This document shows, piece after piece, positions 1 to 64,000 of a DNA stretch of 64,000 bases. The stretch spans positions 310,001 to 374,000 of the forward strand of contig NZ_JAPPUY010000002.1 of the NCBI RefSeq assembly GCF_026712245.1, in the 5' to 3' direction. The position numbers were made by a program, and so were the translations under genes. Under the pieces are notes generated by a model that was not told the DNA's origin, made no database searches, and worked only from the letters and a program-made list of their open reading frames with translations. Positions within the stretch are counted from its first letter, which is position 1, and each line of letters opens with the position of its first letter. The stretch comes from Roseateles hydrophilus. Its GTDB lineage: Bacteria > Pseudomonadota > Gammaproteobacteria > Burkholderiales > Burkholderiaceae_C.

Positions 1-1
1 T

Positions 2-1237
2 CCGCACACCGGCGAGGCGCTCAAGCCGCTGGGTGACGGCTTCATCAAGCTGATCAAGATGATCATCGCGCCCATCATCTTCTGCACGGTGGTGGTGGGC
101 ATCGCCGGCATGGAGGACATGAAGCGCGTGGGCAAGACCGGCGGCTACGCGCTGCTGTACTTCGAGATCGTGTCCACCATCGCGCTGGTGGTGGGCCTGG
201 TGGTGGTGAATGTGCTGCAGCCGGGCGCCGGCATGCACGTGGACCCCGCCACGCTGGACACCAAGAGCATTGCCGCCTACACCGCGCCGGGCAAGATGCA
301 GGGCACGGTGGACTTCCTGCTGGCCATCATCCCCACCACGGTGGTGGACGCCTTCGCCAAGGGCGAGATGCTGCAGGTGCTGCTGTTCTCGCTGATGTTC
401 GGCTTTGCGCTGCACCGCTTCGGCGGCCGCGGCACGCTGATCTTCGACGGCATCGAGAAGACCTCGCACGTGCTGTTCGCCATCGTCGGCATGATCATGA
501 AGCTGGCTCCCATCGGCGCGTTCGGCGCGATGGCCTTCACCATCGGCAAGTACGGCGTGGGCTCGCTGCTGTCGCTGGCCAAGCTGATGGGCGCGTTCTA
601 CGCCACCTGCTTCTTCTTCGTGTTCATCGTGCTGGGCTTCATCACCCGTGTGCACGGCTTCTCGGTCTGGAAGTTCATCAAGTACATCAAGGAAGAGCTG
701 TTCATCGTGCTGGGCACCTCGTCCAGCGAATCGGTGCTGCCGCGGATGATGGCCAAGCTGGAGAACCTGGGCGTGCGCAAGTCCACGGTGGGCCTGGTCA
801 TCCCGACCGGCTACTCGTTCAACCTGGACGGCACGTCCATCTACCTGACCATGGCCGCCGTCTTCATCGCGCAGGCCACCGACACGCCCATGACGCTGAC
901 GCAGCAGCTCACGCTGCTGGCCGTGCTGCTGCTGACGAGCAAGGGCGCGGCCGGCGTGACGGGCAGCGGCTTCATCGTCCTGGCGGCCACGCTGTCGGCC
1001 GTGGGCGAGGTGCCGGTGGCGGGCCTGGCCCTGATCCTGGGCATCGACCGCTTCATGTCCGAGGCGCGCGCGCTGACCAACCTCGTCGGCAACGGCGTGG
1101 CCACGGTGGTGGTGGGCAAGTGGACCGGCGACCTCGACACCGAGCGCCTGCAGGCCGTGCTGAACGAAGAAACCCCGGCGCAGGCCGACGAGCCCGAGGC
1201 CGTTCTCGATACAGTGGACCAACGCATGGCCACTTGA
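2..1237 (+). CDS. dctA: C4-dicarboxylate/H+ (Na+) symporter DctA, 5' end cut by window
   Basis: This is an inner-membrane secondary transporter of the dicarboxylate/amino acid:cation symporter family, which takes up succinate, fumarate and malate. The reading frame is open from the first bases, and the residues before the first in-frame ATG (position 59) already match the DctA N-terminal region, so the true start lies outside the window. Visible family marks are the serine-rich re-entrant loop [11 protein letters not shown], the NLDGTSIY segment and [13 protein letters not shown], which line the substrate and cation sites. The 411 visible residues compare with about 440 for the full protein. 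A formylglutathione hydrolase gene follows after 13 bases in the same direction. Confidence 0.95.
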
Positions 1238-1250
1238 GGGAAGGTTGAGG

Positions 1251-2075
1251 ATGGAACTGTTGTCTGAACACGGCTGCTTTGGCGGCACCCAGCGGTTCCA
1301 CCGCCACGCCTCGGCCGAGATCGGCCTGCCCATGCGCTTCGCGCTGTACCTGCCGCCGGCGCCCAAGGCGCTGCTGGTGTTCCTGGCCGGGCTGACCTGC
1401 ACCGAGGAGACCTTCACCATGAAGGCCGGTGCCCAGCGCCTGGCCTCGCAGCTGGGCCTGGCGCTGCTGATGCCCGACACCAGCCCGCGCGGGGCGAACG
1501 TGCCCGGCGAGGCCGAAGCCTGGGACTTCGGCGTCGGCGCGGGCTTCTACCTCGACGCCACACAAGCACCATGGGCCCGGCACTGGCGTACGGAGAGCTA
1601 CCTGTTGAACGAGCTGATCCCGCTGGTGCAGCGCGAGACCGGCCTCACCAAGACCGGCCTGTTCGGCCACTCCATGGGCGGCCACGGCGCGCTGACGTTG
1701 GCGCTGCGCCACCCGGGGCGCTTCCAGTCGCTGTCGGCCTTGGCGCCCATCGCGGCGCCTGCGCAATGCCCGTGGGGCCACAAGGCGTTTGCCGGTTATC
1801 TGGGTGACGACAAGGCCGCCTGGGCGGCGCACGACGCGAGCTTGCTGATGCGGGCGCAAGCGGCTGCGCCGTACCCGCAGGGCATCCTTATCGACCAGGG
1901 CCTGGCCGACAAGTTCCTGGCCGAGCAGCTGCACCCCGAGGCCTTCGAGGCCGCCTGCGCCGCCGCCGGCCAGCCGCTGACCTTGCGCCGCCACGCCGGG
2001 TACGACCACGGCTACTACTTCATCGCCAGCGTCGTCGACGACCACCTGCGCCACCACGCCGAACGGCTGATCTGA
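1251..2075 (+). CDS. fghA: S-formylglutathione hydrolase (esterase D family)
   Basis: This cytosolic alpha/beta hydrolase hydrolyses S-formylglutathione to formate and glutathione in glutathione-dependent formaldehyde detoxification. The nucleophile elbow is GHSMGGHGAL, the acid lies in DQGLADKFL and the histidine in GYDHGYYF. These are the expected triad of the family, and 274 aa is the usual length. I start it at the ATG at 1251, with GGGAAGG at 1238-1244 as ribosome binding site; an in-frame TTG at 1245 is less likely. No adhC (formaldehyde dehydrogenase) gene is adjacent, which is a little unusual because the two are often neighbours. Recognition of the family is firm; the exact substrate is inferred. 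Confidence 0.93.
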   Translation: MELLSEHGCFGGTQRFHRHASAEIGLPMRFALYLPPAPKALLVFLAGLTCTEETFTMKAGAQRLASQLGLALLMPDTSPRGANVPGEAEAWDFGVGAGFYLDATQAPWARHWRTESYLLNELIPLVQRETGLTKTGLFGHSMGGHGALTLALRHPGRFQSLSALAPIAAPAQCPWGHKAFAGYLGDDKAAWAAHDASLLMRAQAAAPYPQGILIDQGLADKFLAEQLHPEAFEAACAAAGQPLTLRRHAGYDHGYYFIASVVDDHLRHHAERLI

Positions 2076-2177
2076 TCTGACAAAACCGCGGGTCGGTGCC
2101 GGGCCGTCCCCTCGGGGACCGGCTGGGCGAGCTGCGTCCAGCGGCGCTCGACCGGACGAGGGGCCGACAATACGGGT

Positions 2178-4049
2178 ATGGCTGTCCTCTCCCTCACCAA
2201 TGCCCATCTCGCGTTCGGGCACGTCGCGCTGCTTGATGGCGCGGGCTTTTCCCTCGAAATCGGCGAGCGCGTCGGCCTCATCGGCCGCAACGGCACTGGC
2301 AAGTCGTCGCTGCTGAAGATCCTCGCCGGCATCGAGAAGCTCGACGACGGCCTGCTGCAGCAGCAGCAAGGCCTGACCAACGTCTACGTGCCGCAGGAGC
2401 CTGAGCTGCGCGGCGACGCAACCATCTTCGACGTCGTCAGCGAGGGCGTGGCCGAGGCCAAGGCGCTGCGCGAGCGCTACGAGCGCCATGACGAGAACGA
2501 CGACCTCGCGTGGGTGCAGGAGCGCATCGAGCACATCGGCGCGTGGAACTGGGAGCAACGCGTTGACGAGACGCTGCACCGCCTGGGGCTGGACGGCTCG
2601 CGCCTGGTGGGCAGCCTCTCCGGCGGCCTGAAGAAGCGCGTGGCGCTGGGCCGTGCGCTGGTGGCCCAGCCCGACGTGCTGCTGCTGGACGAGCCCACCA
2701 ACCACCTGGACCTGGACGCCATCGCCTGGCTGGAAGGCCTGCTGAACGACTTCAAGGGCTCGCTGCTGCTGATCACCCACGACCGGCAGTTCCTGGACAA
2801 CGTGGCCAACCGCATCGTCGAGCTGGACCGTGGCCAGCTGCGCGGCTACCCCGGCAACTACGCCGCCTTCCAGGCTGCCAAGGCCTACGAGCTGGAGAAC
2901 GAGGCGCTGGCCAATGCCCGCTTCGACAAGCTGCTGGCGCAGGAAGAGGTGTGGATTCGCAAGGGCGTGGAGGCGCGGCGCACGCGCTCCGTGGCCCGCG
3001 TGCAGCGGCTGCAGGAGATGCGGCTGCAGCATGCCGCGCGCCGCGATGTGCAGGGCAAGGTGCGGCTGGACATCGACACCGGAGCGAGCAGCGGCAAGAT
3101 CGTCGCGGAGCTGGAGGATGTGTCCAAGAGCTGGGGCGAGCGCGCAGTCGTGCGCGGCTTCACCAGCACCATCCTGCGTGGCGACAAGGTGGGCCTCATC
3201 GGCCCCAACGGTGCCGGCAAGACGACGCTCTTGAAGATGATCCTCGGCGAGCTGCCGCCCGACAGCGGCACGGTGCGCCAGGGCTCGCGGCTGACGGTGG
3301 CCTACTTCGACCAGATGCGCGACACGCTGAACCTGGACGCCACGCTGGCCGACACCATCAGCCCCGGCTCGGAGTGGATCGAGATCGGCACGCAGAAGAA
3401 ACACGTCAAGAGCTACCTCGGCGACTTCCTGTTCTCACCGGCGCGGGCCAACTCGCCGGTGCGCACGCTGTCGGGTGGCGAGCGCAACCGCCTGCTGCTG
3501 GCGCGCCTGTTCGCGCGGCCGGCCAATGTGCTGGTGCTGGACGAGCCCACCAACGACCTCGACATCGAAACCCTGGAGCTGCTGGAAGAACTGCTGGCCG
3601 AGTACGACGGCACGGTCTTCCTCGTCAGCCACGACCGCCGCTTTCTGGACAACGTGGTCACCTCCACCATCGTCTACGAGGGTGACGCCCGCTGGCGCGA
3701 GTACGAAGGCAGCGTGCAGGACTGGCTGACCCAGTCCAAGCGCGCCGCGGCGCTGCAGGCACACGCCGCGCCCAAGGCCGCGGCGCCGACGCCGCCTGCG
3801 CCGGAGCCGGCCCCGGTCGTCGCCACCAAGCGCAAGCTCAGCTACAAGGAACAGCGCGAGCTGGACGAGATCCCCAAGCAGATCGCCGCGCTGGAGGCCG
3901 AGCAGACGCAGCTGAATGCGCTGCTCAACGGCACCGAGCTGTACACGCAGGGCGCCAAGCGCATCGCCGAAGTGACCGAGCGCGCTGGCGAGATTGACGG
4001 CGAGCTGCTGGCGCTGATGGAGCGCTGGGAAGTGCTGGAAGCCAAGTGA
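2178..4049 (+). CDS. uup: ABC-F type ATPase Uup
   Basis: A soluble ABC-F protein with two ATPase cassettes and no membrane domain. Cassette 1 has Walker A GRNGTGKSS and signature LSGGLKKR. Cassette 2 has GPNGAGKTT and LSGGERNR. Both have Walker B ending LLLDEPTN or VLDEPTN. The tail (about residue 520 on) is an Ala/Pro linker and then a charged coiled coil (KRKLSYKEQRELDEIPKQI), the C-terminal nucleic-acid binding domain that marks Uup among ABC-F proteins. The length of 623 aa is typical. Family members act on ribosomes or branched DNA and affect precise transposon excision. A small membrane-protein gene overlaps its stop codon. Confidence 0.93.
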   Translation: MAVLSLTNAHLAFGHVALLDGAGFSLEIGERVGLIGRNGTGKSSLLKILAGIEKLDDGLLQQQQGLTNVYVPQEPELRGDATIFDVVSEGVAEAKALRERYERHDENDDLAWVQERIEHIGAWNWEQRVDETLHRLGLDGSRLVGSLSGGLKKRVALGRALVAQPDVLLLDEPTNHLDLDAIAWLEGLLNDFKGSLLLITHDRQFLDNVANRIVELDRGQLRGYPGNYAAFQAAKAYELENEALANARFDKLLAQEEVWIRKGVEARRTRSVARVQRLQEMRLQHAARRDVQGKVRLDIDTGASSGKIVAELEDVSKSWGERAVVRGFTSTILRGDKVGLIGPNGAGKTTLLKMILGELPPDSGTVRQGSRLTVAYFDQMRDTLNLDATLADTISPGSEWIEIGTQKKHVKSYLGDFLFSPARANSPVRTLSGGERNRLLLARLFARPANVLVLDEPTNDLDIETLELLEELLAEYDGTVFLVSHDRRFLDNVVTSTIVYEGDARWREYEGSVQDWLTQSKRAAALQAHAAPKAAAPTPPAPEPAPVVATKRKLSYKEQRELDEIPKQIAALEAEQTQLNALLNGTELYTQGAKRIAEVTERAGEIDGELLALMERWEVLEAK

Positions 4050-4426
4050 ACGCGTTGCACCACGAATGGCTGGCGCTGCAAGGCCAGCATGAACGCTACG
4101 AGGCGTTGGCGCTGGGCGTGAAGCTGGTGGCGTTTGCCGCCTGCGCGCTGGTGGCGCAGCCCGCGTTGGCCGTGCCGTTGCTGGCGCTGCTGTGGCTGCA
4201 GGAAGCGGTGCTCAAGACCTTCCAGTCCCGGCTGGGTGAGCGCCTGCTGGCCGTGGAGCGGGGCCTGACGGCCGGCGACGCGGTGGCGATGCAACTGCAC
4301 AGCGACTGGCTGGCCAGCCGGCCGCGTGGCGCCGGCCTGGTGGCGGCCTACCTGAAGAGCGCGCTGCGCCCGACGGTGGCGCTGCCCTATCCGCTGCTGA
4401 TGCTGCTGGTGGTGGCGGTGGCTTAG
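4046..4426 (+). CDS. Small hydrophobic protein, function unknown
   Basis: I do not recognise this 126-residue protein. It starts with GTG in a GTGA overlap with the uup stop codon, so it is probably translationally coupled to uup. Hydrophobic segments at about residues 22-55 and 107-126 suggest two or three membrane passes, with an amphipathic middle (KTFQSRLGERLLAVERGL). Its TAG stop at 4424-4426 overlaps the TAA stop of the opposite-strand GGDEF/EAL gene: the four bases TTAG serve both genes. The hydrophobic pattern and the tight packing support a real gene. Nothing points to a specific role. Confidence 0.7.
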   Translation: MNALHHEWLALQGQHERYEALALGVKLVAFAACALVAQPALAVPLLALLWLQEAVLKTFQSRLGERLLAVERGLTAGDAVAMQLHSDWLASRPRGAGLVAAYLKSALRPTVALPYPLLMLLVVAVA

Positions 4427-6807
4427 CCCAGCCGCGCGAGCGTGCTCTCGGCCGTGGCCGACACATCCGGCGGCTGCCAGGTCTTGGCCCAGGTGACGAA
4501 CTGCTCCTGCGGCATGGGCTTGCAGATGAAGTAGCCCTGGCCCTCGTCGCAGCCCAGCTGCGCCAGCATGGCCCAGGCCTTGGCCGTCTCCAGCCCCTCG
4601 GCCACGACGCTGAGGCCCAGGTTGTGCGCCAGCTCGATGGTGGAGCGCACGATGCGCGCATCGTCCAGGTCGCGCTCCATGGCCATGACGAAGCTCTTGT
4701 CGATCTTGAGCTCGTCCACCGGCAGGCGCTTCAGGTAGGCCAGCGACGAGTAGCCGGTGCCGAAGTCGTCGATGGACAGCTTGAAGCCCATCGCGTGCAG
4801 GTGCTCCAGCGTGGACAAGGCCCGTTCGGGGTCGTCCATGATGGCGCTCTCGGTGATCTCCAGGCACAGCGAGCCGGGCGCAACCTCCAGCGGCGCGAGC
4901 ATGGCCTCGATCTTGGCGGGCAGTTCCTGGTCCATCAGGTCGCGCGTGGACAGGTTGACCGACAGCCGCAGCGTGAGGCCCGCATCGCGCGCCTCGCGCG
5001 CGAACCTGGCCGAGCCGGCCAGCACCCAGGCGCTGAGCACGCGGATGAAGCCGGTCTGCTCGGCAAACGGGATGAACTGCATGGGCGGCACGAGGCCGCG
5101 CACCGGGTGCTGCCAGCGCACCAGCGCCTCGGCGCCGATGACCTTGCCGCGCTGCAGGTCGATCTTGGGCTGCAGGTACAGCCGCAGCTCGTTGTTCTCG
5201 ACCGCGCGGCGCAGCTCCGACAGCAGCGACAGCGACTCCTGGCTGCCGGCATCCAGCTGCGCGTGGTACAGCAGGCTGCCGCACTGGCGCGTCTTGGCGG
5301 CGTACATGGCCAGCTCGGCGCGGCCCAGCAGCAGGTTGACGTCCAGACCATGCTCGCCGAGCAAGGCGATGCCGATGCCAGCGCCCAGGTCGATGGTCTC
5401 GTCGTCGATCTGCAGCGGTTGCTCGAAGTCCTTCAGGATGGCCAGTGCCACCTCGCTGGCCTCGCGCGCGTCGGCATGCGGCAGCAGCAGTGCGAACTCG
5501 TCGCCCGACAGCCGCGCCAGGATGGCCTGAAGCGGCTGGCACAGCGCCTGCAACCGCAGCGCCACGCTCTGCAGCAGGCGGTCGCCGAAGTCGTGGCCCA
5601 GCACGTCGTTGACGTGCTTGAAGCGGTCCAGGTCCAGCATCAGCACGGCGCCGTGCGTGTGGCCCAGGTCGAGGTGGAACTGCAGCACCTGCGCGAAGCG
5701 GGCACGGTTGGGCAGCTGGGTGAGGCCGTCCACGTAGGCCAGCTCGTTGACCAGCTCGTCGCGCCGGCGGATGCCCTCGCGCATGCTCTCCAGCGCCAGT
5801 GCGAGCTTGCGCACCTCAATCAGCGGGGACGTGGCCGGCACCGGCGTCTCGTAGTCGCCACGCTCCAGCCGCAGCGCGGCGCCGGACAGGGCCTTGATCG
5901 GGTTGCTGATGCCGCGCGCCAGCAGCACGCTGACCAGCGCGAACACCGCCACGCCCAGCAGCGTGATGCCCACCAGCGTCAGCTGCAGCTGGCGGTAGGG
6001 CGCGAGCGCGGCGTCCAGCGAGCGCAGCAGCAGCACGCCCAGCTGCTGCTCGCCCAGCAGCAGCGGCACGAAGCGCGCCCGCTGGCGCTCGCCGGCCAGC
6101 GTCAACACCCCTTCGGTCGGCTGCTGCGGGCCCAGCTGTTGCGCCAGAGCCTCGGCTGCGAGCGGTGGAAGATGGGCCACCGTGCCCTGCCAGCGCTGGC
6201 CGGCAGGCTGCAGCAGCAGCGCGCTGTCCAGCCCGGACAGCGCCTGCAGGTCGTCCAGCACCTCGCGGTCCAGCCGGAAGGCCATCAGCACCCAGCCCAC
6301 CGGCGCCGGTGTGCGCACCTGCACGGCGACAACCTGGAACACGTCGGTGCCGCGCACCGCGAGCGCGTTGCCATCGGGCTGGTCGACCAGCTGCTGCAGC
6401 GTGCTGCCGAACGAGGCCGCGCCGTCGCGCGTGGCCGCCACCAGCTGCAGCTGCCCGTCGAAATAGGCCACCATGGACGCCCCGACACGCTCGCCCTGGT
6501 TGGCCAGCGCGTCCTTGATGGTCTCCAGCGTGCCTTCCTCGGCCAGCGACAGGCCGATGGTGGTGCGAAAGCCGTAGTCCTTGGCCAGCAGTTCGGCCGC
6601 GTCGCGCAGCTTGCCGGCGCGCTGCTCCAGCAGGCGGCGCAGCACCAGCTCGCCGGTCTGCAGCTCGGCGCCCAGCGAGGCCTCGGCGTTGCGTGTGATG
6701 CCGGTGTGGATGGTGGTGAAGCTGAGCAGCTGCACCACCAGCAGCAGCGCCAGGAACAGGCCGACGATGCGGCCCTCCAGACGGCGGAGATTGAGCCAGG
6801 CGGGCAT
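4423..6807 (-). CDS. Membrane sensor with GGDEF and EAL domains (c-di-GMP turnover)
   Basis: A 794-aa signalling protein. An N-terminal membrane helix (about 13-32) is followed by a periplasmic sensor of roughly 240 residues that looks like a double-Cache fold. A second helix (about 275-297) and a HAMP-like linker come next, then GGDEF (about 355-520) and EAL (about 530-785). The GGDEF signature reads SGDEF (about 434), which still permits cyclase activity in some proteins. The EAL domain looks intact: EALVRWQHP (from about 559), the DDFGTGYSS loop and LKIDKSFV. It could make or degrade c-di-GMP in response to a periplasmic signal; the intact EAL suggests net phosphodiesterase activity (inference). 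The gene starts 3 bases after the stop of the cupredoxin-like gene, so the two are probably co-transcribed. Confidence 0.93.
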   Translation of the reverse strand: MPAWLNLRRLEGRIVGLFLALLLVVQLLSFTTIHTGITRNAEASLGAELQTGELVLRRLLEQRAGKLRDAAELLAKDYGFRTTIGLSLAEEGTLETIKDALANQGERVGASMVAYFDGQLQLVAATRDGAASFGSTLQQLVDQPDGNALAVRGTDVFQVVAVQVRTPAPVGWVLMAFRLDREVLDDLQALSGLDSALLLQPAGQRWQGTVAHLPPLAAEALAQQLGPQQPTEGVLTLAGERQRARFVPLLLGEQQLGVLLLRSLDAALAPYRQLQLTLVGITLLGVAVFALVSVLLARGISNPIKALSGAALRLERGDYETPVPATSPLIEVRKLALALESMREGIRRRDELVNELAYVDGLTQLPNRARFAQVLQFHLDLGHTHGAVLMLDLDRFKHVNDVLGHDFGDRLLQSVALRLQALCQPLQAILARLSGDEFALLLPHADAREASEVALAILKDFEQPLQIDDETIDLGAGIGIALLGEHGLDVNLLLGRAELAMYAAKTRQCGSLLYHAQLDAGSQESLSLLSELRRAVENNELRLYLQPKIDLQRGKVIGAEALVRWQHPVRGLVPPMQFIPFAEQTGFIRVLSAWVLAGSARFAREARDAGLTLRLSVNLSTRDLMDQELPAKIEAMLAPLEVAPGSLCLEITESAIMDDPERALSTLEHLHAMGFKLSIDDFGTGYSSLAYLKRLPVDELKIDKSFVMAMERDLDDARIVRSTIELAHNLGLSVVAEGLETAKAWAMLAQLGCDEGQGYFICKPMPQEQFVTWAKTWQPPDVSATAESTLARLG

Positions 6808-6810
6808 GGG

Positions 6811-7398
6811 TCAGTCGGCCAGCGTCAGCGTGGCGTTGCCGCCGGCCGCGGGCACGCTCAGGCGCAGGCTCTGCAGCGTGGGTGATTTCTGCGCCGCGTG
6901 CCAGGCCTTGACGCTGTGTTCGCCGGGCGGCAGGTCCAGCGTGAGCTTGCCCTTGTCATCGGTGCGGCCGAACAGCGCCGTGTCGACGACGATGACGTGG
7001 GCGCTCATCTTGTCGTGGATGTTGCAGCCCAGCGCCGCGACGCCCGGCTTGTCGAACACCACCGGCTCGGTCGGCGTGCCGGAGTACAGCTTGATGTCCA
7101 TGACCTTGATCGGCGAGATCGAGTAGACGTGGTGTCGCACGGTGTCGAAGTTCGGGAAGTTCACGGCCGTGCCGGTCTGCACGATGAGCACCTGCGGCGT
7201 GAACTGGCGGTCGCGCTGGCCGATCTCGGCCTTGGCGGTGCTCGTCTTGGCCGGCCGCCCCTTGACTTCGACGGCGAGCGCCGCTCCGGCCAGCGGCTGG
7301 CCGCCCGGCCCGCGCAGTTGCACGGTCAGGGGCACAGCCTGTGCAGCGAGCGGGCACAGCGTGAGGGTCAGCAGGGCGAGGCAGCGGGCGATGGTCAT
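6811..7398 (-). CDS. Periplasmic cupredoxin-like protein (methylamine utilisation protein type)
   Basis: The 195-aa product begins with a signal peptide (MTIARCLALLTLTLCPLAAQA). It contains a plastocyanin-like fold with likely type-1 copper ligands: a histidine in DTVRHHVYS and the C-terminal cluster GCNIHDKM, giving Cys, His and Met in order. A carboxypeptidase-regulatory-like beta domain (DDKGKLTLDLPPGEHSVKAWH) follows. Proteins of this layout are often annotated as methylamine utilisation proteins, but no mau genes are nearby. The start is the ATG just before the signal peptide; an upstream in-frame ATG at 7431 would add a charged extension. Its partner in the operon is the GGDEF/EAL sensor just downstream, which suggests it may feed a periplasmic redox or metal signal to that protein (inference). 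Confidence 0.85.
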   Translation of the reverse strand: MTIARCLALLTLTLCPLAAQAVPLTVQLRGPGGQPLAGAALAVEVKGRPAKTSTAKAEIGQRDRQFTPQVLIVQTGTAVNFPNFDTVRHHVYSISPIKVMDIKLYSGTPTEPVVFDKPGVAALGCNIHDKMSAHVIVVDTALFGRTDDKGKLTLDLPPGEHSVKAWHAAQKSPTLQSLRLSVPAAGGNATLTLAD

Positions 7399-7437
7399 GG
7401 CAGCGTGATTCCGCTCCGCACGATAGCCCAAGCGCGC

Positions 7438-8508
7438 TCAGCGGACCGTGAGAACTGCCCCGGTTTTGCCGCTTGCGGTTTCTGCCAGCATCAGGGCGAG
7501 GCGGCGCAGCGCGGCCCAGGGGTCGCCGGGCCAGTCGGGGTGGCGCAGGCCCTTGACGAGGCCATCGCACACCTGCGCGGCCTGCACCAGCGCGCCGGCC
7601 TTGGCCGAGTCCAGCCGCGGCGCGATGCGCTCGATGAGCCGCTCCTTGGCGCCCCACACGCGCGCTTCGCGCATGGCCATGGGCAGCGGCCGGCCGGCGT
7701 CCAGCGCGGCGCGCACGCGGGCCAGCGCGCGGGCGTCCTCGGCCAGGTTCCAGTGCACCAGCACGGCGGCCTCGCCCTCGGCCTCCAGGCCGTCCAGCAT
7801 GCGCAGCAGGCGCGGCACGTTGCCGGACAGCACGGCCTCGCTGAGCTTGAACACGTCGAAGCGCGCCACGTCCAGCACGGCGGCCTCGATCTGCGCCAGC
7901 GTCAGTTCGCCCTTGGGGTGCAGCAGCGCGAGCTTCTGCAGCTCCTGGTGGGCGGCCAGCAGGTTGCCCTCCACGCGATCGGCAAAAAAGCTCAGCGCGC
8001 GCTGGCCGTCCTCGCCCTCGGGCACGGACTGGCCCTGCGCCTTCAGCCGCTGTGCCAGCCAGGCCGGCAGCAACCGGCGCTCGACCGGCTCCACGCGCAG
8101 GGACACGCCGTGGCCGTCCAGCGCCGTGAACCAGGCGCTGTTGAGCTGCGTCTTGTCCAGGCGCGGCAGCGTCACCAGCGTCAGCACGTCGTCGGGCGCG
8201 GCCTCGGCGTAACGCTGCAGCGCCTCGGAGCCATCCTTACCAGGCTTGCCGCCCGGGATGCGGATCTCGATGAACTGGCGCTCGGCGAACAGGCTCATGG
8301 CCTGGGCCGCGGCCAGCACGGGTGCCCAGTCGAAGTAGGCGCCCGAGACGGTGAAGATCTGCCGCTCGCCGAAGCCCTGCGCGCGCGCGGCGGCGCGGAT
8401 CTGGTCGGCCGCCTCCTGCGCGAGCAGCGGCTCGTCGCCGTGCACGGTGTAGATGCGGGCCAGGCCCTTGCTCAGGTGGGCGGCGAGGCCCTCGGCGCGC
8501 AGCTGCAT
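7438..8508 (-). CDS. holA: DNA polymerase III delta subunit
   Basis: Clamp-loader subunit that opens the beta sliding clamp. The sequence has the family N-terminus with YTVHGDEPLLAQEAADQIR, the AAA+-like fold without a functional Walker A motif, and the helical C-terminal collar domain (WNLAEDARALARVRAAL). Its 356 aa fit the family. The ATG at 8508 shares a base with the stop codon of lptE, which is the usual upstream neighbour in Burkholderiales (leuS-lptE-holA). Expression is probably from the long envelope and housekeeping transcript coming from bamE. Confidence 0.94.
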   Translation of the reverse strand: MQLRAEGLAAHLSKGLARIYTVHGDEPLLAQEAADQIRAAARAQGFGERQIFTVSGAYFDWAPVLAAAQAMSLFAERQFIEIRIPGGKPGKDGSEALQRYAEAAPDDVLTLVTLPRLDKTQLNSAWFTALDGHGVSLRVEPVERRLLPAWLAQRLKAQGQSVPEGEDGQRALSFFADRVEGNLLAAHQELQKLALLHPKGELTLAQIEAAVLDVARFDVFKLSEAVLSGNVPRLLRMLDGLEAEGEAAVLVHWNLAEDARALARVRAALDAGRPLPMAMREARVWGAKERLIERIAPRLDSAKAGALVQAAQVCDGLVKGLRHPDWPGDPWAALRRLALMLAETASGKTGAVLTVR

Positions 8509-8993
8509 CAGCCGGGCAACCTGATGGCCGCGAGCCGCCGCATCACCTGGGCGATGGCGTCGGAATGCATCGCGCTGTAGAGGTTGGCGGCCTCCTGCTC
8601 CTTGGCCAGCGCGGCGGTCTCGGTGTAGTTCATGTCGCGCACGAGGCGCAGCTCGACCTTGGGCACCAGCAGCTCGCCCTCGGCCGTGCGCACCAGGTAG
8701 TCGAAGCGCAGCCGCAGCTGGAATTCGCGCACTTGCCCGACGCTGGTGGAGGCCACCACCGAGCGGTCGCGCTGCTCGTCCAGCGCCTCCAGCACGACCT
8801 GCGCACGCGCCGGGTCGTCCAGCACCTGCACCGGCGTGCGCTTGATCTGGCGCTTCAGGCCGAGCGCCAGCGGCGAGTCGGCGCCAAAGCCGGTCAGCGC
8901 CAGCGTCTTGAACGGCAGCTCGGGCTCGCGGCGCAGCGCAAAGCCGCAGCCGGTGAGGGCTGCAAGGCCGATGAGCGCGAGGCGGCGGTCCAA
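8508..8993 (-). CDS. lptE: LPS-assembly lipoprotein LptE
   Basis: Outer-membrane lipoprotein that plugs the LptD barrel and helps insert lipopolysaccharide. The lipoprotein signal is short: LDRRLALIGLAALTGC, with the lipid-anchor cysteine followed by GFALRREPELPFKTLAL, a typical LptE start. I choose the TTG at 8993 as start, giving 161 aa. The upstream in-frame ATG at 9068 would add 25 residues translated entirely from a palindromic intergenic repeat and would bury the signal peptide. No strong ribosome binding site is obvious for either choice. The identity is firm; the start is the weak point. Confidence 0.88.
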   Translation of the reverse strand: MDRRLALIGLAALTGCGFALRREPELPFKTLALTGFGADSPLALGLKRQIKRTPVQVLDDPARAQVVLEALDEQRDRSVVASTSVGQVREFQLRLRFDYLVRTAEGELLVPKVELRLVRDMNYTETAALAKEQEAANLYSAMHSDAIAQVMRRLAAIRLPG

Positions 8994-9064
8994 GACGCCG
9001 CCGGGCCGTCCCAAGGCGTCTTGCGCCCCCTCGGGGGGCAGCGAGCGCGAGCGAGCGTGGGGGC
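8992..9064. repeat. Palindromic intergenic repeat between leuS and lptE
   Basis: AAGACGCC at 8992-8999 pairs with GGCGTCTT at 9015-9022. GCCCCC at 9025-9030 pairs with GGGGGC at 9034-9039 around a TCG loop. A run of GCGAGC-type units and GTGGGGG follows. From memory, this CCCCCTCGGGGGGCAGCGAGCG pattern is a common short dispersed repeat between genes in Burkholderiales. Only one clear copy is seen in this window. Confidence 0.7.
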
Positions 9065-9072
9065 GCATGTGC

Positions 9073-11703
9073 TTAGACGACGATGTTGACCAAACGGCCC
9101 GGCACGATGACGACCTTCTTCGGCGCCTTGCCTTCGCTGAACTTGGCGAACTCGGGGTTGGCCAGCGCGGCGGCCTCGATGGCGGCCTTGTCGGCGCTTG
9201 CCGGCACCTTCACCGAGCCGCGCAGCTTGCCGTTGACCTGCAGCATCAGTTCGATCTCGTCCTGCACCAGCGCGGCCTCGTCGACCGTGGGCCACGGGGC
9301 GTCGAGCAGATCGCCCAGTTCGGCCGCGAAGCCGAGGTCTTGCCACAGCGTGTGGCTCAGGTGCGGCGTGGCCGGGTAAAGCACGCGCAGCAGCACCGAG
9401 AAGCCGTCGCGCACGGCCGCAGCCTGGCCTTCGGCCTTGAAGCCTTCCAGCGCGTTCAGCAGCTTCATCGCGCCGGAGACGACGGTGTTGTACTGCATGC
9501 GCTCGTAGTCGTAGCTGACCTGCTTGAGCACGTTGTGCACCTCGCGGCGCAGCGCCTTGCCGTCGCCGTTCAGCGCAGCGAAGTCGTTGCCACCGGCCTT
9601 GATGGCCTCGGCGTTGCGCACGCCGAAGTTCCACACGCGCTTCAGGAAGCGGTGCGCGCCTTCGACGGCGGCGTCGTTCCACTCCAGCGTCTGCTCCGGG
9701 GGGCTGGCGAACATCACGAACAGGCGGGCCGTGTCGGCGCCGTACTGGTCGATCAGGGCCTGCGGGTCCACGCCGTTGTTCTTCGACTTGGACATGGTCG
9801 TCATCTCGTACTCGAGACGCGTGCCGTCCTTCTTCAGCGTCGCGCCGGCGATGCCGCCCTTGTCGTCGTGGATGACGTCGATCTCATGGTCCCAGTAGTA
9901 GTCCTTGCCACCGCCCTCGGGCTTGTGGAAGAACGCGCCCTTGAGCACCATGCCCTGCGTCAGCAGCTTCTGGAAGGGCTCGGACACGTCCACGAGCTTG
10001 AGGTCGCGCATGACCTTGGTCCAGAAGCGCGCGTACAGCAGGTGCAGGATGGCGTGCTCGATGCCGCCGATGTACTGGTTCATCGGCATCCAGTACTTGG
10101 TGCCGGCGCCGACCATCGCGTCATCGTTGGTCGGGTCGCAGTAGCGCATGAAGTACCACGACGAGTCCACGAAGGTGTCCATCGTGTCCGTCTCGCGCTT
10201 GGCGGGCTTGCCGCATTTCGGGCAGCCGACGTTCAGGAAGCCGGCGTGCTTGTTCAGCGGGTTGCCGCTGCCATCCGGGATCAGGTCCTCGGGCAGCGTG
10301 ACGGGCAGGTCCTTCTCCGGCACCGGCACGACGCCGCAGTCATCGCAATGGATGATGGGGATGGGCGTGCCCCAGTAGCGCTGGCGGCTGATGCCCCAGT
10401 CGCGCAGGCGCCAGGTGGTCTTCTTCTCGCCGATGCCCTTCGCGGCCAGCAGCTCGGCCACCTTGTCGACGGCGGCCTTGTGGCCGAGGTCGTCCAGCAC
10501 GCCGGAGTTGACGCACACACCGCGGGTCTTGTCGCCATACCACTCGGCCCAGGCGTCGGTCGTGAAGGCCTCGCCGTCGACGGTCACGACCTGCTTGATC
10601 TCGATGCCGTACTTCTTCGCGAACGCGAAGTCGCGCTCGTCATGCGCCGGCACGCCCATCACGGCGCCGTCGCCGTAGCTCATCAGCACGTAGTTGCCGA
10701 CCCACACCGGCACCTGCGCGCCGGTCAGCGGGTGCGTGACGAACAGGCCCGTGGGCACGCCCTTCTTGTCCTGCGTGGCCAACTCGGCCTCGGTCGTGCC
10801 GCCGGCCTTGCATTCCTCAATGAACGCGGCGACTTCGGGCTTGTCTTTCGCAGCGATCGTCGCCAGCGGATGCTCCGGCGCCACGGCGCAGAAGGTCACG
10901 CCCATGATGGTGTCGGCACGGGTGGTGAACACCCAGAGCTTGTCGCCGCCGCCTTCGATGCTGTGCGGGAACGCGAAGCGCACGCCCTGGCTCTTGCCGA
11001 TCCAGTTCTCCTGCATCAGCCGCACGCGCTCGGGCCAGCCGGACAGGTAGTTCGGATCTTCCGGGTTGGCCACGGCCGACAGCAGCTCCTCGGCGTACTG
11101 CGTGATCTTCAGGTAGTAGCCTGGGATCTCGCGCTTCTCGACCAGCGCGCCCGAGCGCCAGCCGCGGCCGTCGATGACCTGCTCATTGGCCAGCACGGTC
11201 TGGTCCACCGGGTCCCAGTTGACGACCTGCGTGCGGCGCTCGGCGATGCCGGCTTCCAGCATCTTCAGGAACAGCCACTGGTTCCACTTGTAGTAGCTGG
11301 GCTGGCAGGTCGCGACCTCGCGGCTCCAGTCGATGGCCAGGCCCATGGCCTGCATCTGGCCCTTCATGTAGGCGATGTTGGCGTACGTCCACTGGGCAGG
11401 CGGCACCTTGCCCTTCATCGCGGCGTTCTCGGCCGGCAGGCCGAAGGCGTCCCAACCCATGGGCATGAGGACGTTGTAGCCCTTCATGCGCAGCTGGCGG
11501 GCCAGCATGTCGTTGATCGTGTAGTTGCGCACATGGCCCATGTGCAGCTTGCCCGAGGGGTAGGGCAGCATGGAGCAGGCGTAGAAGTGCGGCTTGCTCG
11601 CGTCTTCCGTGACGCGGTAGGCGTCGCGCTCGGCCCAGTAGGCTCGGGCGGCGGCTTCGATCTCGTTGGGGTTGTAGCTGGGCGCTTCGGTCTTGGCGTT
11701 CAT
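9073..11703 (-). CDS. leuS: Leucyl-tRNA synthetase
   Basis: Class I aminoacyl-tRNA synthetase charging tRNA-Leu in the cytosol. The HIGH motif appears as [15 protein letters not shown], the KMSKS loop as [11 protein letters not shown], and the large CP1 editing domain with the threonine-rich region ([14 protein letters not shown]) lies between them. A zinc-ribbon-like insertion (CDDCGVVP and CPKCGKP) is also present. The chosen ATG at 11703 gives 876 aa beginning [16 protein letters not shown], normal for the family; the ATG at 11724 upstream adds only seven odd residues. It is followed by lptE and holA, the usual arrangement in this order. Confidence 0.97.
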
Positions 11704-11743
11704 GCGCCAAATTGTAGGTGCCACCCTCCCGGTGGCCCTTCGC

Positions 11744-12169
<426 letters not shown>

Positions 12170-12171
12170 GG

Positions 12172-12813
12172 TCAGGCGTCGTTGTCCAGGAGCTCGCGCA
12201 GGTCGTGCGCGAAGCCTTCCAGGTCGGCCTCGCAGGCCGCCACCAGCTTGCCGAAGATGTTGTAGGCCAGCACTGCCGGAATGGCCACGGCCAGTCCCGC
12301 GGCCGTCATGATCAGTGCCTCACCCACGGGCCCCGAGATCTTTTCGATGGTGATGTTGCCGGCGGCCGAGATGCTGACCAGCGCGTGGTAGATGCCCCAG
12401 ACGGTGCCGAACAGGCCCACGAAGGGGGCCGTGGCGCCGATGGAGGCCAGCATCACCTGGCCGAACTGCAGCTTGGCCAGCACCGCGTGCAGCGCGTCGC
12501 GCAGGCGGCGCGTCAGGCGCGATTCACGCTTGGCCGAGGCGTCCAGCGTGGCGGTGCGCGTTTCGGCCGTGGCGGCGTCCAGCAGCGGCAGCAGCAGGCG
12601 TTCGGTGTCGAAGTTTTGCAGGGCCGTGCGGCCCTCATTCACGCCGGCTGCCGACCAGAACGCCGGCACGGCGCGCTGCAGCCCTTTGCGGGCGCGGCGC
12701 AGCAGCCAGGTCTTCCAGAGGATGAGCGCCCAGGCGCTGACCGACATGGCCAGCATGAGCAAGGCCACGCCGCGGCCAATCGCATCGCTCTGGGCCCAGA
12801 AGGTCGTGAACAT
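12172..12813 (-). CDS. exbB: MotA/TolQ/ExbB-family proton channel protein
   Basis: The 213-aa product has an N-terminal membrane helix (about residues 15-33), a cytoplasmic loop and the conserved channel region from about 120 on (GATAPFVGLFGTVWGIYHAL), then a last helix (LIMTAAGLAVAIPAVLAYN). These are the ExbB/TolQ signature segments. It forms the pentameric channel around the ExbD dimer encoded downstream. The start ATG lies one base after the dapB stop codon, so the pair is part of the bamE-dapB transcript. Confidence 0.92.
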   Translation of the reverse strand: MFTTFWAQSDAIGRGVALLMLAMSVSAWALILWKTWLLRRARKGLQRAVPAFWSAAGVNEGRTALQNFDTERLLLPLLDAATAETRTATLDASAKRESRLTRRLRDALHAVLAKLQFGQVMLASIGATAPFVGLFGTVWGIYHALVSISAAGNITIEKISGPVGEALIMTAAGLAVAIPAVLAYNIFGKLVAACEADLEGFAHDLRELLDNDA

Positions 12814-12814
12814 G

Positions 12815-13555
12815 TCAGCGGCTGAAGCCCAGCACGTCGTTCATGCCGAACAGTCCGGTCGTCTTGCCGCCGGCCAAGAAGCGCGCACAGCGCAGGCTGC
12901 CCTGGGCGTAGATGCTGCGGTTGGTGGCCTTGTGGCTGACCTCGATGCGCTCACCGATGCCGGCAAACAGCACGGTGTGGTCGCCGATGATGTCGCCGCC
13001 ACGCACGGTGGCGAAGCCGATGGTCGACGGATCGCGCGCGCCGGTGACGCCTTCGCGGCCGTAGACGGCGCATGCCTTCAGGTCACGCCCCACGGCGTCG
13101 GCGACGACCTGGCCCATCTGCAGCGCAGTGCCGCTGGGCGCATCGACCTTCATCCGGTGGTGGGCTTCGACGATCTCGATGTCGTAACCCTCGGCCAGCG
13201 CGCGGGCGGCCATGTCCAGCAGTTTGAGCACGACGTTGACACCCACGCTCATGTTGGGCGCGAAGACGATGGCCGTGCGCTCGGCGAGCTGGGCGAGCTG
13301 GGCCTTCTGGGCGTCGTCGAAGCCGGTGGTGCCCACGACGGCCTTCACGCCCAGGTCGGCGCAGATGGCCAGGTGTTCCAGCGTCGCCTCGGGGCGGGTG
13401 AAGTCGATCAGGACATCGGCACCGGCCAGGCCGGCGCGCACGTCATCGCCCTTGTCCAGCGTGACGTGCAGCGTGCAGTCGTCGGCGGCCTGGACGGCCT
13501 CGATGAGCATCTTGCCCATGCGGCCCGAGGCCCCGGTGATGGCAACCTTGATCAC
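12815..13555 (-). CDS. dapB: 4-hydroxy-tetrahydrodipicolinate reductase
   Basis: Lysine and diaminopimelate pathway enzyme that reduces 4-hydroxy-tetrahydrodipicolinate with NAD(P)H. It shows the nucleotide-binding start [11 protein letters not shown], the catalytic [15 protein letters not shown] segment and a C-terminal substrate domain ending [19 protein letters not shown] start it at the GTG at 13555, which overlaps the bamE stop (GTGA) and gives the normal 246 aa. The frame stays open further upstream, but that part is antisense-like read-through of bamE and has no family similarity. Confidence 0.95.
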
Positions 13556-14121
13556 GAGCCGGCTCCCGTCTTGGCATCCAGCGGCGGATAGACGCGGCCG
13601 GGCGCCGGGCCTTCGGCGGCAGCGGTGGGGGCCGGCTCGGCGCTCTTCTTGGGCGGCGGCAGCGCGGCGCGCTCGGCGTCGCTCAGGGCCAGCTTGGGCT
13701 GCTTGCTGCCAGGCTTGAAGGTGTTGATGGCGGAGACGAACTCGTTCTCCGTCGGCAGGTCGTCGGGCACCGTCAGCGCCTTGAGCTTGTCGCCGTCGAA
13801 CTCGGCGACCACCAGGCGGTGCTGCTCTGGCGCGCCTTGGCGGCGGATCGTGAACGGGTAGTCCCAGCGCGACTCGTGAAAGATGTCGGTCAGCAGCGGC
13901 GACCCGAGCAGGTCGCGCACCTGCGCCTTGGGCATGCCCGGCTTGACGCGAGCCACCATTTCCTTGGTCAGCACATTGCCCTGCACGACCTCGACCCGGT
14001 AGGGCGTCAGCACGCCCAGCACCTTGTCGCCGGTGATGGTGGGCAGCGAGTCCCATGTGGGCAGGTAGGAGCAGCCGCCAAGCAGCGCGAGCAGCGGGAG
14101 AGAGGCAAGCAGGGGACGCAT
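13552..14121 (-). CDS. bamE: Outer-membrane assembly lipoprotein BamE (OmlA/SmpA)
   Basis: A 189-aa lipoprotein subunit of the BAM complex, which inserts beta-barrel proteins into the outer membrane. The signal peptide ends in LLALLGGC, and the mature part contains the SmpA/OmlA fold with [18 protein letters not shown] and [21 protein letters not shown]. The C-terminal 50 residues are Pro/Ala/Lys-rich and look disordered, longer than in Escherichia coli BamE. The ATG at 14121 sits directly before the signal peptide. It is divergent from fur, a conserved arrangement in Burkholderiales, and heads the long leftward gene block. Confidence 0.92.
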
Positions 14122-14169
14122 GGGCGGCTGAAGATGGGACGGAGAACGCCCGCCGAGGGCTCGGCTGGC

Positions 14170-14175
14170 TATGAT
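14170..14175 (+). promoter_or_regulatory. Possible -10 element of fur
   Basis: TATGAT at 14170-14175 lies 46 bases before the fur ATG in the short space between bamE and fur. No convincing -35 hexamer is seen at the right distance, and no clear Fur box was found here. Confidence 0.35.
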
Positions 14176-14221
14176 CGCGCGGATTCTAGCGGGGGCCCTG
14201 TCGGGCTCCGGCCCACGCGCC

Positions 14222-14662
14222 ATGCCCACTTCTGCCAAGACCCAAACCAGCGACATCAAGAACAGCGGCCTCAAGGCAACGCTGCCGCGCATCAAGATCC
14301 TGGAGATCTTCCAGCGCGCCCAGCAGCGCCACATGACGGCCGAGGATGTCTACAAGGCCCTGCTCGGCGACGGCGCTGACATCGGTTTGGCGACGGTGTA
14401 CCGGGTGTTGCAACAGTTCGAGCAGGCGGGCCTGCTCAGCCGCAACCATTTCGAGACCGGCAAGGCCGTTTACGAGCTCAACGAGGGGCACCACCACGAC
14501 CACCTCGTCTGCCTGAACTGCGGCAAGGTCGAGGAGTTCTACGACGCTGGCATCGAGTCGCGCCAGAACGCCATCGCCACCGAGCGCGGCTTCCAGCTGC
14601 AGGAGCATTCGCTGGCGCTGTACGCCACCTGCATCAAGGCCGACTGCCCGAACAAGGGCTGA
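14222..14662 (+). CDS. fur: Ferric uptake regulator Fur
   Basis: Iron-responsive repressor. The 146-aa product has the winged-helix DNA-binding domain ([21 protein letters not shown]), the [17 protein letters not shown] metal site and the second cysteine pair region near the C-terminus ([12 protein letters not shown]). These cover the structural and regulatory metal ligands expected of Fur. The ATG at 14222 begins [20 protein letters not shown], the normal N-terminus; an in-frame ATG at 14171 is probably inside the promoter. The gene ends 16 bases from the stop of the convergent hprK. Confidence 0.96.
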
Positions 14663-14678
14663 GCCGCGTCGCTGCGGG

Positions 14679-15635
14679 TCAGTCCAGCGACCCGCTGTCG
14701 ATGGCGCGCTGATGGCGCTCGACGAATTCCTTGTAGGTGTCGATGCCGCGCAGCTGCAGGATGGTGTTGCGCACGGCAGCCTCCACCAGCACGGCCAGGT
14801 TGCGGCCGGCGTCCACGGCGATGACGACCTTGCGCACGGGCATGCCCAGCACGTCCTCGTACAGTGGCTCGTAGGGCAGGCGCTCGAAGTCGCGCTCCAT
14901 CGTCTCCTTGCGCACCAGGTGCACGATGAGCTTGAGCCGCATCTTGCGGCGCACCGCCGTCTCGCCAAAGATGGCCTTGATGTCCAGCAGGCCGATGCCG
15001 CGCACCTCCAGCAGGTTCAGCAGCAGCGCCGGGCAGCGGCCTTCGATGGCGGTCTGCGCGATGCGGAAGAAGTCCACGGCGTCGTCGGCCACCAGTCCAT
15101 GGCCGCGCGAGATCAACTCCAGGCCGAGTTCGCTCTTGCCCAGGCCCGACTCGCCGGTCAGCAGCACACCCAGGCCCAGGATGTCCATGAACACGCCGTG
15201 GCGCGTCGTGCGGTTGGCGAACAGCTGTGACAGGTAGCCGCGCACCAGGTCGATGACGTGACCGGCAGACTCGTTGGTGCGGAACAGCGGGATCTCGGCG
15301 CGGTCGCACATGGCCACCAGGCGCGGAGGCGGCACCGAGTCGTCCGCGATGATGATGACCGGCGGCTCCAGCGTGACGATGCGCGAGATGCGCCTGTCCT
15401 GGATTTCGGTGCTTTCCTGGCTCAGGTACGCCACCTCACGGCGGCCGACGATCTGCACCCGGTACGGGTGGATGTAGTTCAGGTAGCCGACCAAGTCGGC
15501 GGCGCTTTGCGCGTCGCGCACGGCGGCTTCGTCGAAGCGGCGCTCAGGGTGGGCGTGGCCGGCAATCCACTCCCAACGCAGCGCCTCGCGGTGCTCTTCA
15601 AACAGCCGCTCGGCACTGATGGAGGTGGGTTTCAT
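14679..15635 (-). CDS. hprK: HPr kinase/phosphorylase
   Basis: A 318-aa bifunctional enzyme that phosphorylates a serine of HPr and removes it again. The N-terminal HprK domain is followed by the catalytic domain with the P-loop [15 protein letters not shown], the HprK signature [16 protein letters not shown] and the late segment [19 protein letters not shown]. In Gram-negative bacteria it belongs to the nitrogen-related phosphotransferase (PTS-Ntr) regulatory chain. It lies 73 bases downstream of ptsN in the same direction, consistent with an hpf-ptsN-hprK group. The rapZ gene that often follows is absent; fur comes next on the other strand. Confidence 0.95.
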
Positions 15636-15708
15636 AGAGCCGCCAGACGGGCTTGGGCGCCAGGACCGCCCCCGGCGCGTGGTTGTTCAGGGGTTGCGCG
15701 AGGCGTTT

Positions 15709-16179
15709 TCAGGCGACGGACTTCAGCGGCTCCCAAGCCGCGATCAGCTTGTGCAGCGTCTGCGCTTCCGGCTCGCTCTTGAGTTGTTCGCGCAGTTCGC
15801 GATCCGACAGCATTTCGGCGATTTCGGACAAGATTTCCAGGTGCCGCTGCGTGGCAGCCTCGGGCACGAGCAAGAAGATCAGCAGCCCCACCGGTTCGTC
15901 GTCAGGCGCATCGAATGCGATCGGCTGCTGCAGGCGCAGCACAGCAGCCAGCGGGTTTTTCAGCCCTTTGACGCGGCCGTGCGGGATGGCCACGCCGTGA
16001 CCCAGACCGGTGGATCCCAGGCGTTCGCGAGCGAACAGGTTGTCGGTGACCAGCGCGCGAGCCATCTGGTGATGGTTCTCGAACAGCAGGCCCGCGTGTT
16101 CGAAGGCGCGCTTCTTGCTGGACGCATCCACGTTCACCAACACGTTGTCGGCGGGCAGGATGGCGGCGAGACGGTTCAT
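15709..16179 (-). CDS. ptsN: PTS IIA-like nitrogen-regulatory protein PtsN
   Basis: EIIA-Ntr, the phospho-acceptor at the end of the PTS-Ntr chain, which regulates potassium and other processes by protein contact rather than sugar transport. The phosphorylated histidine lies in HGVAIPHGRV, and the fold features GLLIFLLVPEAATQRHLEILSE-type segments. At 156 aa it is the usual size. It lies between hpf and hprK; a terminator hairpin (16392-16415) separates it from hpf, so ptsN may have its own promoter in the 210 bases upstream. Confidence 0.94.
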   Translation of the reverse strand: MNRLAAILPADNVLVNVDASSKKRAFEHAGLLFENHHQMARALVTDNLFARERLGSTGLGHGVAIPHGRVKGLKNPLAAVLRLQQPIAFDAPDDEPVGLLIFLLVPEAATQRHLEILSEIAEMLSDRELREQLKSEPEAQTLHKLIAAWEPLKSVA

Positions 16180-16391
16180 GGGCAGATACCTGGCGTCGGG
16201 GGCGCCTGGTGGGCGCGGCCGCAGCCGGGTTGTGGGTCAATCAGAGGTACGGATTATGGAACTGCGCGTCGTTTTCAGGAGGGCGCGTGGCCTTGCTGGC
16301 GTTGAAAACGTCCTTCGTCACCCCTGAATGCGGGCTTTTGCGGCACTGCAGCAACAGCCGTCGAAGCGCGCGTAGCGTGACGCGCAAATGA

Positions 16392-16415
16392 CAAAGCGGC
16401 CGAGCGGCCGCTTTG
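16392..16415 (-). terminator. Rho-independent terminator after hpf
   Basis: CAAAGCGGCC at 16392-16401 pairs perfectly with GGCCGCTTTG at 16406-16415 around a 4-base loop. On the minus strand it is followed by a short T-containing tail. It lies just after the hpf stop. Confidence 0.8.
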
Positions 16416-16433
16416 ACGGTGCGAGGGCGCGGG

Positions 16434-16775
16434 TCAGCGCGCTGGCAGTTCAAGGCGCTTGGCCGAGGCGTGGTGGTGGTCTTGCACCTTGTCCTTGTGG
16501 CGGCACACCTGGCGATCCAGTTTGTCCATCAGTTGATCGATGGCGGCGTACATGTCTTCGTGGGCCTGTTCGACAAAGATGTCGCGGCCCTTCACGTGCA
16601 GCGTGACTTCAGCGCGCTGGCGTCGTTCCTTCTCCTTTTGCTTCTCTACGGTCAGCAGGACGTTGATATCAACAACCTGGTCGAAGTGGCGAGTCACACG
16701 ATCCAGCTTGGTGAGCACGTATTCGCGCAGCGCCGGGGTGACTTCGAGATGATGGCCACTGATCGTCAGATTCAT
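16434..16775 (-). CDS. hpf: Ribosome hibernation promoting factor (sigma-54 modulation protein family)
   Basis: A 113-aa short-form HPF/YfiA protein that binds the 30S subunit and inactivates or dimerises ribosomes in stationary phase. It has the family start [20 protein letters not shown], then [18 protein letters not shown] and [20 protein letters not shown], ending in a basic tail. The start at 16775 is fixed by a strong GAAAGGAGG ribosome binding site. A longer frame upstream reads low-complexity DNA. In many relatives rpoN lies directly upstream; here corA occupies that side, so the group has been separated from rpoN. Confidence 0.94.
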
Positions 16776-16779
16776 AAAG

Positions 16780-16788
16780 CCTCCTTTC
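16780..16788 (-). promoter_or_regulatory. Strong ribosome binding site of hpf
   Basis: GAAAGGAGG on the minus strand, four bases before the ATG at 16775, is nearly a perfect anti-16S match and decides the start of hpf. Confidence 0.85.
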
Positions 16789-16822
16789 AGAGGAATGGGT
16801 CGAGAAAAACGGAACCAAAAAC

Positions 16823-16883
16823 TGGGGAAGGGGGGAGGTAGGAGGAGGGGTCTTTCGAGTAGCGGAGGTGGGTGGGAGTGGGG
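16823..16883 (+). other. G-rich tract upstream of hpf
   Basis: Runs of two to six G on the plus strand, such as GGTGGGTGGGAGTGGGG at 16867-16883, make a possible G-quadruplex region in the DNA. They put a C-rich leader in any hpf transcript that starts upstream. No coding potential is seen here. Confidence 0.5.
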
Positions 16884-17043
16884 AATCGACGAGCCCAGTC
16901 TGCGCGCAAAGTGACTGCGTGACAAGGGGATGACAGCCAGCTTTTGCTTCCGCCGACGCCTCGCTTTTGCGTCTTCTTTCACGGCTTGCGTGGGTGCAAT
17001 AATCTGCGGCTATTTCCGCTACGGAGTTCTACTTGGACAGCGA

Positions 17044-17152
17044 TCACCCTCGGTGACCGTCCACTCCCGCCGGCGGCCTGCAACAGGCCGCGCCCGCCCG
17101 GAGTGAGACGGTTGACTGACCCCGCCACCCCGGACGGCGCCCGGCGTCGTCC
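17044..17152 (+). promoter_or_regulatory. Structured 5' leader of corA (three stem-loops)
   Basis: TCACC/GGTGA pair at 17044-17056. A long central hairpin joins ACCGTCCACTCC (17056-17067) with GGAGTGAGACGGT (17100-17112) with one bulged A, and its top is GCGGCCTG/CAGGCCGC with a CAA loop (17073-17091). A third hairpin pairs GGACGGCG (17132-17139) with CGTCGTCC (17145-17152), including one G-U pair. The last stem ends 26 bases before the corA ATG. This looks like a cis-acting RNA leader of a magnesium transporter gene, but I cannot match it to a named riboswitch class. Confidence 0.6.
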
Positions 17153-17178
17153 TTTGCCAGCGCTGCTGGAGACGATGC

Positions 17179-18171
17179 ATGCTGAATGTGTTCACGCTGG
17201 ACAATGGCCGCTTGAAGGGCGGGTTGTTCCAGGAAGAAATCGAGACCGCGGAAGACCTGGCGCTGTCACGCCCGATCTGGGTGGATCTGGAGAGTCCCAG
17301 CGCCGAGGAGAAGGGCTGGATCCGCGATCGCTTCGGGCTGACCATCCCTGAAGACATCGTCGACGAGGACTTGGAGGAGTCGGCGCGCTTCTACGAGGAA
17401 GACAACGGCGAACTGCACATCCGTTCCGACTTCCTCATCGAGGGCGGCGAGGACGCTGACGGTGGCAAGCCGGCGCGCAATGTGCGCGTGGCGTTCATCC
17501 TGTTCAACAACGTGCTGTTCTCGGTGCATAACGAGGATCTGCCCGTGTTCCGCTTGCTGCGGCTGCGAGCGCGCCGCATTCCGGCGTTGATCGAGGATGC
17601 CAAGGACGTGCTGCTGAAGCTCTACGACGCCGACGCCGAGTATTCAGCTGACGTGCTGGAGGGCATCTACGACAAGCTGGAAGCCGTCAGCGCCCGCGTG
17701 CTGAAGAGCGACGTGACCGACGCCGAGGCCGGCGAGGTGCTGTCAGCGATCGCCCGTGAGGAAGACTTGAACGGCCGTATCCGCCGCAACGTGATGGACA
17801 CGCGCCGCGCGGTCAGTTTCATGATGCGCAGCCGCATGCTGAATGCCGAGCAATTCGAGGAGTCGCGGCAGATCCTGCGTGACATCGACTCGCTGGACTC
17901 GCACACAGCCTTCCTGTTCGACAAGATCAACTTCCTGATGGATGCCACGGTCGGCTTCATCAACATCAACCAGAACAAGATCATCAAGATCTTCTCGGTG
18001 GCCAGCGTCGCGCTGCTGCCGCCCACGCTGATCGCGTCCATCTACGGCATGAACTTTCAGCACATGCCGGAGCTGCAGTCCGAATGGGGCTATCCCTTCG
18101 CGCTGACGCTGATGCTGCTGTCTGTGGCCGCGCCCTTCATCTACTTCCGCCGCAAGGGCTGGCTGAAATGA
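17179..18171 (+). CDS. corA: CorA-family magnesium/cobalt transporter
   Basis: A 330-aa inner-membrane channel for Mg2+. A large cytoplasmic N-terminal domain with many acidic residues and the long stalk helix (RRAVSFMMRSRMLNAEQFEESRQ region) leads to two C-terminal membrane helices. The selectivity motif is YGMNF at about residue 289, followed by the acidic loop QHMPELQSEWGYP and a basic end RRKGWLK. All CorA features are in place. The start ATG at 17179 has GGAG at about 17168-17171. The gene stands alone between the structured leader and a strong terminator. Confidence 0.95.
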   Translation: MLNVFTLDNGRLKGGLFQEEIETAEDLALSRPIWVDLESPSAEEKGWIRDRFGLTIPEDIVDEDLEESARFYEEDNGELHIRSDFLIEGGEDADGGKPARNVRVAFILFNNVLFSVHNEDLPVFRLLRLRARRIPALIEDAKDVLLKLYDADAEYSADVLEGIYDKLEAVSARVLKSDVTDAEAGEVLSAIAREEDLNGRIRRNVMDTRRAVSFMMRSRMLNAEQFEESRQILRDIDSLDSHTAFLFDKINFLMDATVGFININQNKIIKIFSVASVALLPPTLIASIYGMNFQHMPELQSEWGYPFALTLMLLSVAAPFIYFRRKGWLK

Positions 18172-18174
18172 CGA

Positions 18175-18200
18175 GGGCCCGTGTCGTGCGACACGGGCCC
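18175..18200 (+). terminator. Terminator hairpin after corA
   Basis: GGGCCCGTGTCG pairs perfectly with CGACACGGGCCC (12 bp, 2-base gap) directly after the corA stop, followed by GGGTTGT. The T-run is weak but the stem is very stable. Confidence 0.75.
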
Positions 18201-18553
18201 GGGTTGTAAAAGCGGCCGCGGAACGCCTCGAAGCCAATGAGGGAGGGAGGAGGAGAAGGGCTCCGAGATTGCAGCTCTGTACTCAGAGAGGTTGGGCGGC
18301 CTAATTCCTGCAGACGAGCCCGCGGTCGGCGGGCTGAATTCGGGTTTGTGCGGTGTGTAGCCGGCATGGGCGGTTGACGGTGCGCGAGCTGTCTCGTTGT
18401 CACTGCTTCTGGTGACGATTGTTGCCCGGTGCGGCAGGAGCCAGGCGCATGTCCGCGTGCATGAGATGTGGCCTGCAAACAGTGCCTGCACGGGGCTTTC
18501 CGACGGGTTGACCTTGGCCCTGTGAGGTCAGAACTCGGCGCGCCGCCTGAACT
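18201..18553. other. Non-coding stretch between corA and the ferritin-like gene
   Basis: About 350 bases without a credible gene. A 7-bp hairpin AGCCCGC/GCGGGCT lies at 18317-18335, followed by GAATTCGGGTTT, and a TTGACC box lies at 18508-18513. I see no conserved RNA or repeat. Confidence 0.4.
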
Positions 18554-18573
18554 TTTAGAATCCGGGCTCTAAA
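18554..18573 (+). promoter_or_regulatory. Dyad TTTAGA-N8-TCTAAA overlapping a -10-like box
   Basis: A perfect 6-bp inverted repeat with 8-base spacer, 12 bases before the ATG of the ferritin-like gene. It overlaps TAGAAT (18556-18561), a good -10 hexamer. It could be an operator or a short leader hairpin. Confidence 0.5.
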
Positions 18574-18585
18574 CGAGGATTCACC

Positions 18586-19458
18586 ATGCTTTACCCCGAA
18601 CTGTTCAAGCAACTTGAGGCCGTGCGCTGGAACATGGACAGCGACATTCCCTGGGACAAGTTCGACGCCAGCCTGCTCACCGACGAGCAGGCCCAGACGA
18701 TCAAGATGAACGCCATCACCGAGTGGTCGGCGTTGCCCGCCACGGAGATGTTCCTGCGCGACAACCGCGAGGACAGCGACTTCTCGGCCTTCATGTCGGT
18801 CTGGTTCTTCGAGGAGCAGAAGCACAGCCTGGTGCTGATGGAGTACCTGAAGCGCTTCCGCCCCGACCTCGTGCCCACCGAACAGGAGTTGCATGAGGTG
18901 CGCTTCGACTTCGACCCGGCGCCAGCGCTGGAAACGCTGATGCTGCACTTCTGCGGCGAGATCCGCCTGAACCACTGGTACCGCCGTGCCGCCGAGTGGC
19001 ACACCGAGCCGGTCATCAAGGCCATCTACGAAACCCTGTCGCGCGACGAGGCCCGCCACGGTGGCGCCTACCTGCGCTACATGAAGCGCGCCATGGCCAA
19101 GTTCGGCGACGAGGCGCGCGCCGCCTTCGCCAAGGTCGGCGTGCTGATGGCCAGCGCCCGCCGCACGGCCCAGGCGCTGCACCCCACCAATCTGCACGTG
19201 AACGCCAAGCTGTTCCCGCGCGACACCATCCAGAGCCGCCTGCCCGACCCCGAGTGGCTGGAGCGCTGGCTGGACACACAGATCCAATTCGACAGCGTGT
19301 GGGAAAACAAGGTCGTCGAGCGCATCCTGCACAACATGAGCCTGCTGATGGACCGCAGCTTCGCCAGCGTGCAGGAGCTCAACCGCTTCCGCAAGGAGAT
19401 GGCGGCTCGCCTCGTCAGCCCTGCCAAGGACGACGGGCTGGCCGGCGCGTCGGCCTGA
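18586..19458 (+). CDS. Ferritin-like di-iron domain protein
   Basis: A 290-aa helical protein with two EExxH-type iron-ligand motifs: FFEEQKHSLVLMEY (about residues 74-87) and LSRDEARHGGAYLRYM (about 150-165), plus further glutamates in EWSALPATEM and HFCGEIRLNHWY. This spacing fits the ferritin-like superfamily that includes acyl-ACP desaturases and di-iron oxygenases. The substrate cannot be told from sequence. There is no signal peptide or membrane helix. The gene stands alone between a possible operator and a strong terminator, so it is probably a single-gene unit. Confidence 0.8.
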   Translation: MLYPELFKQLEAVRWNMDSDIPWDKFDASLLTDEQAQTIKMNAITEWSALPATEMFLRDNREDSDFSAFMSVWFFEEQKHSLVLMEYLKRFRPDLVPTEQELHEVRFDFDPAPALETLMLHFCGEIRLNHWYRRAAEWHTEPVIKAIYETLSRDEARHGGAYLRYMKRAMAKFGDEARAAFAKVGVLMASARRTAQALHPTNLHVNAKLFPRDTIQSRLPDPEWLERWLDTQIQFDSVWENKVVERILHNMSLLMDRSFASVQELNRFRKEMAARLVSPAKDDGLAGASA

Positions 19459-19482
19459 GCCGGCGGCGCAGCCACCAACTGA

Positions 19483-19512
19483 AACCGGGGCCAGAGGCCC
19501 CGGTTTTCTTTT
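19483..19512 (+). terminator. Rho-independent terminator after the ferritin-like gene
   Basis: AACCGGGGCC pairs with GGCCCCGGTT around an AGA loop, then TTCTTTTG. It may also serve the convergent ABC permease gene on the other strand. Confidence 0.88.
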
Positions 19513-19528
19513 GCGCGTGCCCGCGGCG

Positions 19529-20407
19529 TCAGCCCGCGCGCTGCCGCTTCAGCGCCACCAGCGCAAAGCCTGCGGCCGCCACGGCCGCCCAGCCGATGAA
19601 CTCCAGCGAGGCCAACTGGCTCACGGCCTGGCCGAGGTCCAGCACGGCCCATTGCCAGATGGCGCCCGTGTCGCCGGCCTTCAGCGCTTCGCCCAGCACC
19701 ATTTCACTGCCGAAGAGCGCGTGGCCCGCCTGCTGCACCAGGCTCTGCAGGGCCTGCAACGGCCATTCGATGTCGTAGGCCTTCTTAAGCACTGCCACGG
19801 CAACGCCGCCGCCCACCAGCACCACCGGCACGCCCAGGCGCTTCAGCCAGGCCGAAGCCGCCATCAGCGTGAAGATGGCCGGTGCCAGCCACAGCAGCAG
19901 CAATGCCGTGCCGGCGATGGCGCGGAGCAGCATGGGGGCGATCAGGGCCAGTATCTCGCCCCAGGGCAGCGTACCGACGGCGGCCAGGCCCTCCTGCTTG
20001 GCGACCACCGCCGCCGCGATCGGCGCGCCCAACAGGGCGCCGACCAGCAGGCCGCCCAGCGGTGCCAGCCAGGCATGGGCCAGCACGGTGGCTGCGATGC
20101 TTTCGCTCGGTCGCCCCGGCAGTGACAGCCAGAACTCGATGGAGCGGTCCTGCACATCGCGGCGCGCCAGGCCCGGCAGTTGGAACAGCGCGATCAGCAG
20201 GCAGATGCCGTAGACCGACATCGTGCTGACCGCGAGCACCATGGTGGCGGTCAGTGGCAGCTTGTCGCCCGGCAGCCCCTGGACCGTGGCCGACGGGATC
20301 AACAAGATGCAGAGGAACAGCAGCGGCGGCGCGAATGCCGCCGTCAGCCAGCCGCGCTTGTGCTGCATCCATTCGCGCAGCAGCAGGGTGGGAATGTGGG
20401 TGTTCAT
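19529..20407 (-). CDS. ABC-2 type transporter permease
   Basis: The 292-aa membrane protein has about six hydrophobic segments (for example LTAAFAPPLLFLCILLIP and LAVSTMSVYGICLLIALF). Between the second and third lies the cytosolic loop RRDVQDRSIEFWLSLPGRPSE, which is typical of ABC-2 permeases of the YtrC/CcmB-like kind. It is encoded 17 bases after the ATPase of the same operon. Together with the GntR regulator this is a three-gene exporter unit. Substrate unknown; cell-wall-active antibiotics or lipids are common for this layout. Confidence 0.85.
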   Translation of the reverse strand: MNTHIPTLLLREWMQHKRGWLTAAFAPPLLFLCILLIPSATVQGLPGDKLPLTATMVLAVSTMSVYGICLLIALFQLPGLARRDVQDRSIEFWLSLPGRPSESIAATVLAHAWLAPLGGLLVGALLGAPIAAAVVAKQEGLAAVGTLPWGEILALIAPMLLRAIAGTALLLLWLAPAIFTLMAASAWLKRLGVPVVLVGGGVAVAVLKKAYDIEWPLQALQSLVQQAGHALFGSEMVLGEALKAGDTGAIWQWAVLDLGQAVSQLASLEFIGWAAVAAAGFALVALKRQRAG

Positions 20408-20424
20408 GGCAAATCCTCCGAGGT

Positions 20425-21294
20425 TCAGGCCTGGGCCTTGTTCAGCGCCGGGTTGCGGGTCAGCGCCATGAAGAGATCGACGAGACTGGGACGCACGCGC
20501 TGCCCCAGGCTGGTCAGGTGTTCGGGCGGGGCGCCGTCGAACAGCGAGGTCGTGCGACCCTGCTCGCGGTAGCGCAGTAGCGGGTGGGCGGCCGCCATCG
20601 CGTCAGCGGCGGCCGGGTCGTGGTTCAGCGCGACGAAGCGGCGGTCGATGTCCTCCAGGCTGATGGCCAGCGCCACGCGGCCCTCGTCCAGCATGATCAC
20701 GTCGGAGAGCAGCGCCTCCACCTCCTCCACCTGGTGCGTCGAGATCAGCACGCTGCGCTCACCGTCGCACCACTCGTCGATGAGCATCTCGTAGAAGCTC
20801 TTGCGCGACACCACGTCCAGCCCCAGCGTCGGCTCGTCCAGCACCATCAGCTTCGCGTCGATGGCGGCGATCAGCGCCAGGTGCGTCTGCGCCACCATGC
20901 CCTTGGACAGGCTTTTCACCTTGTCGTTTTCGCTGACACTGGTGCGCTTGAGCAATGCCCGGGCCCGGTCGGCCGAGAACTTGGGCTGCAGCCGGCTCAT
21001 CAGCGTGATCAGCTCATGCACGCGAGCCCAGCGCGGCAGCACAGCCACATCGGGGATGTAGCTCAGCTGCTCCAGCAACTTCTGGCGGTTCTGCGACGGG
21101 TTGAGGCCCAGCACCGTCACCTCGCCCTGCATCTGCTGAAGGCCGACCAACGCCTTCATCAGCGAGGTCTTGCCGGCGCCGTTGTGGCCCAGCAGGCCGA
21201 CGACGCGGCCGGCCGGCACGGCGATGGAGACATCGTTGAGCGCCGTCTTCTTGCCGTAGCGCAGGGTGGCGTTCTTGACTTCGATGAGGTTCAT
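20425..21294 (-). CDS. ABC transporter ATP-binding protein
   Basis: A 289-aa ATPase with Walker A GHNGAGKTS, a modified signature LSKGMVAQTHLALI in place of LSGGQ, Walker B LMVLDEPTLGLD and the switch histidine in LISTHQVEEVE. The C-terminal 70 residues form a small regulatory extension. The ATG at 21294 overlaps the stop of the GntR gene (ATGA), giving translational coupling. It drives the permease encoded downstream; an N-terminally longer frame is only read-through of the regulator region. Confidence 0.92.
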   Translation of the reverse strand: MNLIEVKNATLRYGKKTALNDVSIAVPAGRVVGLLGHNGAGKTSLMKALVGLQQMQGEVTVLGLNPSQNRQKLLEQLSYIPDVAVLPRWARVHELITLMSRLQPKFSADRARALLKRTSVSENDKVKSLSKGMVAQTHLALIAAIDAKLMVLDEPTLGLDVVSRKSFYEMLIDEWCDGERSVLISTHQVEEVEALLSDVIMLDEGRVALAISLEDIDRRFVALNHDPAAADAMAAAHPLLRYREQGRTTSLFDGAPPEHLTSLGQRVRPSLVDLFMALTRNPALNKAQA

Positions 21295-21644
21295 GTCGAC
21301 TCCCAGTTCAGATCCTTGGCGGACAGGCCCAGCCGCTTGAGCTTGGCGCGCAGCGCGGGCCAGTCTTTCTGCAGAAACTGCTCGCGTTCCTGGCGCAGCA
21401 ACCGTTCCCGCGCGCCGGCCGTGACGAACATGCCCAGGCCGCGGCGCGGCTCCACCAAGCCGTGCTCGGCCAGCGCCTGCAGCGCCCGCGTGACGGTCAG
21501 CGGATTGATGACGTACTGGCTGGCGAGTGCGCGCACCGAAGGCAGGGCTTCGCCTTCCGGGGGGCTGCCGTCCAGCAACTGCACGGCCAGTCGGTCGGCC
21601 AGCTGCTGGTAGATCGGCGCCTGGTCTGTCCAGGTGGGAGTCAT
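21291..21644 (-). CDS. GntR-family regulator, YtrA subfamily
   Basis: A short 117-aa regulator: a winged-helix DNA-binding domain (IYQQLADRLAVQLLDGSPPEGEALPSVRALASQYVINPLTVTRALQALAEHGLVEPRRG in outline) followed by only about 40 residues of helical tail. That is characteristic of the YtrA subfamily, which sits at the head of ABC-transporter operons and represses them. The ATG at 21644 begins MTPTWTDQAPIYQQL. A dyad with GTGT/ACAC ends lies just upstream at 21655-21680 and probably is its own operator. The inducer is unknown. Confidence 0.9.
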   Translation of the reverse strand: MTPTWTDQAPIYQQLADRLAVQLLDGSPPEGEALPSVRALASQYVINPLTVTRALQALAEHGLVEPRRGLGMFVTAGARERLLRQEREQFLQKDWPALRAKLKRLGLSAKDLNWEST

Positions 21645-21654
21645 GGGAGCTCCG

Positions 21655-21680
21655 TGGTGTGTTGCTGATGTAGCACACCA
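21655..21680 (-). promoter_or_regulatory. Probable YtrA-type operator
   Basis: TGGTGTG at 21655-21661 and CACACCA at 21674-21680 form a 7-bp inverted repeat with 12-base spacer, 10 bases upstream of the GntR start. GTGT...ACAC half sites are known for YtrA-like repressors. Confidence 0.65.
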
Positions 21681-21830
21681 TATCGGCCCAGGGGGCTGCG
21701 ACCTAGCGTGGCGCGACAGACTGCAGATTCGAGGGGATGAGCGACATGGGCTCGACGGATCATCGACGCGACGTGCGCATGTGGCCGGGGTCTGGGGCGC
21801 TTCCTCTCCGACGGCCGCGCTCGGAAACAA

Positions 21831-21860
21831 AAAAGCCCAGCGGGTGAACGCTGGGCTTTT
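21831..21860 (-). terminator. Rho-independent terminator of tRNA-Phe
   Basis: A perfect 12-bp stem AAAAGCCCAGCG/CGCTGGGCTTTT with 6-base loop. On the minus strand it ends in a T-run (TTTTTTGTTTCC), 24 bases after the tRNA. Confidence 0.92.
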
Positions 21861-21883
21861 GTCTGAGCGGGCTCAGGAATGAT

Positions 21884-21959
21884 TGGTGGCCAAGGGCGGA
21901 ATCGAACCACCGACACGCGGATTTTCAATCCGCTGCTCTACCAACTGAGCTACTTGGCC
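21884..21959 (-). tRNA. tRNA-Phe (anticodon GAA)
   Basis: Read on the minus strand, a 76-base cloverleaf with acceptor stem GGCCAAG/CTTGGCC, D-arm AGCTCAGTTGGTAGAGC, anticodon loop TTGAAAA with GAA, T-arm GGTTCGATTCC and an encoded CCA end. All conserved positions are present. It is a single-copy unit with its own promoter and terminator. Confidence 0.98.
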
Positions 21960-22003
21960 TTGTTTCCGTGCTGTGCGGCATTTGCCGTTCAGCGAAGTCC
22001 GCG

Positions 22004-22033
22004 ACTGTAGCACAGACTTTTGCGTGTTGTCAG
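22004..22033 (-). promoter_or_regulatory. Promoter of tRNA-Phe
   Basis: On the minus strand CTGACA (22028-22033) is followed after 18 bases by TACAGT (22004-22009), about 45 bases before the tRNA 5' end. The -35 box overlaps the stop codon of the NtrX-like gene. Confidence 0.6.
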
Positions 22034-22761
22034 CCCCCGGCGCCGCGTTTGTTGCGGCTGAGGTCCACGCCCAGCTGCTTGAGCTTGCGGTACAGGTGGG
22101 TGCGCTCCAGGCCGGTCTTCTCGGCCACGCGGGTCATGGAGCCGTTCTCCTTGGCCAGGTGGAACTCGAAGTAGCTTTTCTCGAAGGCGTCGCGTGCCTC
22201 CCGCAGCGGGCGGTCGAGCTCGAAGGTTTGCTCGGAGGTCAGCGCGCTGCTGTGGTGGCTGGCGGGCAGATGGCTGGTGAGGCTGGCGGCGCTGTGTGCG
22301 GGGGCCACGGCAGACATGCCAAGGCCCAGGCCGGATGCGGGCTCCGTGCGCGCATAGCTGGTGAGGCCAGCTGCAGCCGGTGCCGGCCGTGGCGGTGCGG
22401 TCTTGACGAGGGCCTGCTCGACGGCACGCAGCAGCTTTTGCAACGTGATGGGCTTTTCAAGGAAGGCGATGGCGCCGAACTTGGTGGCCTCCACGGCGGT
22501 GTCGATGGTGCCGTGGCCGCTCATCATAATGACGGGCATCGTCAGCAGGCCGGCGCCGCCCCATTCCTTCAGCAGGGTGACGCCGTCGACGTCGGGCATC
22601 CAGATGTCGAGCAGCACGAGATCGGGGCGCGAGCGCTCGCGCGCGGCCCGGGCCTGCGCGGCGTTCTCTGCGAGCTCGATGGTGTGCCCCTCGTCGCTGA
22701 GGATTTCAGAGAGCAGGGCGCGGATGCCCAGCTCATCGTCGACAACAAGAATGGTGGCCAT
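22030..22761 (-). CDS. NtrX-like response regulator without AAA+ domain
   Basis: A 243-aa regulator. A receiver domain (residues 1-120) has phospho-acceptor D52 in LLDIWMP and a conserved lysine in EKPITL. Then comes a 70-residue Ala/Ser/His/Pro-rich linker, and a C-terminal Fis-type helix-turn-helix (about 192-235, AKENGSMTRVAEKTGLERTHLYRKLKQLGV). NtrX proteins normally carry a sigma-54-interacting AAA+ ATPase between these parts; here it is absent, so the protein cannot activate sigma-54 promoters by the usual mechanism. It lies directly downstream of its probable kinase, an NtrY-like protein, with a 6-base gap. Confidence 0.9.
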   Translation of the reverse strand: MATILVVDDELGIRALLSEILSDEGHTIELAENAAQARAARERSRPDLVLLDIWMPDVDGVTLLKEWGGAGLLTMPVIMMSGHGTIDTAVEATKFGAIAFLEKPITLQKLLRAVEQALVKTAPPRPAPAAAGLTSYARTEPASGLGLGMSAVAPAHSAASLTSHLPASHHSSALTSEQTFELDRPLREARDAFEKSYFEFHLAKENGSMTRVAEKTGLERTHLYRKLKQLGVDLSRNKRGAGG

Positions 22762-22767
22762 GAATCC

Positions 22768-25056
22768 TTAGGTCTTGGTGCCTGCGCCACCGGGCTCGGT
22801 GGCAGGCGCCAGATTCGAAAATGATAGCGAAACTTGTGCGCCGATCACGGCGCCCTCCGGCGCGTCATCAGCGGGAGAACCCGCATCGGAAGCGGCGTGC
22901 AGGTTGCGCAGCGTGATGCGTGCGCCATGCTCGTCGGCGATCTTCTTGACCACGGCGAGCCCGAGGCCCGTGCCCTTGGTCTTGGTGGTGACGTAGGGCT
23001 CGAAGGCGCGCTTGAGCACCTTCTCGGCAAAGCCGGGGCCGTTGTCGAGGATGTGCAGCCGCACGGAGCGGGGCTTGCCGTCCTCGGTGAGCGACAGCGA
23101 GGAGCGCACCACCACATGACCTTCGGGCCGGTCGTACACGGCGTCCAGCGCGTTCTGCACGAGGTTGTGGATGACCTGGCGCAGCTGGCTGACGTCGCCC
23201 TTGATGGGGGGCAGGTCTCGCGCCAGCTGCGTGGCGAGCCGGCCGGTCTCCTGGGCCTCGGCGTACAGGCTGAGCACCTCGTGGATCAGCGCGTTGAGGT
23301 CCAGCGCCTTGAGCTGGGCCGAGGGCAGGCGGGCGTAGTCGCGGAACTCGTTGACCAACTGCTTCATCGCCTGCACCTGGTTGACGATGGTGGCCACGGA
23401 GCGCACCAGCATGGCCTGGTCGGGGCCTTCGAGCTTGGCTTCGAGCTTGTGCTGCAGGCGCTCAGCCGACAGCTGGATGGGCGTCAGCGGGTTCTTGATC
23501 TCGTGCGCCAGGCGGCGCGCCACCTCGCTCCATGCGGCCGAGCGTTGGGCAGAGACGACTTCGGAGATGTCGTCGAACACCACCAGCCGCGCGCCGTAGG
23601 GCAGCGGCGCGCCGCGCACCAGCAGGGTCAGCGGATCCTGCTTGGGGTCCAGCTGCAGTTCGAAGGACTCCTGCCAGAGCTCGCGGTCCATGTCGCGCTC
23701 GGTGGGGTCGGGGCCGAGGTGTTGGTCGAAGCGCTGGGCGAGTGCGGCTGCGAAGTCGGCAAGACCTGGCACGTCGGCCAGCGGCCGGCCGATGTACGCG
23801 GACAGCGGCAGCTTCAGGATGCGCGTGGCGCCGGGGTTCACGGTCTCGACGAGGCCGGCGGGGTCGAAGACGAGGACGCCGGCGGTCAGGTTGTCGAGGA
23901 TGGTCTGCAGGTGGGTTCGGGCGGCGTCCAGCTCGGCCACGGTGCGGGAGACCTGCGCGCGGGCATCGGCGAGCTGGCCGGTCATGTCGGCGAACGAGCG
24001 GGTCAGGCCGCCCAGTTCGTCGCGCGAGGCGAGCACGGGCCGCACGGACAGGTCGCCGCGCGCCACCAGCCGCATGCCGTCGGCCAGCAGCAGCAGCGGC
24101 CGCGCGAGCTGGTTGCCCAACGTGACGGCCAGCAGCAGCGCGCCGAACACGGCCAGGATGAGCACCAGCGTCAGCGTGCCCAGGTACATGCGGCGCAGCC
24201 CGACGCGCTCAAGCGCCCGCTGCTGGTACTCGCTGTTGGCCGTTTGCACGGCGAGCGCGTTGCTGAGCATGCTGGCCGGCACGCGCTCGATCACCATCAG
24301 GTAGCGCTCGCCCAGGCCCAGGCGGAGCTCGGTATTGGGCAGCAGCGCCAGCGCGCGGATCTGGGCGCCGTGCTGCAGCGCGGCGGCCTCGTCCTCCAGG
24401 CCTTCGAGCTGACTGGCCGGCGTGCCGCCGCGGGCGCGGCTGAGCATGGTGTCGCTGGGCCGGTCGGGGGTGAGCTGGCTAGTGTCGCCGCCGCTTTCCA
24501 GCAGGATCTGGCCGCGCCCGCCCACCAGCGCCACGGTGCGGGCGCCGAGCTTGTCGCGCAGGCGCTCCAGCGCCAGCAGCTGGGGCGTGCCGCCATCGGC
24601 CAGTTGCTGGGCGGCGTCGCGGGTCTTGACGCCGAGGTCGTGAACCATGGCGTCCAGCGTGCCGCGGCCGAGGTTGAGGCCGGCCTCCAGCGCACTGGCC
24701 AGCCGCACGTCGAACCAGGTTTCGATGCTGCGGTTCAGGAACTGGTACGAGACGGCGTAGATCATCGCGCCGGGCACCACGCCCACCAGCGCAAAGATGC
24801 TGGCCAGCTTGAGCAGCAGCCGGCTGCCGAAGCGCCCGCGCCGCACGCGCACCACCAACTGCACGGCGGCCGTCAGGATGACCAGCGTCAGCACCGCCGC
24901 CACCGCCACGTTGACCCAGTACAGCCAGTGGTAGTGGCGCTCGAAGAAGCCGCGTTCGCTGGTGGTGCCGATGGTCAGCACGAAGGCCAGCACGCCGGCC
25001 ACGCCGGTCAGCGTGACCAGCGTGACGATCCATCCCCAGCGCGCGGTCTTGGTCAT
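22768..25056 (-). CDS. NtrY-like membrane sensor histidine kinase
   Basis: A 762-aa kinase with an N-terminal membrane helix pair (about 8-30 and 43-68), a third helix near 82-105, a periplasmic-type region and a helix near 287-308 followed by HAMP. A PAS domain lies at about 370-490, then HisKA with H in ARRLAHEIKNPLTPIQLSAE, and an HATPase domain ending DNGPGFAEKVLKRAFEPYVTTK and GTGLGLAVVKKI. The layout matches NtrY, which signals nitrogen or redox state. It is encoded just upstream of the AAA+-less regulator and downstream of rsmB and the DUF4390 gene, a conserved Burkholderiales block. Confidence 0.92.
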   Translation of the reverse strand: MTKTARWGWIVTLVTLTGVAGVLAFVLTIGTTSERGFFERHYHWLYWVNVAVAAVLTLVILTAAVQLVVRVRRGRFGSRLLLKLASIFALVGVVPGAMIYAVSYQFLNRSIETWFDVRLASALEAGLNLGRGTLDAMVHDLGVKTRDAAQQLADGGTPQLLALERLRDKLGARTVALVGGRGQILLESGGDTSQLTPDRPSDTMLSRARGGTPASQLEGLEDEAAALQHGAQIRALALLPNTELRLGLGERYLMVIERVPASMLSNALAVQTANSEYQQRALERVGLRRMYLGTLTLVLILAVFGALLLAVTLGNQLARPLLLLADGMRLVARGDLSVRPVLASRDELGGLTRSFADMTGQLADARAQVSRTVAELDAARTHLQTILDNLTAGVLVFDPAGLVETVNPGATRILKLPLSAYIGRPLADVPGLADFAAALAQRFDQHLGPDPTERDMDRELWQESFELQLDPKQDPLTLLVRGAPLPYGARLVVFDDISEVVSAQRSAAWSEVARRLAHEIKNPLTPIQLSAERLQHKLEAKLEGPDQAMLVRSVATIVNQVQAMKQLVNEFRDYARLPSAQLKALDLNALIHEVLSLYAEAQETGRLATQLARDLPPIKGDVSQLRQVIHNLVQNALDAVYDRPEGHVVVRSSLSLTEDGKPRSVRLHILDNGPGFAEKVLKRAFEPYVTTKTKGTGLGLAVVKKIADEHGARITLRNLHAASDAGSPADDAPEGAVIGAQVSLSFSNLAPATEPGGAGTKT

Positions 25057-25099
25057 GCGGAGGGCTCCGCTGCCACCATGTCGGGCCGGGGGAGGCGCC

Positions 25100-25660
25100 T
25101 CATTTCAGCGAGAAATCGGGCGCGAGGTTGCGCTTTTGCTCCACGCTCAGCGCGAAGCCGGATTGCAGCCCGATCTGCATCGGGCGGGGCAGCTGAGTCA
25201 CGTCCAGCCGGTAGCTGAACTCCAGGTAGTGGCTGCCGCTGTCCTCGATGTCGCGCGGCTCGGCGATCCGCCAGGCGCTGAGGCCGCGCAGCACGTTGAG
25301 GGCCTCGTCCAGCGTGGCAAAGCTCTGGTGCAGGCCGCCGGTGGAGATGCGGTACTGGCGGGTCAGCGACTGCCATGCCAGCCGCCACGTGCGTTCGGCA
25401 TGGGCGGCGCGGGCGTCGCGCCAGTACCAGCGGTTGCGCAGCACCGTGGCCTCGGCCACGAAGTACAGCGGCACGCCCTTGTGCAGCGCGTCCTCGGCCG
25501 CGCGGCTGAGCTCGAAGCGGGTGGCGAAGCTCAGCTCCAGGCCGTCGTCGGACTTGCGGGTGGCCAGTTGCGCCAGCTCAATGCCGTCGGCGCGCACACC
25601 GCCCGGCAGCAGCGCGAGCAGCAGGGCGATGAAAGCAGCAATGGCGATGCGGGCGAGCAA
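25100..25660 (-). CDS. DUF4390 secreted protein
   Basis: The 186-aa protein has a cleavable signal peptide (ARIAIAAFIALLLALLPGGVRA) and a mature part with WRLAWQSLTRQYRIS and SAWRIAEPRDI, which I recognise as DUF4390. The role is unknown; the family is regularly found between rsmB and the ntrYX-like genes. It starts with TTG at 25660, one base after the rsmB stop, and no ATG is available near the signal peptide. Probably periplasmic. Confidence 0.8.
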   Translation of the reverse strand: MLARIAIAAFIALLLALLPGGVRADGIELAQLATRKSDDGLELSFATRFELSRAAEDALHKGVPLYFVAEATVLRNRWYWRDARAAHAERTWRLAWQSLTRQYRISTGGLHQSFATLDEALNVLRGLSAWRIAEPRDIEDSGSHYLEFSYRLDVTQLPRPMQIGLQSGFALSVEQKRNLAPDFSLK

Positions 25661-25661
25661 A

Positions 25662-27014
25662 TCAGGGCTTGGTGATCAACGCGTAGAAGAAGCCGTCCAG
25701 GGCCGGGGGCTGCGAGCCAGCATTCTCAGCGACGGGGAGCAGGTGGCCGGTGAAGCCGGTCACGTCGTGGGACTTGGCGTCGGGCTGGCGTTGCAAAAAC
25801 GCGTCGAGCTGCGCCTGGCCCTCGGCGCGGAACACCGAGCAGGTGGCGTAGACCAGTCGCCCGCCCGGCGCCAGCAGCGGCCACAGTGCATCGAGCAGCT
25901 CGGCCTGGATCTGCGCCAGCGCGCCGATGTCGCCGGGCCGGCGCAGCCAGCGCACATCGGGGTGGCGGCGCACGATGCCCGAGGCGCTGCAGGGCGCGTC
26001 CAGCAGGATGGCGTCGAAGGGCTGGCCGTCCCACCAGCTGGCGGTCTGGCGGGCGTCGGCGGCCTTCAGCGTTGCGTGCTGTTGCAAGCGTTTCAGGTTG
26101 TCCTGCACGCGGGCCAGGCGCTGGGCGTCGGCGTCCAGCGCGGTGAGCTGCAGGTCGGGCTGCAGCTCCAGCAGGTGGGCCGTCTTGCCGCCGGGGGCGG
26201 CGCAGGCGTCCAGTACGCGGGCGCCGGGCCTCAGCGGCCGCTCCGTGCCCATGCCGACAACCAGCGGCGCGGCCAGCTGTGCGGCGGCGTCCTGCACGGA
26301 CACCAGGCCGTCGGCAAAGCCGGGCAGCGCCGCCACCGGCACCGGCTTCTCCAGCACCACCGCCTGCGGCGTGGGCGCGCCCAGCGTGCGGGCCGCGATG
26401 CCCAGCGTGGCCAGGCGCTCGACGTAGTCGGCCGCCGTGCCCCGCTGGGCATGCACGCGCAGCGTCATCGGCGGCGGGCGGTTGTTGGCCGCCAGGATGG
26501 CCTGCCACTGGGCGGGCCAGTCGGCCTTGAGCTTCTCCACCCACCAGTCCGGGTGGTTGAAGGCGCCCAGCGGGCTGCGCTGGGCGGCGGCCAGAAGCGC
26601 GTCGCGCTCGCGCAGGAAGCGGCGCAGCACGGCGTTGACGAAGTTGGCGCTGGCCGGCGCGCGCTGCTTGGCGGCGTGGACGGCCTGATCCACCAGCGTG
26701 TGGTCGGCATACATGGGCGCGGCCTGGGCGTCGGGGTCGGGCCACAGCAGGGCCAGCGCCGTCACCAGCAGTGCGTCCACGCGCGGCGGCGGCGCCTTCG
26801 GGGCGAGCTGCTGGCGCACGGCCTGCGCGCTGCCCAGGCGGCGCAGCACGGCGAAGGCCAGGGCCTGCGTGCCGGGGCGCAGGTCGCCCGGCACCTTGGC
26901 CAGCAGGTCGGTCAGCGAGCGGCCGTCGCGCACGCCCTGCACGGCGTCAGCCGCCTGGGACAGCAGCCGGTGCAGCGGGGCGGAAGGGGGGCCGGAGGAA
27001 GGGCTTTGGGACAT
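25662..27014 (-). CDS. rsmB: 16S rRNA m5C967 methyltransferase RsmB
   Basis: A 450-aa enzyme. The N-terminal NusB-like helical domain (about 1-150, including ASANFVNAVLRRFLRER) is fused to a SAM-dependent methyltransferase domain. That domain has VLDACAAPGGKTAHLLEL (SAM binding), DAILLDAPCSASGIVRRHPD (catalytic cysteine of the PCS motif) and the second cysteine in LVYATCSVFRAEG. The ATG at 27014 gives the expected size. The gene is divergent from folE, 42 bases away, and heads the leftward rsmB-DUF4390-ntrY-ntrX block. Confidence 0.95.
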   Translation of the reverse strand: MSQSPSSGPPSAPLHRLLSQAADAVQGVRDGRSLTDLLAKVPGDLRPGTQALAFAVLRRLGSAQAVRQQLAPKAPPPRVDALLVTALALLWPDPDAQAAPMYADHTLVDQAVHAAKQRAPASANFVNAVLRRFLRERDALLAAAQRSPLGAFNHPDWWVEKLKADWPAQWQAILAANNRPPPMTLRVHAQRGTAADYVERLATLGIAARTLGAPTPQAVVLEKPVPVAALPGFADGLVSVQDAAAQLAAPLVVGMGTERPLRPGARVLDACAAPGGKTAHLLELQPDLQLTALDADAQRLARVQDNLKRLQQHATLKAADARQTASWWDGQPFDAILLDAPCSASGIVRRHPDVRWLRRPGDIGALAQIQAELLDALWPLLAPGGRLVYATCSVFRAEGQAQLDAFLQRQPDAKSHDVTGFTGHLLPVAENAGSQPPALDGFFYALITKP

Positions 27015-27056
27015 GGGGGCAGTGTAGAAGTGGGCTTTGGCCCCAGAATCGTTGCC

Positions 27057-27749
27057 ATGAATGCCCCCGCCCCCGACGCGCCCGTCTCCGAGCGCATCCG
27101 CTACCGCCTCGTGTCGGCCGGCTGCCGCCACCATGCCAACGACAACATCGCTGCTTTCATCGAGCCCGGCGAGCTGGACGCGCTGCAGGCCGAGGTGCAG
27201 GCCAAGATGCAGGCCGTGCTGCAAAGCCTGGTGATCGACACCGACAGCGACCACAACACGCAGGAGACGGCCAAGCGCGTCGCCAAGATGTTTGTGCGCG
27301 AGGTGTTCGCCGGGCGCTACGCGCAGGCGCCTTCGGTCACCGAGTTCCCCAACTTCAGCCGTCTCAATGAGCTGATGATCGTGGGCCCCATCACCGTGCG
27401 CAGCGCCTGCTCGCACCACCTGTGCCCCATCATGGGCAAGGTCTGGATCGGCCTGCTGCCCAACGAGCACTCCAACCTGATCGGCCTGTCCAAGTACGCG
27501 CGGCTGTGCGACTGGATCATGAGCCGGCCGCAGATCCAGGAAGAGGCCGTCACCATGCTCGCCAACGAGCTGCAGGAGCGGGTGCAGCCCGACGGCCTGG
27601 CGCTGGTGATGGAGGCTGACCACTTCTGCATGCACTGGCGCGGCGTCAAGGACAGCGAGTCCAAGATGACCAACAGCGTGATGCGGGGCGCGTTCATGAA
27701 GGACGCCAACCTGCGCCGCGAGTTCCTGTCACTGATTGCCAAGGGCTGA
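27057..27749 (+). CDS. folE: GTP cyclohydrolase I
   Basis: Converts GTP to 7,8-dihydroneopterin triphosphate, the first step of folate and of queuosine/preQ0 biosynthesis. The zinc ligands and active-site residues lie in RSACSHHLCPIMGKVWIG and DHFCMHWRGVKD, and QPDGLALVMEA precedes the second. At 230 aa the protein has the typical length of the type IA enzyme, with a short variable N-terminus. The ATG at 27057 is used. A BLUF photoreceptor gene follows 3 bases after its stop, and queC, a later queuosine enzyme, lies about 1 kb further on the other strand. Confidence 0.96.
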   Translation: MNAPAPDAPVSERIRYRLVSAGCRHHANDNIAAFIEPGELDALQAEVQAKMQAVLQSLVIDTDSDHNTQETAKRVAKMFVREVFAGRYAQAPSVTEFPNFSRLNELMIVGPITVRSACSHHLCPIMGKVWIGLLPNEHSNLIGLSKYARLCDWIMSRPQIQEEAVTMLANELQERVQPDGLALVMEADHFCMHWRGVKDSESKMTNSVMRGAFMKDANLRREFLSLIAKG

Positions 27750-27752
27750 ACC

Positions 27753-28175
27753 ATGCTCGTCCGCCTGATGTACGCCAGCCGCGCCACCGCGGCCTTCTCC
27801 GAGGCCGACCTGGCCCAGATCCTCAAGACCTCGCGCGAGCACAACCCGGCCGAGGGCATCACCGGCCTGCTGTGCTACAGCGACGGCATGTTCGTGCAGG
27901 TGCTGGAGGGCGGCCGCGAGGCGGTCAACGCGCGCTACAAGCACATCGTGCTCGACAAGCGGCATCGCGATGTCGTGCTGCTGGGGTACGAGGAGATCGT
28001 CGAGCGCGGCTTTCCTGGCTGGAACATGGGCCAGGTCAACCTGCACCGCCTCAACCCGGCGCTGGTGCTGAAGTACTCCGAGACCGGCAGGCTCGACCCC
28101 TACGCGATGAGCGGTGGTGCGATGGCCGCGCTGTTCCGCGAGATGTGCGCCTCGGGCGCGATCGCGGTCAGCTGA
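27753..28175 (+). CDS. BLUF-domain blue-light sensor
   Basis: A 140-aa flavin (FAD) photoreceptor of the short BLUF type. The key residues line up with AppA at one constant offset: Y7 (AppA Y21), N31 (N45), Q49 (Q63), W90 (W104) and M92 (M106), so a working light-driven Tyr-Gln-flavin switch is likely. After the BLUF core (about 1-95) comes a 45-residue helical tail and no output domain, so it must signal by contact with another protein. The ATG follows the folE stop by 3 bases, so the two are co-transcribed; whether it acts on FolE is only an inference. Confidence 0.93.
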   Translation: MLVRLMYASRATAAFSEADLAQILKTSREHNPAEGITGLLCYSDGMFVQVLEGGREAVNARYKHIVLDKRHRDVVLLGYEEIVERGFPGWNMGQVNLHRLNPALVLKYSETGRLDPYAMSGGAMAALFREMCASGAIAVS

Positions 28176-28196
28176 GGCCGCACCGCGGCGCGCCGC

Positions 28197-28742
28197 TCAC
28201 AGCGAGCGCGCTTCCTTGAAGCCGTAGAGATTGGCCAGCACCCGCGTCGGGAACTGGTTCATCGCCTCGTTGTACTGCGCCACCGCCTGGTTGAAGACCT
28301 GGCGCGTGAAGGCGCGCTGTCGTTCGATCAGCTTGAGCTCGCTGACCAGCGCGTCGATCTCGGTCTCGCTGCGCAACTCGGGCTGGTGGTCCAGCAGCGA
28401 CAGCAGCCGGGTGAGCGCCGCCGCATGCAGCGCGCCGGCCACGGCCAGGCTGCCGGCGGGGTCGGGCGCCCAGGGCTTGCCGCGCGCGGCCTGGGCGGCG
28501 GCCTGCGACTCGGCCTGCGCGCTGGCCAGCGCGTCAAACGTGGCCTGCTCGCTGGGCAGGCGTGGGCCCACGGTGGCCAGCAGCCGGTCGCAGACCTCGC
28601 CGCGCTCCTTGAGGTGCGCATCCAACTGCGTGAAAGCGTCGCCGATGGCGTTGCGCAGCGCCATCAGCCGGTTGTAGGCACCCACGCCCCAGAAGAAGAG
28701 CAGCGCCGCGCCGGCAACGCCCACCCACTGCCAGGCGGTCAT
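28197..28742 (-). CDS. LemA-family membrane protein
   Basis: The 181-aa protein begins with one membrane helix ([22 protein letters not shown]) followed by a long helical cytoplasmic or periplasmic part, with the LemA marks [20 protein letters not shown] at the start and [19 protein letters not shown] near the end. LemA proteins have no established biochemical function. The start codon overlaps the queC stop (ATGA), so the gene depends on queC transcription. It is convergent with the BLUF gene. Confidence 0.88.
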
Positions 28743-29443
28743 GTGCCGTTCCGGTAGCCGGCAAAGCCCTTGGCCCGCAGCTCGCAGGCCGGGCAGTGGC
28801 CGCAACCATGGCCCCAGTCGTGCAACGCGCCGCGCTCGCCGAGGTAGCAGGTGTGCGTCTCTTCGACGATGAGCTTCACGAGCGCGTCGCCACCGAGCGA
28901 TTCGGCCAGGCGCCAGGTGGCGGCCTTGTCGATGAACATCAGCGGCGTCTCCAGCGTCATGGGCGCGTCCAGACCCAGGCTGAGCGCCACCTGCAGCGCC
29001 TTCATCGTGTTGTCGCGGCAGTCGGGGTAGCCGGAGAAGTCGGTCTCGCACATGCCGCCCACCAGCACCGACGCGCCACGGCGGTAGGCCAGCGTCGCGG
29101 CGAAGGTCAGGAACAGCAGGTTCCGGCCCGGCACGAAGGTGTTGGGCAGACCGTTGGCCTGCAGCTCGATGGCGCGCTCGCTGGTCAGCGCCGTGTCGCT
29201 GATCTGGCCCAGCAGCGACAGGTCCAGCAGGTGATCAGCGCCCAGCTTGCCGGCCCAGGCCGGGAACTGCGCGGCGATCTGCGCGCGCACGGTGTTGCGG
29301 CAGTCCAGCTCGATGCGATGGCGTTGGCCGTAGTCGAAGGCCAGCGTCTCGACCTCGGCGTAGCGGTCCAGGGCCCAGGCCAGGCAGGTGGTGGAGTCCT
29401 GGCCACCGGAAAAAAGCACGAGGGCTTTGCGGGTGTCTTGCAT
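28739..29443 (-). CDS. queC: 7-cyano-7-deazaguanine (preQ0) synthase
   Basis: ATP-dependent enzyme converting 7-carboxy-7-deazaguanine to preQ0 in queuosine biosynthesis. The PP-loop [12 protein letters not shown] is at residues 12-23, and the zinc-binding cysteines are in the C-terminal [16 protein letters not shown], with an earlier cysteine in THTCYLGE. At 234 aa from the ATG at 29443 it matches the family. An alternative ATG at 29476 adds 11 unrelated residues. lemA overlaps its stop codon. The presence of folE nearby places two enzymes of this pathway in one neighbourhood. Confidence 0.95.
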
Positions 29444-29490
29444 GGGCGGGATGCTACCGTTGTCGCCCCTTTGCATCCCGGGAAACCCGC

Positions 29491-31065
29491 ATGCGCACCT
29501 TGCCCTTCCTGCTCGTCAGCCTTGCCCTCGGCGCCCAGGCGCAATCCCGCATCGACGAGGTGCTGGTCTACCCCGGCGGCGCCCAGGTCACGCGGCTGGC
29601 TCCGGTGGCGGCCGGCGCGAAGGAGCTGGTGCTGCACTGCCTGACGGCCCGCTTCGACCCCGACTCGCTGCAGATCACGGCGCCGGCCGGTGTCCATCTC
29701 GGGCCGGTGCAGATCGAGACCCTGCCGCGCGAGCGCGTGCCGGACTGCGGCAAGGGCCCGCTGGACGAGGACATCCGCAAGCTCGAAGCGCGGCGCGATG
29801 CCATCACCGCCGAGCTGGGCGCGCTGGACACCGGCCTGGGCTACCTGAGAGCGCTGGGCTCCGGCGAGGCGCGCGGCACGCCGGCTGCCGGCATTGCCGG
29901 CACGGCCGACAGCATCCGCAAGACCGCGCAGGACGCGCTGACCCGCCAGGCCCAGCTGCGCCGCCAGCAGGAGGAGCTGGACAAGCAACTGGCCCCGCTG
30001 CAGGGCGAGCGCGACCGGCTGGCCAGCGCCAATCCGCAATGGCGCAGCCTGCGCGTGCGGCTGTCCACCGCCAAGGACGTCGAGCTGAAGCTCAGCTACC
30101 GCATCGCCCAGGCCGGCTGGGCGCCCAGCTACCGTGCGCTGCTGGACAGCGCCAGCGGCGCCGTCAGCCTGGAGCGGCTGGCTCAGGTGTCGCAGCAGAG
30201 CGGCGAGGACTGGCAGGACGTGAAGCTGCGCCTGTCCACCGCACAGACCACCCCGCGCGTGGCCATCGGCCTGCCGCGCCCCTGGCAGCTCGACATCTAC
30301 AAGCCGCAGCCGCCGCTGGCCGAGATGCGGGCCATGCCCGCGCCGGCGCCGATGGCGGCCAAGGCCCAGTCGCTGGAGAACGTCATGGTGACGGGATCGC
30401 GCGTGACCGAGCCGGAGCGCTTCGACCTCAGCGTGTTCCAGGGTGCGCATGCCACCGAGTTCACGCTGCCGCTGCGCGTCAACATCGCCAGCGGCACGCA
30501 GCGCGCCAGCCTGACGCTGGGCAGCGAGAGGCTGCAAGCCAAGCTCATCGCCCGCGTGCAGCCGCAGGCCGAGGCGGCGGCCTATCTGGTGGCCGACCTG
30601 GCCCGGCCCGCAGGCAGCTGGCCGCGCGGCCCGGTGCAGTTGCTGCGCGACGGTGCGCTGGTGGGCAACAGCACGCTCAACGTCGCCGGCAGCGAGGAGT
30701 GCCTGGAGCTGCCCTTCGGCCGCGACGACGGCCTGCGCGTGCAGGTCGAGCCCGAGCAGAAGAACGCAGGCAACACCGGCTTCATCGGCGTGCGCGCCGA
30801 GCACCGCTACGCGCGCGGCTACGTGATCGAGAACCGCCATGCGAACGCGGTGACGCTGCAACTGGTGGAAGCTGCACCGGTGTCGCAGCACGAGGACATC
30901 AAGGTGCAGGCGCAGTTCACGCCGACGCCGACGACGCAGGCCTGGAAGAAGCAGCCTGGGCTGGTGCTGTGGGAGCTGCCGCTGGCGGCGGGGCAGAGCC
31001 AGCGGTTCACGGCGGAGTATGTGATCAGTGCGCCGAAGGAGGCGGTGGTGACGGGGTTGAGGTGA
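29491..31065 (+). CDS. DUF4139 (mucoidy-inhibitor-A-like) secreted protein
   Basis: A 524-aa exported protein: signal peptide ([17 protein letters not shown]), an N-terminal beta region of DUF4140 type ([14 protein letters not shown]), a coiled-coil (about 90-170, rich in Arg/Glu/Gln), then the C-terminal DUF4139 beta domain ([34 protein letters not shown]). The family has no proven function. An odd insert at about 294-305, [12 protein letters not shown], resembles the sequence that precedes the plug of TonB-dependent receptors. It is divergent from queC (47 bases between starts) and followed by the large inverted repeat. Confidence 0.85.
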
Positions 31066-31123
31066 TGGCGTGACGTCCGGTTTGGGATGTCTTCACGACG
31101 AATCTTCTGACCCGCTGCATTGC

Positions 31124-31689
31124 GCCGGGATTTCGCCCCGGCGGGCGACCTACTTTCTTGTGTCGACAAGAAAGTAGGCAAAGAAGCGACCCCCGATCCG
31201 CCCGCCCTTCGCTGCGCTTCGGGTCCCCTGCGGTACTCAGGCCTTGAGGCCTCGCGCGGAACTCGCTTCGCTACGCTGCGCTCAGACAACCGCGCGAAGT
31301 CAGTTCACGAGGTGCGCTGCGCGCACGGCCTCAAGCCCTTCCGTTCCTCGGCGGGCTCAGAGGGGGGGGAAGACAAATACCTCGGGGCGGACGGCTGGTG
31401 GGCTTGGTTTTTGGCTGTTGGGGTGTTGGCTGTTCCTTCACTCCCCTTTGGAGGAGCCGAGCATCGCAGGCGGCCGGGGCGCGAGCGCAGCGAGCTTCGT
31501 CATCTGACTTCGCGCCCCTTTGTCTGAGCGTAGTGAGCGCAGTGAACGAAGCGAGTTGGGCGCGGCCCCGGCCGCCGAGAAGCGCAGGGGACCCCGTAGC
31601 GCAGCGAAGGGGCGACGGAACAGGGGCGACTTTTTGCCTACTTTTTGGTCGGCCAAAAAGTAGGTCGCCCGCCGGGGCGAATTCCCGGC
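31124..31689. repeat. Composite inverted repeat, two ~250-bp arms
   Basis: The outer ends are exact reverse complements over 24 bases (31133-31156 and 31657-31680). Each arm then has its own perfect hairpin: 13 bp at 31149-31178 and 12 bp at 31637-31664, both on CCTACTTT. Further inward the arms stay similar, sharing CTTCGCTGCGCT, CGAAGTCAG and related words, until a unique centre at about 31375-31440. No transposase or terminal target duplication is visible. I recall similar CCTACTTTCTT...AAGAAAGTAGGCAAAGAA repeats between genes of many Burkholderiales. Open frames here are artefacts of the repeat. Confidence 0.85.
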
Positions 31690-31779
31690 TGGGCCTCACG
31701 CAGCAAGCCAACAGCCACGAAGGCAATCCACGGCCAGCATGTCGCTGGGGTTCATTGCATTCACTCCAGCCTACCCAGC

Positions 31780-32208
31780 TCAGCAACCACATGAGACGGC
31801 CACACAAAAAATGACAGGCACGTCCAACAGATAAGCCGCCAACAACGGGCCCAAGAAGCAAGCGACGGCCACGAGGGCAAATCCACAGCCATCCAATCGA
31901 GCGCGTAACCCTGATCTGACTCTGGTTCTCGACCAAACCCATGCCCCAGGGAACGGGGATTGGCCCGACCGCAAAGTCAGCAAAGCAGCGCGGGAGACGG
32001 CCAGCCCTGCCAGCCAAAACAGTCCCACAAAGGCCAGAACGATGCCCCGAAGCCAAGGGAGCGATTCACAGACGGGCAAGGCTCTCACGTAGCCCATGAA
32101 GGGCTGCCACCAAATGTCCACAGCGACAGACACGGCAAGTCCTGCGATTGCGCAAACGCCGAGCTTCAATCGACCGGCAGCCGTAGGCTCGATGAACCGA
32201 TCGTCCAT
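31780..32208 (-). CDS. Small membrane protein, function unknown
   Basis: This 142-aa protein is not recognised. It has three to four hydrophobic stretches (about 16-36, 53-75, 110-135) with short charged loops (SGQSPFPGAWVWSRTRVRSGL). The base composition is clearly lower in GC than the neighbours, as is the surrounding 31.7-32.2 kb, which hints at a different origin. The ATG at 32208 starts MDDRFIEPTAAGRLKLG. The last residues run close to the inverted repeat. It could be a lineage-specific gene; a spurious frame is possible but the hydrophobic pattern argues against it. Confidence 0.55.
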   Translation of the reverse strand: MDDRFIEPTAAGRLKLGVCAIAGLAVSVAVDIWWQPFMGYVRALPVCESLPWLRGIVLAFVGLFWLAGLAVSRAALLTLRSGQSPFPGAWVWSRTRVRSGLRARLDGCGFALVAVACFLGPLLAAYLLDVPVIFCVAVSCGC

Positions 32209-32228
32209 GTGTCAGCCAGGGGCAGGCA

Positions 32229-33479
32229 TCAGCCCCTCACCTCCCCCTGCCCCAACACCACCCACTTCATCGAAGTGAGCCCCTCCAGCCCCACGGGCCC
32301 CCGCGCATGGAACTTGTCGGTTGAGATGCCGATCTCGGCCCCCAGCCCGTACTCGAAGCCATCGGCAAACCGCGTGCTTGCATTGACCATCACGCTGGCT
32401 GAATCGACTTCGCGCAGAAAGCGCATCGCCGACACATGATTCGTCGTCAGGATCGCATCCGTGTGATGCGAGCCGTAGCGGTTGATGTGCGCAATCGCCT
32501 CGTCGAGTGAATCGACGACCTTGATGCTGATGATGGGCGCCAGGTACTCCGTGGACCAGTCTTCCTCAGAAGCCGCCACCGCGCCGGGCACCAGGGCCAG
32601 CGTGCGCAGGCAGCCGCGCATCTCCACGCCCTTGGCCTTGAACACGGCCGCGATGCGCGGCAGGAAGGCCGCCGCCTGCGCCGCATGCACCAGCAGCGAC
32701 TCGGTCGCGTTGCAGGGGCTGTACTTCTGCGTCTTGGCGTTGTCCACCACCTTGACGGCCAGGTCCAGGTCGACGAACTCGTCCACGTAGCTGTGGCAGT
32801 TGCCGTCCAGGTGCTTGATGACTGGCACGCGCGCCTCGGCGCTGATGCGCTCGATCAGCCCCTTGCCGCCACGCGGGATGATGACGTCCACCCACTGCGG
32901 CTGCGAGATCAGCAGGCCCACGGCGGCGCGGTCCGTCGTGTTGACGAGCTGCACGGCGGCGCGCGGCAGGCCGGCTTCCTCCAGCGACGCGGCCACCAGC
33001 TCGGCCAGCGCGAGGTTGGAGTGGATGGCCTCGGAGCCGCCGCGCAGGATGCAGGCGTTGCCGCTCTTGATGGCCAGCGACGCCGCCTCGATGGTCACGT
33101 TCGGGCGGCTCTCGTAGATCATGCCGAACACGCCCAGCGGCACGCGCATCTGGCCCACGCTGATGCCTGTGGGGCGGCGCTTCACGCCGGTGATCTCGCC
33201 GATGGGGTCGGGCATGGCGGCGATCTGCTCGCAGCCTTCGGCCACCGTCGCCAGCGTCTTCGCGTCGAGCTTGAGGCGGTCGCGCAGCGGGCCGCTGAGT
33301 TCGGCGGCGCCGGCCAGGTCGCGCGCGTTGGCGTCGGCCAGCGCCGGGCCGGCTTCACGCAGGCGGCGGGCCAGCGCCAGCAGCGCGGTGTTCTTGGCGG
33401 CCGTGGAGGCGGCGGCCATCGTCGTGGCGGCAGCGCGGGCGGCGCGGCCGAGGTCGTCCATGTAGGCGTTCAGAGACAT
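32229..33479 (-). CDS. proA: Gamma-glutamyl phosphate reductase
   Basis: Second enzyme of proline synthesis, which reduces gamma-glutamyl phosphate to glutamate semialdehyde with NADPH. The fold is that of aldehyde dehydrogenases, with catalytic C256 in [10 protein letters not shown], the substrate segment [18 protein letters not shown] and [11 protein letters not shown]. The 416-aa length is normal. The ATG at 33479 begins [15 protein letters not shown]. proB is not adjacent. The neighbour upstream, a solute-binding-like protein, reads in the same direction 79 bases away. Confidence 0.97.
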
Positions 33480-33558
33480 GGCCCGATTGTCGCGGGCCGT
33501 GCCGCCTGGCGGCAGCGCAGAGCCTTCGTCGCTCGGACAGGCGGCCGGCGTGGCGCGC

Positions 33559-34386
33559 TCAGCCGTCGCGGCGGTTGTGCAGTGTGATGCTGCGCCGGCC
33601 CGCTAGCCCCAGGGGGCGCAGCACCGGGTCGAACGCGGCGTCGAACAGCCGCTTCATCTCGCCGCTGCGGGCCAGCTGGGCAAGCTGCTCTTCTAGCGCA
33701 TCCACCTGCGGCTGGGGGTGGCGGCCGGCGAAGATGTGGTTGCCGGCCGGGTAGCGGAGCATCAGGCCCGGGGCGATCGTGAGGTCGGGGCTGTCCAGCG
33801 TTTCCAGCTCTTCCAGCACCTCCAGCGCCGAGCGCGGGAAGTAGTCGATGTGCCCGCGTTGCAGCATTTCGTACAGCGCCAGCGTGCCACCGGCGGTGTC
33901 CACACGAAAGCCGTTGTCGCGCAGGATGTCGACGTCCGGCCAGTGCAGGCCCTGGCCCGCGCGGCGCGCCTGCAGCACGCGGGTGGCCAGCGACGCGGGC
34001 CAGCGGGCGAGGTCGTCCACTCGCACCACCAGCAGGCGGCAGCCGATCAGGCCTTCGTCCAGCCGCGGTTCCAGGCAGCGCAGTTCGCTGCGCCGCTGGG
34101 CGTTGGACATGCCCCACATCAGGTCGGCCACGCCACCGCGGCGGCTGACCTCCAGCTCCAGGCGGCGCTGGGTGATCTGCATGGGCGGCACGGCCTGGAA
34201 GCGCAGGCCGCGCCGCTGCCGCACACGCTCCAGCAGGGCCAGCACGTAGCTGCCGAAGCGGTCGCCGGTGCCGGGCGCGATGTAGCGCAGCGGCGGCGCA
34301 TCGTCGGCGTGGCTGCTGCCCGCCGCGCCGGCCAGCGTTGCCAGGGCACACAGCGCGTGGCGACGGTCGCCGCGGAAGCCGCTCAT
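33559..34386 (-). CDS. Periplasmic solute-binding-like protein (SBP family 3 fold)
   Basis: The 275-aa product carries a signal-like N-terminus ([27 protein letters not shown], with RR and a hydrophobic core) and a type II periplasmic binding fold. It lacks the usual arginine/aspartate amino-acid site motif, and its best resemblance is to the orphan transporter-substrate-binding-like proteins common in Burkholderiales ([13 protein letters not shown] and [19 protein letters not shown]). No permease or ATPase is nearby, so a role in sensing rather than uptake is possible. The start at 34386 avoids a longer frame over the gap. Confidence 0.75.
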
Positions 34387-34441
34387 CGCGCGCGACCCCG
34401 CGGCCACCCGCCGGCCAGCCCCCAGGCGCTGCCGGTCATGC

Positions 34442-35635
34442 TCAGCCTCCGAACATCATGCGGCGCGCCAATGCGGTCTTCACCGGGCCGGCCAGTTCCA
34501 GCCCGGCCAGGGCCACGCCGCGCAGCGCGGGCAGCCCGGGCAGGCGCCAGGCGAAGCTGCGGGCCAGGAAGTCGGTCGCGGCGATCATGGGCCAGCGGTC
34601 GGGCGCGCGCTGCCAGTCCACGCGGGCCAGCGTGGCGTCCAGGCTGAGGCCGGTTGCGCCGGTCACCTCCGTCCACTCCCGCAGCGCATCCACCAGCGCC
34701 TGCGCGTCGCGCAGGCCCAGGTTCAGGCCCTGGCCGGCCACCGGGTGCAGCGTCTGGGCGGCGTTGCCGATGCGCAGCGCGCGGCCGTGCAGCAGCCGGG
34801 TCTCGGCGTTCAGGCCCAGCGGGAAGCATTTCAGCGCCGAGATGCCGGTGAGCCGGCCGGCGGCGGCTGGCAGCTGCTGCTGGATGACGGTCAGGCGCTG
34901 CGCGTCGGTCAGCGTGGCGATGTCGTCCTCGGCCTGCGGCAGGCACCACACCAGCGCCGCGCGCGGCCCCTGGGCGTCGTCGGGCAGCGGCAGCAGCGCC
35001 AGCGGGCCGTTGCGCGTGAAGCGCTCCACCGCCAGGCCCTGCAGACCGGGCGACGCCAGCCGCACGGTGCCGACCCAGGCGTTCTGGTGGTAGTCGCTGC
35101 GGATGCGCTTGCGGGCCTGCTCGGCGAACACGCCACCTTCGGCGACGACGGCGAGGTCGAAGCGCTCCACCAGCGGGCCGTCGCCGCTGTCCAGCTCGAC
35201 GCCGTCGGTCTGCGTGCGGATGGCGTGCACCGCGGTGCCGAAGCGCGTGAACAGCCGCTGCGGCGCGGCAGCGGCCAGCGCCAGCCAGCGCTGCTGCAGC
35301 GGCGCCACCAGCGCGCCATAGCGCAGCACGGCGCCCAGCTGCGGCACGCCCAGGTCGGCCGCACGCAGCCACACCTCGCCGGCCACCGGGGCCGGCGGCG
35401 CCTGGCTGACGTGCACGCGCTGGATGGCCTGGGCCGCCTCGGGCTGCCAGGCCTGCAGGCGCTGCAGCAGGCGCACGCTGCCCAGGTTGAGCGCCAGCGT
35501 GCGCGCGTCGCCGCTGACGTCCTGCGTCAGCGGGCGGGTGTCGAACAGGTGGATCTCGGTCTGGGGCAGGCGTTCGGCGGCCAGCAGCGCAAGCGCCAGA
35601 CCGGCCGGGCCGGCGCCGATGACGGCGAGTTTCAT
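34442..35635 (-). CDS. UbiH/UbiF/VisC/COQ6-family FAD monooxygenase
   Basis: A 397-aa flavoprotein hydroxylase probably acting on a ring position in ubiquinone biosynthesis. The N-terminal FAD site is AVIGAGPAGLALALLA, and the C-terminal family motif is GNAAQTLHPVAGQGLNLGLRDA. The middle substrate domain is typical. Which hydroxylation (C1, C5 or C6) it performs cannot be decided from sequence alone. The ATG at 35635 precedes the GxGxxG motif by seven codons; longer frames upstream have no similarity. It is divergent from phoX. Confidence 0.88.
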   Translation of the reverse strand: MKLAVIGAGPAGLALALLAAERLPQTEIHLFDTRPLTQDVSGDARTLALNLGSVRLLQRLQAWQPEAAQAIQRVHVSQAPPAPVAGEVWLRAADLGVPQLGAVLRYGALVAPLQQRWLALAAAAPQRLFTRFGTAVHAIRTQTDGVELDSGDGPLVERFDLAVVAEGGVFAEQARKRIRSDYHQNAWVGTVRLASPGLQGLAVERFTRNGPLALLPLPDDAQGPRAALVWCLPQAEDDIATLTDAQRLTVIQQQLPAAAGRLTGISALKCFPLGLNAETRLLHGRALRIGNAAQTLHPVAGQGLNLGLRDAQALVDALREWTEVTGATGLSLDATLARVDWQRAPDRWPMIAATDFLARSFAWRLPGLPALRGVALAGLELAGPVKTALARRMMFGG

Positions 35636-35820
35636 GGGGCAGGAACGATGGGACGAAGGCCGCAACGATACCCGGCTCCCGCCAAACCCCCCGGTGTTGC
35701 GGGGCAGCCCGTAGTCCGAACAGCAGGGGGCAAGACATGAGGCCACAACGGGCGGCAAGCACAGTGCTCCAGCCTGCCGCCGCCCTGGCGCACTGTCCGC
35801 TCAATCCCTCAGGAGTTCCC

Positions 35821-38034
35821 ATGAAAGGCAAGTCCCATCCGACCAACGATCAGTCGTTGAACCCGTCCGGCAATGCCAGCATCCGTGACGTCATCGACCA
35901 GGTGGACAGCGCCCGCCGCCGCTTCGTGCAGGGCTCGGTGGGCTCCGCGGCGCTGGCGGCTGCCGGCGGTCTGAGCCTGGGCGGCCTGGTGAACACCGTG
36001 CAGGCGGCCCCGGTGGCGGCAGGCCCGGGCTTCCCCGGCATCGGCTTCGAGAGCATCCCGGCCGAGACGCGCGCCCGCAACGTGGCCGTGCATGGCGGCT
36101 CCGCGACCGCCGTCGTCGACCGCGTGACGGTGCCGGCCGGCTACACGGCCGAGCTGTTCGTAGCCTGGGGTGACCCCATCATGCCCGGCGGCCTGCCCTT
36201 CAGCGGCACGGCCAGCGAGACCGCTGCCGAGCAAGCCAAGCAGTACGGCATGCACACCGACGGCATGCACTTCTTCCCGTTCAACGGCACCGACGGCAAG
36301 CCCTCGTCCGAGCGCGGCCTGCTGGTGGCCAACAACGAGTACACGCACGAGGACATCCTGTTCACCGACGGCCAGGTCGGCGCCGGCTACACGCTGGCCA
36401 AGACGCGCAAGTCGCAGGCTGCACATGGCGTGTCCGTGGTGGAAGCCCGTCGCGTGGGCGGCAAGTGGCGCGTGGCCAAGACCTCGCTGTACGGCCGCCG
36501 CATCACCTCCAACACGCCCATGCGCATCGCCGGCCCGGCCGCGGGTCATGCGCTGATGCGCACGCGCGAGTTCGTCATCACCGACGCCGCCAGCATCGCC
36601 ACCGGCAACATGACCGACGGCACGACCTGCTTCGGCACGGTCAACAACTGCGCCCACGGCATCACGCCCTGGGGCACCTACCTGGCCTGCGAAGAAAACT
36701 GGAACGGCAACTTCGGCGGCACCGGCGCTGTCGACACCTCGGCCACGACCGAGATCGGCAAGCTCAACCTGCGCTACGGCGTCAGCGCCGGCGGCTTCGG
36801 CTACCGCTGGCACACCACGGACGCGCGCTGGGACGTGACGACCAACCCCAACGAGCCGCACCTGTTCGGCTGGGTGGTGGAGATCGACCCGTTCGACCCC
36901 AAGTCGGTGCCCGTCAAGCGCACGGCGCTGGGCCGCTTCAAGCACGAGAGCGCGCAGTACGTCGTCGACAAGAACGGCGATGTCGCGTTCTACATGGGTG
37001 ACGACGAGCGCAACGAGTACATCTACAAGTTCGTCTGCGCGGGCAAGTTCAACCCGACGAACAAGGCCGCCAACCGCAACCTGCTGGACAGCGGCACGCT
37101 GTACGTCGCGCGCTTCGACGGCAGCCTGGTGGGCGAGTGGCTGGCGCTGGTGCCGGGCACCGTCGGCAAGGACGGTGTCGCGCTGCGCAACAACCCGAAC
37201 TTTGCGGGCGCCAACGACGCCGAGGTGCAGGCCAAGATCCTGATCAAGACCCGCATGGCGGCCGATGCCGTGGGCGCCACGATGATGGACCGCCCCGAGT
37301 GGACGGGCGCCCGCCCGCGCATCGGCGGCTTCAGCGAGATCGAGGTCTACTGCACGCTGACCAACAACAACCGCCGCGGCACCAACACGCCCTCCGTCAA
37401 CCAGATCGACGGCAGTACCGGGGCCGGCGCCGCCCGCCCGCCGGTGGATGCGGCCAACCCCCGGGCCGACAACGTCTACGGCCACATCATCCGTTGGCGC
37501 GAATCTGGCCAGTCGGTGCGCGCGACGAGCTTCGCGTGGGACATCTTTGCGCAGGCCGGCGACACCGCCACGGCCAAGACGGCCCGGCCCACCAATGACT
37601 ACAAGGGCAACATCGTCGACGTGCCCGCCGGCAGCGCCGACTTCGGCGCCCCGGACGGCCTGTGGTTCGACTACTTCGGCCGCCTGTGGGTGCAGACCGA
37701 CCAGGTGGGCGACGGCTCGGGTGACTGGATCAACATCGGCGCCAACTGCATGGTCTGCGCCGACCCCAACACCGGCGAGATGCGCCGCTTCCTGACCGGC
37801 CCGAACAAGTGCGAAGTCACCGGCGTGACCATGACGCCGGACGGCAAGACCCTGTTCGTCGGCGTGCAGCACCCGGGCGAAGACGCGGTTGCCGCCAACC
37901 CGACGCAGTTCTCCAACTGGCCGCAAGGGCAGTGGAGCGTGGCTTCCGACGGCGTGACGCCGCTGGCCGCCGGCCGGCCGCGTTCCGGCGTCGTCGTCAT
38001 CACCAAGAACGACGGCGGCGTCATCGGCAGCTGA
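35821..38034 (+). CDS. PhoX-family alkaline phosphatase (Tat-exported)
   Basis: A 737-aa secreted phosphomonoesterase of the PhoX (DUF839) family, which uses iron and calcium. The N-terminus carries a twin-arginine signal at about 37-62 (RRRFVQGSVGSAALAAAGG). The mature part has family segments such as GTYLACEENWNGNF, SAQYVVDKNGDVAFYMGDD and DGLWFDYFGRLWVQTD. The ATG at 35821 follows AGGAG; a frame opening further upstream is unlikely. No clear Pho box was found in the 185-bp divergent space. A PEP-CTERM gene follows 27 bases downstream, probably in the same transcript. Confidence 0.93.
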   Translation: MKGKSHPTNDQSLNPSGNASIRDVIDQVDSARRRFVQGSVGSAALAAAGGLSLGGLVNTVQAAPVAAGPGFPGIGFESIPAETRARNVAVHGGSATAVVDRVTVPAGYTAELFVAWGDPIMPGGLPFSGTASETAAEQAKQYGMHTDGMHFFPFNGTDGKPSSERGLLVANNEYTHEDILFTDGQVGAGYTLAKTRKSQAAHGVSVVEARRVGGKWRVAKTSLYGRRITSNTPMRIAGPAAGHALMRTREFVITDAASIATGNMTDGTTCFGTVNNCAHGITPWGTYLACEENWNGNFGGTGAVDTSATTEIGKLNLRYGVSAGGFGYRWHTTDARWDVTTNPNEPHLFGWVVEIDPFDPKSVPVKRTALGRFKHESAQYVVDKNGDVAFYMGDDERNEYIYKFVCAGKFNPTNKAANRNLLDSGTLYVARFDGSLVGEWLALVPGTVGKDGVALRNNPNFAGANDAEVQAKILIKTRMAADAVGATMMDRPEWTGARPRIGGFSEIEVYCTLTNNNRRGTNTPSVNQIDGSTGAGAARPPVDAANPRADNVYGHIIRWRESGQSVRATSFAWDIFAQAGDTATAKTARPTNDYKGNIVDVPAGSADFGAPDGLWFDYFGRLWVQTDQVGDGSGDWINIGANCMVCADPNTGEMRRFLTGPNKCEVTGVTMTPDGKTLFVGVQHPGEDAVAANPTQFSNWPQGQWSVASDGVTPLAAGRPRSGVVVITKNDGGVIGS

Positions 38035-38061
38035 CCTCATCCTCCATTCAGGAACCTCATC

Positions 38062-38748
38062 ATGAAGACCTCTTTCGCCTCCCTGGCCCTGGTGGCCGCG
38101 CTCAGCGCCGCGGGCGTGGCCCACGCGTCGAGCATCGTGTCGACCACGGCCAGCTTCGCGCCGGTCAGCGTCGTCAACTTCGACGGCTACGACGGCCTGG
38201 CTGTCGACGCGTCCAAGCGCGTCTGGCTGGACAGCGACACGCTGTACGTCTCTGACGCTGCCTCGCTGCTCGGCGCCAACAACCAGGACCTCGCCGGCAA
38301 CGGCCTGTGGGGCGCGCGCGTGGGCGAGACAACGCCCACCGGCAGCGGCCATTTCCTGGCCGCCACCGGCCCGGTGCTGTTCAGCTTCTTCGGCGGCGCG
38401 CAGGCCCAGGTCGGCGCCTACTTCAACCTGAGCCAGCCGCTAGACGGCCTGAAGACGGCCACGCTGACGCTGACGGCCTACACCGCCGCCAACCAGGTGC
38501 TGGAGTCCTTCACCTACAAGGTCGACACCAGCTGGGACAGCTACAACGAGGGCATGTTCCTCGGCTTCTCGCGCGCCCAGGCCGACATCTACGGCTTCGG
38601 CATCACGGTCAGCGGCGGCCAGTCCCTGGTGCTGGACGACCTGCAGCTGAGCGCCGCACCGGTGCCCGAGCCGGCCAGCATCGCGCTGCTGGCCGCCGGC
38701 CTGGGTGTGGTGGGCGCCGCCGCCCGCCGCCGCGCACGCCGCGGCTGA
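38062..38748 (+). CDS. PEP-CTERM sorting-signal protein
   Basis: A 228-aa exported protein: signal peptide ([22 protein letters not shown]), a beta-rich middle of no recognised family, and the PEP-CTERM tail [20 protein letters not shown] followed by RRRARRG. Such tails are cut by an exosortase (EpsH/XrtA type), and the proteins usually associate with exopolysaccharide. No exosortase gene is in this window. It shares a probable operon with phoX and ends at a good terminator. Confidence 0.93.
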
Positions 38749-38776
38749 TCGATCGACCCCTCTCCTGCATGCCGAC

Positions 38777-38806
38777 GGGGCCGCGCGTAAGCTGCGGCCC
38801 CGTTTT
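38777..38806 (+). terminator. Terminator after the PEP-CTERM gene
   Basis: GGGGCCGC pairs with GCGGCCCC around a 9-base loop, followed by GTTTT. It lies between the PEP-CTERM gene and the aldo/keto reductase start at 38826. Confidence 0.8.
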
Positions 38807-38825
38807 CACTCATCACCGCACCACC

Positions 38826-39809
38826 ATGCAATACCGCCGTCTCGGCCGCGCCGGCCTCCAGGTCTCGGAACTGTCGCTGGGCTCCTGGGTCACGTACCAC
38901 AACCAGGTCGACACCAAGGCCGCCACCGAGATGCTGGCCGCGGCGTTTGATGCCGGCATCAACTTCTTCGACAACGCCGAGGTCTACGCCCAGGGCGAGA
39001 GCGAGGTCGTGATGGGCCAGGCCTTCAAGGCGCTGGGCTGGAACCGCCTCGACTACATCGTCTCCAGCAAGTACTTCTGGGGCTTGAGCCGCGATGGCGT
39101 GACCACCACCAACCGCAAGGACACGCTGAACCGCAAGTACCTGATGCAGGCCGTGGACGGCTCGCTCAAGCGCCTGCAGCTGGACCACATCGACCTGATC
39201 TACTGCCACCGGCCCGACCCGCACACGCCCATCGAGGAGACCGTGTGGGCCATGAGCGACCTGATCCGCCAGGGCAAGGCGCTGTACTGGGGCACGAGCG
39301 AGTGGAGCGCCGCCGACATCCGCGCGGCCTGGGACATCGCCGAGCGCCACCACCTGCACAAACCGGTCGTCGAGCAGCCGCAGTACCACCTGTTCCACCG
39401 CAAGCGCGTGGAGCAGGAGTACGCGCGGCTGTACGAGGACATCGGCCTGGGCCTCACCACCTGGAGCCCGCTGGCCTCCGGCCTGCTGACGGGCAAGTAC
39501 CGCGGCGGCATCCCCGACGGCAGCCGCGGCGCGCTGGAGAGCATGGGTTGGATGCGTGAGCAGCTGCAGGACCCGGCGCGCAACGCGGCGGTGGGCCAGC
39601 TGGCCGACATCGCGGCGGAACTCGGCTGCAACACGGCGCAGCTGGCGATTGCGTGGGTCAACCGCAACCCGCGCGTGTCCACCGTCATCCTGGGGGCCAG
39701 CCGCATCGAGCAGCTGCGCGACAACCTCGGCGCCCTGGCCGTGACGCCCCAGCTCACGCCGGACATCGTGGCCCGCATCGAGGCCGTCACGGCGCCGCTG
39801 GCGCGCTGA
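38826..39809 (+). CDS. Aldo/keto reductase, Kv-beta-like (AKR6 type)
   Basis: The 327-aa NADPH-dependent oxidoreductase has the AKR tetrad in [13 protein letters not shown] (Asp, Tyr), IVSSKYFWG (Lys) and [13 protein letters not shown] (His), and the cofactor region [17 protein letters not shown] near the C-terminus. Strong similarity of the opening [21 protein letters not shown] to the potassium-channel beta-subunit subgroup is apparent. The substrate is unknown. The ATG at 38826 begins this segment; the open frame extends far upstream antisense-like and is not coding. It ends 3 bases from the convergent kinase gene. Confidence 0.93.
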
Positions 39810-39812
39810 GGC

Positions 39813-41942
39813 TCAGCCTGGGCCGGCCGGGCCCGTCACCGGCACCCACACGCGAAACCGCGTGCCTTCGCCCGGGGCTGACTGCACCTCGATGCGGCCG
39901 CCGTGCTTCTGCACGATGGAGAAGGACATCGACAGCCCCAGCCCCGTGCCCTGGCCGACCGGCTTGGTGGTGAAGAAGGGTTCGAAGATGCGGCGCTGGA
40001 CTTCCTGCGACATGCCGCAGCCATCGTCGGCCACCTCGACGCAGGCCCAGTCGCGGCCATCGACGCTGTGCAGCGCGCTGGCCAGCGTGATGTTGCCGCG
40101 CCGCTCCGTGGGCATCGCGTGCGCAGCGTTGACGATGAGGTTCATGAACACCTGGTTGAGCTGGCCGGCCAGGCAGCGCACCGGCGGCAGCGTGCCGTAC
40201 TGGCGGTGCACGTCGGCGCGGTACTTGACCTCGTTCATGACGACGTTGAGCGTGGACTCCAGGCCTTGATTGAGGTCGGCGTCCTGCCAGTCGGCGTGGT
40301 CCACGCGTGAGAAGTCCTTCAGGTCCTGCACGATCTTGCGCACGCGGGACAGGCCGTCCTCGCTGTCGTCCAGCAGGCAGGGCAGGTCTTCGGCAATGAA
40401 TTCCAGGTCGGCAGCCTGCTTCAACGCCGCCAGTTCCGCATCGAGCGGCTCGTGCTCGCGGCTGACGTAGGCCTGGGTCAATGCCATCAGCTGCTCGACG
40501 TAGCGACGCAGCGTTCCCAGGTTGGAGTTGACGAAGCCGATGGGGTTGTTGATCTCGTGGGCAACGCCGGCCGCAAGCTGGCCGATGGAGGCCATCTTCT
40601 CGCTCTGCAGCAGCTGGTTCTGCGCTTCTTCGAGCCGCGCGTTGGTTTCCTGGATGTTGCGGTAGTTCTGCACCAGCTCTTCCTGGGCGCGCAGCACCTC
40701 GGTGCGGTCTTGCAGCAGCCACCACATGCCGGGCGAGCTGCCCGCCGGGTTGGACGCGTAGCCGATCAGCTGCACCCAGATGCGCCGGCCCGTCCAGGTT
40801 TGCAGCCACATCTCGTGCACCAGCGATGTGCCGGCGCGCAGCGCGCTGTTGGCCAGCCGGCCGAGGTCGTGGAAGTCGTTGTCATCGAGGAAGAAGCGCC
40901 GCATGGGCATCTCGGCGACGCTGATGTCGTCGGGCAGCTCCAGGATCTGCGCGAACTTCTTGTTGCTGCGCGCGACCTGCAGCTGGCGTGTGGCGGCGAT
41001 GCCCACCGACGCGTTCTCCAGGAAGGCTTCGAGCTCCTGGTGCGTCAGGCGCAGCTCGGCGGTGCGTTGCGCAACGATGGACTCCAGTTCGGCGTGGTGG
41101 CGCCGCAGCTGTTCCTCGACCTCGTGGCGTGCCGTGACGTCCTGCAGCGTCTCGATGGCGCCCATCAGCTGCCCGCCAATGCCACGCAGCGGCGCGGCCG
41201 TCACGTACAGCCACCGCCCGCTCGGGCCCAGCTGAGGGAAGAAGCCTTCGTAGGCGTAGCTGTCGGGCAGCAGCGGCGACTGGTTCAGCGCCAGGCCGTA
41301 GTGCAGCGGGCCCTCGGTCTCGACGCAGCCGTCCACGATGAGCTCCGCGAGCATGGGCCGCTGCTCGGCGTAGAACGCGCGCCAGGTGTCGTCCTCGCCC
41401 AGCATCTGGCTGGAGCTGCGGCCGGTCAGCTGCGCACAGGCCGCGTTCCAGTGCGTGACGCGATGGTTGCTGTCGATCACGTAGCTGGCCACCGGGCCGT
41501 TCTCGACGATCTGATACATCACGCGGCCGACTTCGAGCAGGCTGTTCTGCACGTGCCGCATGTCGCTGAGGTCTTGGCAGGTCAGCAGCGCCAGCGGCGC
41601 GCCGTTGTCGGCGTACAGGCGCCGTGCGGTGATCTCCAGATGGCGGCTGCTGCCGCTGGCGCTGACGGCCTCGACCTCCATGGTCGGCAGGGCGCCTTCG
41701 CAGTCCAGGCAGCGCTGGCCGTAGTCCCGCAGCGCGGCTTGCTGGTCGGGCGCGGCCCAGGCCTCGGGCGCGAGTTGCTGCAGTTCGGCCTGGTTGCGCC
41801 CCAGCAGGCGCAGCATGGCGTCGTTGGCGAACGTGATGTGCTGCCCGTTGTGAACCAGCAGCGGCGCGCTGACAGCCTCCAACCCCGCCTGCAGTGCAGC
41901 AGGCAAGAGCTGGACGGGCGCGAGGGGCAGGGCGGCGTTCAT
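39813..41942 (-). CDS. PAS-domain sensor histidine kinase (soluble)
   Basis: A 709-aa kinase without membrane helices. Two PAS-like sensor modules (about 15-130 and 135-270) and a third (about 300-420) are followed by a coiled-coil. HisKA comes next with the phospho-histidine in AAGVAHEINNPIGFVNSNL, then HATPase with NAAHAMPTERRG, DDGCGMSQEVQRRIFEPFFTTK and GTGLGLSMSFSIVQKHGG. The H-box layout resembles the ZraS/two-component family of bacterial soluble kinases. Two response-regulator genes lie directly upstream in the same direction, 2 and 19 bases apart, so this is a kinase-last operon. Confidence 0.93.
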   Translation of the reverse strand: MNAALPLAPVQLLPAALQAGLEAVSAPLLVHNGQHITFANDAMLRLLGRNQAELQQLAPEAWAAPDQQAALRDYGQRCLDCEGALPTMEVEAVSASGSSRHLEITARRLYADNGAPLALLTCQDLSDMRHVQNSLLEVGRVMYQIVENGPVASYVIDSNHRVTHWNAACAQLTGRSSSQMLGEDDTWRAFYAEQRPMLAELIVDGCVETEGPLHYGLALNQSPLLPDSYAYEGFFPQLGPSGRWLYVTAAPLRGIGGQLMGAIETLQDVTARHEVEEQLRRHHAELESIVAQRTAELRLTHQELEAFLENASVGIAATRQLQVARSNKKFAQILELPDDISVAEMPMRRFFLDDNDFHDLGRLANSALRAGTSLVHEMWLQTWTGRRIWVQLIGYASNPAGSSPGMWWLLQDRTEVLRAQEELVQNYRNIQETNARLEEAQNQLLQSEKMASIGQLAAGVAHEINNPIGFVNSNLGTLRRYVEQLMALTQAYVSREHEPLDAELAALKQAADLEFIAEDLPCLLDDSEDGLSRVRKIVQDLKDFSRVDHADWQDADLNQGLESTLNVVMNEVKYRADVHRQYGTLPPVRCLAGQLNQVFMNLIVNAAHAMPTERRGNITLASALHSVDGRDWACVEVADDGCGMSQEVQRRIFEPFFTTKPVGQGTGLGLSMSFSIVQKHGGRIEVQSAPGEGTRFRVWVPVTGPAGPG

Positions 41943-41944
41943 GG

Positions 41945-42529
41945 TCAGAGCGCCGAGGCGCCGGTGGGGTCGAGCACGTAGGCACCGTCACTGGTCCACT
42001 GCACGCGCGTGATGCCGGGTTCCATGCGCTCCAGGCGGCGCCGTTCGGCCTCCTGCGGGCTCAGCGAGCCCAGTGCCAGCAGCTGGCGTTCGGCCAACAG
42101 GCCCAGCTCGACGCGGCGGCGGTACTCGTCGAGCTGTTCGCGCACCGCGTTCTTGAGCTCCGCTTCGTTCCACGGCTTGGACAGGAACAGCGCGATGCGG
42201 GCCAGGTTGATCGCGTCGGTGAGCCCGTCGAAGTCCGCGTGGGCGGAGAGCATCAGGCGGCTGCAGTCCGGCTGCAGGGTGCGCAGCGCGGCGAGGAACT
42301 GCGCGCCGTTCATCGCCGGCATGCGGAAGTCGCTGATGCACAGGGCAAAGGACTGCTCGCGGGCGCGCGCGAGCGCCAGGGCCGGCTCGGTGAAGGTCTC
42401 GACGTGCAGTGGCGCCCACAGGCCGTCCGCCGTGCCGCTGCGCAGCGTGCGCAGCAAGGCCTGCAGGATGGCCGGCTCGTCATCAACGAGCATCACGTGG
42501 TGAGACGGGGGGCGGGGGGTGGCAGGCAT
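41945..42529 (-). CDS. Response regulator, receiver domain plus short tail
   Basis: A 194-aa protein with a receiver domain (about 12-130: acidic DDEP pocket, phospho-acceptor D in CISDFRMPAMNG, then LSAHAD and LSKPWNEAELKNAV) and a C-terminal 60 residues that are helical and then carry a small beta segment (GITRVQWTSDGAYVLDPTGA) of no known output family. The probable partner is the kinase encoded 2 bases downstream. The ATG at 42529 begins MPATPRPPSHHVMLVDDEP; an upstream ATG at 42631 would overlap the preceding gene. Confidence 0.9.
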   Translation of the reverse strand: MPATPRPPSHHVMLVDDEPAILQALLRTLRSGTADGLWAPLHVETFTEPALALARAREQSFALCISDFRMPAMNGAQFLAALRTLQPDCSRLMLSAHADFDGLTDAINLARIALFLSKPWNEAELKNAVREQLDEYRRRVELGLLAERQLLALGSLSPQEAERRRLERMEPGITRVQWTSDGAYVLDPTGASAL

Positions 42530-42548
42530 TGCAGACCTCTTCAGGCAG

Positions 42549-43883
42549 TCATGACGGCACCGCAGCAGTTGCCGCAGGGGGGACGCGGATCTGGAACGCG
42601 ATGTCCAGGCCTTCGCGCCGCACCAGGTCACGGATGGTGTTGATCACGCCGGGCTCGAACACAAAGCCTGACGCCAGCAGCAGCGTGCCTTGCGGGCTGA
42701 GCAGGTCCTGCGCCATCACCATGCCGGGCTTCAGGTCGGCGGCGCTGACCTGGATCTGGCTGGGGGCGGGCGCTGGCGCGGTGCTCATCAACTGCTCGAA
42801 GGCGTCGATGACGATGGGCGCGAAGCGTGTGCCCGACAGCCCGCGCAGCACGGCGCGAGCGCTGTCGGCGTCGTGACGGCGCTCGCTGAGACGGCCTGCC
42901 TGCAGGCCCTCGAAGGCCGCTGCCAGCCCGACCGCCTGCGCCGCCAGTGACAGTTCCTCGCCGCGCAGCCCATCCGGGAAGCCCATGCCGTCGACGCGCT
43001 CCTGGTGCGAGCGCACCAGGCGCGCGGCGCCGCGCAGGCCGGTCAGCGGCATCAGCGCCGCCTCGCCGAGCAGGGTGTAGCGACGGTAGAGCACCAGGTC
43101 GTCGCCGCGCATCAGCGAGACCGGCTTGCGCAGCAGTGCGTCGGGCAGGCCGATCTTGCCCACCTCGTGCAACAGGCCAGCGGCGTAGCAGTCGTCCTGC
43201 TCTGCAGCGGGCAGATTCAGCGCCACGGCCAGGCGCCGGGCCAGCTGGCCGACGCGTTCGGTGTAGCCCGCCCGGCCGGCCTCGCGCAGCTCCATCAGGC
43301 CGGCGAACACCTTGATCGACAGCAGGAAGTTCTCGCGCAGGTCGCCGAAGGCGCGCTCCAGCATGTCGTTCACCTGCGACAACTCTGCCGTGCGCGCCGC
43401 CACGCGGCGCTCCAGCTCCTGGTTGTGCGCCTGCGTCAGGGCCTGGAGGCGGCGATTCTCCTCACGCAGCCGGGCCCGCTCCAGACCTTCGCGAACGGCC
43501 AGCAGCAGCTCCTGGTCGTCCCACGGCTTGGAGATGTAGCGCTGGATCTCGCCCTGGTTGATGGCCGCAATCGTGGAGCCGATGTCGGCATAGCCCGTCA
43601 GCAGCAGCCGTGCGACGTCGGGCCAGCGCTGGCACACCGACTGCAGCAACTGCGCGCCATTCATGCCGGGCATGCGCATGTCCGACAGCACCAGGTCCAC
43701 CTTCTCGTGCTCCAGCATCTGAAGCGCGGCCTCGCCGCTTTCGGCCAGCAGGATGCGGTGGCCCAGCGGGCGGAACAGCCGCCGCAGGGCGCTGAGGATG
43801 CCGGGCTCGTCGTCCACGAACAGCAGCGTGCACGGTGCTGACGTGGCGGAGGACGGGGCGGCGGGTGCGAGGGGGGAATCCAT
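42549..43883 (-). CDS. Response regulator with degenerate HD-GYP domain
   Basis: A 444-aa protein: receiver domain (about 18-130, D68 in LSDMRMPGMNG, K119 in ISKPWD), a coiled-coil linker (about 135-180), and an HD-GYP-like domain (about 185-335). The metal ligands expected for HD-GYP c-di-GMP phosphodiesterases are mostly changed: HD is H239-E240, the HPxxG histidine is Y269, HHE is H293-Q294-E295, and GYP is G301-F302-P303. The late VxDxxDAL aspartates are also lost. The last 90 residues form an extra segment of unknown role. Catalytic loss is likely. It starts the operon with the second regulator and the kinase. Confidence 0.88.
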   Translation of the reverse strand: MDSPLAPAAPSSATSAPCTLLFVDDEPGILSALRRLFRPLGHRILLAESGEAALQMLEHEKVDLVLSDMRMPGMNGAQLLQSVCQRWPDVARLLLTGYADIGSTIAAINQGEIQRYISKPWDDQELLLAVREGLERARLREENRRLQALTQAHNQELERRVAARTAELSQVNDMLERAFGDLRENFLLSIKVFAGLMELREAGRAGYTERVGQLARRLAVALNLPAAEQDDCYAAGLLHEVGKIGLPDALLRKPVSLMRGDDLVLYRRYTLLGEAALMPLTGLRGAARLVRSHQERVDGMGFPDGLRGEELSLAAQAVGLAAAFEGLQAGRLSERRHDADSARAVLRGLSGTRFAPIVIDAFEQLMSTAPAPAPSQIQVSAADLKPGMVMAQDLLSPQGTLLLASGFVFEPGVINTIRDLVRREGLDIAFQIRVPPAATAAVPS

Positions 43884-43949
43884 GAGGAACTCCGTGTGCC
43901 CCGGAGTGAAGGAACAGGCTGAGCCGGGGCGTGGCCACAGTGTCCAGCA

Positions 43950-43985
43950 AATTGATAGAAGTGATGCTTCGCGAATTGATAAAAG
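43950..43985. repeat. Direct repeat AATTGATARAAG, two copies
   Basis: Two 12-base words (43950-43961 and 43974-43985) differing at one base, 24 bases apart. They lie in the AT-richer stretch between the divergent HD-GYP regulator gene (start 43883) and the propeller-GGDEF gene. A regulator binding site is possible. Confidence 0.6.
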
Positions 43986-44125
43986 CGAGGGCGAGCATCG
44001 ACTAGTTCACACCTTGCGCCGCCGCGGGCGTTGCGTGGCAGAGAGGGGGGAGTTTTCCCGTGCGGGCTTGTGCCGTCCCGGGCTGTCGGTGGCGTCACGG
44101 AGAATGCTGCGCCATGAGGGCGTCC

Positions 44126-47100
44126 ATGAAAAGAGGCAGTGCGGCCTTGCTGTTGCTGCTCGTGTTGGCCACAGCCAAGGCGGTGGTGCCGCGGTTCGAA
44201 CCGGTCGGCGAATCGGGAGCCGTGCGGGACAACGTGGTCTCGGCACTGGCGCTGGATGCGCGCGGCCTGCTGTGGGCGGGCTCGCCGGAAGGGCTGATGC
44301 GCTTCGACGGCTACACCTTCAAGCACCATGCGTTGTCGGCTCCGGACGGCCAACTGCTGCCCGAGCAGTTCGTGCGCGCCATGCTGCCCGACCCGCGCGG
44401 CTGGCTCTGGGTGGCGGCCGGCAACAGCGGCCTGGTGCGGCTGGACCTGACCACCGGCCGCTGGTCGCGCTGGACGCGCGACGGCAACTCCGCCGACGAG
44501 ACGGCCCCCGCCGCCAACACCGTGCGCAGCTTTGCGCTCGAGAAGGACGGCACGTTGTGGGTGGGCGGCAGCGGCGGGCTGGACCGCTTTGACGTCAAGC
44601 GCGACCGCTTCACCCATCACCGCGGCAAGGAAGACGGCCTGCCCGACCCGCGCGTGCAGACGCTGCTGGTCGACAAGCAGGGCACGCTGTGGATAGGCAC
44701 CTGGCGCGGCCTGGCCCGCAAGGCGCCCGACGGGCCCATCGAGACGCTGGACGTGGGGCTGTCCGACCAGCTCGTCACGCTGCTGGCCGAGACGCTGGAC
44801 GGCCGCATCATCGTCGGCACGGCCCAGGGCCGGCTGCGTGCGCTGTCCCCGGCCGGCCTGCAGCTGCCGTTCAGCGCTGGCGCGCAGGAAGACGGCAGCG
44901 GCAGCGTCTGGCCCATCATGACGATGGCGCAGGCGGACGCCGACGAGCTGTGGTTTGGCGACGCCTCGGGCCTGTCGCGGCGCCGCGCGACCGACGGCGC
45001 GCTGATCGAGCGCCTGTCCGCCACCGGCCCGCGCAGCGACGTGCGCGCGCTGCTGCGCGACCCCTCCGGCACCATCTGGGCCGGCAGCTACGGCGGCGGC
45101 CTGATGCGCCATGTGCCCTCGCTGCCGGGGCTGTCCATGGTGCGCGAGTCCATGAGCTCGGCGGTGCTGGACGTGCGCAGCATCCTGCACCTGAGCAATG
45201 GCGAAATCTGGCTGGGCACGCTGGCCGGCGGCATCGAGCGGCGCGACAGCGCGCTGCAGCCGCTGGCCCACATCGCGCCGGGCAGCGCAGGCCTGCCGGC
45301 CGGGCGCATCAATGCGCTGGCGCAGACGCTGGACGGCTCGGTCTGGGTTGCCATCGACACGCAGTTGCTGCGCTTTGACGACCAGGGCCGCTGGAAGGAG
45401 ACGCTGCGCAGCGGCAACGCCGTGCCGCGGCGCTTTCACGCCAGCAGCGACGGCGCGCTGTGGATCGCCACGCTCGACGGCCTGCTGCGCTGGACGCCCG
45501 CGCAGCCGCAGATGCGCCCCGTGCCCACGGCCGGCCTGGTGGGCGGCACCGGCGAGGTCAACGCCTTCGCCCGGCTGCCCGACGGCAGCCTGTGGGCGGG
45601 CGGCGCGGCCGGGCTGTTCCGCATCGCCACGCCGGGCGACGCCGAGCCGGTGGCCGAGTGGGTCGAGACCAAGGGCCTGACCGGCCAGACCGTGCTGGGC
45701 ATGGCCGTGGACCTGGCTGGCCGGCTGTGGGTGGACACCGGCACCGGCCTGCACCGCATGGTCGACAACAAGGGCGCACACGCGCGCTTCGAGGCCGTGG
45801 CGGCCTCCGACGTGGGCGGGGCGTTCGGCGCCAACCTGCTGTTCGACAAGCAGGGCCGCATCTGGTCGCAGCGCAACATGTACGACCCGCGCACCGGCGA
45901 GCGCCGCGAGCTCAGCGCCGCCGACGGCGCCGACCTGGGCACCGGCTGGTTCCGCGCCTACGAGAAGCTGGCCGACGGCCGCATGCTGTTCGGCGGCGCG
46001 CGCGGCCTGCTGGTCATCGACCCCGACCGCTTCACGCCCTGGACCTACCAGCCGCCGCTGGTGGCGTCCGAGTTGCGCGTGGACGGCGACGAGCGGCCGC
46101 TGCCGCCGCCCGGCACGCCGCTGGTGCTGGCGCCGGGCGAGACGGCCTTCAGCTTCTCCTTTGCGGCGCTGGACTACACCCAGCCCGGCCGCAACCGCTA
46201 CCGCTACCGGCTGCAGGGCCTGGATGGCGGCTGGGCCGATGGCACGCTGGGCCGCACGGCCACCTACACCAACCTCGCCCCTGGCCACTACCGGCTCTAT
46301 GTGCAGGGCAGCAACCGCGACGGTGCCTGGGCGCCCAAGGAGCTGACGCTGGACGTGCATGTGCGCGCCGCCTGGTGGCAGACGCTGTGGGCCCGCGCGC
46401 TGGCCGTGCTGGCCGCGCTGGCTGCGGTGGCCGCCATCGTGCGTGTGCGCACCCGCTGGCTGCTGCGCCGCCAGCGCATGCTCGAAGCCCGCGTGCAGGA
46501 GCGCACCCAGGCGCTGGAGGCCGCCACCGCCGCGCTGACGGCCAAGTCCGCCGAGCTGGAGGAGGCCAGCCTCACCGACCCGCTGACCGGCCTGCGCAAC
46601 CGCCGCTTCCTGGACCGCCAGATCCCGGCCGATGCTGCGCTGGCCCAGCGCCACTACGAGCCCATCGCCCACATCCCCAGCCCCGGCGGCAGCGAGCAGG
46701 ACCTGCTGTTCTTCCTCGTCGACATCGACCACTTCAAGCGCATCAACGACGCCCACGGCCACATGGCCGGCGACGCCGTGCTGACGCAGATGCGCGGCCG
46801 GCTGGAGCAGGTGTTCCGCGCGACGGACTACCTGGTGCGCTGGGGCGGCGAGGAGTTCCTCATCGTCGCGCGCGGCACGCCGCGCAGCCGCGCTGCCGAG
46901 CTGGCCGAGCGCGCGCGCCAGGCCGTGTCGGCCCAGCCCTTTGCGCTGGATGGCGACCTGCGCCTGTCGCTGACCTGCTCGGTGGGTTTCAGTGCCTTCC
47001 CGCTGTGCACGCGCCTGCCCGCCGTGCTGGACTGGCATGCCGCCATCGACCTTGCCGACGCGGCGCTGTACGAAGCCAAGGACACCGGCCGCAATGCCTG

Positions 47101-47218
47101 GGTGGGCCTGGTGGACGCCGAGGCGGATGACGAGGCAGCGCTGCAGGCCGACGCTCGCAGTGGCCTGGAGGCCTGGGCCGCGACCGGGCGGCTGACGCTG
47201 CTGCGCTCGCGCCGCTGA
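44126..47218 (+). CDS. Two-component-type propeller sensor with GGDEF domain
   Basis: A 1030-aa membrane-anchored diguanylate cyclase. After a signal peptide (MKRGSAALLLLLVLATAKA) come about 700 residues of repeated beta-propeller units (the recurring DPxGxLWVGxxGGL-like pattern of ligand-binding Reg_prop propellers). A Y_Y_Y domain (about 650-750) and one membrane helix (about 756-778) follow, then a coiled coil, and a GGDEF domain (about 830-1010) with an intact active site RWGGEEFLIV and the substrate segment SLTDPLTGLRNRRFLD. The start at 44126 is chosen because it places MKRGS directly before the hydrophobic core with GAGGG-like spacing; ATG at 44114 is an alternative. It lies back to back with the degenerate HD-GYP operon. 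Confidence 0.9.
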   Translation: MKRGSAALLLLLVLATAKAVVPRFEPVGESGAVRDNVVSALALDARGLLWAGSPEGLMRFDGYTFKHHALSAPDGQLLPEQFVRAMLPDPRGWLWVAAGNSGLVRLDLTTGRWSRWTRDGNSADETAPAANTVRSFALEKDGTLWVGGSGGLDRFDVKRDRFTHHRGKEDGLPDPRVQTLLVDKQGTLWIGTWRGLARKAPDGPIETLDVGLSDQLVTLLAETLDGRIIVGTAQGRLRALSPAGLQLPFSAGAQEDGSGSVWPIMTMAQADADELWFGDASGLSRRRATDGALIERLSATGPRSDVRALLRDPSGTIWAGSYGGGLMRHVPSLPGLSMVRESMSSAVLDVRSILHLSNGEIWLGTLAGGIERRDSALQPLAHIAPGSAGLPAGRINALAQTLDGSVWVAIDTQLLRFDDQGRWKETLRSGNAVPRRFHASSDGALWIATLDGLLRWTPAQPQMRPVPTAGLVGGTGEVNAFARLPDGSLWAGGAAGLFRIATPGDAEPVAEWVETKGLTGQTVLGMAVDLAGRLWVDTGTGLHRMVDNKGAHARFEAVAASDVGGAFGANLLFDKQGRIWSQRNMYDPRTGERRELSAADGADLGTGWFRAYEKLADGRMLFGGARGLLVIDPDRFTPWTYQPPLVASELRVDGDERPLPPPGTPLVLAPGETAFSFSFAALDYTQPGRNRYRYRLQGLDGGWADGTLGRTATYTNLAPGHYRLYVQGSNRDGAWAPKELTLDVHVRAAWWQTLWARALAVLAALAAVAAIVRVRTRWLLRRQRMLEARVQERTQALEAATAALTAKSAELEEASLTDPLTGLRNRRFLDRQIPADAALAQRHYEPIAHIPSPGGSEQDLLFFLVDIDHFKRINDAHGHMAGDAVLTQMRGRLEQVFRATDYLVRWGGEEFLIVARGTPRSRAAELAERARQAVSAQPFALDGDLRLSLTCSVGFSAFPLCTRLPAVLDWHAAIDLADAALYEAKDTGRNAWVGLVDAEADDEAALQADARSGLEAWAATGRLTLLRSRR

Positions 47219-47248
47219 GGCGGCGGGCTGCTGCCCGGCCGCGGCCGC

Positions 47249-47857
47249 TCAGGCCAGCCCCGGCCCCCAGCCGAACGGCGACGGCAGCGCCGCCAGGATG
47301 CGCTCGCGCAGCGGCGCGTAGGCCGTGTCTGCCGCCTGGCCGGGGCGTGGCGCCAGCGGGTCCTGGTGGCTGCCGAAGGCCTCGTCCAGCTCGGCCCAGT
47401 CCTGGGGCTTGAAGGCCTCGAGCGCGCGCGGCAGCAACTCGATCTCCTCGCGCTTCATGTGGCGCAGGTAGCGCGCCGCGTACACGCGCAGCTGTTCGGC
47501 GAACTTGTCGCGCCGGCACTCGCCCATCTGCTCCCAGGCCAGCAGGCTGTGCTGCAGTTCGCGGATGGCGCGCTCGCCCTGGGCATGGTCGGCCTCCAGC
47601 TCGTCGAGCGTGGCGCGCAGCGTTGGCGTCAGCGCGCGCAGCCGCGGGAAGAGCAGCTCGCTTTCCTTTTTGTGATGCAGGCGTTCTGGAAATTCGTCGA
47701 CGTAGAACAGCATGGCCCGCAGCGCGCCGAAGTCCGGCGCGGCGCCCGCACGCTGTTGCGCCTGCAGCAGCAGCGGCACGGTGCGCAGCATCGCGGCGAG
47801 CGCGTCGTGTTCGGCGCGGATGACGCGCACGGTCAGCGGCAGGGTCGAGGCAACCAT
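47249..47857 (-). CDS. Hemerythrin-like domain protein
   Basis: The 202-aa protein contains a hemerythrin HHE cation-binding four-helix domain: likely iron ligands in [36 protein letters not shown] and [15 protein letters not shown]. Such domains bind a di-iron centre and sense or store oxygen or react with nitrosative agents. The C-terminal 60 residues are not part of the domain. It is convergent with the propeller-GGDEF gene and divergent from transketolase. Confidence 0.9.
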
Positions 47858-47926
47858 GGTGCGAAGCGTCGCGCGACGGCGACGTCCCGGCCTTGCGCTG
47901 GATCAAGGCCGGCGAGCATCGCTCCG

Positions 47927-47932
47927 TAGAAT
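47927..47932 (+). promoter_or_regulatory. Possible -10 box of the transketolase gene
   Basis: TAGAAT at 47927-47932, 38 bases before the tkt ATG, followed by CCCGGG. A similar AGAATC word occurs upstream of the ferritin-like gene (18556) and of gap (50087). No good -35 partner is seen. Confidence 0.4.
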
Positions 47933-47969
47933 CCCGGGTTTTGCTCCACCCCCGAAGAAAGCCCCGGCC

Positions 47970-49988
47970 ATGACTGCAGCATCGACCGCCTCCCCCACCC
48001 TCATGGCCCACGCGATCCGCGCGCTGGCGATGGACGCCGTGCAGGCCGCCAACTCCGGCCACCCGGGCGCCCCCATGGGCATGGCCGAGATCGGCGTCGC
48101 GCTGTGGGCCCGCCACCTCAAGCACAACCCGGCCAACCCGCACTGGGCCGACCGTGATCGCTTCGTGCTGTCCAACGGCCACGGCTCGATGCTGATCTAC
48201 GCGCTGCTGCACCTGACGGGCTACGAGCTGCCCATCGAGGAGCTGAAGGCCTTCCGCCAGCTGCACAGCAAGACGCCCGGCCACCCTGAAGTGGGCATCA
48301 CCGCCGGCGTCGAGACGACCACCGGCCCGCTGGGCCAGGGCATCACCAACGCCGTGGGCCTGGCGCTGGCCGAGAAGCTGCTGGCGCGCGACTTCAACCG
48401 CGACGGCCACCAGATCGTCAACCACCACACCTACGCCTTCCTGGGCGACGGCTGCCTGATGGAAGGCATCTCGCACGAAGCCGCCGCGCTGGCCGCCTCG
48501 TGGAAGCTGAACAAGCTGATCGCCATCTACGACGACAACGGCATCTCCATCGACGGCCAGGTCGCGCCCTGGTTCGGCGACGACACCGCCAAGCGCTTCC
48601 AGGCCTATGGCTGGAACGTCATCGGCCCGGTGGACGGCCATGACGTGGACGCCGTGGATGACGCCATCGGCCGCGCCAAGCAGAGCACCGACAAGCCCAC
48701 GCTGGTCATCGCCAAGACCCACATCGGCAAGGGCTCGCCCAACCGCGCCAACACCAGCAAGGCCCACGGCGAGCCGCTGGGCGCCGAAGAGATCAAGCTG
48801 ACCCGCGAGGCCATCGGCTGGACGCACGAGCCCTTCGTCATCCCGGCCGAGGTCTACGCCGCCTGGGATCACAAGTCTGCCGGCGACCGCGTCGAGAGCG
48901 AGTGGGACGTGCGCTTCGACGCCTACGCCGAAGCCCACCCCGAGCTGGCCGCCGAGTTCCAGCGCCGCATGGCCGGCGTGCTGCCCTCCGACTTCGCACA
49001 GATCGCCGTGGACGCCGTCGTCAAGGCCCACGCCGACGCGGCGACCGTGGCCAGCCGCAAGGCCAGCCAGATCGCGCTGGAAGCCTTCACCGCCAAGCTG
49101 CCCGAGATGCTGGGCGGCAGCGCCGACCTGACCGGCTCCAACCTGACCAACACCAGCAGCACGCCCAACCTGCGCTTCGAGGCCGACGGCACCCCCAACA
49201 ACGGCCGCCACATCAACTACGGCGTGCGCGAGTTCGGCATGGCCGCGATCATGAACGGCGTCGCGCTGCACGGCGGCTTCATCCCCTACGGCGGCACCTT
49301 CCTGACCTTCAGCGACTACAGCCGCAACGCCATCCGCATGGCCGCACTGATGAAGCAGCGCGTCATCCACGTGATGACGCACGACTCCATCGGCCTGGGT
49401 GAAGACGGCCCGACGCACCAGTCCATCGAGCATGTCGCCAGCCTGCGCCTGATCCCGGGCCTGGACGTCTGGCGCCCGGCCGACACGACCGAAACCGTCG
49501 TCGCGTGGACCATGGCCCTGGGCAACGCGCAGCGCCCCAGCCTGCTGGCGCTGTCGCGCCAGAACCTGGCCTACTCGCCCAAGACGAATGTGGACGAGAT
49601 CGCCAAGGGCGCCTACGTGCTGGCCGAGCCGGCCAAGGGCAAGGCCAAGGCGGTCATCATCGCCACCGGCTCCGAGGTGCAGCTGGCCCTGGCTGCGCAG
49701 AAGCTGCTGGCCGACGAAGGCGTGAAGGTGCGCGTGGTCTCCATGCCGTCCACCAACGTGTTCGACCGCCAGGACAAGGACTACAAGAAGAGCGTGCTGC
49801 CCAAGGGCCTGCCGCGCGTGGCGGTGGAAATGGGCGTCAGCGACTTCTGGTGGAAGTACGGCGTCGACGCCGTGGTCGGCATCGACACCTTCGGCGAATC
49901 GGCGCCGGCGCCGGTGCTGTTCAAGCACTTCGGCTTCACGCCCGAGAACGTGGCCGCGACCGTCAAGGCCGTGCTGAAGAAGAAGTGA
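47970..49988 (+). CDS. tkt: Transketolase
   Basis: A 672-aa thiamine-diphosphate enzyme moving two-carbon units in the pentose phosphate pathway (and the Calvin cycle where present). It shows the TPP-binding [18 protein letters not shown]-type segment, the family start [27 protein letters not shown], and the catalytic histidine and glutamate regions in the second half ([15 protein letters not shown] and [15 protein letters not shown]). The ATG at 47970 begins [21 protein letters not shown] terminator follows, then gap, so carbon metabolism genes are paired here. Confidence 0.97.
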
Positions 49989-49993
49989 TGTCC

Positions 49994-50020
49994 GGGGCCG
50001 CGTTTGCGGCCCTGCTTTCT
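49994..50020 (+). terminator. Terminator hairpin after tkt
   Basis: GGGCCGC pairs with GCGGCCC around a GTTT loop, followed by TGCTTTCTC. The T-run is short, so termination may be partial and read-through into gap possible. Confidence 0.6.
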
Positions 50021-50080
50021 CATGGTGGCGATGATCTGCATCAAGCACTGAAATCGGGCTGAAACCCTCGGCAGGCTTGA

Positions 50081-51130
<1,050 letters not shown>

Positions 51131-51151
51131 TCCGGTTCACCGGTCGGTCAC

Positions 51152-51177
51152 AAGGGGCGCATGGCGCCCCTTTTTTT
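51152..51177 (+). terminator. Rho-independent terminator of gap
   Basis: AAGGGGCGC pairs with GCGCCCCTT around a short ATG loop, then a run of T (51172-51177). Confidence 0.93.
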
Positions 51178-51207
51178 GTGCCCTGCCCACGCGGCATGCA
51201 CAGGCCG

Positions 51208-51245
51208 AAAAAAACCCTTCGGTCGGTGATCCGGGCCGAAGGGTT
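51208..51245 (-). terminator. Rho-independent terminator of the antiporter gene
   Basis: AACCCTTCGG at 51213-51222 pairs with CCGAAGGGTT at 51236-51245. On the minus strand the stem is followed by a run of seven T. It lies 135 bases after the antiporter stop, back to back with the gap terminator. Confidence 0.85.
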
Positions 51246-51379
51246 GAATCCACCGCACGGGGTGGAGGAGACAAACGAAACAGGCCTGAACCTTACCGCG
51301 TGTCTGTGCGCCAGACCAATCAACTTCGCGAGCGAACCGCCCGCAAACGGCCATGCGCCACGCGCCGCAGCGCTGAGCT

Positions 51380-52753
51380 TCAGGCGGCCGGGCTGGAGGG
51401 GGTGCCGGGCAGGGCGCCCAGTTCACCGGAGGCACGCGCCTGGCGGCCGTAGACCCACTCGAACACCGGGCTGGCCATCATGGTGGTCACCACCGCCATC
51501 AGCACCAGCATCGAGAACAGCGCCGGGCCGATGATGCCTTTCTGCAGGCCGATGTTGATGATGATGAGCTCCATCAGCCCGCGCGAGTTCATCAGCGCGC
51601 CGATGCCCAGCGCCGTGCGGTTGTCCTCGCCGGCCAGCCGCGCCGCAACGTAGCAGGCGCCGAACTTGGCCAGCACCGAGGCCGCCAGGATGCCCAGCGC
51701 GATCAGCAGCAGCTCCATGGAATTGATCATGTCCAGCCGCGTGTTCAGGCCCGAGTAGGTGAAGAACATGGGCAGCAGCAGGATCACCGTCAGCGGTTCC
51801 ACCTTGGCTTTCAGCTCGGTGGCGAACAGGCCGCGCGGCATGACTGCGCCGAGGATGAAGCCGCCGAAGATGGCGTGGATGCCCACCGCGTCCATCACGA
51901 AGGCCGAGACGCAGAAGGCCACCAGCGTCAGGCCCAGCACGGTGTGGCTCATGTGGCCGTCGCGCTCCACCATGCGGCCCAGCGGCGCCAGCAGCCGGCG
52001 GCCGAACAGCAGCACGAAGGCCGCCCAGAGCGCGCCGCCGCCGATGGCCAGCACGGCCACGCCCGCCCCGGCACCAAAGGCCGCCAGCACCAGCGCCAGC
52101 ACGCACCACGACACCGCGTCATCGAAGGCGCCCGCCGTCAGCGACAGCGTGCCCAGCGAGGTGTTGGCCAGGCCGCGCTCGTTGATGATGCGCGCCAGCA
52201 TGGGGAAGGCCGTCAGCGCGATGCAGGCGCCCATGAACAGCGTCGCATTGGCCGTGGAGATGCCCTCGGCAAACAGCCCCGGCACCTGCAGCAGCAGGGG
52301 CGTGATCAGCACGGCGATCAGGAAGGGCGCCGCGATGCCCGACACCGACACGCTGACCGCGCTGCGCGCCTTGGTGGCGAAGTGGTCCAGCCGCAGCGTC
52401 GTGCCCACCAGGAACATGTACAGCCCCACGCCCAGCTGCGCGCCGCAGTACAGGACGTTCTTCATCTCCTTGGGGAAGATGGCCGCCTGCGTCTCGGGCG
52501 CCAGCATGCCGAACAGCGACGGGCCGAGGACGACGCCCGCAATCATCTCGCCCACCACCTGCGGCTGGGCCAGGAACTTCTTGCCCAGCCAGCCCACCAC
52601 GCGGCAGGCCAGGATGATCAACGCCAGCTGCAGGAAGAAGTGCACGCTGAAGTCCGTCGGCGAGTAGGTCTGTGCGGCAGCCGGCGCGGCCGGCCCATGC
52701 TTGGCGAAGATGTCCGCCAGCAAGGCCGGGAGGTCGATGTTGCCGAGATCCAT
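51380..52753 (-). CDS. CPA2-family cation:proton antiporter
   Basis: A 457-aa inner-membrane transporter with about 12 hydrophobic segments and the KefB/NhaP-type sodium or potassium/proton exchanger core: GEMIAGVVLGPSLFG, LYMFLVGTTLRLD, the helix pair with GAFDDAVSWCVLALVL (conserved Asp-Asp) and GLMELIIINIGLQKGIIG. No regulatory TrkA-N domain follows, so it is shorter than KefB. The ATG at 52753 gives MDLGNIDLPALLADIF, with a soluble N-terminal stretch. Substrate ion not decided. It lies opposite gap with its own terminator. Confidence 0.9.
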   Translation of the reverse strand: MDLGNIDLPALLADIFAKHGPAAPAAAQTYSPTDFSVHFFLQLALIILACRVVGWLGKKFLAQPQVVGEMIAGVVLGPSLFGMLAPETQAAIFPKEMKNVLYCGAQLGVGLYMFLVGTTLRLDHFATKARSAVSVSVSGIAAPFLIAVLITPLLLQVPGLFAEGISTANATLFMGACIALTAFPMLARIINERGLANTSLGTLSLTAGAFDDAVSWCVLALVLAAFGAGAGVAVLAIGGGALWAAFVLLFGRRLLAPLGRMVERDGHMSHTVLGLTLVAFCVSAFVMDAVGIHAIFGGFILGAVMPRGLFATELKAKVEPLTVILLLPMFFTYSGLNTRLDMINSMELLLIALGILAASVLAKFGACYVAARLAGEDNRTALGIGALMNSRGLMELIIINIGLQKGIIGPALFSMLVLMAVVTTMMASPVFEWVYGRQARASGELGALPGTPSSPAA

Positions 52754-52925
52754 GGCGTGTCCTTTGTGGTTCTTGCGGGTGGCAGGCGCCGGTGTGAAAG
52801 CGCTGCCAACGTGGCTGGCGACTGTGCCAGCGCGGTTTGCGCTGTCCATCGGGATTGGCCTGTTTGTGCCTACGTACCTACATTGGCATTGAGGCGTCGC
52901 AGGCACGTCGCTACGATGCGGCCCC

Positions 52926-53189
52926 ATGAAGCTGCTCACCAGCCGCGAGTTCAACCGCGACGTCAGCCAGGCCAAGCGCGCCGCGCTGCAAGAGCCCGTG
53001 CTGGTGACCGACCGGGGCCAGCCCACGCATGTGCTGCTGAGCATCGCCGAGTACCGCCGGCTGACGGGCGAGGGGGAGAGCATCCTGGACCTGCTGGCCA
53101 TGCCCGAGCCGGTGGTGCTGGATGGGGCCGACGCGTCGGCCGACGGGGCCTGGGACCACCGCGAGCCGCTGGACGGCGGGGGGCGCTGA
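52926..53189 (+). CDS. Antitoxin of the Phd/YefM family
   Basis: The 87-aa protein starts MKLLTSREFNRDVSQAKRAA and contains EPVLVTDRGQPTHVLLSIAEYRR, the hallmark of the Phd/YefM N-terminal DNA-binding fold, followed by a C-terminal segment likely to clamp the toxin. The neighbouring PIN-domain gene starts one base inside its stop codon, the usual overlap for toxin-antitoxin pairs. It is expected to repress its own promoter in the 170-bp space upstream, where no obvious dyad was seen. Confidence 0.88.
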   Translation: MKLLTSREFNRDVSQAKRAALQEPVLVTDRGQPTHVLLSIAEYRRLTGEGESILDLLAMPEPVVLDGADASADGAWDHREPLDGGGR

Positions 53190-53686
53190 TGTACCTGCTG
53201 GACACCGGCATCGTGCTGGCCCTGCGCCAGGCGCGCGCGCTGCAGCCCGACGCCGGCCTGCTGGCCTGGGCCGGCGGCATCCCGCGGCAGCAGCTGTTCA
53301 TCTCGGCGCTGGTGTTGCTGGAGATCGAGAACGCTGCCGCGCGGCTGGGCCGCAAGGACCGCGCCGCCGGGCTGGCCGTGCGCGACTGGATCGACCATCG
53401 CGTGATGCCCGCCTTTGCCGGCCGCGTGCTGCCGGTGGACGCCGCCGTCGTGCGCCGCCGCGCCCAGCTGCCCTATGCCAACACGCGCGACGGCCTGCTG
53501 GCCGCTACCGCGCTGGAGCATGGGCTCACCCTGGTCACGCAGCGCGTGCCGGCCTTCCGGGCCGGGCGCGTGAAGCTGCTCAACCCGTCCGGCTACGTCA
53601 CCCCGCCCGGCGAGGACGACGAAGACTGGAGCCAGGGCACGCAAACCGGTCACCAATGGCTCAAGAACCTCTACACCCGGGCATGA
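53189..53686 (+). CDS. PIN-domain toxin (VapC/FitB-like)
   Basis: A 165-aa PIN-domain ribonuclease. The acidic active-site residues appear as MYLLDTGIVLAL (Asp5), ALVLLEIENAA (Glu), and TRDGLLAATALEHGLTLVTQ (Asp), matching VapC/FitB. The ATG at 53189 overlaps the antitoxin stop by one base. The last 40 residues (PSGYVTPPGEDDEDWSQGT) extend beyond a minimal PIN domain. Targets cannot be read from sequence; RNA cleavage is the norm for the family. Confidence 0.85.
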   Translation: MYLLDTGIVLALRQARALQPDAGLLAWAGGIPRQQLFISALVLLEIENAAARLGRKDRAAGLAVRDWIDHRVMPAFAGRVLPVDAAVVRRRAQLPYANTRDGLLAATALEHGLTLVTQRVPAFRAGRVKLLNPSGYVTPPGEDDEDWSQGTQTGHQWLKNLYTRA

Positions 53687-53730
53687 GGCCCCTCGTTCAA
53701 CGCGTACGTTGGCCGGTCCCCCGAGGGAAC

Positions 53731-53767
53731 GGCGATGTTTGCGGCGTTGAGCCGCAAACACATCGCC
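53731..53767. repeat. Large hairpin between the toxin and halogenase genes
   Basis: GGCGATGTTTGCGGC (53731-53745) pairs with GCCGCAAACACATCGCC (53751-53767) with a 2-base bulge: a 15-bp stem and GTTGA loop. A second hairpin CGGGCCG/CGGCCCG follows at about 53777-53799, then the halogenase start at 53822. Possible terminator, attenuator or dispersed repeat. Confidence 0.65.
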
Positions 53768-53821
53768 CGAGCGGGCCGGCTCGGGGTCGGCCCGGCGCTC
53801 GGCCCGCAAGGAACGACTGAC

Positions 53822-55357
53822 ATGTCCAGCAAAAGACGCATCCTCATCGTGGGCGGGGGCACCGCCGGCTGGCTCACGGCGGCCTACCTGGCGCGGGCGC
53901 TGCGGCTGCCGGAGCGGCCGCAGCTGGAGATCACGCTGCTGGAGTCGCCCGACATCGGCAGCGTCGGCGTGGGCGAGGGCACCTTCCCCACCATCCGCAG
54001 CACGCTGCAGTTCCTGGGCATTGCCGAGACCGAGTTCATCCGCGAGACGGGCGCCACGCTGAAGCAGGGCATCCGCTTCGTCGACTGGGCGCAGGCGCCG
54101 CAGGCCGGCCAGCGCCACGCCTTCTTCCACCCCTTCGAGGCGCCGTTCTATGCCGAGGAGCTCAACCTCGTGCCCTACTGGCTGCTGCAGGACGAGGCCA
54201 CGCGGCCGCCGTTCGCGCAGGCGCTGACGCTTCAGCACCGCGTGGCCGAGGCCCAGCGCGCGCCCAAGCGCGTCGGTGAGGCGCCGTTCGCCGGGCCGCT
54301 GAGCTACGCCTACCACTTCGACGCCATCCGTTTCGCCCGGCTGCTGGCCGGCCGTGCTCGCCAGCTGGGTGTGCGGCATGTGCAGGGCACGGTCACGCAG
54401 GTGGCGCTGGACGAGCGCGGCGGCATCGCCCATGTCGCCACCGCCGAGGGGCGCTTCGAGGCGGAACTGTTCATCGACTGCTCCGGCCTGCGCGCCGAGC
54501 TCATCGGCGCCGCGCTGGGCAGCCCCTTCAAGTCGGTCGGCGACCAGCTCTTCGTCGACCGCGCGCTGGCCTGCAAGCTGCCCGCGCCCGAGGCCCCCGA
54601 CGCGCCGCTGGAAAGCGCCACCATCGCGACGGCGCACGAGGCCGGCTGGCTGTGGGACATCGGCCTGAACGGCGCGCGCGGCGTGGGCTGCGTGTACGCC
54701 AGCCGCTACATGAGCGATGCGCATGCGGCCGACGTGCTGCGCAGCTACTGCGGCCCCGGCCATGAGGACGCCGTGCTGCGCAGCATCCCGTTCTCGCCCG
54801 GCTACCGCGAGCAGCAGTGGGTGGGCAACTGCGTGGCCGTGGGCCTGTCGGCCGGTTTCCTGGAGCCGCTGGAGGCCACCGGCCTGGTGCTCATCGAGGC
54901 CGCCGTCGGTATGGTGGCCGAGATGCTGCCGCACAGCGGCCCCATCGACGCGCCGGCGCGCCGCTTCAACGAGCTGATGCAGGCGCGCTTCGACAACATC
55001 GTCGCCTTCCTGAAGCTGCATTACTGCCTCAGCCGACGCACCGAGCCCTTCTGGCGCGACAACGCCGACCCCGCCAGCTGGCCGCCGCGCCTGGCCGAGC
55101 TGCTGGCGCAGTGGCGGCTGCGCCCGCCCGGCCGTTTCGACTTCGCGCTGGACACCGAGACCTTCGCGTTCTTCAACTACCAGTACATCCTGTACGGCAT
55201 GGGCTTCCCCACCGACCTCAGCGCCGGCCGGGCCGACTTCACGCAGCAGGCCCAGGCCGAGCGCCTGTTCGCCAAGATCCAACGCTTCGCCGAGCGCGCC
55301 GTGGCCGACCTGCCCAGCCACCGCGACTTCGTGCAGCAGATCAACGCGGCGCGCTGA
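53822..55357 (+). CDS. Tryptophan-halogenase-family flavoprotein
   Basis: A 511-aa FAD-binding protein (PF04820-type). The FAD site is ILIVGGGTAGW, and VGVGEGTFPTI follows. The catalytic lysine is K81 (GATLKQGIRF) and the glutamate E348 (FLEPLEATG), the same offset of two from PrnA K79 and E346. The family motif WxWxIP reads W276-L-W278-D-I280-G281, so the proline is replaced. It is not certain that it chlorinates or brominates tryptophan; halogenation of another substrate is possible. No flavin reductase is near. The next gene starts 17 bases downstream. Confidence 0.88.
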   Translation: MSSKRRILIVGGGTAGWLTAAYLARALRLPERPQLEITLLESPDIGSVGVGEGTFPTIRSTLQFLGIAETEFIRETGATLKQGIRFVDWAQAPQAGQRHAFFHPFEAPFYAEELNLVPYWLLQDEATRPPFAQALTLQHRVAEAQRAPKRVGEAPFAGPLSYAYHFDAIRFARLLAGRARQLGVRHVQGTVTQVALDERGGIAHVATAEGRFEAELFIDCSGLRAELIGAALGSPFKSVGDQLFVDRALACKLPAPEAPDAPLESATIATAHEAGWLWDIGLNGARGVGCVYASRYMSDAHAADVLRSYCGPGHEDAVLRSIPFSPGYREQQWVGNCVAVGLSAGFLEPLEATGLVLIEAAVGMVAEMLPHSGPIDAPARRFNELMQARFDNIVAFLKLHYCLSRRTEPFWRDNADPASWPPRLAELLAQWRLRPPGRFDFALDTETFAFFNYQYILYGMGFPTDLSAGRADFTQQAQAERLFAKIQRFAERAVADLPSHRDFVQQINAAR

Positions 55358-55374
55358 GCGCCAGCCCCGCCGCG

Positions 55375-56316
55375 GTGGCCGCCCTGTTCGTTGTGTTCAA
55401 CCGCGCGTCGGGGCGCGGCGATACCGATGGCTTCGCCCCCGCCGTGCAGGCCGCCTGCGCGGCGGCCGGGCGCGACTGCCATCTGCTGCCCGTGCAGCGG
55501 CCGGGCCAGCTGGCCGAGGTGGCCCGCGAGGCCGTGCGGCAGGCGCGCGCGGCCGGCGGCATCGTCGTCGCGGCCGGGGGCGACGGCACGCTCAACGGCG
55601 TGGCCCAGGCCGTGCTCGGCAGTGGCTGCCGCTTCGGTGTGCTGCCGCGCGGCACCTTCAACTACTTCGCCCGCACGCATGGCATTCCGCAGGACCTGGA
55701 CGGCGCGCTGCGCGTGCTGCTGACCGAGGCGGCCCGGCCCGTGCGCGTCGGGCGGCTCAACGGCCGCGTGTTCCTGGTCAACGCCAGCCTGGGCCTGTAC
55801 CCGCAGCTGCTGGAAGACCGCGAGGCATGGAAGCAGCAGTTCGGCCGCAGCCGGCTGGTGGCGCTGGTGGCGGGCATCCGCACCGTGCTGCAGGGCCACC
55901 GCAGCCTGCGCCTCACGGTGGAGCGGGCCGGCCAGCAGCGCCAGCTGCGCACGCTGACGCTGTTCGTCGGCAACAACGCGCTGCAGATGGAGCAGGTGGG
56001 GCTGCCGCAGGCGCCGGCCATCGACGCCGGCCGGCTGGCGGGCGTGGCGCTGCAGCCGGTGGGGCGCTGGACGCTGCTGGCCCTGCTGGCGCGCGGCGCC
56101 TTCGGCCAGCTCGGCGAGGCCGACCAGGTGCAGCACTTCGCGTTCGATCGCCTGACCGTCAAGGGCCGCAGCTTCGGCGCGCGGCGCATCAAGGTGGCCA
56201 CCGATGGCGAGGTGTTCTGGCTGCCGCTGCCGCTGCAGTTCGATGTCGCGCCCGAGCCGCTGGCGCTGATCCGGCCGGCCGGGCTGGCGCCGGAGCGGCA
56301 GGAGGCGCGCGCATGA
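55375..56316 (+). CDS. Diacylglycerol-kinase-family lipid kinase
   Basis: A 313-aa protein with the DAGK catalytic site AAGGDGTLNGVAQAVLGSG and the modified second motif LPRGTFNYFARTHGIPQDL (where the family usually has GTANDFA or GTGNDFA). The N-terminus FVVFNRASGRGD matches the nucleotide-binding NPxSG segment in altered form. It is a YegS/BmrU-like lipid kinase; the lipid is unknown. The start is the GTG at 55375 because no ATG fits; the metallophosphoesterase start overlaps its stop. Confidence 0.8.
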   Translation: MAALFVVFNRASGRGDTDGFAPAVQAACAAAGRDCHLLPVQRPGQLAEVAREAVRQARAAGGIVVAAGGDGTLNGVAQAVLGSGCRFGVLPRGTFNYFARTHGIPQDLDGALRVLLTEAARPVRVGRLNGRVFLVNASLGLYPQLLEDREAWKQQFGRSRLVALVAGIRTVLQGHRSLRLTVERAGQQRQLRTLTLFVGNNALQMEQVGLPQAPAIDAGRLAGVALQPVGRWTLLALLARGAFGQLGEADQVQHFAFDRLTVKGRSFGARRIKVATDGEVFWLPLPLQFDVAPEPLALIRPAGLAPERQEARA

Positions 56317-57098
56317 GCGTGGTGCTGCAGGTGTCGGATACGCATTTCGGCACGGAGCGCCCGGTCGCGATGGCGGCGCTGCAGGCGCTGTGCGCGCAGC
56401 TGCGCCCCGACCTGCTGCTGGCCACCGGCGACATCACGCAGCGCGCCCGCCACGACGAGTTCGCCCGCGCCCGCGCCTTCTTCGACAGTCTCGGCGTGCC
56501 CGCGCAACGCGTGCTGCCGGGCAACCACGACATCCCGCTGTTCGACCTGGTCGCGCGCGCGTTCCGGCCGCATGCGCGCTACCTGCAGGCCTTCGGGCCG
56601 GCGCTGGAGGGCGAGTTCTCGAACGACGCACTGCTGGTGCTGACGCTGAACACCACGCGGCGCTACCGGCACTCGCGGGGCGAGGTGTCGGCGGCGCAGA
56701 TCGAGGCCGTGGCGCAGCGCGTCGCCGCGGCGGCGCCGGGTCAGCTGCGCCTGGTGGCCGTGCACCAGCCGGTGGCGGTGACGCTGGCGGCCGACCGCGG
56801 CCACCTGCTGCGAGGCCACGAGGCCGCCGTGCGCCGCTGGGCCGAGGCCGGCGTGGACGCCGTGCTGGGCGGCCACATCCACCTGCCCTATGTGCTGCCG
56901 CTGCGGCAGCGCTGGCCCGCGCTGCCCCGGCCGGTGTGGGCAGTGCAGGGCGGCACCGCGCTCAGCCACCGGTTGCGCGGCGGGCTGTCCAACTCGGTCA
57001 ACGTGATCCGCGCGCAGCGCAGCGCCGTGGTGGAGCGCTGGGACCTGGACGAGGCGGCCGGCCAGTTCCGCTGCGTGGCCAGCACCGTGATCCGCTGA
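56313..57098 (+). CDS. Calcineurin-like metallophosphoesterase
   Basis: The 261-aa enzyme has the metal-binding set VSDTHFG, LATGDITQRARHDEF, LPGNHDIP, VAVHQPV and LGGHIHLPY, all five blocks of the calcineurin-like phosphodiesterase superfamily (related to 3',5'-cAMP phosphodiesterase CpdA). Substrate unknown. Its ATG overlaps the upstream kinase stop (ATGA), so halogenase, lipid kinase and phosphoesterase look like one transcript. Confidence 0.9.
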   Translation: MSVVLQVSDTHFGTERPVAMAALQALCAQLRPDLLLATGDITQRARHDEFARARAFFDSLGVPAQRVLPGNHDIPLFDLVARAFRPHARYLQAFGPALEGEFSNDALLVLTLNTTRRYRHSRGEVSAAQIEAVAQRVAAAAPGQLRLVAVHQPVAVTLAADRGHLLRGHEAAVRRWAEAGVDAVLGGHIHLPYVLPLRQRWPALPRPVWAVQGGTALSHRLRGGLSNSVNVIRAQRSAVVERWDLDEAAGQFRCVASTVIR

Positions 57099-57105
57099 GG
57101 GTTGG

Positions 57106-58026
57106 TCAGGGCTGGGCGCCCTCGTGCGACTGCATGTCGGCCTGCGTGACCACGCTGCCCGGCGCGACGCTGCGCGTCAGCCACACATTGCCGCCGATGA
57201 CGGCGCCGCGCCCGATGGTGACGCGGCCCAGCACGGTGGCGCCGGCGTAGATGACGGCCTCGTCCTCCACGATGGGATGGCGAGGCTGGCCCTTGAGCAG
57301 GTTGCCGTCGCCGTCGGTGGGGAAGCTCTTGGCCCCCAGCGTGACGTTCTGGTAGATGCGCACGCGCCGGCCCAGCACGGCCGTCTCGCCGATGACGACG
57401 CCCGTGCCGTGGTCGATGAAGCAGCCCGGGCCGATGGTGGCGCCGGGGTGGATGTCGATGCCGGTGTCGGCATGCGCGAGCTCGGCGATGACGCGGGCGA
57501 TCAGCGGCAGGCCCAGGCGGTAGAGCTCATGCGCCAGCCGGTGGCTGATCAGCGCGCGCAGCCCCGGGTAGCACAGCAGCACCTCGTCCACGCTGCGGGC
57601 GGCGGGGTCGCCCTGGTAGGCGGCCAGCACATCGCTGTCCAGCAGTTCGCGCAGCGCGGGCAGCGTCTGCAGGAAGCGCGCGGCCAGCGCGTCGGCGTCC
57701 TGCGCGGGCGCGTCATCGCCGCGCTGGCGGGCCTCGTGGCGCAGCTCCAGCGCAGCCTGCTGGCGCAGCGTCACCATCGCCGTGCCCAGCGTGTGGCCGA
57801 CGTAGAAATCCTCGTCCTCCGGGTGCAGCGTGGGCGGGCCCAGGCGCATGGGGAACAGCGCGCCGGACAGGCTTTGCACCATGGCCGCCAGCAACTCGCG
57901 CGACGGCAGCTCGCGGCCGTCGCCCCCGCGGCGGTGGGCGTCGCGCCAACGCTGGCGGGCTTCGCGCAGCGCCGCGACGACGGCGGGCAGGTCATCGGCG
58001 GGCGTCGGGCTGGGGTGCTGGGTCAT
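57106..58026 (-). CDS. Serine O-acetyltransferase (EpsC/CysE type)
   Basis: A 306-aa enzyme for the first committed step of cysteine synthesis: acetyl transfer to serine. A helical N-terminal region leads to the left-handed beta-helix built of hexapeptide repeats (GIDIHPGATIGPGCFIDHG, then VVIGETAVLGRRVRIYQNV) and the C-terminal VAPGSVVTQADMQS. The length and layout fit the EpsC type, which carries a longer N-terminus than E. coli CysE. It is convergent with the metallophosphoesterase. Confidence 0.92.
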   Translation of the reverse strand: MTQHPSPTPADDLPAVVAALREARQRWRDAHRRGGDGRELPSRELLAAMVQSLSGALFPMRLGPPTLHPEDEDFYVGHTLGTAMVTLRQQAALELRHEARQRGDDAPAQDADALAARFLQTLPALRELLDSDVLAAYQGDPAARSVDEVLLCYPGLRALISHRLAHELYRLGLPLIARVIAELAHADTGIDIHPGATIGPGCFIDHGTGVVIGETAVLGRRVRIYQNVTLGAKSFPTDGDGNLLKGQPRHPIVEDEAVIYAGATVLGRVTIGRGAVIGGNVWLTRSVAPGSVVTQADMQSHEGAQP

Positions 58027-58121
58027 GGTGCGTGCAATGCGTGGCGATGTCCGAGGGGCGCAATATGCCCCAGTCCGGCGCGCCGCGTAGCGTGCCGGAC
58101 CTGACCGCGATACTGCGCGGC

Positions 58122-59063
58122 ATGACGCGCTCCCGCCTCCTGCTGATTCCCGCGCTGCTCGCCTGTGCCGTGGCGTCGGCCAACCCGGCCTGCGAGCGCA
58201 CGCCGGTGCCGCCGCCCTCGGCCGGTGCGCCGCAGCGCATCCTGTTCGTCGGCAACAGCTTCCTGCACGGCCATGCGCCGCCGGTGCTGCACTACAACCG
58301 GGCGGGCGTGACCGACCTCAACGGCAGCGGCTATGGCGGCGTGCCGGCGGTGTTCCAGCGGCTGGCGGTGGCGGCCGGCCTGCAGGTCGATGTGAGCACC
58401 GAGCTGGCCAGCGGCCAGACGCTGCGCTTTCACCTCGCGCAGAAGGCCGCGTTGATCGGCAGTCGGCCGTGGGATGTCGTCGTGCTGCAGGAGTACAGCA
58501 CGCTGGACCCGCAGCGCCCGGGCGATGCCACGGCCTTCGTTGCGGCGGCGGCGGGGCTGCAGCAGCTGGTGCATGGCGTGAATCCGTCGGCCCGCGTCTA
58601 CCTGCTGCAGACCTGGGCGCGCGCCGACCAGGTCTACCGCACGCCCGGCGGCCGCTGGGCGGGCCGCACGCTGGAGGACATGCAGGCCGATCTGCGCGCC
58701 GCCTACGCGCAGGCGGCGGCAGCAGCGCCCTGCATGGCCGGCGTGCTGCCGGTGGGCGACGCGGCGCTCAGCGCGGTGCAGGCCGGCGTGGCCGACCGCA
58801 ACCCCTACGACGGCATCGACGCCGGCAAGGCCAGCCTCTGGGCGGCAGATCATTACCACTTCGGCGCTTGGGGCAGCTACCTGGAGGCGCTGGTCATCTT
58901 CGGTCGGCTCACTGGCCGCGATCCCGCCAGCGTGGGCCTGGCCGTGGGCCGCGAGCTGGGCCTGAGCGACACGCACATCCAGGCCGCACAGGCCGTGGCG
59001 GTGCGTCAGCTCGGTCAGGCCGTCAGCGGCCCCGCATCGCCCGCTGCGCCGACAAGGCCATGA
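58122..59063 (+). CDS. Secreted SGNH/GDSL-type hydrolase
   Basis: A 313-aa exported protein: signal peptide (MTRSRLLLIPALLACAVASA), then SGNH-fold features including FVGNSFLHGHAPPVLHYN (nucleophile serine), VVVLQEYSTLDPQRPG and a late DHYHFGAWGSYLEAL (Asp/His). The family resembles DUF4886-type SGNH hydrolases. Substrate unknown, perhaps polysaccharide acyl groups. The ATG at 58122 is directly before the signal peptide. The last 41 bases overlap the end of the MFS gene on the other strand. Confidence 0.8.
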   Translation: MTRSRLLLIPALLACAVASANPACERTPVPPPSAGAPQRILFVGNSFLHGHAPPVLHYNRAGVTDLNGSGYGGVPAVFQRLAVAAGLQVDVSTELASGQTLRFHLAQKAALIGSRPWDVVVLQEYSTLDPQRPGDATAFVAAAAGLQQLVHGVNPSARVYLLQTWARADQVYRTPGGRWAGRTLEDMQADLRAAYAQAAAAAPCMAGVLPVGDAALSAVQAGVADRNPYDGIDAGKASLWAADHYHFGAWGSYLEALVIFGRLTGRDPASVGLAVGRELGLSDTHIQAAQAVAVRQLGQAVSGPASPAAPTRP

Positions 59064-60165
59064 AGCTGGCGAATGCCACCACCACCACCAGCCCCCAGGT
59101 CAGCGACGAGTACTCGGCGATCAGCCCGATCAGCGGCGGTCCGGCCATCATGCCCAGGTAGCCCACGCCCGACACGGCCGCGATGCCGTGTGCGGGGCTG
59201 ACGCCGGGCGTCTGTGATGCGGCGCTGAACAGCACCGGCACGACGTTGGACAGGCCCAGCCCGACGAGCGCAAAGCCCAGCAGCCCCACGGTGGGCGAGG
59301 GCACGGCCAGCGCCAGCGCCATGCCTGCCGCGCCCAGCACGCCGCTCAGGCGCATCAGCCGCGTGCCCGACATCCGCGCCCGCACCCAGTCGCCGCCGAA
59401 GCGGCCGGCCGCCATCGCGCCGCTGAAGCTGGCGTAGGCCAGCGCCGCCGTGGCGGCCTCGCTGCCGCGCTCCTGCTTCATGAACAGCACGCTCCAGTCG
59501 TACATCGCGCCCTCGGCGATCAGGCCCATGGACGCCAGCACGCCCAGCAGCAGCAGCGGGCCGCGCGGCAGGCTCAGCGGGTGTTTCTCCTCGCCGGCCT
59601 TCTCGGGCACGGGCAGCATCGCGCGGCTGGCCAGCAGCGCGGCCAGCGCAGCTGCGCCGGTGGCCAGCAGCAGGTGGTGCTGCGCCGCCAGGCCCAGCGG
59701 GGGCGCGGCGCTGCCCAGGCCGGCGCCGGCCATGCCGCCCAGGCTGAACATGCCGTGGAAGCCGCTCATCAGCGGCCGGCCGCTCAGCGCCTCGATCTCG
59801 CTGGCCTCGGCATTGAGCGCCACGTCGAACAGGCTGCCAAAGCTGCCGAACACCAGCATCACCGCGATCAGCGCAACGTAGTGCGAGGACAGCAGCAGGC
59901 TGGCGATGGCCGCACAGCTGACGCAGCCCATCACCGCCGCGATGACGCGCGGCCCGAAGCGGCCGACGATGCGCCCCGCGTAGGCCAGCGCCGCCAGCGC
60001 GCCCACGCCGCTGGCCAGCATGGCCAGCGCCAGCGCCTGCTCGCCCAGGCCGTAGTGCGCCTTGACCGTGGGCACATGCACGCCCCAGGTGGCGAACAGC
60101 ACGCCCATGACGAAGAACTCCGTGCGCAGCGCGAACGCGGCGCGGGTGACGGACGGCGCGCTCAT
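59023..60165 (-). CDS. MFS transporter
   Basis: A 380-aa inner-membrane transporter of the major facilitator superfamily with about 12 hydrophobic segments and the conserved loop AGRIVGRFGPRV between helices 2 and 3. The motif FATWGVHVPTVKAHYGLGEQALALAML at the start resembles the YbjJ/FucP-like group. Its promoter region contains a LacI-like palindrome and a second dyad, so regulation by a small-molecule repressor is likely. Substrate unknown. The C-terminus overlaps the SGNH gene by 41 bases, convergent. Confidence 0.88.
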   Translation of the reverse strand: MSAPSVTRAAFALRTEFFVMGVLFATWGVHVPTVKAHYGLGEQALALAMLASGVGALAALAYAGRIVGRFGPRVIAAVMGCVSCAAIASLLLSSHYVALIAVMLVFGSFGSLFDVALNAEASEIEALSGRPLMSGFHGMFSLGGMAGAGLGSAAPPLGLAAQHHLLLATGAAALAALLASRAMLPVPEKAGEEKHPLSLPRGPLLLLGVLASMGLIAEGAMYDWSVLFMKQERGSEAATAALAYASFSGAMAAGRFGGDWVRARMSGTRLMRLSGVLGAAGMALALAVPSPTVGLLGFALVGLGLSNVVPVLFSAASQTPGVSPAHGIAAVSGVGYLGMMAGPPLIGLIAEYSSLTWGLVVVVAFASFMALSAQRAMRGR

Positions 60166-60261
60166 CGCGGGCCTGCCTGCGCGGCGGTGCCGTGAGGGAG
60201 CCAGGGGCTCAAGGAGAACAGCGGAACGGCAGGCGTGGCGGGCATGGACAGGGGCGCGGAA

Positions 60262-60312
60262 TCTGAAAGCGTTTTCAGAGTCTAGGGTGAAAAGATTGTT
60301 TAGTAAACGATC
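60262..60312 (-). promoter_or_regulatory. MFS promoter with two operator-like dyads
   Basis: On the minus strand TTTACT (60302-60307), a 17-base spacer and TAGACT (60279-60284) form a good sigma-70 promoter. A near-palindrome TCTGAAAGCGTTTTCAGA (60262-60279) covers the expected start site and resembles LacI/GalR operators (TGAAAGCGTTTTCA). A second dyad GATTGTTTAGTAAACGATC (60294-60312) covers the -35 box. Confidence 0.7.
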
Positions 60313-60331
60313 GGATGCGCGTGCCTGCGGC

Positions 60332-61294
60332 TCAGGGGCGCGCGGCAGCGGCCTCGAAGAAGCGCCAGAGCGTGTCGTTGGCGTTCAGCGCCTGCGACGC
60401 CGCCGGCTTGTTGCGCCGGCCGTGCTCCACGCCGGGCCAGGCATGGCCGCCCGTCTCGGTGACGCACAGCTGCACGCGCACGCCGCCGGCGCAGCCGGTC
60501 TGCGTCTCGCACCAGGCGCCCGGCACGCTCAGCGTGCGCTGCGGCGGCGCCGGGCACTGGTTGCGCTGCGCCCAGCGCGCCATGGTCTCGGGCACGGACA
60601 CAAAGTCCATCACCTTGCTGCGGTCGCGGAAGGCGTCCGGGCCGGCGCCGCCGTTGAACAGCACATGGCTGTCGTCCTGCGCGTGGATGTGCAGCACCGA
60701 CACCGGCCGCGACGGCGTGCAGCTGCGCGTGGCGTCAGTGCCGGCCACGGCGGCCACGGCGCGGAACACGTCGGCCGCCTCGCAGGCCAGCCGGTGGCTG
60801 AGCATGGCGCCGTTGGACATGCCGGTGGCGAACACGCGGCCCGCGTCGATGGCGTACTTGGCCTGCAGGGCCGCCACGACGGCGCGGGCGAAGGCGACGT
60901 CGTCCACGCCCTTGTCGCGCGCATCGCCGCAGCAGCCACCGGCATTCCAGGTGGCCAGCTTGCCGCCCGGGAACTTGCTGTCGCCGTTGGGGAAGGCCAC
61001 GATGAAGCCGGCCTCGTCGGCCTTCTGGCGCAGGCCGTAGTGCTCGGCCATGTGCTCGGCATGGCCGCCGCCGCCGTGGAAGGCCAGCACCAGCGGCGTG
61101 GGCCGGTCGGCGCGGTAGCCAGTGGGCAGGTGCACCAGCACCTGGCGGCCCTGCACCTTCAGGTCCTGCAGGCCGCCGGCGGCGTCGGCACGGCGCTGTT
61201 CGGCGCGGGCCTTGAGGCGCTCGCGCAGCGTGTCCTGGGCCTGGGCGCCACTGACGAGCAGCGCGGCGGCGAGCGTGAGCAGCAGGGACTTCAT
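60332..61294 (-). CDS. PHB-depolymerase-family secreted esterase (LpqC-like)
   Basis: A 320-aa exported alpha/beta hydrolase: signal peptide (MKSLLLTLAAALLVSGAQA), oxyanion-hole FHGGGGHAEHM, nucleophile elbow ATGMSNGAMLSH and the histidine motif TETGGHAWPG, as in LpqC/feruloyl-esterase and polyhydroxybutyrate depolymerases. A substrate-binding domain of PHB depolymerases is missing, so polymer hydrolysis is not certain. It starts at 61294, 12 bases after the cca stop. Confidence 0.87.
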   Translation of the reverse strand: MKSLLLTLAAALLVSGAQAQDTLRERLKARAEQRRADAAGGLQDLKVQGRQVLVHLPTGYRADRPTPLVLAFHGGGGHAEHMAEHYGLRQKADEAGFIVAFPNGDSKFPGGKLATWNAGGCCGDARDKGVDDVAFARAVVAALQAKYAIDAGRVFATGMSNGAMLSHRLACEAADVFRAVAAVAGTDATRSCTPSRPVSVLHIHAQDDSHVLFNGGAGPDAFRDRSKVMDFVSVPETMARWAQRNQCPAPPQRTLSVPGAWCETQTGCAGGVRVQLCVTETGGHAWPGVEHGRRNKPAASQALNANDTLWRFFEAAAARP

Positions 61295-61306
61295 GCGGTT
61301 CTCTCC

Positions 61307-62542
61307 TCAGGGGGTTGCGGCTGGCAGCGCCTGCAGCCGGGCGGCCTGCACCGCGCGGCCGATGGCTGGGCCCTGCGCGCCGCGGGCCATGGCGGCAGCG
61401 GACACGGCGGCCAGGTCCACCTGCTGTGTGGCGGCCAGGTCGGCCAGGCGCTGGGCGCGTTGGGGGTAGTCGCGGCTCTCCAGGCCGAGGCGGCCGCGCG
61501 CATCGCACTCGCAGGCCCACAGCAGCTCGGCAAAGCGCTGCGGCCGGCGCCAGGCGTCGCAGCGCTCCAGCAGGCGCAGCCGCGCCTCGGCGCTGAACGC
61601 GGCGCTCTGGTGCACATGCGTGTGCTCGCGCGCCACCAGCGCGGCCAGCTCGCGGCAGTCGGTGGGCACCTTCCAGCGCTCGCTGACGCGGGCCGCCAGC
61701 TTCTCGCTGCGCGACTCATGCGCGATGTGGCGCGGCCATTCCTCGCGGCGCGTCGTGCCCTTGCCGAGGTCGTGGCACAGGCAGGCATAGCGCACGGTCA
61801 GCGGCGCCTGCAGCCGCGCGCACTGATCCAGCACCATCATCACGTGCAGGCCGGTGTCGATCTCCGGGTGGTGGGCCTCGGGCTGGGGGACGCCGAACAG
61901 CGCGTCCACCTCGGGCAGCAGCACGCGCAAGGCGCCCGCCTCGCGCAGCACGGCAAACATGCGCGAGGGCCGCTGCTCCATCAGCCCGCGCGACAGCTCC
62001 TGCCACACGCGCTCGGCCACCAGCGCATCCACTTCGCCGGCCGCCACCATGTCGCGCATCAGCGCCACGGTCTCGGGGGCGACCGTGAAGTCGGCAAAGC
62101 GCGCGGCGAAACGGGCCAGCCGCAGGATGCGCACCGGGTCTTCCGCGAACGCGGGCGACACGTGGCGCAGCACCTTGTCGGCGAGGTCTCGCTGGCCGCC
62201 GTAGGGGTCGACGACCTGGCCGGTGTCGTCCTCGGCCATCGCGTTGATCGTCAGGTCGCGGCGGGCCAGGTCTCGTTCCAACGTGACGTCGGGTGCGGCG
62301 TGGAAGGCGAAGCCGTGGTAGCCGGCGGCCGTCTTGCGCTCGGTGCGGGCCAGCGCCACTTCCTCGTGCGTGTCGGGGTGCAGGAAGACCGGGAAGTCCT
62401 TGCCCACGGGCTGGTAGCCGGCGGCGAGCAGCGCCTGCGGCGAGGCACCGACGACCACCCAGTCGCGGTCCTGCACGGGCAGGCCCAGCAGGCGGTCGCG
62501 GACGGCGCCGCCGACGAGGTAGGTGTTGAAGGAGGAGGACAT
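61307..62542 (-). CDS. cca: CCA-adding tRNA nucleotidyltransferase
   Basis: Adds CCA to tRNA 3' ends. The 411-aa class II enzyme shows [20 protein letters not shown], the catalytic aspartates in [10 protein letters not shown], and [14 protein letters not shown]. The HD domain (about residues 210-310) has [17 protein letters not shown], as in bacterial multifunctional enzymes with phosphatase activity. The ATG at 62542 begins [12 protein letters not shown]; longer frames upstream are not similar. Confidence 0.95.
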
Positions 62543-62565
62543 GGAGGCGACGTGCTCGCGTCGGT

Positions 62566-63120
62566 TCAAGAGATGCCGGTGAGGAGGGAGAGGAACCAGC
62601 GCCCGCCGGGGATGCCGTACGCGCGCGTGGACGTGCCACCCAGGCTGGGCGAACAGCCCATCGACCGTTCGCGGACCGCGATGACACCGGTGGGCGCGTC
62701 CGCGCCGCTGGCCTGGACGGCGGCGTGGCCGCGATCGAGCTGAAACGCGATGTAGAACAGCCACTCGTCGGCTCGTCCTCGGCCATCCACGCTGGCGCAC
62801 GAGTTCAGCGTGGCGCGCGGCGTCACGGACTCAAGCAGACTTCGTGCTCGGCGGGTTGTCCACATCGAGTTGTGGTCGTCGCCGGGGTGCGAAGCGATGA
62901 GGCCCCTGGCGTGGGCCTCCGCTAGCGCCTTGTCGAGCAGCACGGTGGCGTGCTGCAGTTGCACGGCGATGCAGGAGGCCGGGCGCTGGGTCGGCGCCGG
63001 AATCTGCCTGTTGGTCACCTGGCCGCACTCTGCAGGCGCTGCGAAGCTGGGCGCCAGCAATGCCAGGCAGGCGAGGGGAGTCCGCCGGGCAAGGCGTGTG
63101 ATCCGGGTGAAGCAAGGCAT
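62566..63120 (-). CDS. Secreted protein, function unknown
   Basis: I do not recognise this 184-aa product. It has an N-terminal signal-like segment ([32 protein letters not shown]), a cysteine pair (CSPSL, NSCAS) and no known motif. Its GC and codon use are ordinary for the window. It lies between cca (24 bases downstream) and the broken GST gene, all on the minus strand, so it may be expressed with them. An ATG at 63141 would lengthen the signal region by seven residues. Confidence 0.55.
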
Positions 63121-63151
63121 GGCGCAAGTATCGGCCTCCATGCCGACTCAC

Positions 63152-63805
63152 TCACCAGCGCGGCGGCACCTGCTCGCCGGGCAGCAGCTCGTAGGGTGGC
63201 TTCCAGCCCGGCAGCGCCGTCTTCAGCCGCTCGCGCCAGGCGGCGATGGCCGGGTACTGCGTGGCCACATCGATGCCGCTCTCATCGACCGGGAAGAACT
63301 GGTAGCCCGCCAGCGACAGGTCGGCGATGGTGGGCGCGCTGCCGACGATGAACTCGCGGCCGGCCAGGTGCTTGTCGACGATGCCGAAGGCGTTGTCGAT
63401 ACGGCCCTTGAACCAGGCCATCAGCGCCGGCTCGGGTGGCGTGCCGGCGAAGGATTTCATGAAGCGGTAGGTCGCGAAGTAGCTGGTGAACTTGTGGTTG
63501 TCGAAGAACAGCCAGCGCAGCACGTCCTGCTGCTCGTCGTCGGTCGCGCCGCCGTACCTGCCTTCGCGCCGGGCCAGGTACAGCAGGATGGCGGCCGATT
63601 GCGTCAGGCGCTGGCCGTCGATCTCCAGGATGGGCACCTCGCCCATCTCGTTCTCGCCCTGGCGCCACGCGTCGGAGCGCGTCAGGCCGGCGGCGAAGTC
63701 GGCCAGCGGCACATGCCGCGCGGTTCAGGGCAGCTGCAGCGCCAGCAGCATCAGCGCGACCTTGTAGGTGTTGCCGGATTGGGAGAAGCCGTGGAGGGCG
63801 ATCAT
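63152..63805 (-). pseudogene. Glutathione S-transferase interrupted by an in-frame stop
   Basis: The reading frame starts MIALHGFSQSGNTYKVALML at 63805, two bases after the stop of the DUF1272 gene, but hits TGA at 63725-63727 (codon 27). It then continues without change of frame as [20 protein letters not shown] to the stop at 63152. The N-terminal thioredoxin fold (NEMGEVPILEIDGQRLTQSAAILLYL) and the C-terminal helical domain are intact. Homologues usually have Trp at this position, so a TGG-to-TGA change explains it. A GTG at 63712 could restart translation but would lose the first helix and glutathione-site residues. Either a recent pseudogene or a sequencing error. Confidence 0.85.
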
Positions 63806-63807
63806 GG

Positions 63808-64000
63808 TCAGCGTTGTTCGGGTGGCAGGCCGCCCAGCGCGGCGACGAGGCCGGCGTGAGCGGCCAGGTCCACGGGCCGGTGCTTGGGCTCGGTGCGGGC
63901 AGGGTGGGTGCCCAGCGAGTTGCCGCCCTTCCAGTCGCGGGCGGGCCGCACCGGCCGCGGCACGAAGCCTCCGCCGCAGTTGGGGCAGACGTCGCCGAGC
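63808..64000 (-). CDS. DUF1272 domain protein, 5' end outside the window
   Basis: On the minus strand the frame is open from the window edge to the TGA at 63808-63810. It encodes LGDVCPNCGGGFVPRPVRPA, continues through SLGTHPARTEPKHRP and ends LGGLPPEQR. The CPNCGGGFVPRP motif is the end of the small zinc-binding DUF1272 domain, whose other cysteines must lie beyond the window. It ends two bases before the GST start, so the two were probably one transcript. Function of DUF1272 is unknown. Confidence 0.8.
   Translation of the reverse strand, partial: LGDVCPNCGGGFVPRPVRPARDWKGGNSLGTHPARTEPKHRPVDLAAHAGLVAALGGLPPEQR

Follow-up and report, generated by a model that had tools for sequence, protein, structure and literature searches.

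Described BLUF and GTP cyclohydrolase I systems

BLUF photoreceptors are flavin-binding proteins that show a red shift of ~10 nm under blue light. Many of them carry no output domain, and to our knowledge the partner of many of these short proteins is still to be identified; for the Acinetobacter protein BlsA, Fur is a partner. The best comparison for the protein discussed here is cyanobacterial PixD (Slr1694/Tll0078), which in crystals is a decamer of two stacked pentameric rings and whose complex with PixE is described as dissociating on illumination (PMC5899715). The two cases are alike in the five photocycle residues and in the predicted full-length fold; they differ in that PixE is a response-regulator-like phototaxis protein, whereas the constant neighbour of the BLUF gene studied here codes for an enzyme, FolE. 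Signalling through a protein partner is also described for E. coli BluF with BluR, for BlsA and the AnBLUFs of Acinetobacter and for AppA with PpsR (PMC5899715, PMC9758184), but in these systems the partners are regulators and not a metabolic enzyme. The available text of PMC9020721 does not mention folE among the AnBLUF contexts, and neither a BLUF gene beside folE that had been tied to FolE nor a BLUF protein with a metabolic enzyme as partner was found in the open-access papers searched.

On the enzyme side, the animal GTP cyclohydrolase I, GCH1, is a D5 decamer capped along its five-fold axes by two pentamers of the regulator GFRP; in the human protein R235 bonds GFRP and is needed for the GFRP-phenylalanine stimulation, and E128 forms a bond at the barrel top (PMC7750480). 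The present locus recalls this system in its proposed docking face, the barrel rim near the residue aligned with human R235, and in a possible pentamer-on-decamer geometry. GFRP, however, is no BLUF protein and reports phenylalanine and BH4 rather than light, and the likeness is a functional analogy only; indeed, Pfam assigns BLUF alone to the protein, and no GFRP is found among the 22 sequence and 50 fold matches listed for it.

A third system joins folE and light more directly. In Pseudomonas, folM-folE-folX is controlled through a short-LOV protein and a class II LitR; the gene of this short blue-light receptor shares a region with folE, and folE is induced 1.6-3.3 fold by light (PMC9758184). 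This case links folE to light biology; it differs from the present locus, which holds a BLUF gene, in that the receptor is a LOV protein acting on transcription through a MerR-type regulator. The earlier note on this DNA, drawn from the sequence letters, had presented light control of pterin or queuosine precursor supply as a new link; the novelty is reduced in so far as light control of folE through LOV and LitR has been published for Pseudomonas (PMC9758184).

The folE-BLUF locus

The window is the whole analysed stretch of DNA, 64,000 nucleotides from Roseateles hydrophilus. The two genes and the gap between them are:

27057-27749, + strand: folE, GTP cyclohydrolase I, 230 aa (PF01227, 150 bits)
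27750-27752, + strand: intergenic gap ACC, 3 nt, from the folE stop TGA to the BLUF ATG
27753-28175, + strand: short PixD-like BLUF gene, 140 aa, with helices at the C-terminus and without output domain (PF04940, 109.5 bits)

The start of the BLUF gene 3 bases past the folE stop, as first noticed, is exact; the protein had also been called short and free of an output domain, and no further Pfam domain was found in it at E 0.001. PF04940 covers residues 2-93 with profile positions 1-92 of 92, that is, over its full length. The five photocycle residues of AppA type that had been named, Y7, N31, Q49, W90 and M92, are all found; the PDB alignment relates the window protein to the AppA chain 2iyg with an offset of +14, and we take their AppA counterparts to be Y21, N45, Q63, W104 and M106. 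Among 166 BLUF proteins encoded behind folE, Y, N, Q and W are present in 166/166 and M in 165/166. The nearest solved relatives by sequence are cyanobacterial PixD proteins, and a fold search with the monomeric AF2 model (pLDDT 89) retrieved PixD for all of the best 20 matches (TM 0.83-0.90 over 134-139 alignment columns, 35-40% identity), with a predicted match over nearly the whole chain, C-terminal helices included. FolE matches the PF01227 profile, being the only match in the whole genome, and can be aligned with solved enzymes whose chains we assign to E. coli, human and rat. Taken singly, both proteins are ordinary, the window BLUF as a PixD-type receptor and FolE as a GTP cyclohydrolase I.

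Upstream lies the divergent rsmB and downstream the convergent lemA and queC. Consensus scans of 26950-28250 returned 0 terminator-like and 0 sigma-70-like promoter sites. FolE and BLUF share one reading frame in the window, and in 32/150 genomes of the family a query across both genes gives a single in-frame match. A read-through fusion was considered and rejected, since the gaps of the pair loci fall in all frames and a profile search finds 126 genomes with BLUF behind folE.

FolE of this type carries ahead of the Pfam domain a motif R-x-HANDNI (residues 24-31, window 27126-27149). Near-invariant both in the presence and in the absence of BLUF, it was rejected as a docking site. The window genome has a second BLUF, 42% identical, on another contig (L202, G000 contig 7), with no folE in the surrounding 6 kb; it lies within an open frame of 455 aa.

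Conservation of the pair

Adjacency of folE and BLUF is no accident of a single genome. Within the genus, a BLUF of any kind (E 0.001) occurs in 12/20 genomes, each of which carries one behind folE. The family was surveyed in 150 genomes of 141 genera with a profile, A1, built from 19 folE-linked BLUFs: a match of at least 201 bits occurs in 126/150 genomes, and in 126/126 folE lies directly upstream on the same strand (for G092 the adjacency is taken from the in-frame match). Weaker family BLUFs, of at most 150 bits, behave differently, 22 of 23 being without a folE listed on the same contig and strand, among the matches listed. Although built from linked members, the A1 profile is blind to adjacency, so the split between strong and weak matches is informative. 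The exception among the weaker proteins is G104, a diverged copy behind folE with Leu in place of M92; with it, the pair occurs in 127/150 family genomes. The 22 weaker rows include two half-length matches at contig ends of G135 (G135:C18:94024-94233 and G135:C17:1-210), where the upstream side is invisible; no folE of G135 is among the matches listed, and its BLUF gene may have been broken up in assembly.

In the named collection, folE is upstream in 80/80 loci (the best 80 of 534 confirmed relatives), within 43 nt in 77 and at 61-69 nt in 3; the genera include Diaphorobacter, Acidovorax, Variovorax, Polaromonas, Rhodoferax and Ramlibacter. Across the order, an orthologous BLUF (at least 172 bits) was found in 49/300 genomes of 13 families, 7 of these genomes being from the family of the window, and folE is upstream in 48/49; in the last, G188, the locus is cut and both genes stand at contig ends. 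Seven weaker BLUFs of the order have no folE nearby. The order contains two FolE classes, one about 64-84% and the other 30-41% identical to the window FolE, and the orthologous BLUF, where checked, is behind the close (64-84%) class. In a class sample of 274 genomes, the orthologue occurs outside the order in 2 genomes of one genus, both with folE, while 5 weaker BLUFs outside the order are all without it. The pair is also present on two Cupriavidus megaplasmids, of C. metallidurans CH34 and of Cupriavidus sp. EM10, where both genes were located by tblastn because the records have no gene annotation in that stretch. The earlier note had named absence of the pair from relatives as the outcome that would count against it; the survey of Burkholderiales finds the pair kept in 13 families.

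Gaps between the two genes, measured in 166 pair loci of which some may belong to one species, range from 0 to 244 nt with a median of 4, and 127/166 are of 10 nt or less. Outer neighbours vary by lineage while folE-BLUF persists: rsmB, lemA and queC accompany 21, 17 and 15 of 167 pair loci (the flanks counted differ in length), all of them loci from the genus of the window and from near genera. The 80 named loci (best 80 of 534) yielded none of these three genes, and 27 wider neighbourhoods from other families gave one weak lemA match. The Diaphorobacter locus is flanked by an endonuclease-family gene, a PLD-family gene and an EamA transporter gene, and other lineages differ again. A queuosine link through queC, which the earlier note had also entertained, is unsupported by these counts (15/167 pair loci, 0/80 named loci, 0/27 wider neighbourhoods) and was rejected, queC being limited to the window's genus and near genera.

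FolE and BLUF trees are broadly concordant (mirror-tree r=0.75, 163 pairs). G046 holds two separate pairs, and for each of them 6 of the 8 nearest neighbours are common to both trees. In the relative G006 (L201) folE is followed by lemA, with BLUF cleanly absent; folE persists there, so its BLUF partner is dispensable to folE.

FolE residues whose conservation follows BLUF

FolE proteins with BLUF (162) and without it (47) were compared over 230 columns; the BLUF-less set was drawn from genomes of the genus, family and order and from second copies, and for the column counts G188 was placed with BLUF and G104 excluded. The best separating column is His138, present in 160/162 FolEs with BLUF vs 19/47 without; N136 is found in 162/162 vs 31/47, K215 in 144/162 vs 14/47 and Q177 in 136/162 vs 9/47. 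Because relatedness inflates such raw counts, changes were also counted on a tree of the FolE proteins from which columns 136-140 had been left out; columns 12-228 were tested, and G104 was counted with BLUF. BLUF-less branches hold 34% of all changes on this tree; nevertheless they carry 22 changes of H138 against 3 on branches with BLUF (Bonferroni 7e-6), 20 against 5 of K215 (6e-4), 10 against 0 of N136 (0.004) and 23 against 10 of Q177 (0.006). I108 is weaker, with 7 changes on BLUF-less branches and 0 on the others. Against 400 random clade sets of like size, H138 has a family-wise p of 0.0025, its score being reached by 0/400 sets; the value is 0.005 for K215, N136 and Q177, and 0.035 for I108 and D179.

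One of the three H138 changes on BLUF-bearing branches belongs to G104, whose BLUF looks decayed. Both Cupriavidus FolEs, which are outside the tree test though relatives of theirs may be inside it, retain N136, H138 and K215. In a sign test with 19 independent pairs, H138 scores 9:1 (uncorrected p=0.011) and is outranked by columns 173, 177, 218 and 225. Of the 19 BLUF-less clades, 7 keep H138 in all their members; one of the 7 comprises 8 genomes of the window's genus, and in 7/8 of these K215 is replaced by Thr. When only secondary losses within the family are considered, H138 is still first, but on 6 changes against 3 (uncorrected p=2e-4). The BLUF-less set contains several second copies, in which constraint may be relaxed for other reasons. 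As judged from these alignments, residues on one face of FolE are under tighter constraint where BLUF is present. The sites concerned are:

27378-27380, + strand: FolE I108, start of strand b1; weaker BLUF dependence
27462-27473, + strand: FolE 136-139, N-E-H-S, loop after strand b2; N136 and H138 BLUF-dependent
27585-27593, + strand: FolE 177-179, Q-P-D, turn before strand b3; Q177 BLUF-dependent, D179 more weakly
27696-27701, + strand: FolE 214-215, M-K, after strand b4; K215 BLUF-dependent, 214 aligned with human R235

In the AF2 model of FolE (pLDDT 94) strands b1-b2 and b3-b4 form hairpins, which brings I108, N136, H138, Q177, D179 and K215 to one rim of the barrel; the placement is a topology argument from the model, and the rim was named after the top columns were known. 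According to the model, the BLUF-dependent columns at the strand ends share a single rim, the face on which GFRP docks in animals. Compared with the human and E. coli enzymes, H138-S139 form an insertion of two residues; position 214 corresponds to human R235 and E105 to human E128, the human numbers following from an offset applied to the 1fb1 chain. Leu occupies position 214 in 207/209 FolEs and Met in 2/209, Met being the residue in the window, so the GFRP contact residue itself is not kept.

Proposed mechanism and alternatives

The conserved two-gene unit may be read as a short PixD-like BLUF serving as the light-dependent partner of FolE. Its docking site would be the five-fold-axis rim of the FolE beta-barrel, equivalent to the GFRP face, and the docked protein would shift FolE between more and less active states. 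We give a probability of about 0.6 to this main reading, that BLUF is a light-dependent partner docking on the FolE barrel rim, for which the residue comparison is the chief argument. A more detailed version, in which a BLUF pentamer or decamer sits on the five-fold face of the FolE decamer as GFRP does in animals and yields a directly light-gated enzyme, with a photoreceptor at work on the committed step of folate/pterin synthesis in 13 sampled families of Burkholderiales, is tentative and in our judgement stands a little short of even odds, the decamer geometry being borrowed from homologues. Blue light would alter the FolE-BLUF complex as it does PixD-PixE; by this analogy the dark form would hold and restrain FolE, and its release in light would increase the supply of pterins and folate, though the sign is a guess. 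The proposal of the earlier note that the short BLUF acts on FolE gains from the conservation of the pair and from the constraint on the FolE face, and is retained as a predicted partnership.

The main rival to docking on FolE is a light-stress regulon of the LitR/CarH type, in which BLUF is co-transcribed with folE and acts on a transcription factor or some other partner; we consider it unlikely. In Pseudomonas, LitR homologues regulate phrB, ufaM and folE, and in E. coli the MerR-type BluR is controlled by BluF (PMC9758184). In 5/27 wider neighbourhoods (families f6 and f47) the pair has a MerR-type regulator no more than about 10 kb away; in 3 of the 5 the regulator has B12-binding domains and CMAS-type matches are also near. 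In L166:2428-4380 (L211) a CMAS gene lies 9 nt upstream of folE, recalling ufaM/folE of Pseudomonas. However, 22/27 neighbourhoods are without matches to the photolyase, CMAS, LitR and MerR queries; a LitR gene (MerR plus B12-binding domain) is represented in the window genome by partial domain matches only and elsewhere in 3/27 neighbourhoods; and a regulon would leave the BLUF-dependent rim residues of FolE unexplained. LitR control was rejected as a general rule, MerR-type genes being confined to 5/27 neighbourhoods and two families. The MerR regulators upstream of the pair in f47 (L191:3246-4256, L189:3250-4272, L215:159-1136) have no detected B12-binding domain and may be of a LitR-like class. 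Light could also matter through DNA repair, with FolE supplying the folate (MTHF) antenna of photolyase and BLUF tuning that supply. Photolyase and folE are both light-induced in Pseudomonas (PMC9758184), and PF03441 occurs in 132/150 family genomes; nevertheless, the pair is present in 13/18 genomes without PF03441 vs 114/132 with it (Fisher p=0.16), which leaves a dependence of the pair on photolyase unsupported, and the photolyase of the window genome has no match near the pair in the 27 wider neighbourhoods. We regard this reading as very improbable.

Two further explanations dispense with contact between the proteins. Mere co-expression, by translational coupling or a shared promoter, with an adjacency frozen by descent and no direct functional link, would agree with the short gaps (10 nt or less in 127/166) and with the mostly concordant trees; it is improbable given that the pair persists while its outer neighbours change, that one genome holds two pairs with largely matching FolE and BLUF neighbours, and that the constraint on FolE tracks the presence of BLUF. 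That last observation could also arise from a small-molecule allosteric site, if loss of the residues and loss of BLUF both followed a change in pathway use; the corresponding human face binds BH4 (PMC7750480), and some BLUF-less FolEs are second copies. Yet the strongest column is a loop insertion and not an aligned BH4-contact residue, and of the residues aligned with human R241, D127 and E128, R220 (R241) is found in 162/162 FolEs with BLUF and 47/47 without, N104 (D127) in 161/162 and 43/47, E105 (E128) in 162/162 and 43/47. Such a site is given a slim chance.

One orthologous BLUF group, spread over 13 sampled families, thus has FolE as its only candidate partner, together with a patch where contact is predicted and individual residues named within it. 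If docking is true, blue light directly tunes the first step towards folate and pterins in bacteria reputed non-photosynthetic, and bacterial GTP cyclohydrolase I is regulated by a protein at the face that GFRP occupies in animals; the pair could also yield a light-switchable enzyme.

Variant and atypical loci

A few loci depart from the common arrangement. In G161:C34:9927-10346 the orthologous BLUF match behind folE contains one in-frame TGA. Conversely, on G454 contig 117 (L163 / L215) it is a second folE copy that matches from residue 73 only and has an in-frame TGA, while the BLUF beside it looks intact. The G104 locus (L194, L258), where the diverged BLUF with Leu for M92 accompanies a FolE with Ser138, is possibly a decaying pair. 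Finally, a Comamonadaceae plasmid (L324:1543-3870) carries a different BLUF, located between rpoN and a Cd/Pb-responsive regulator.
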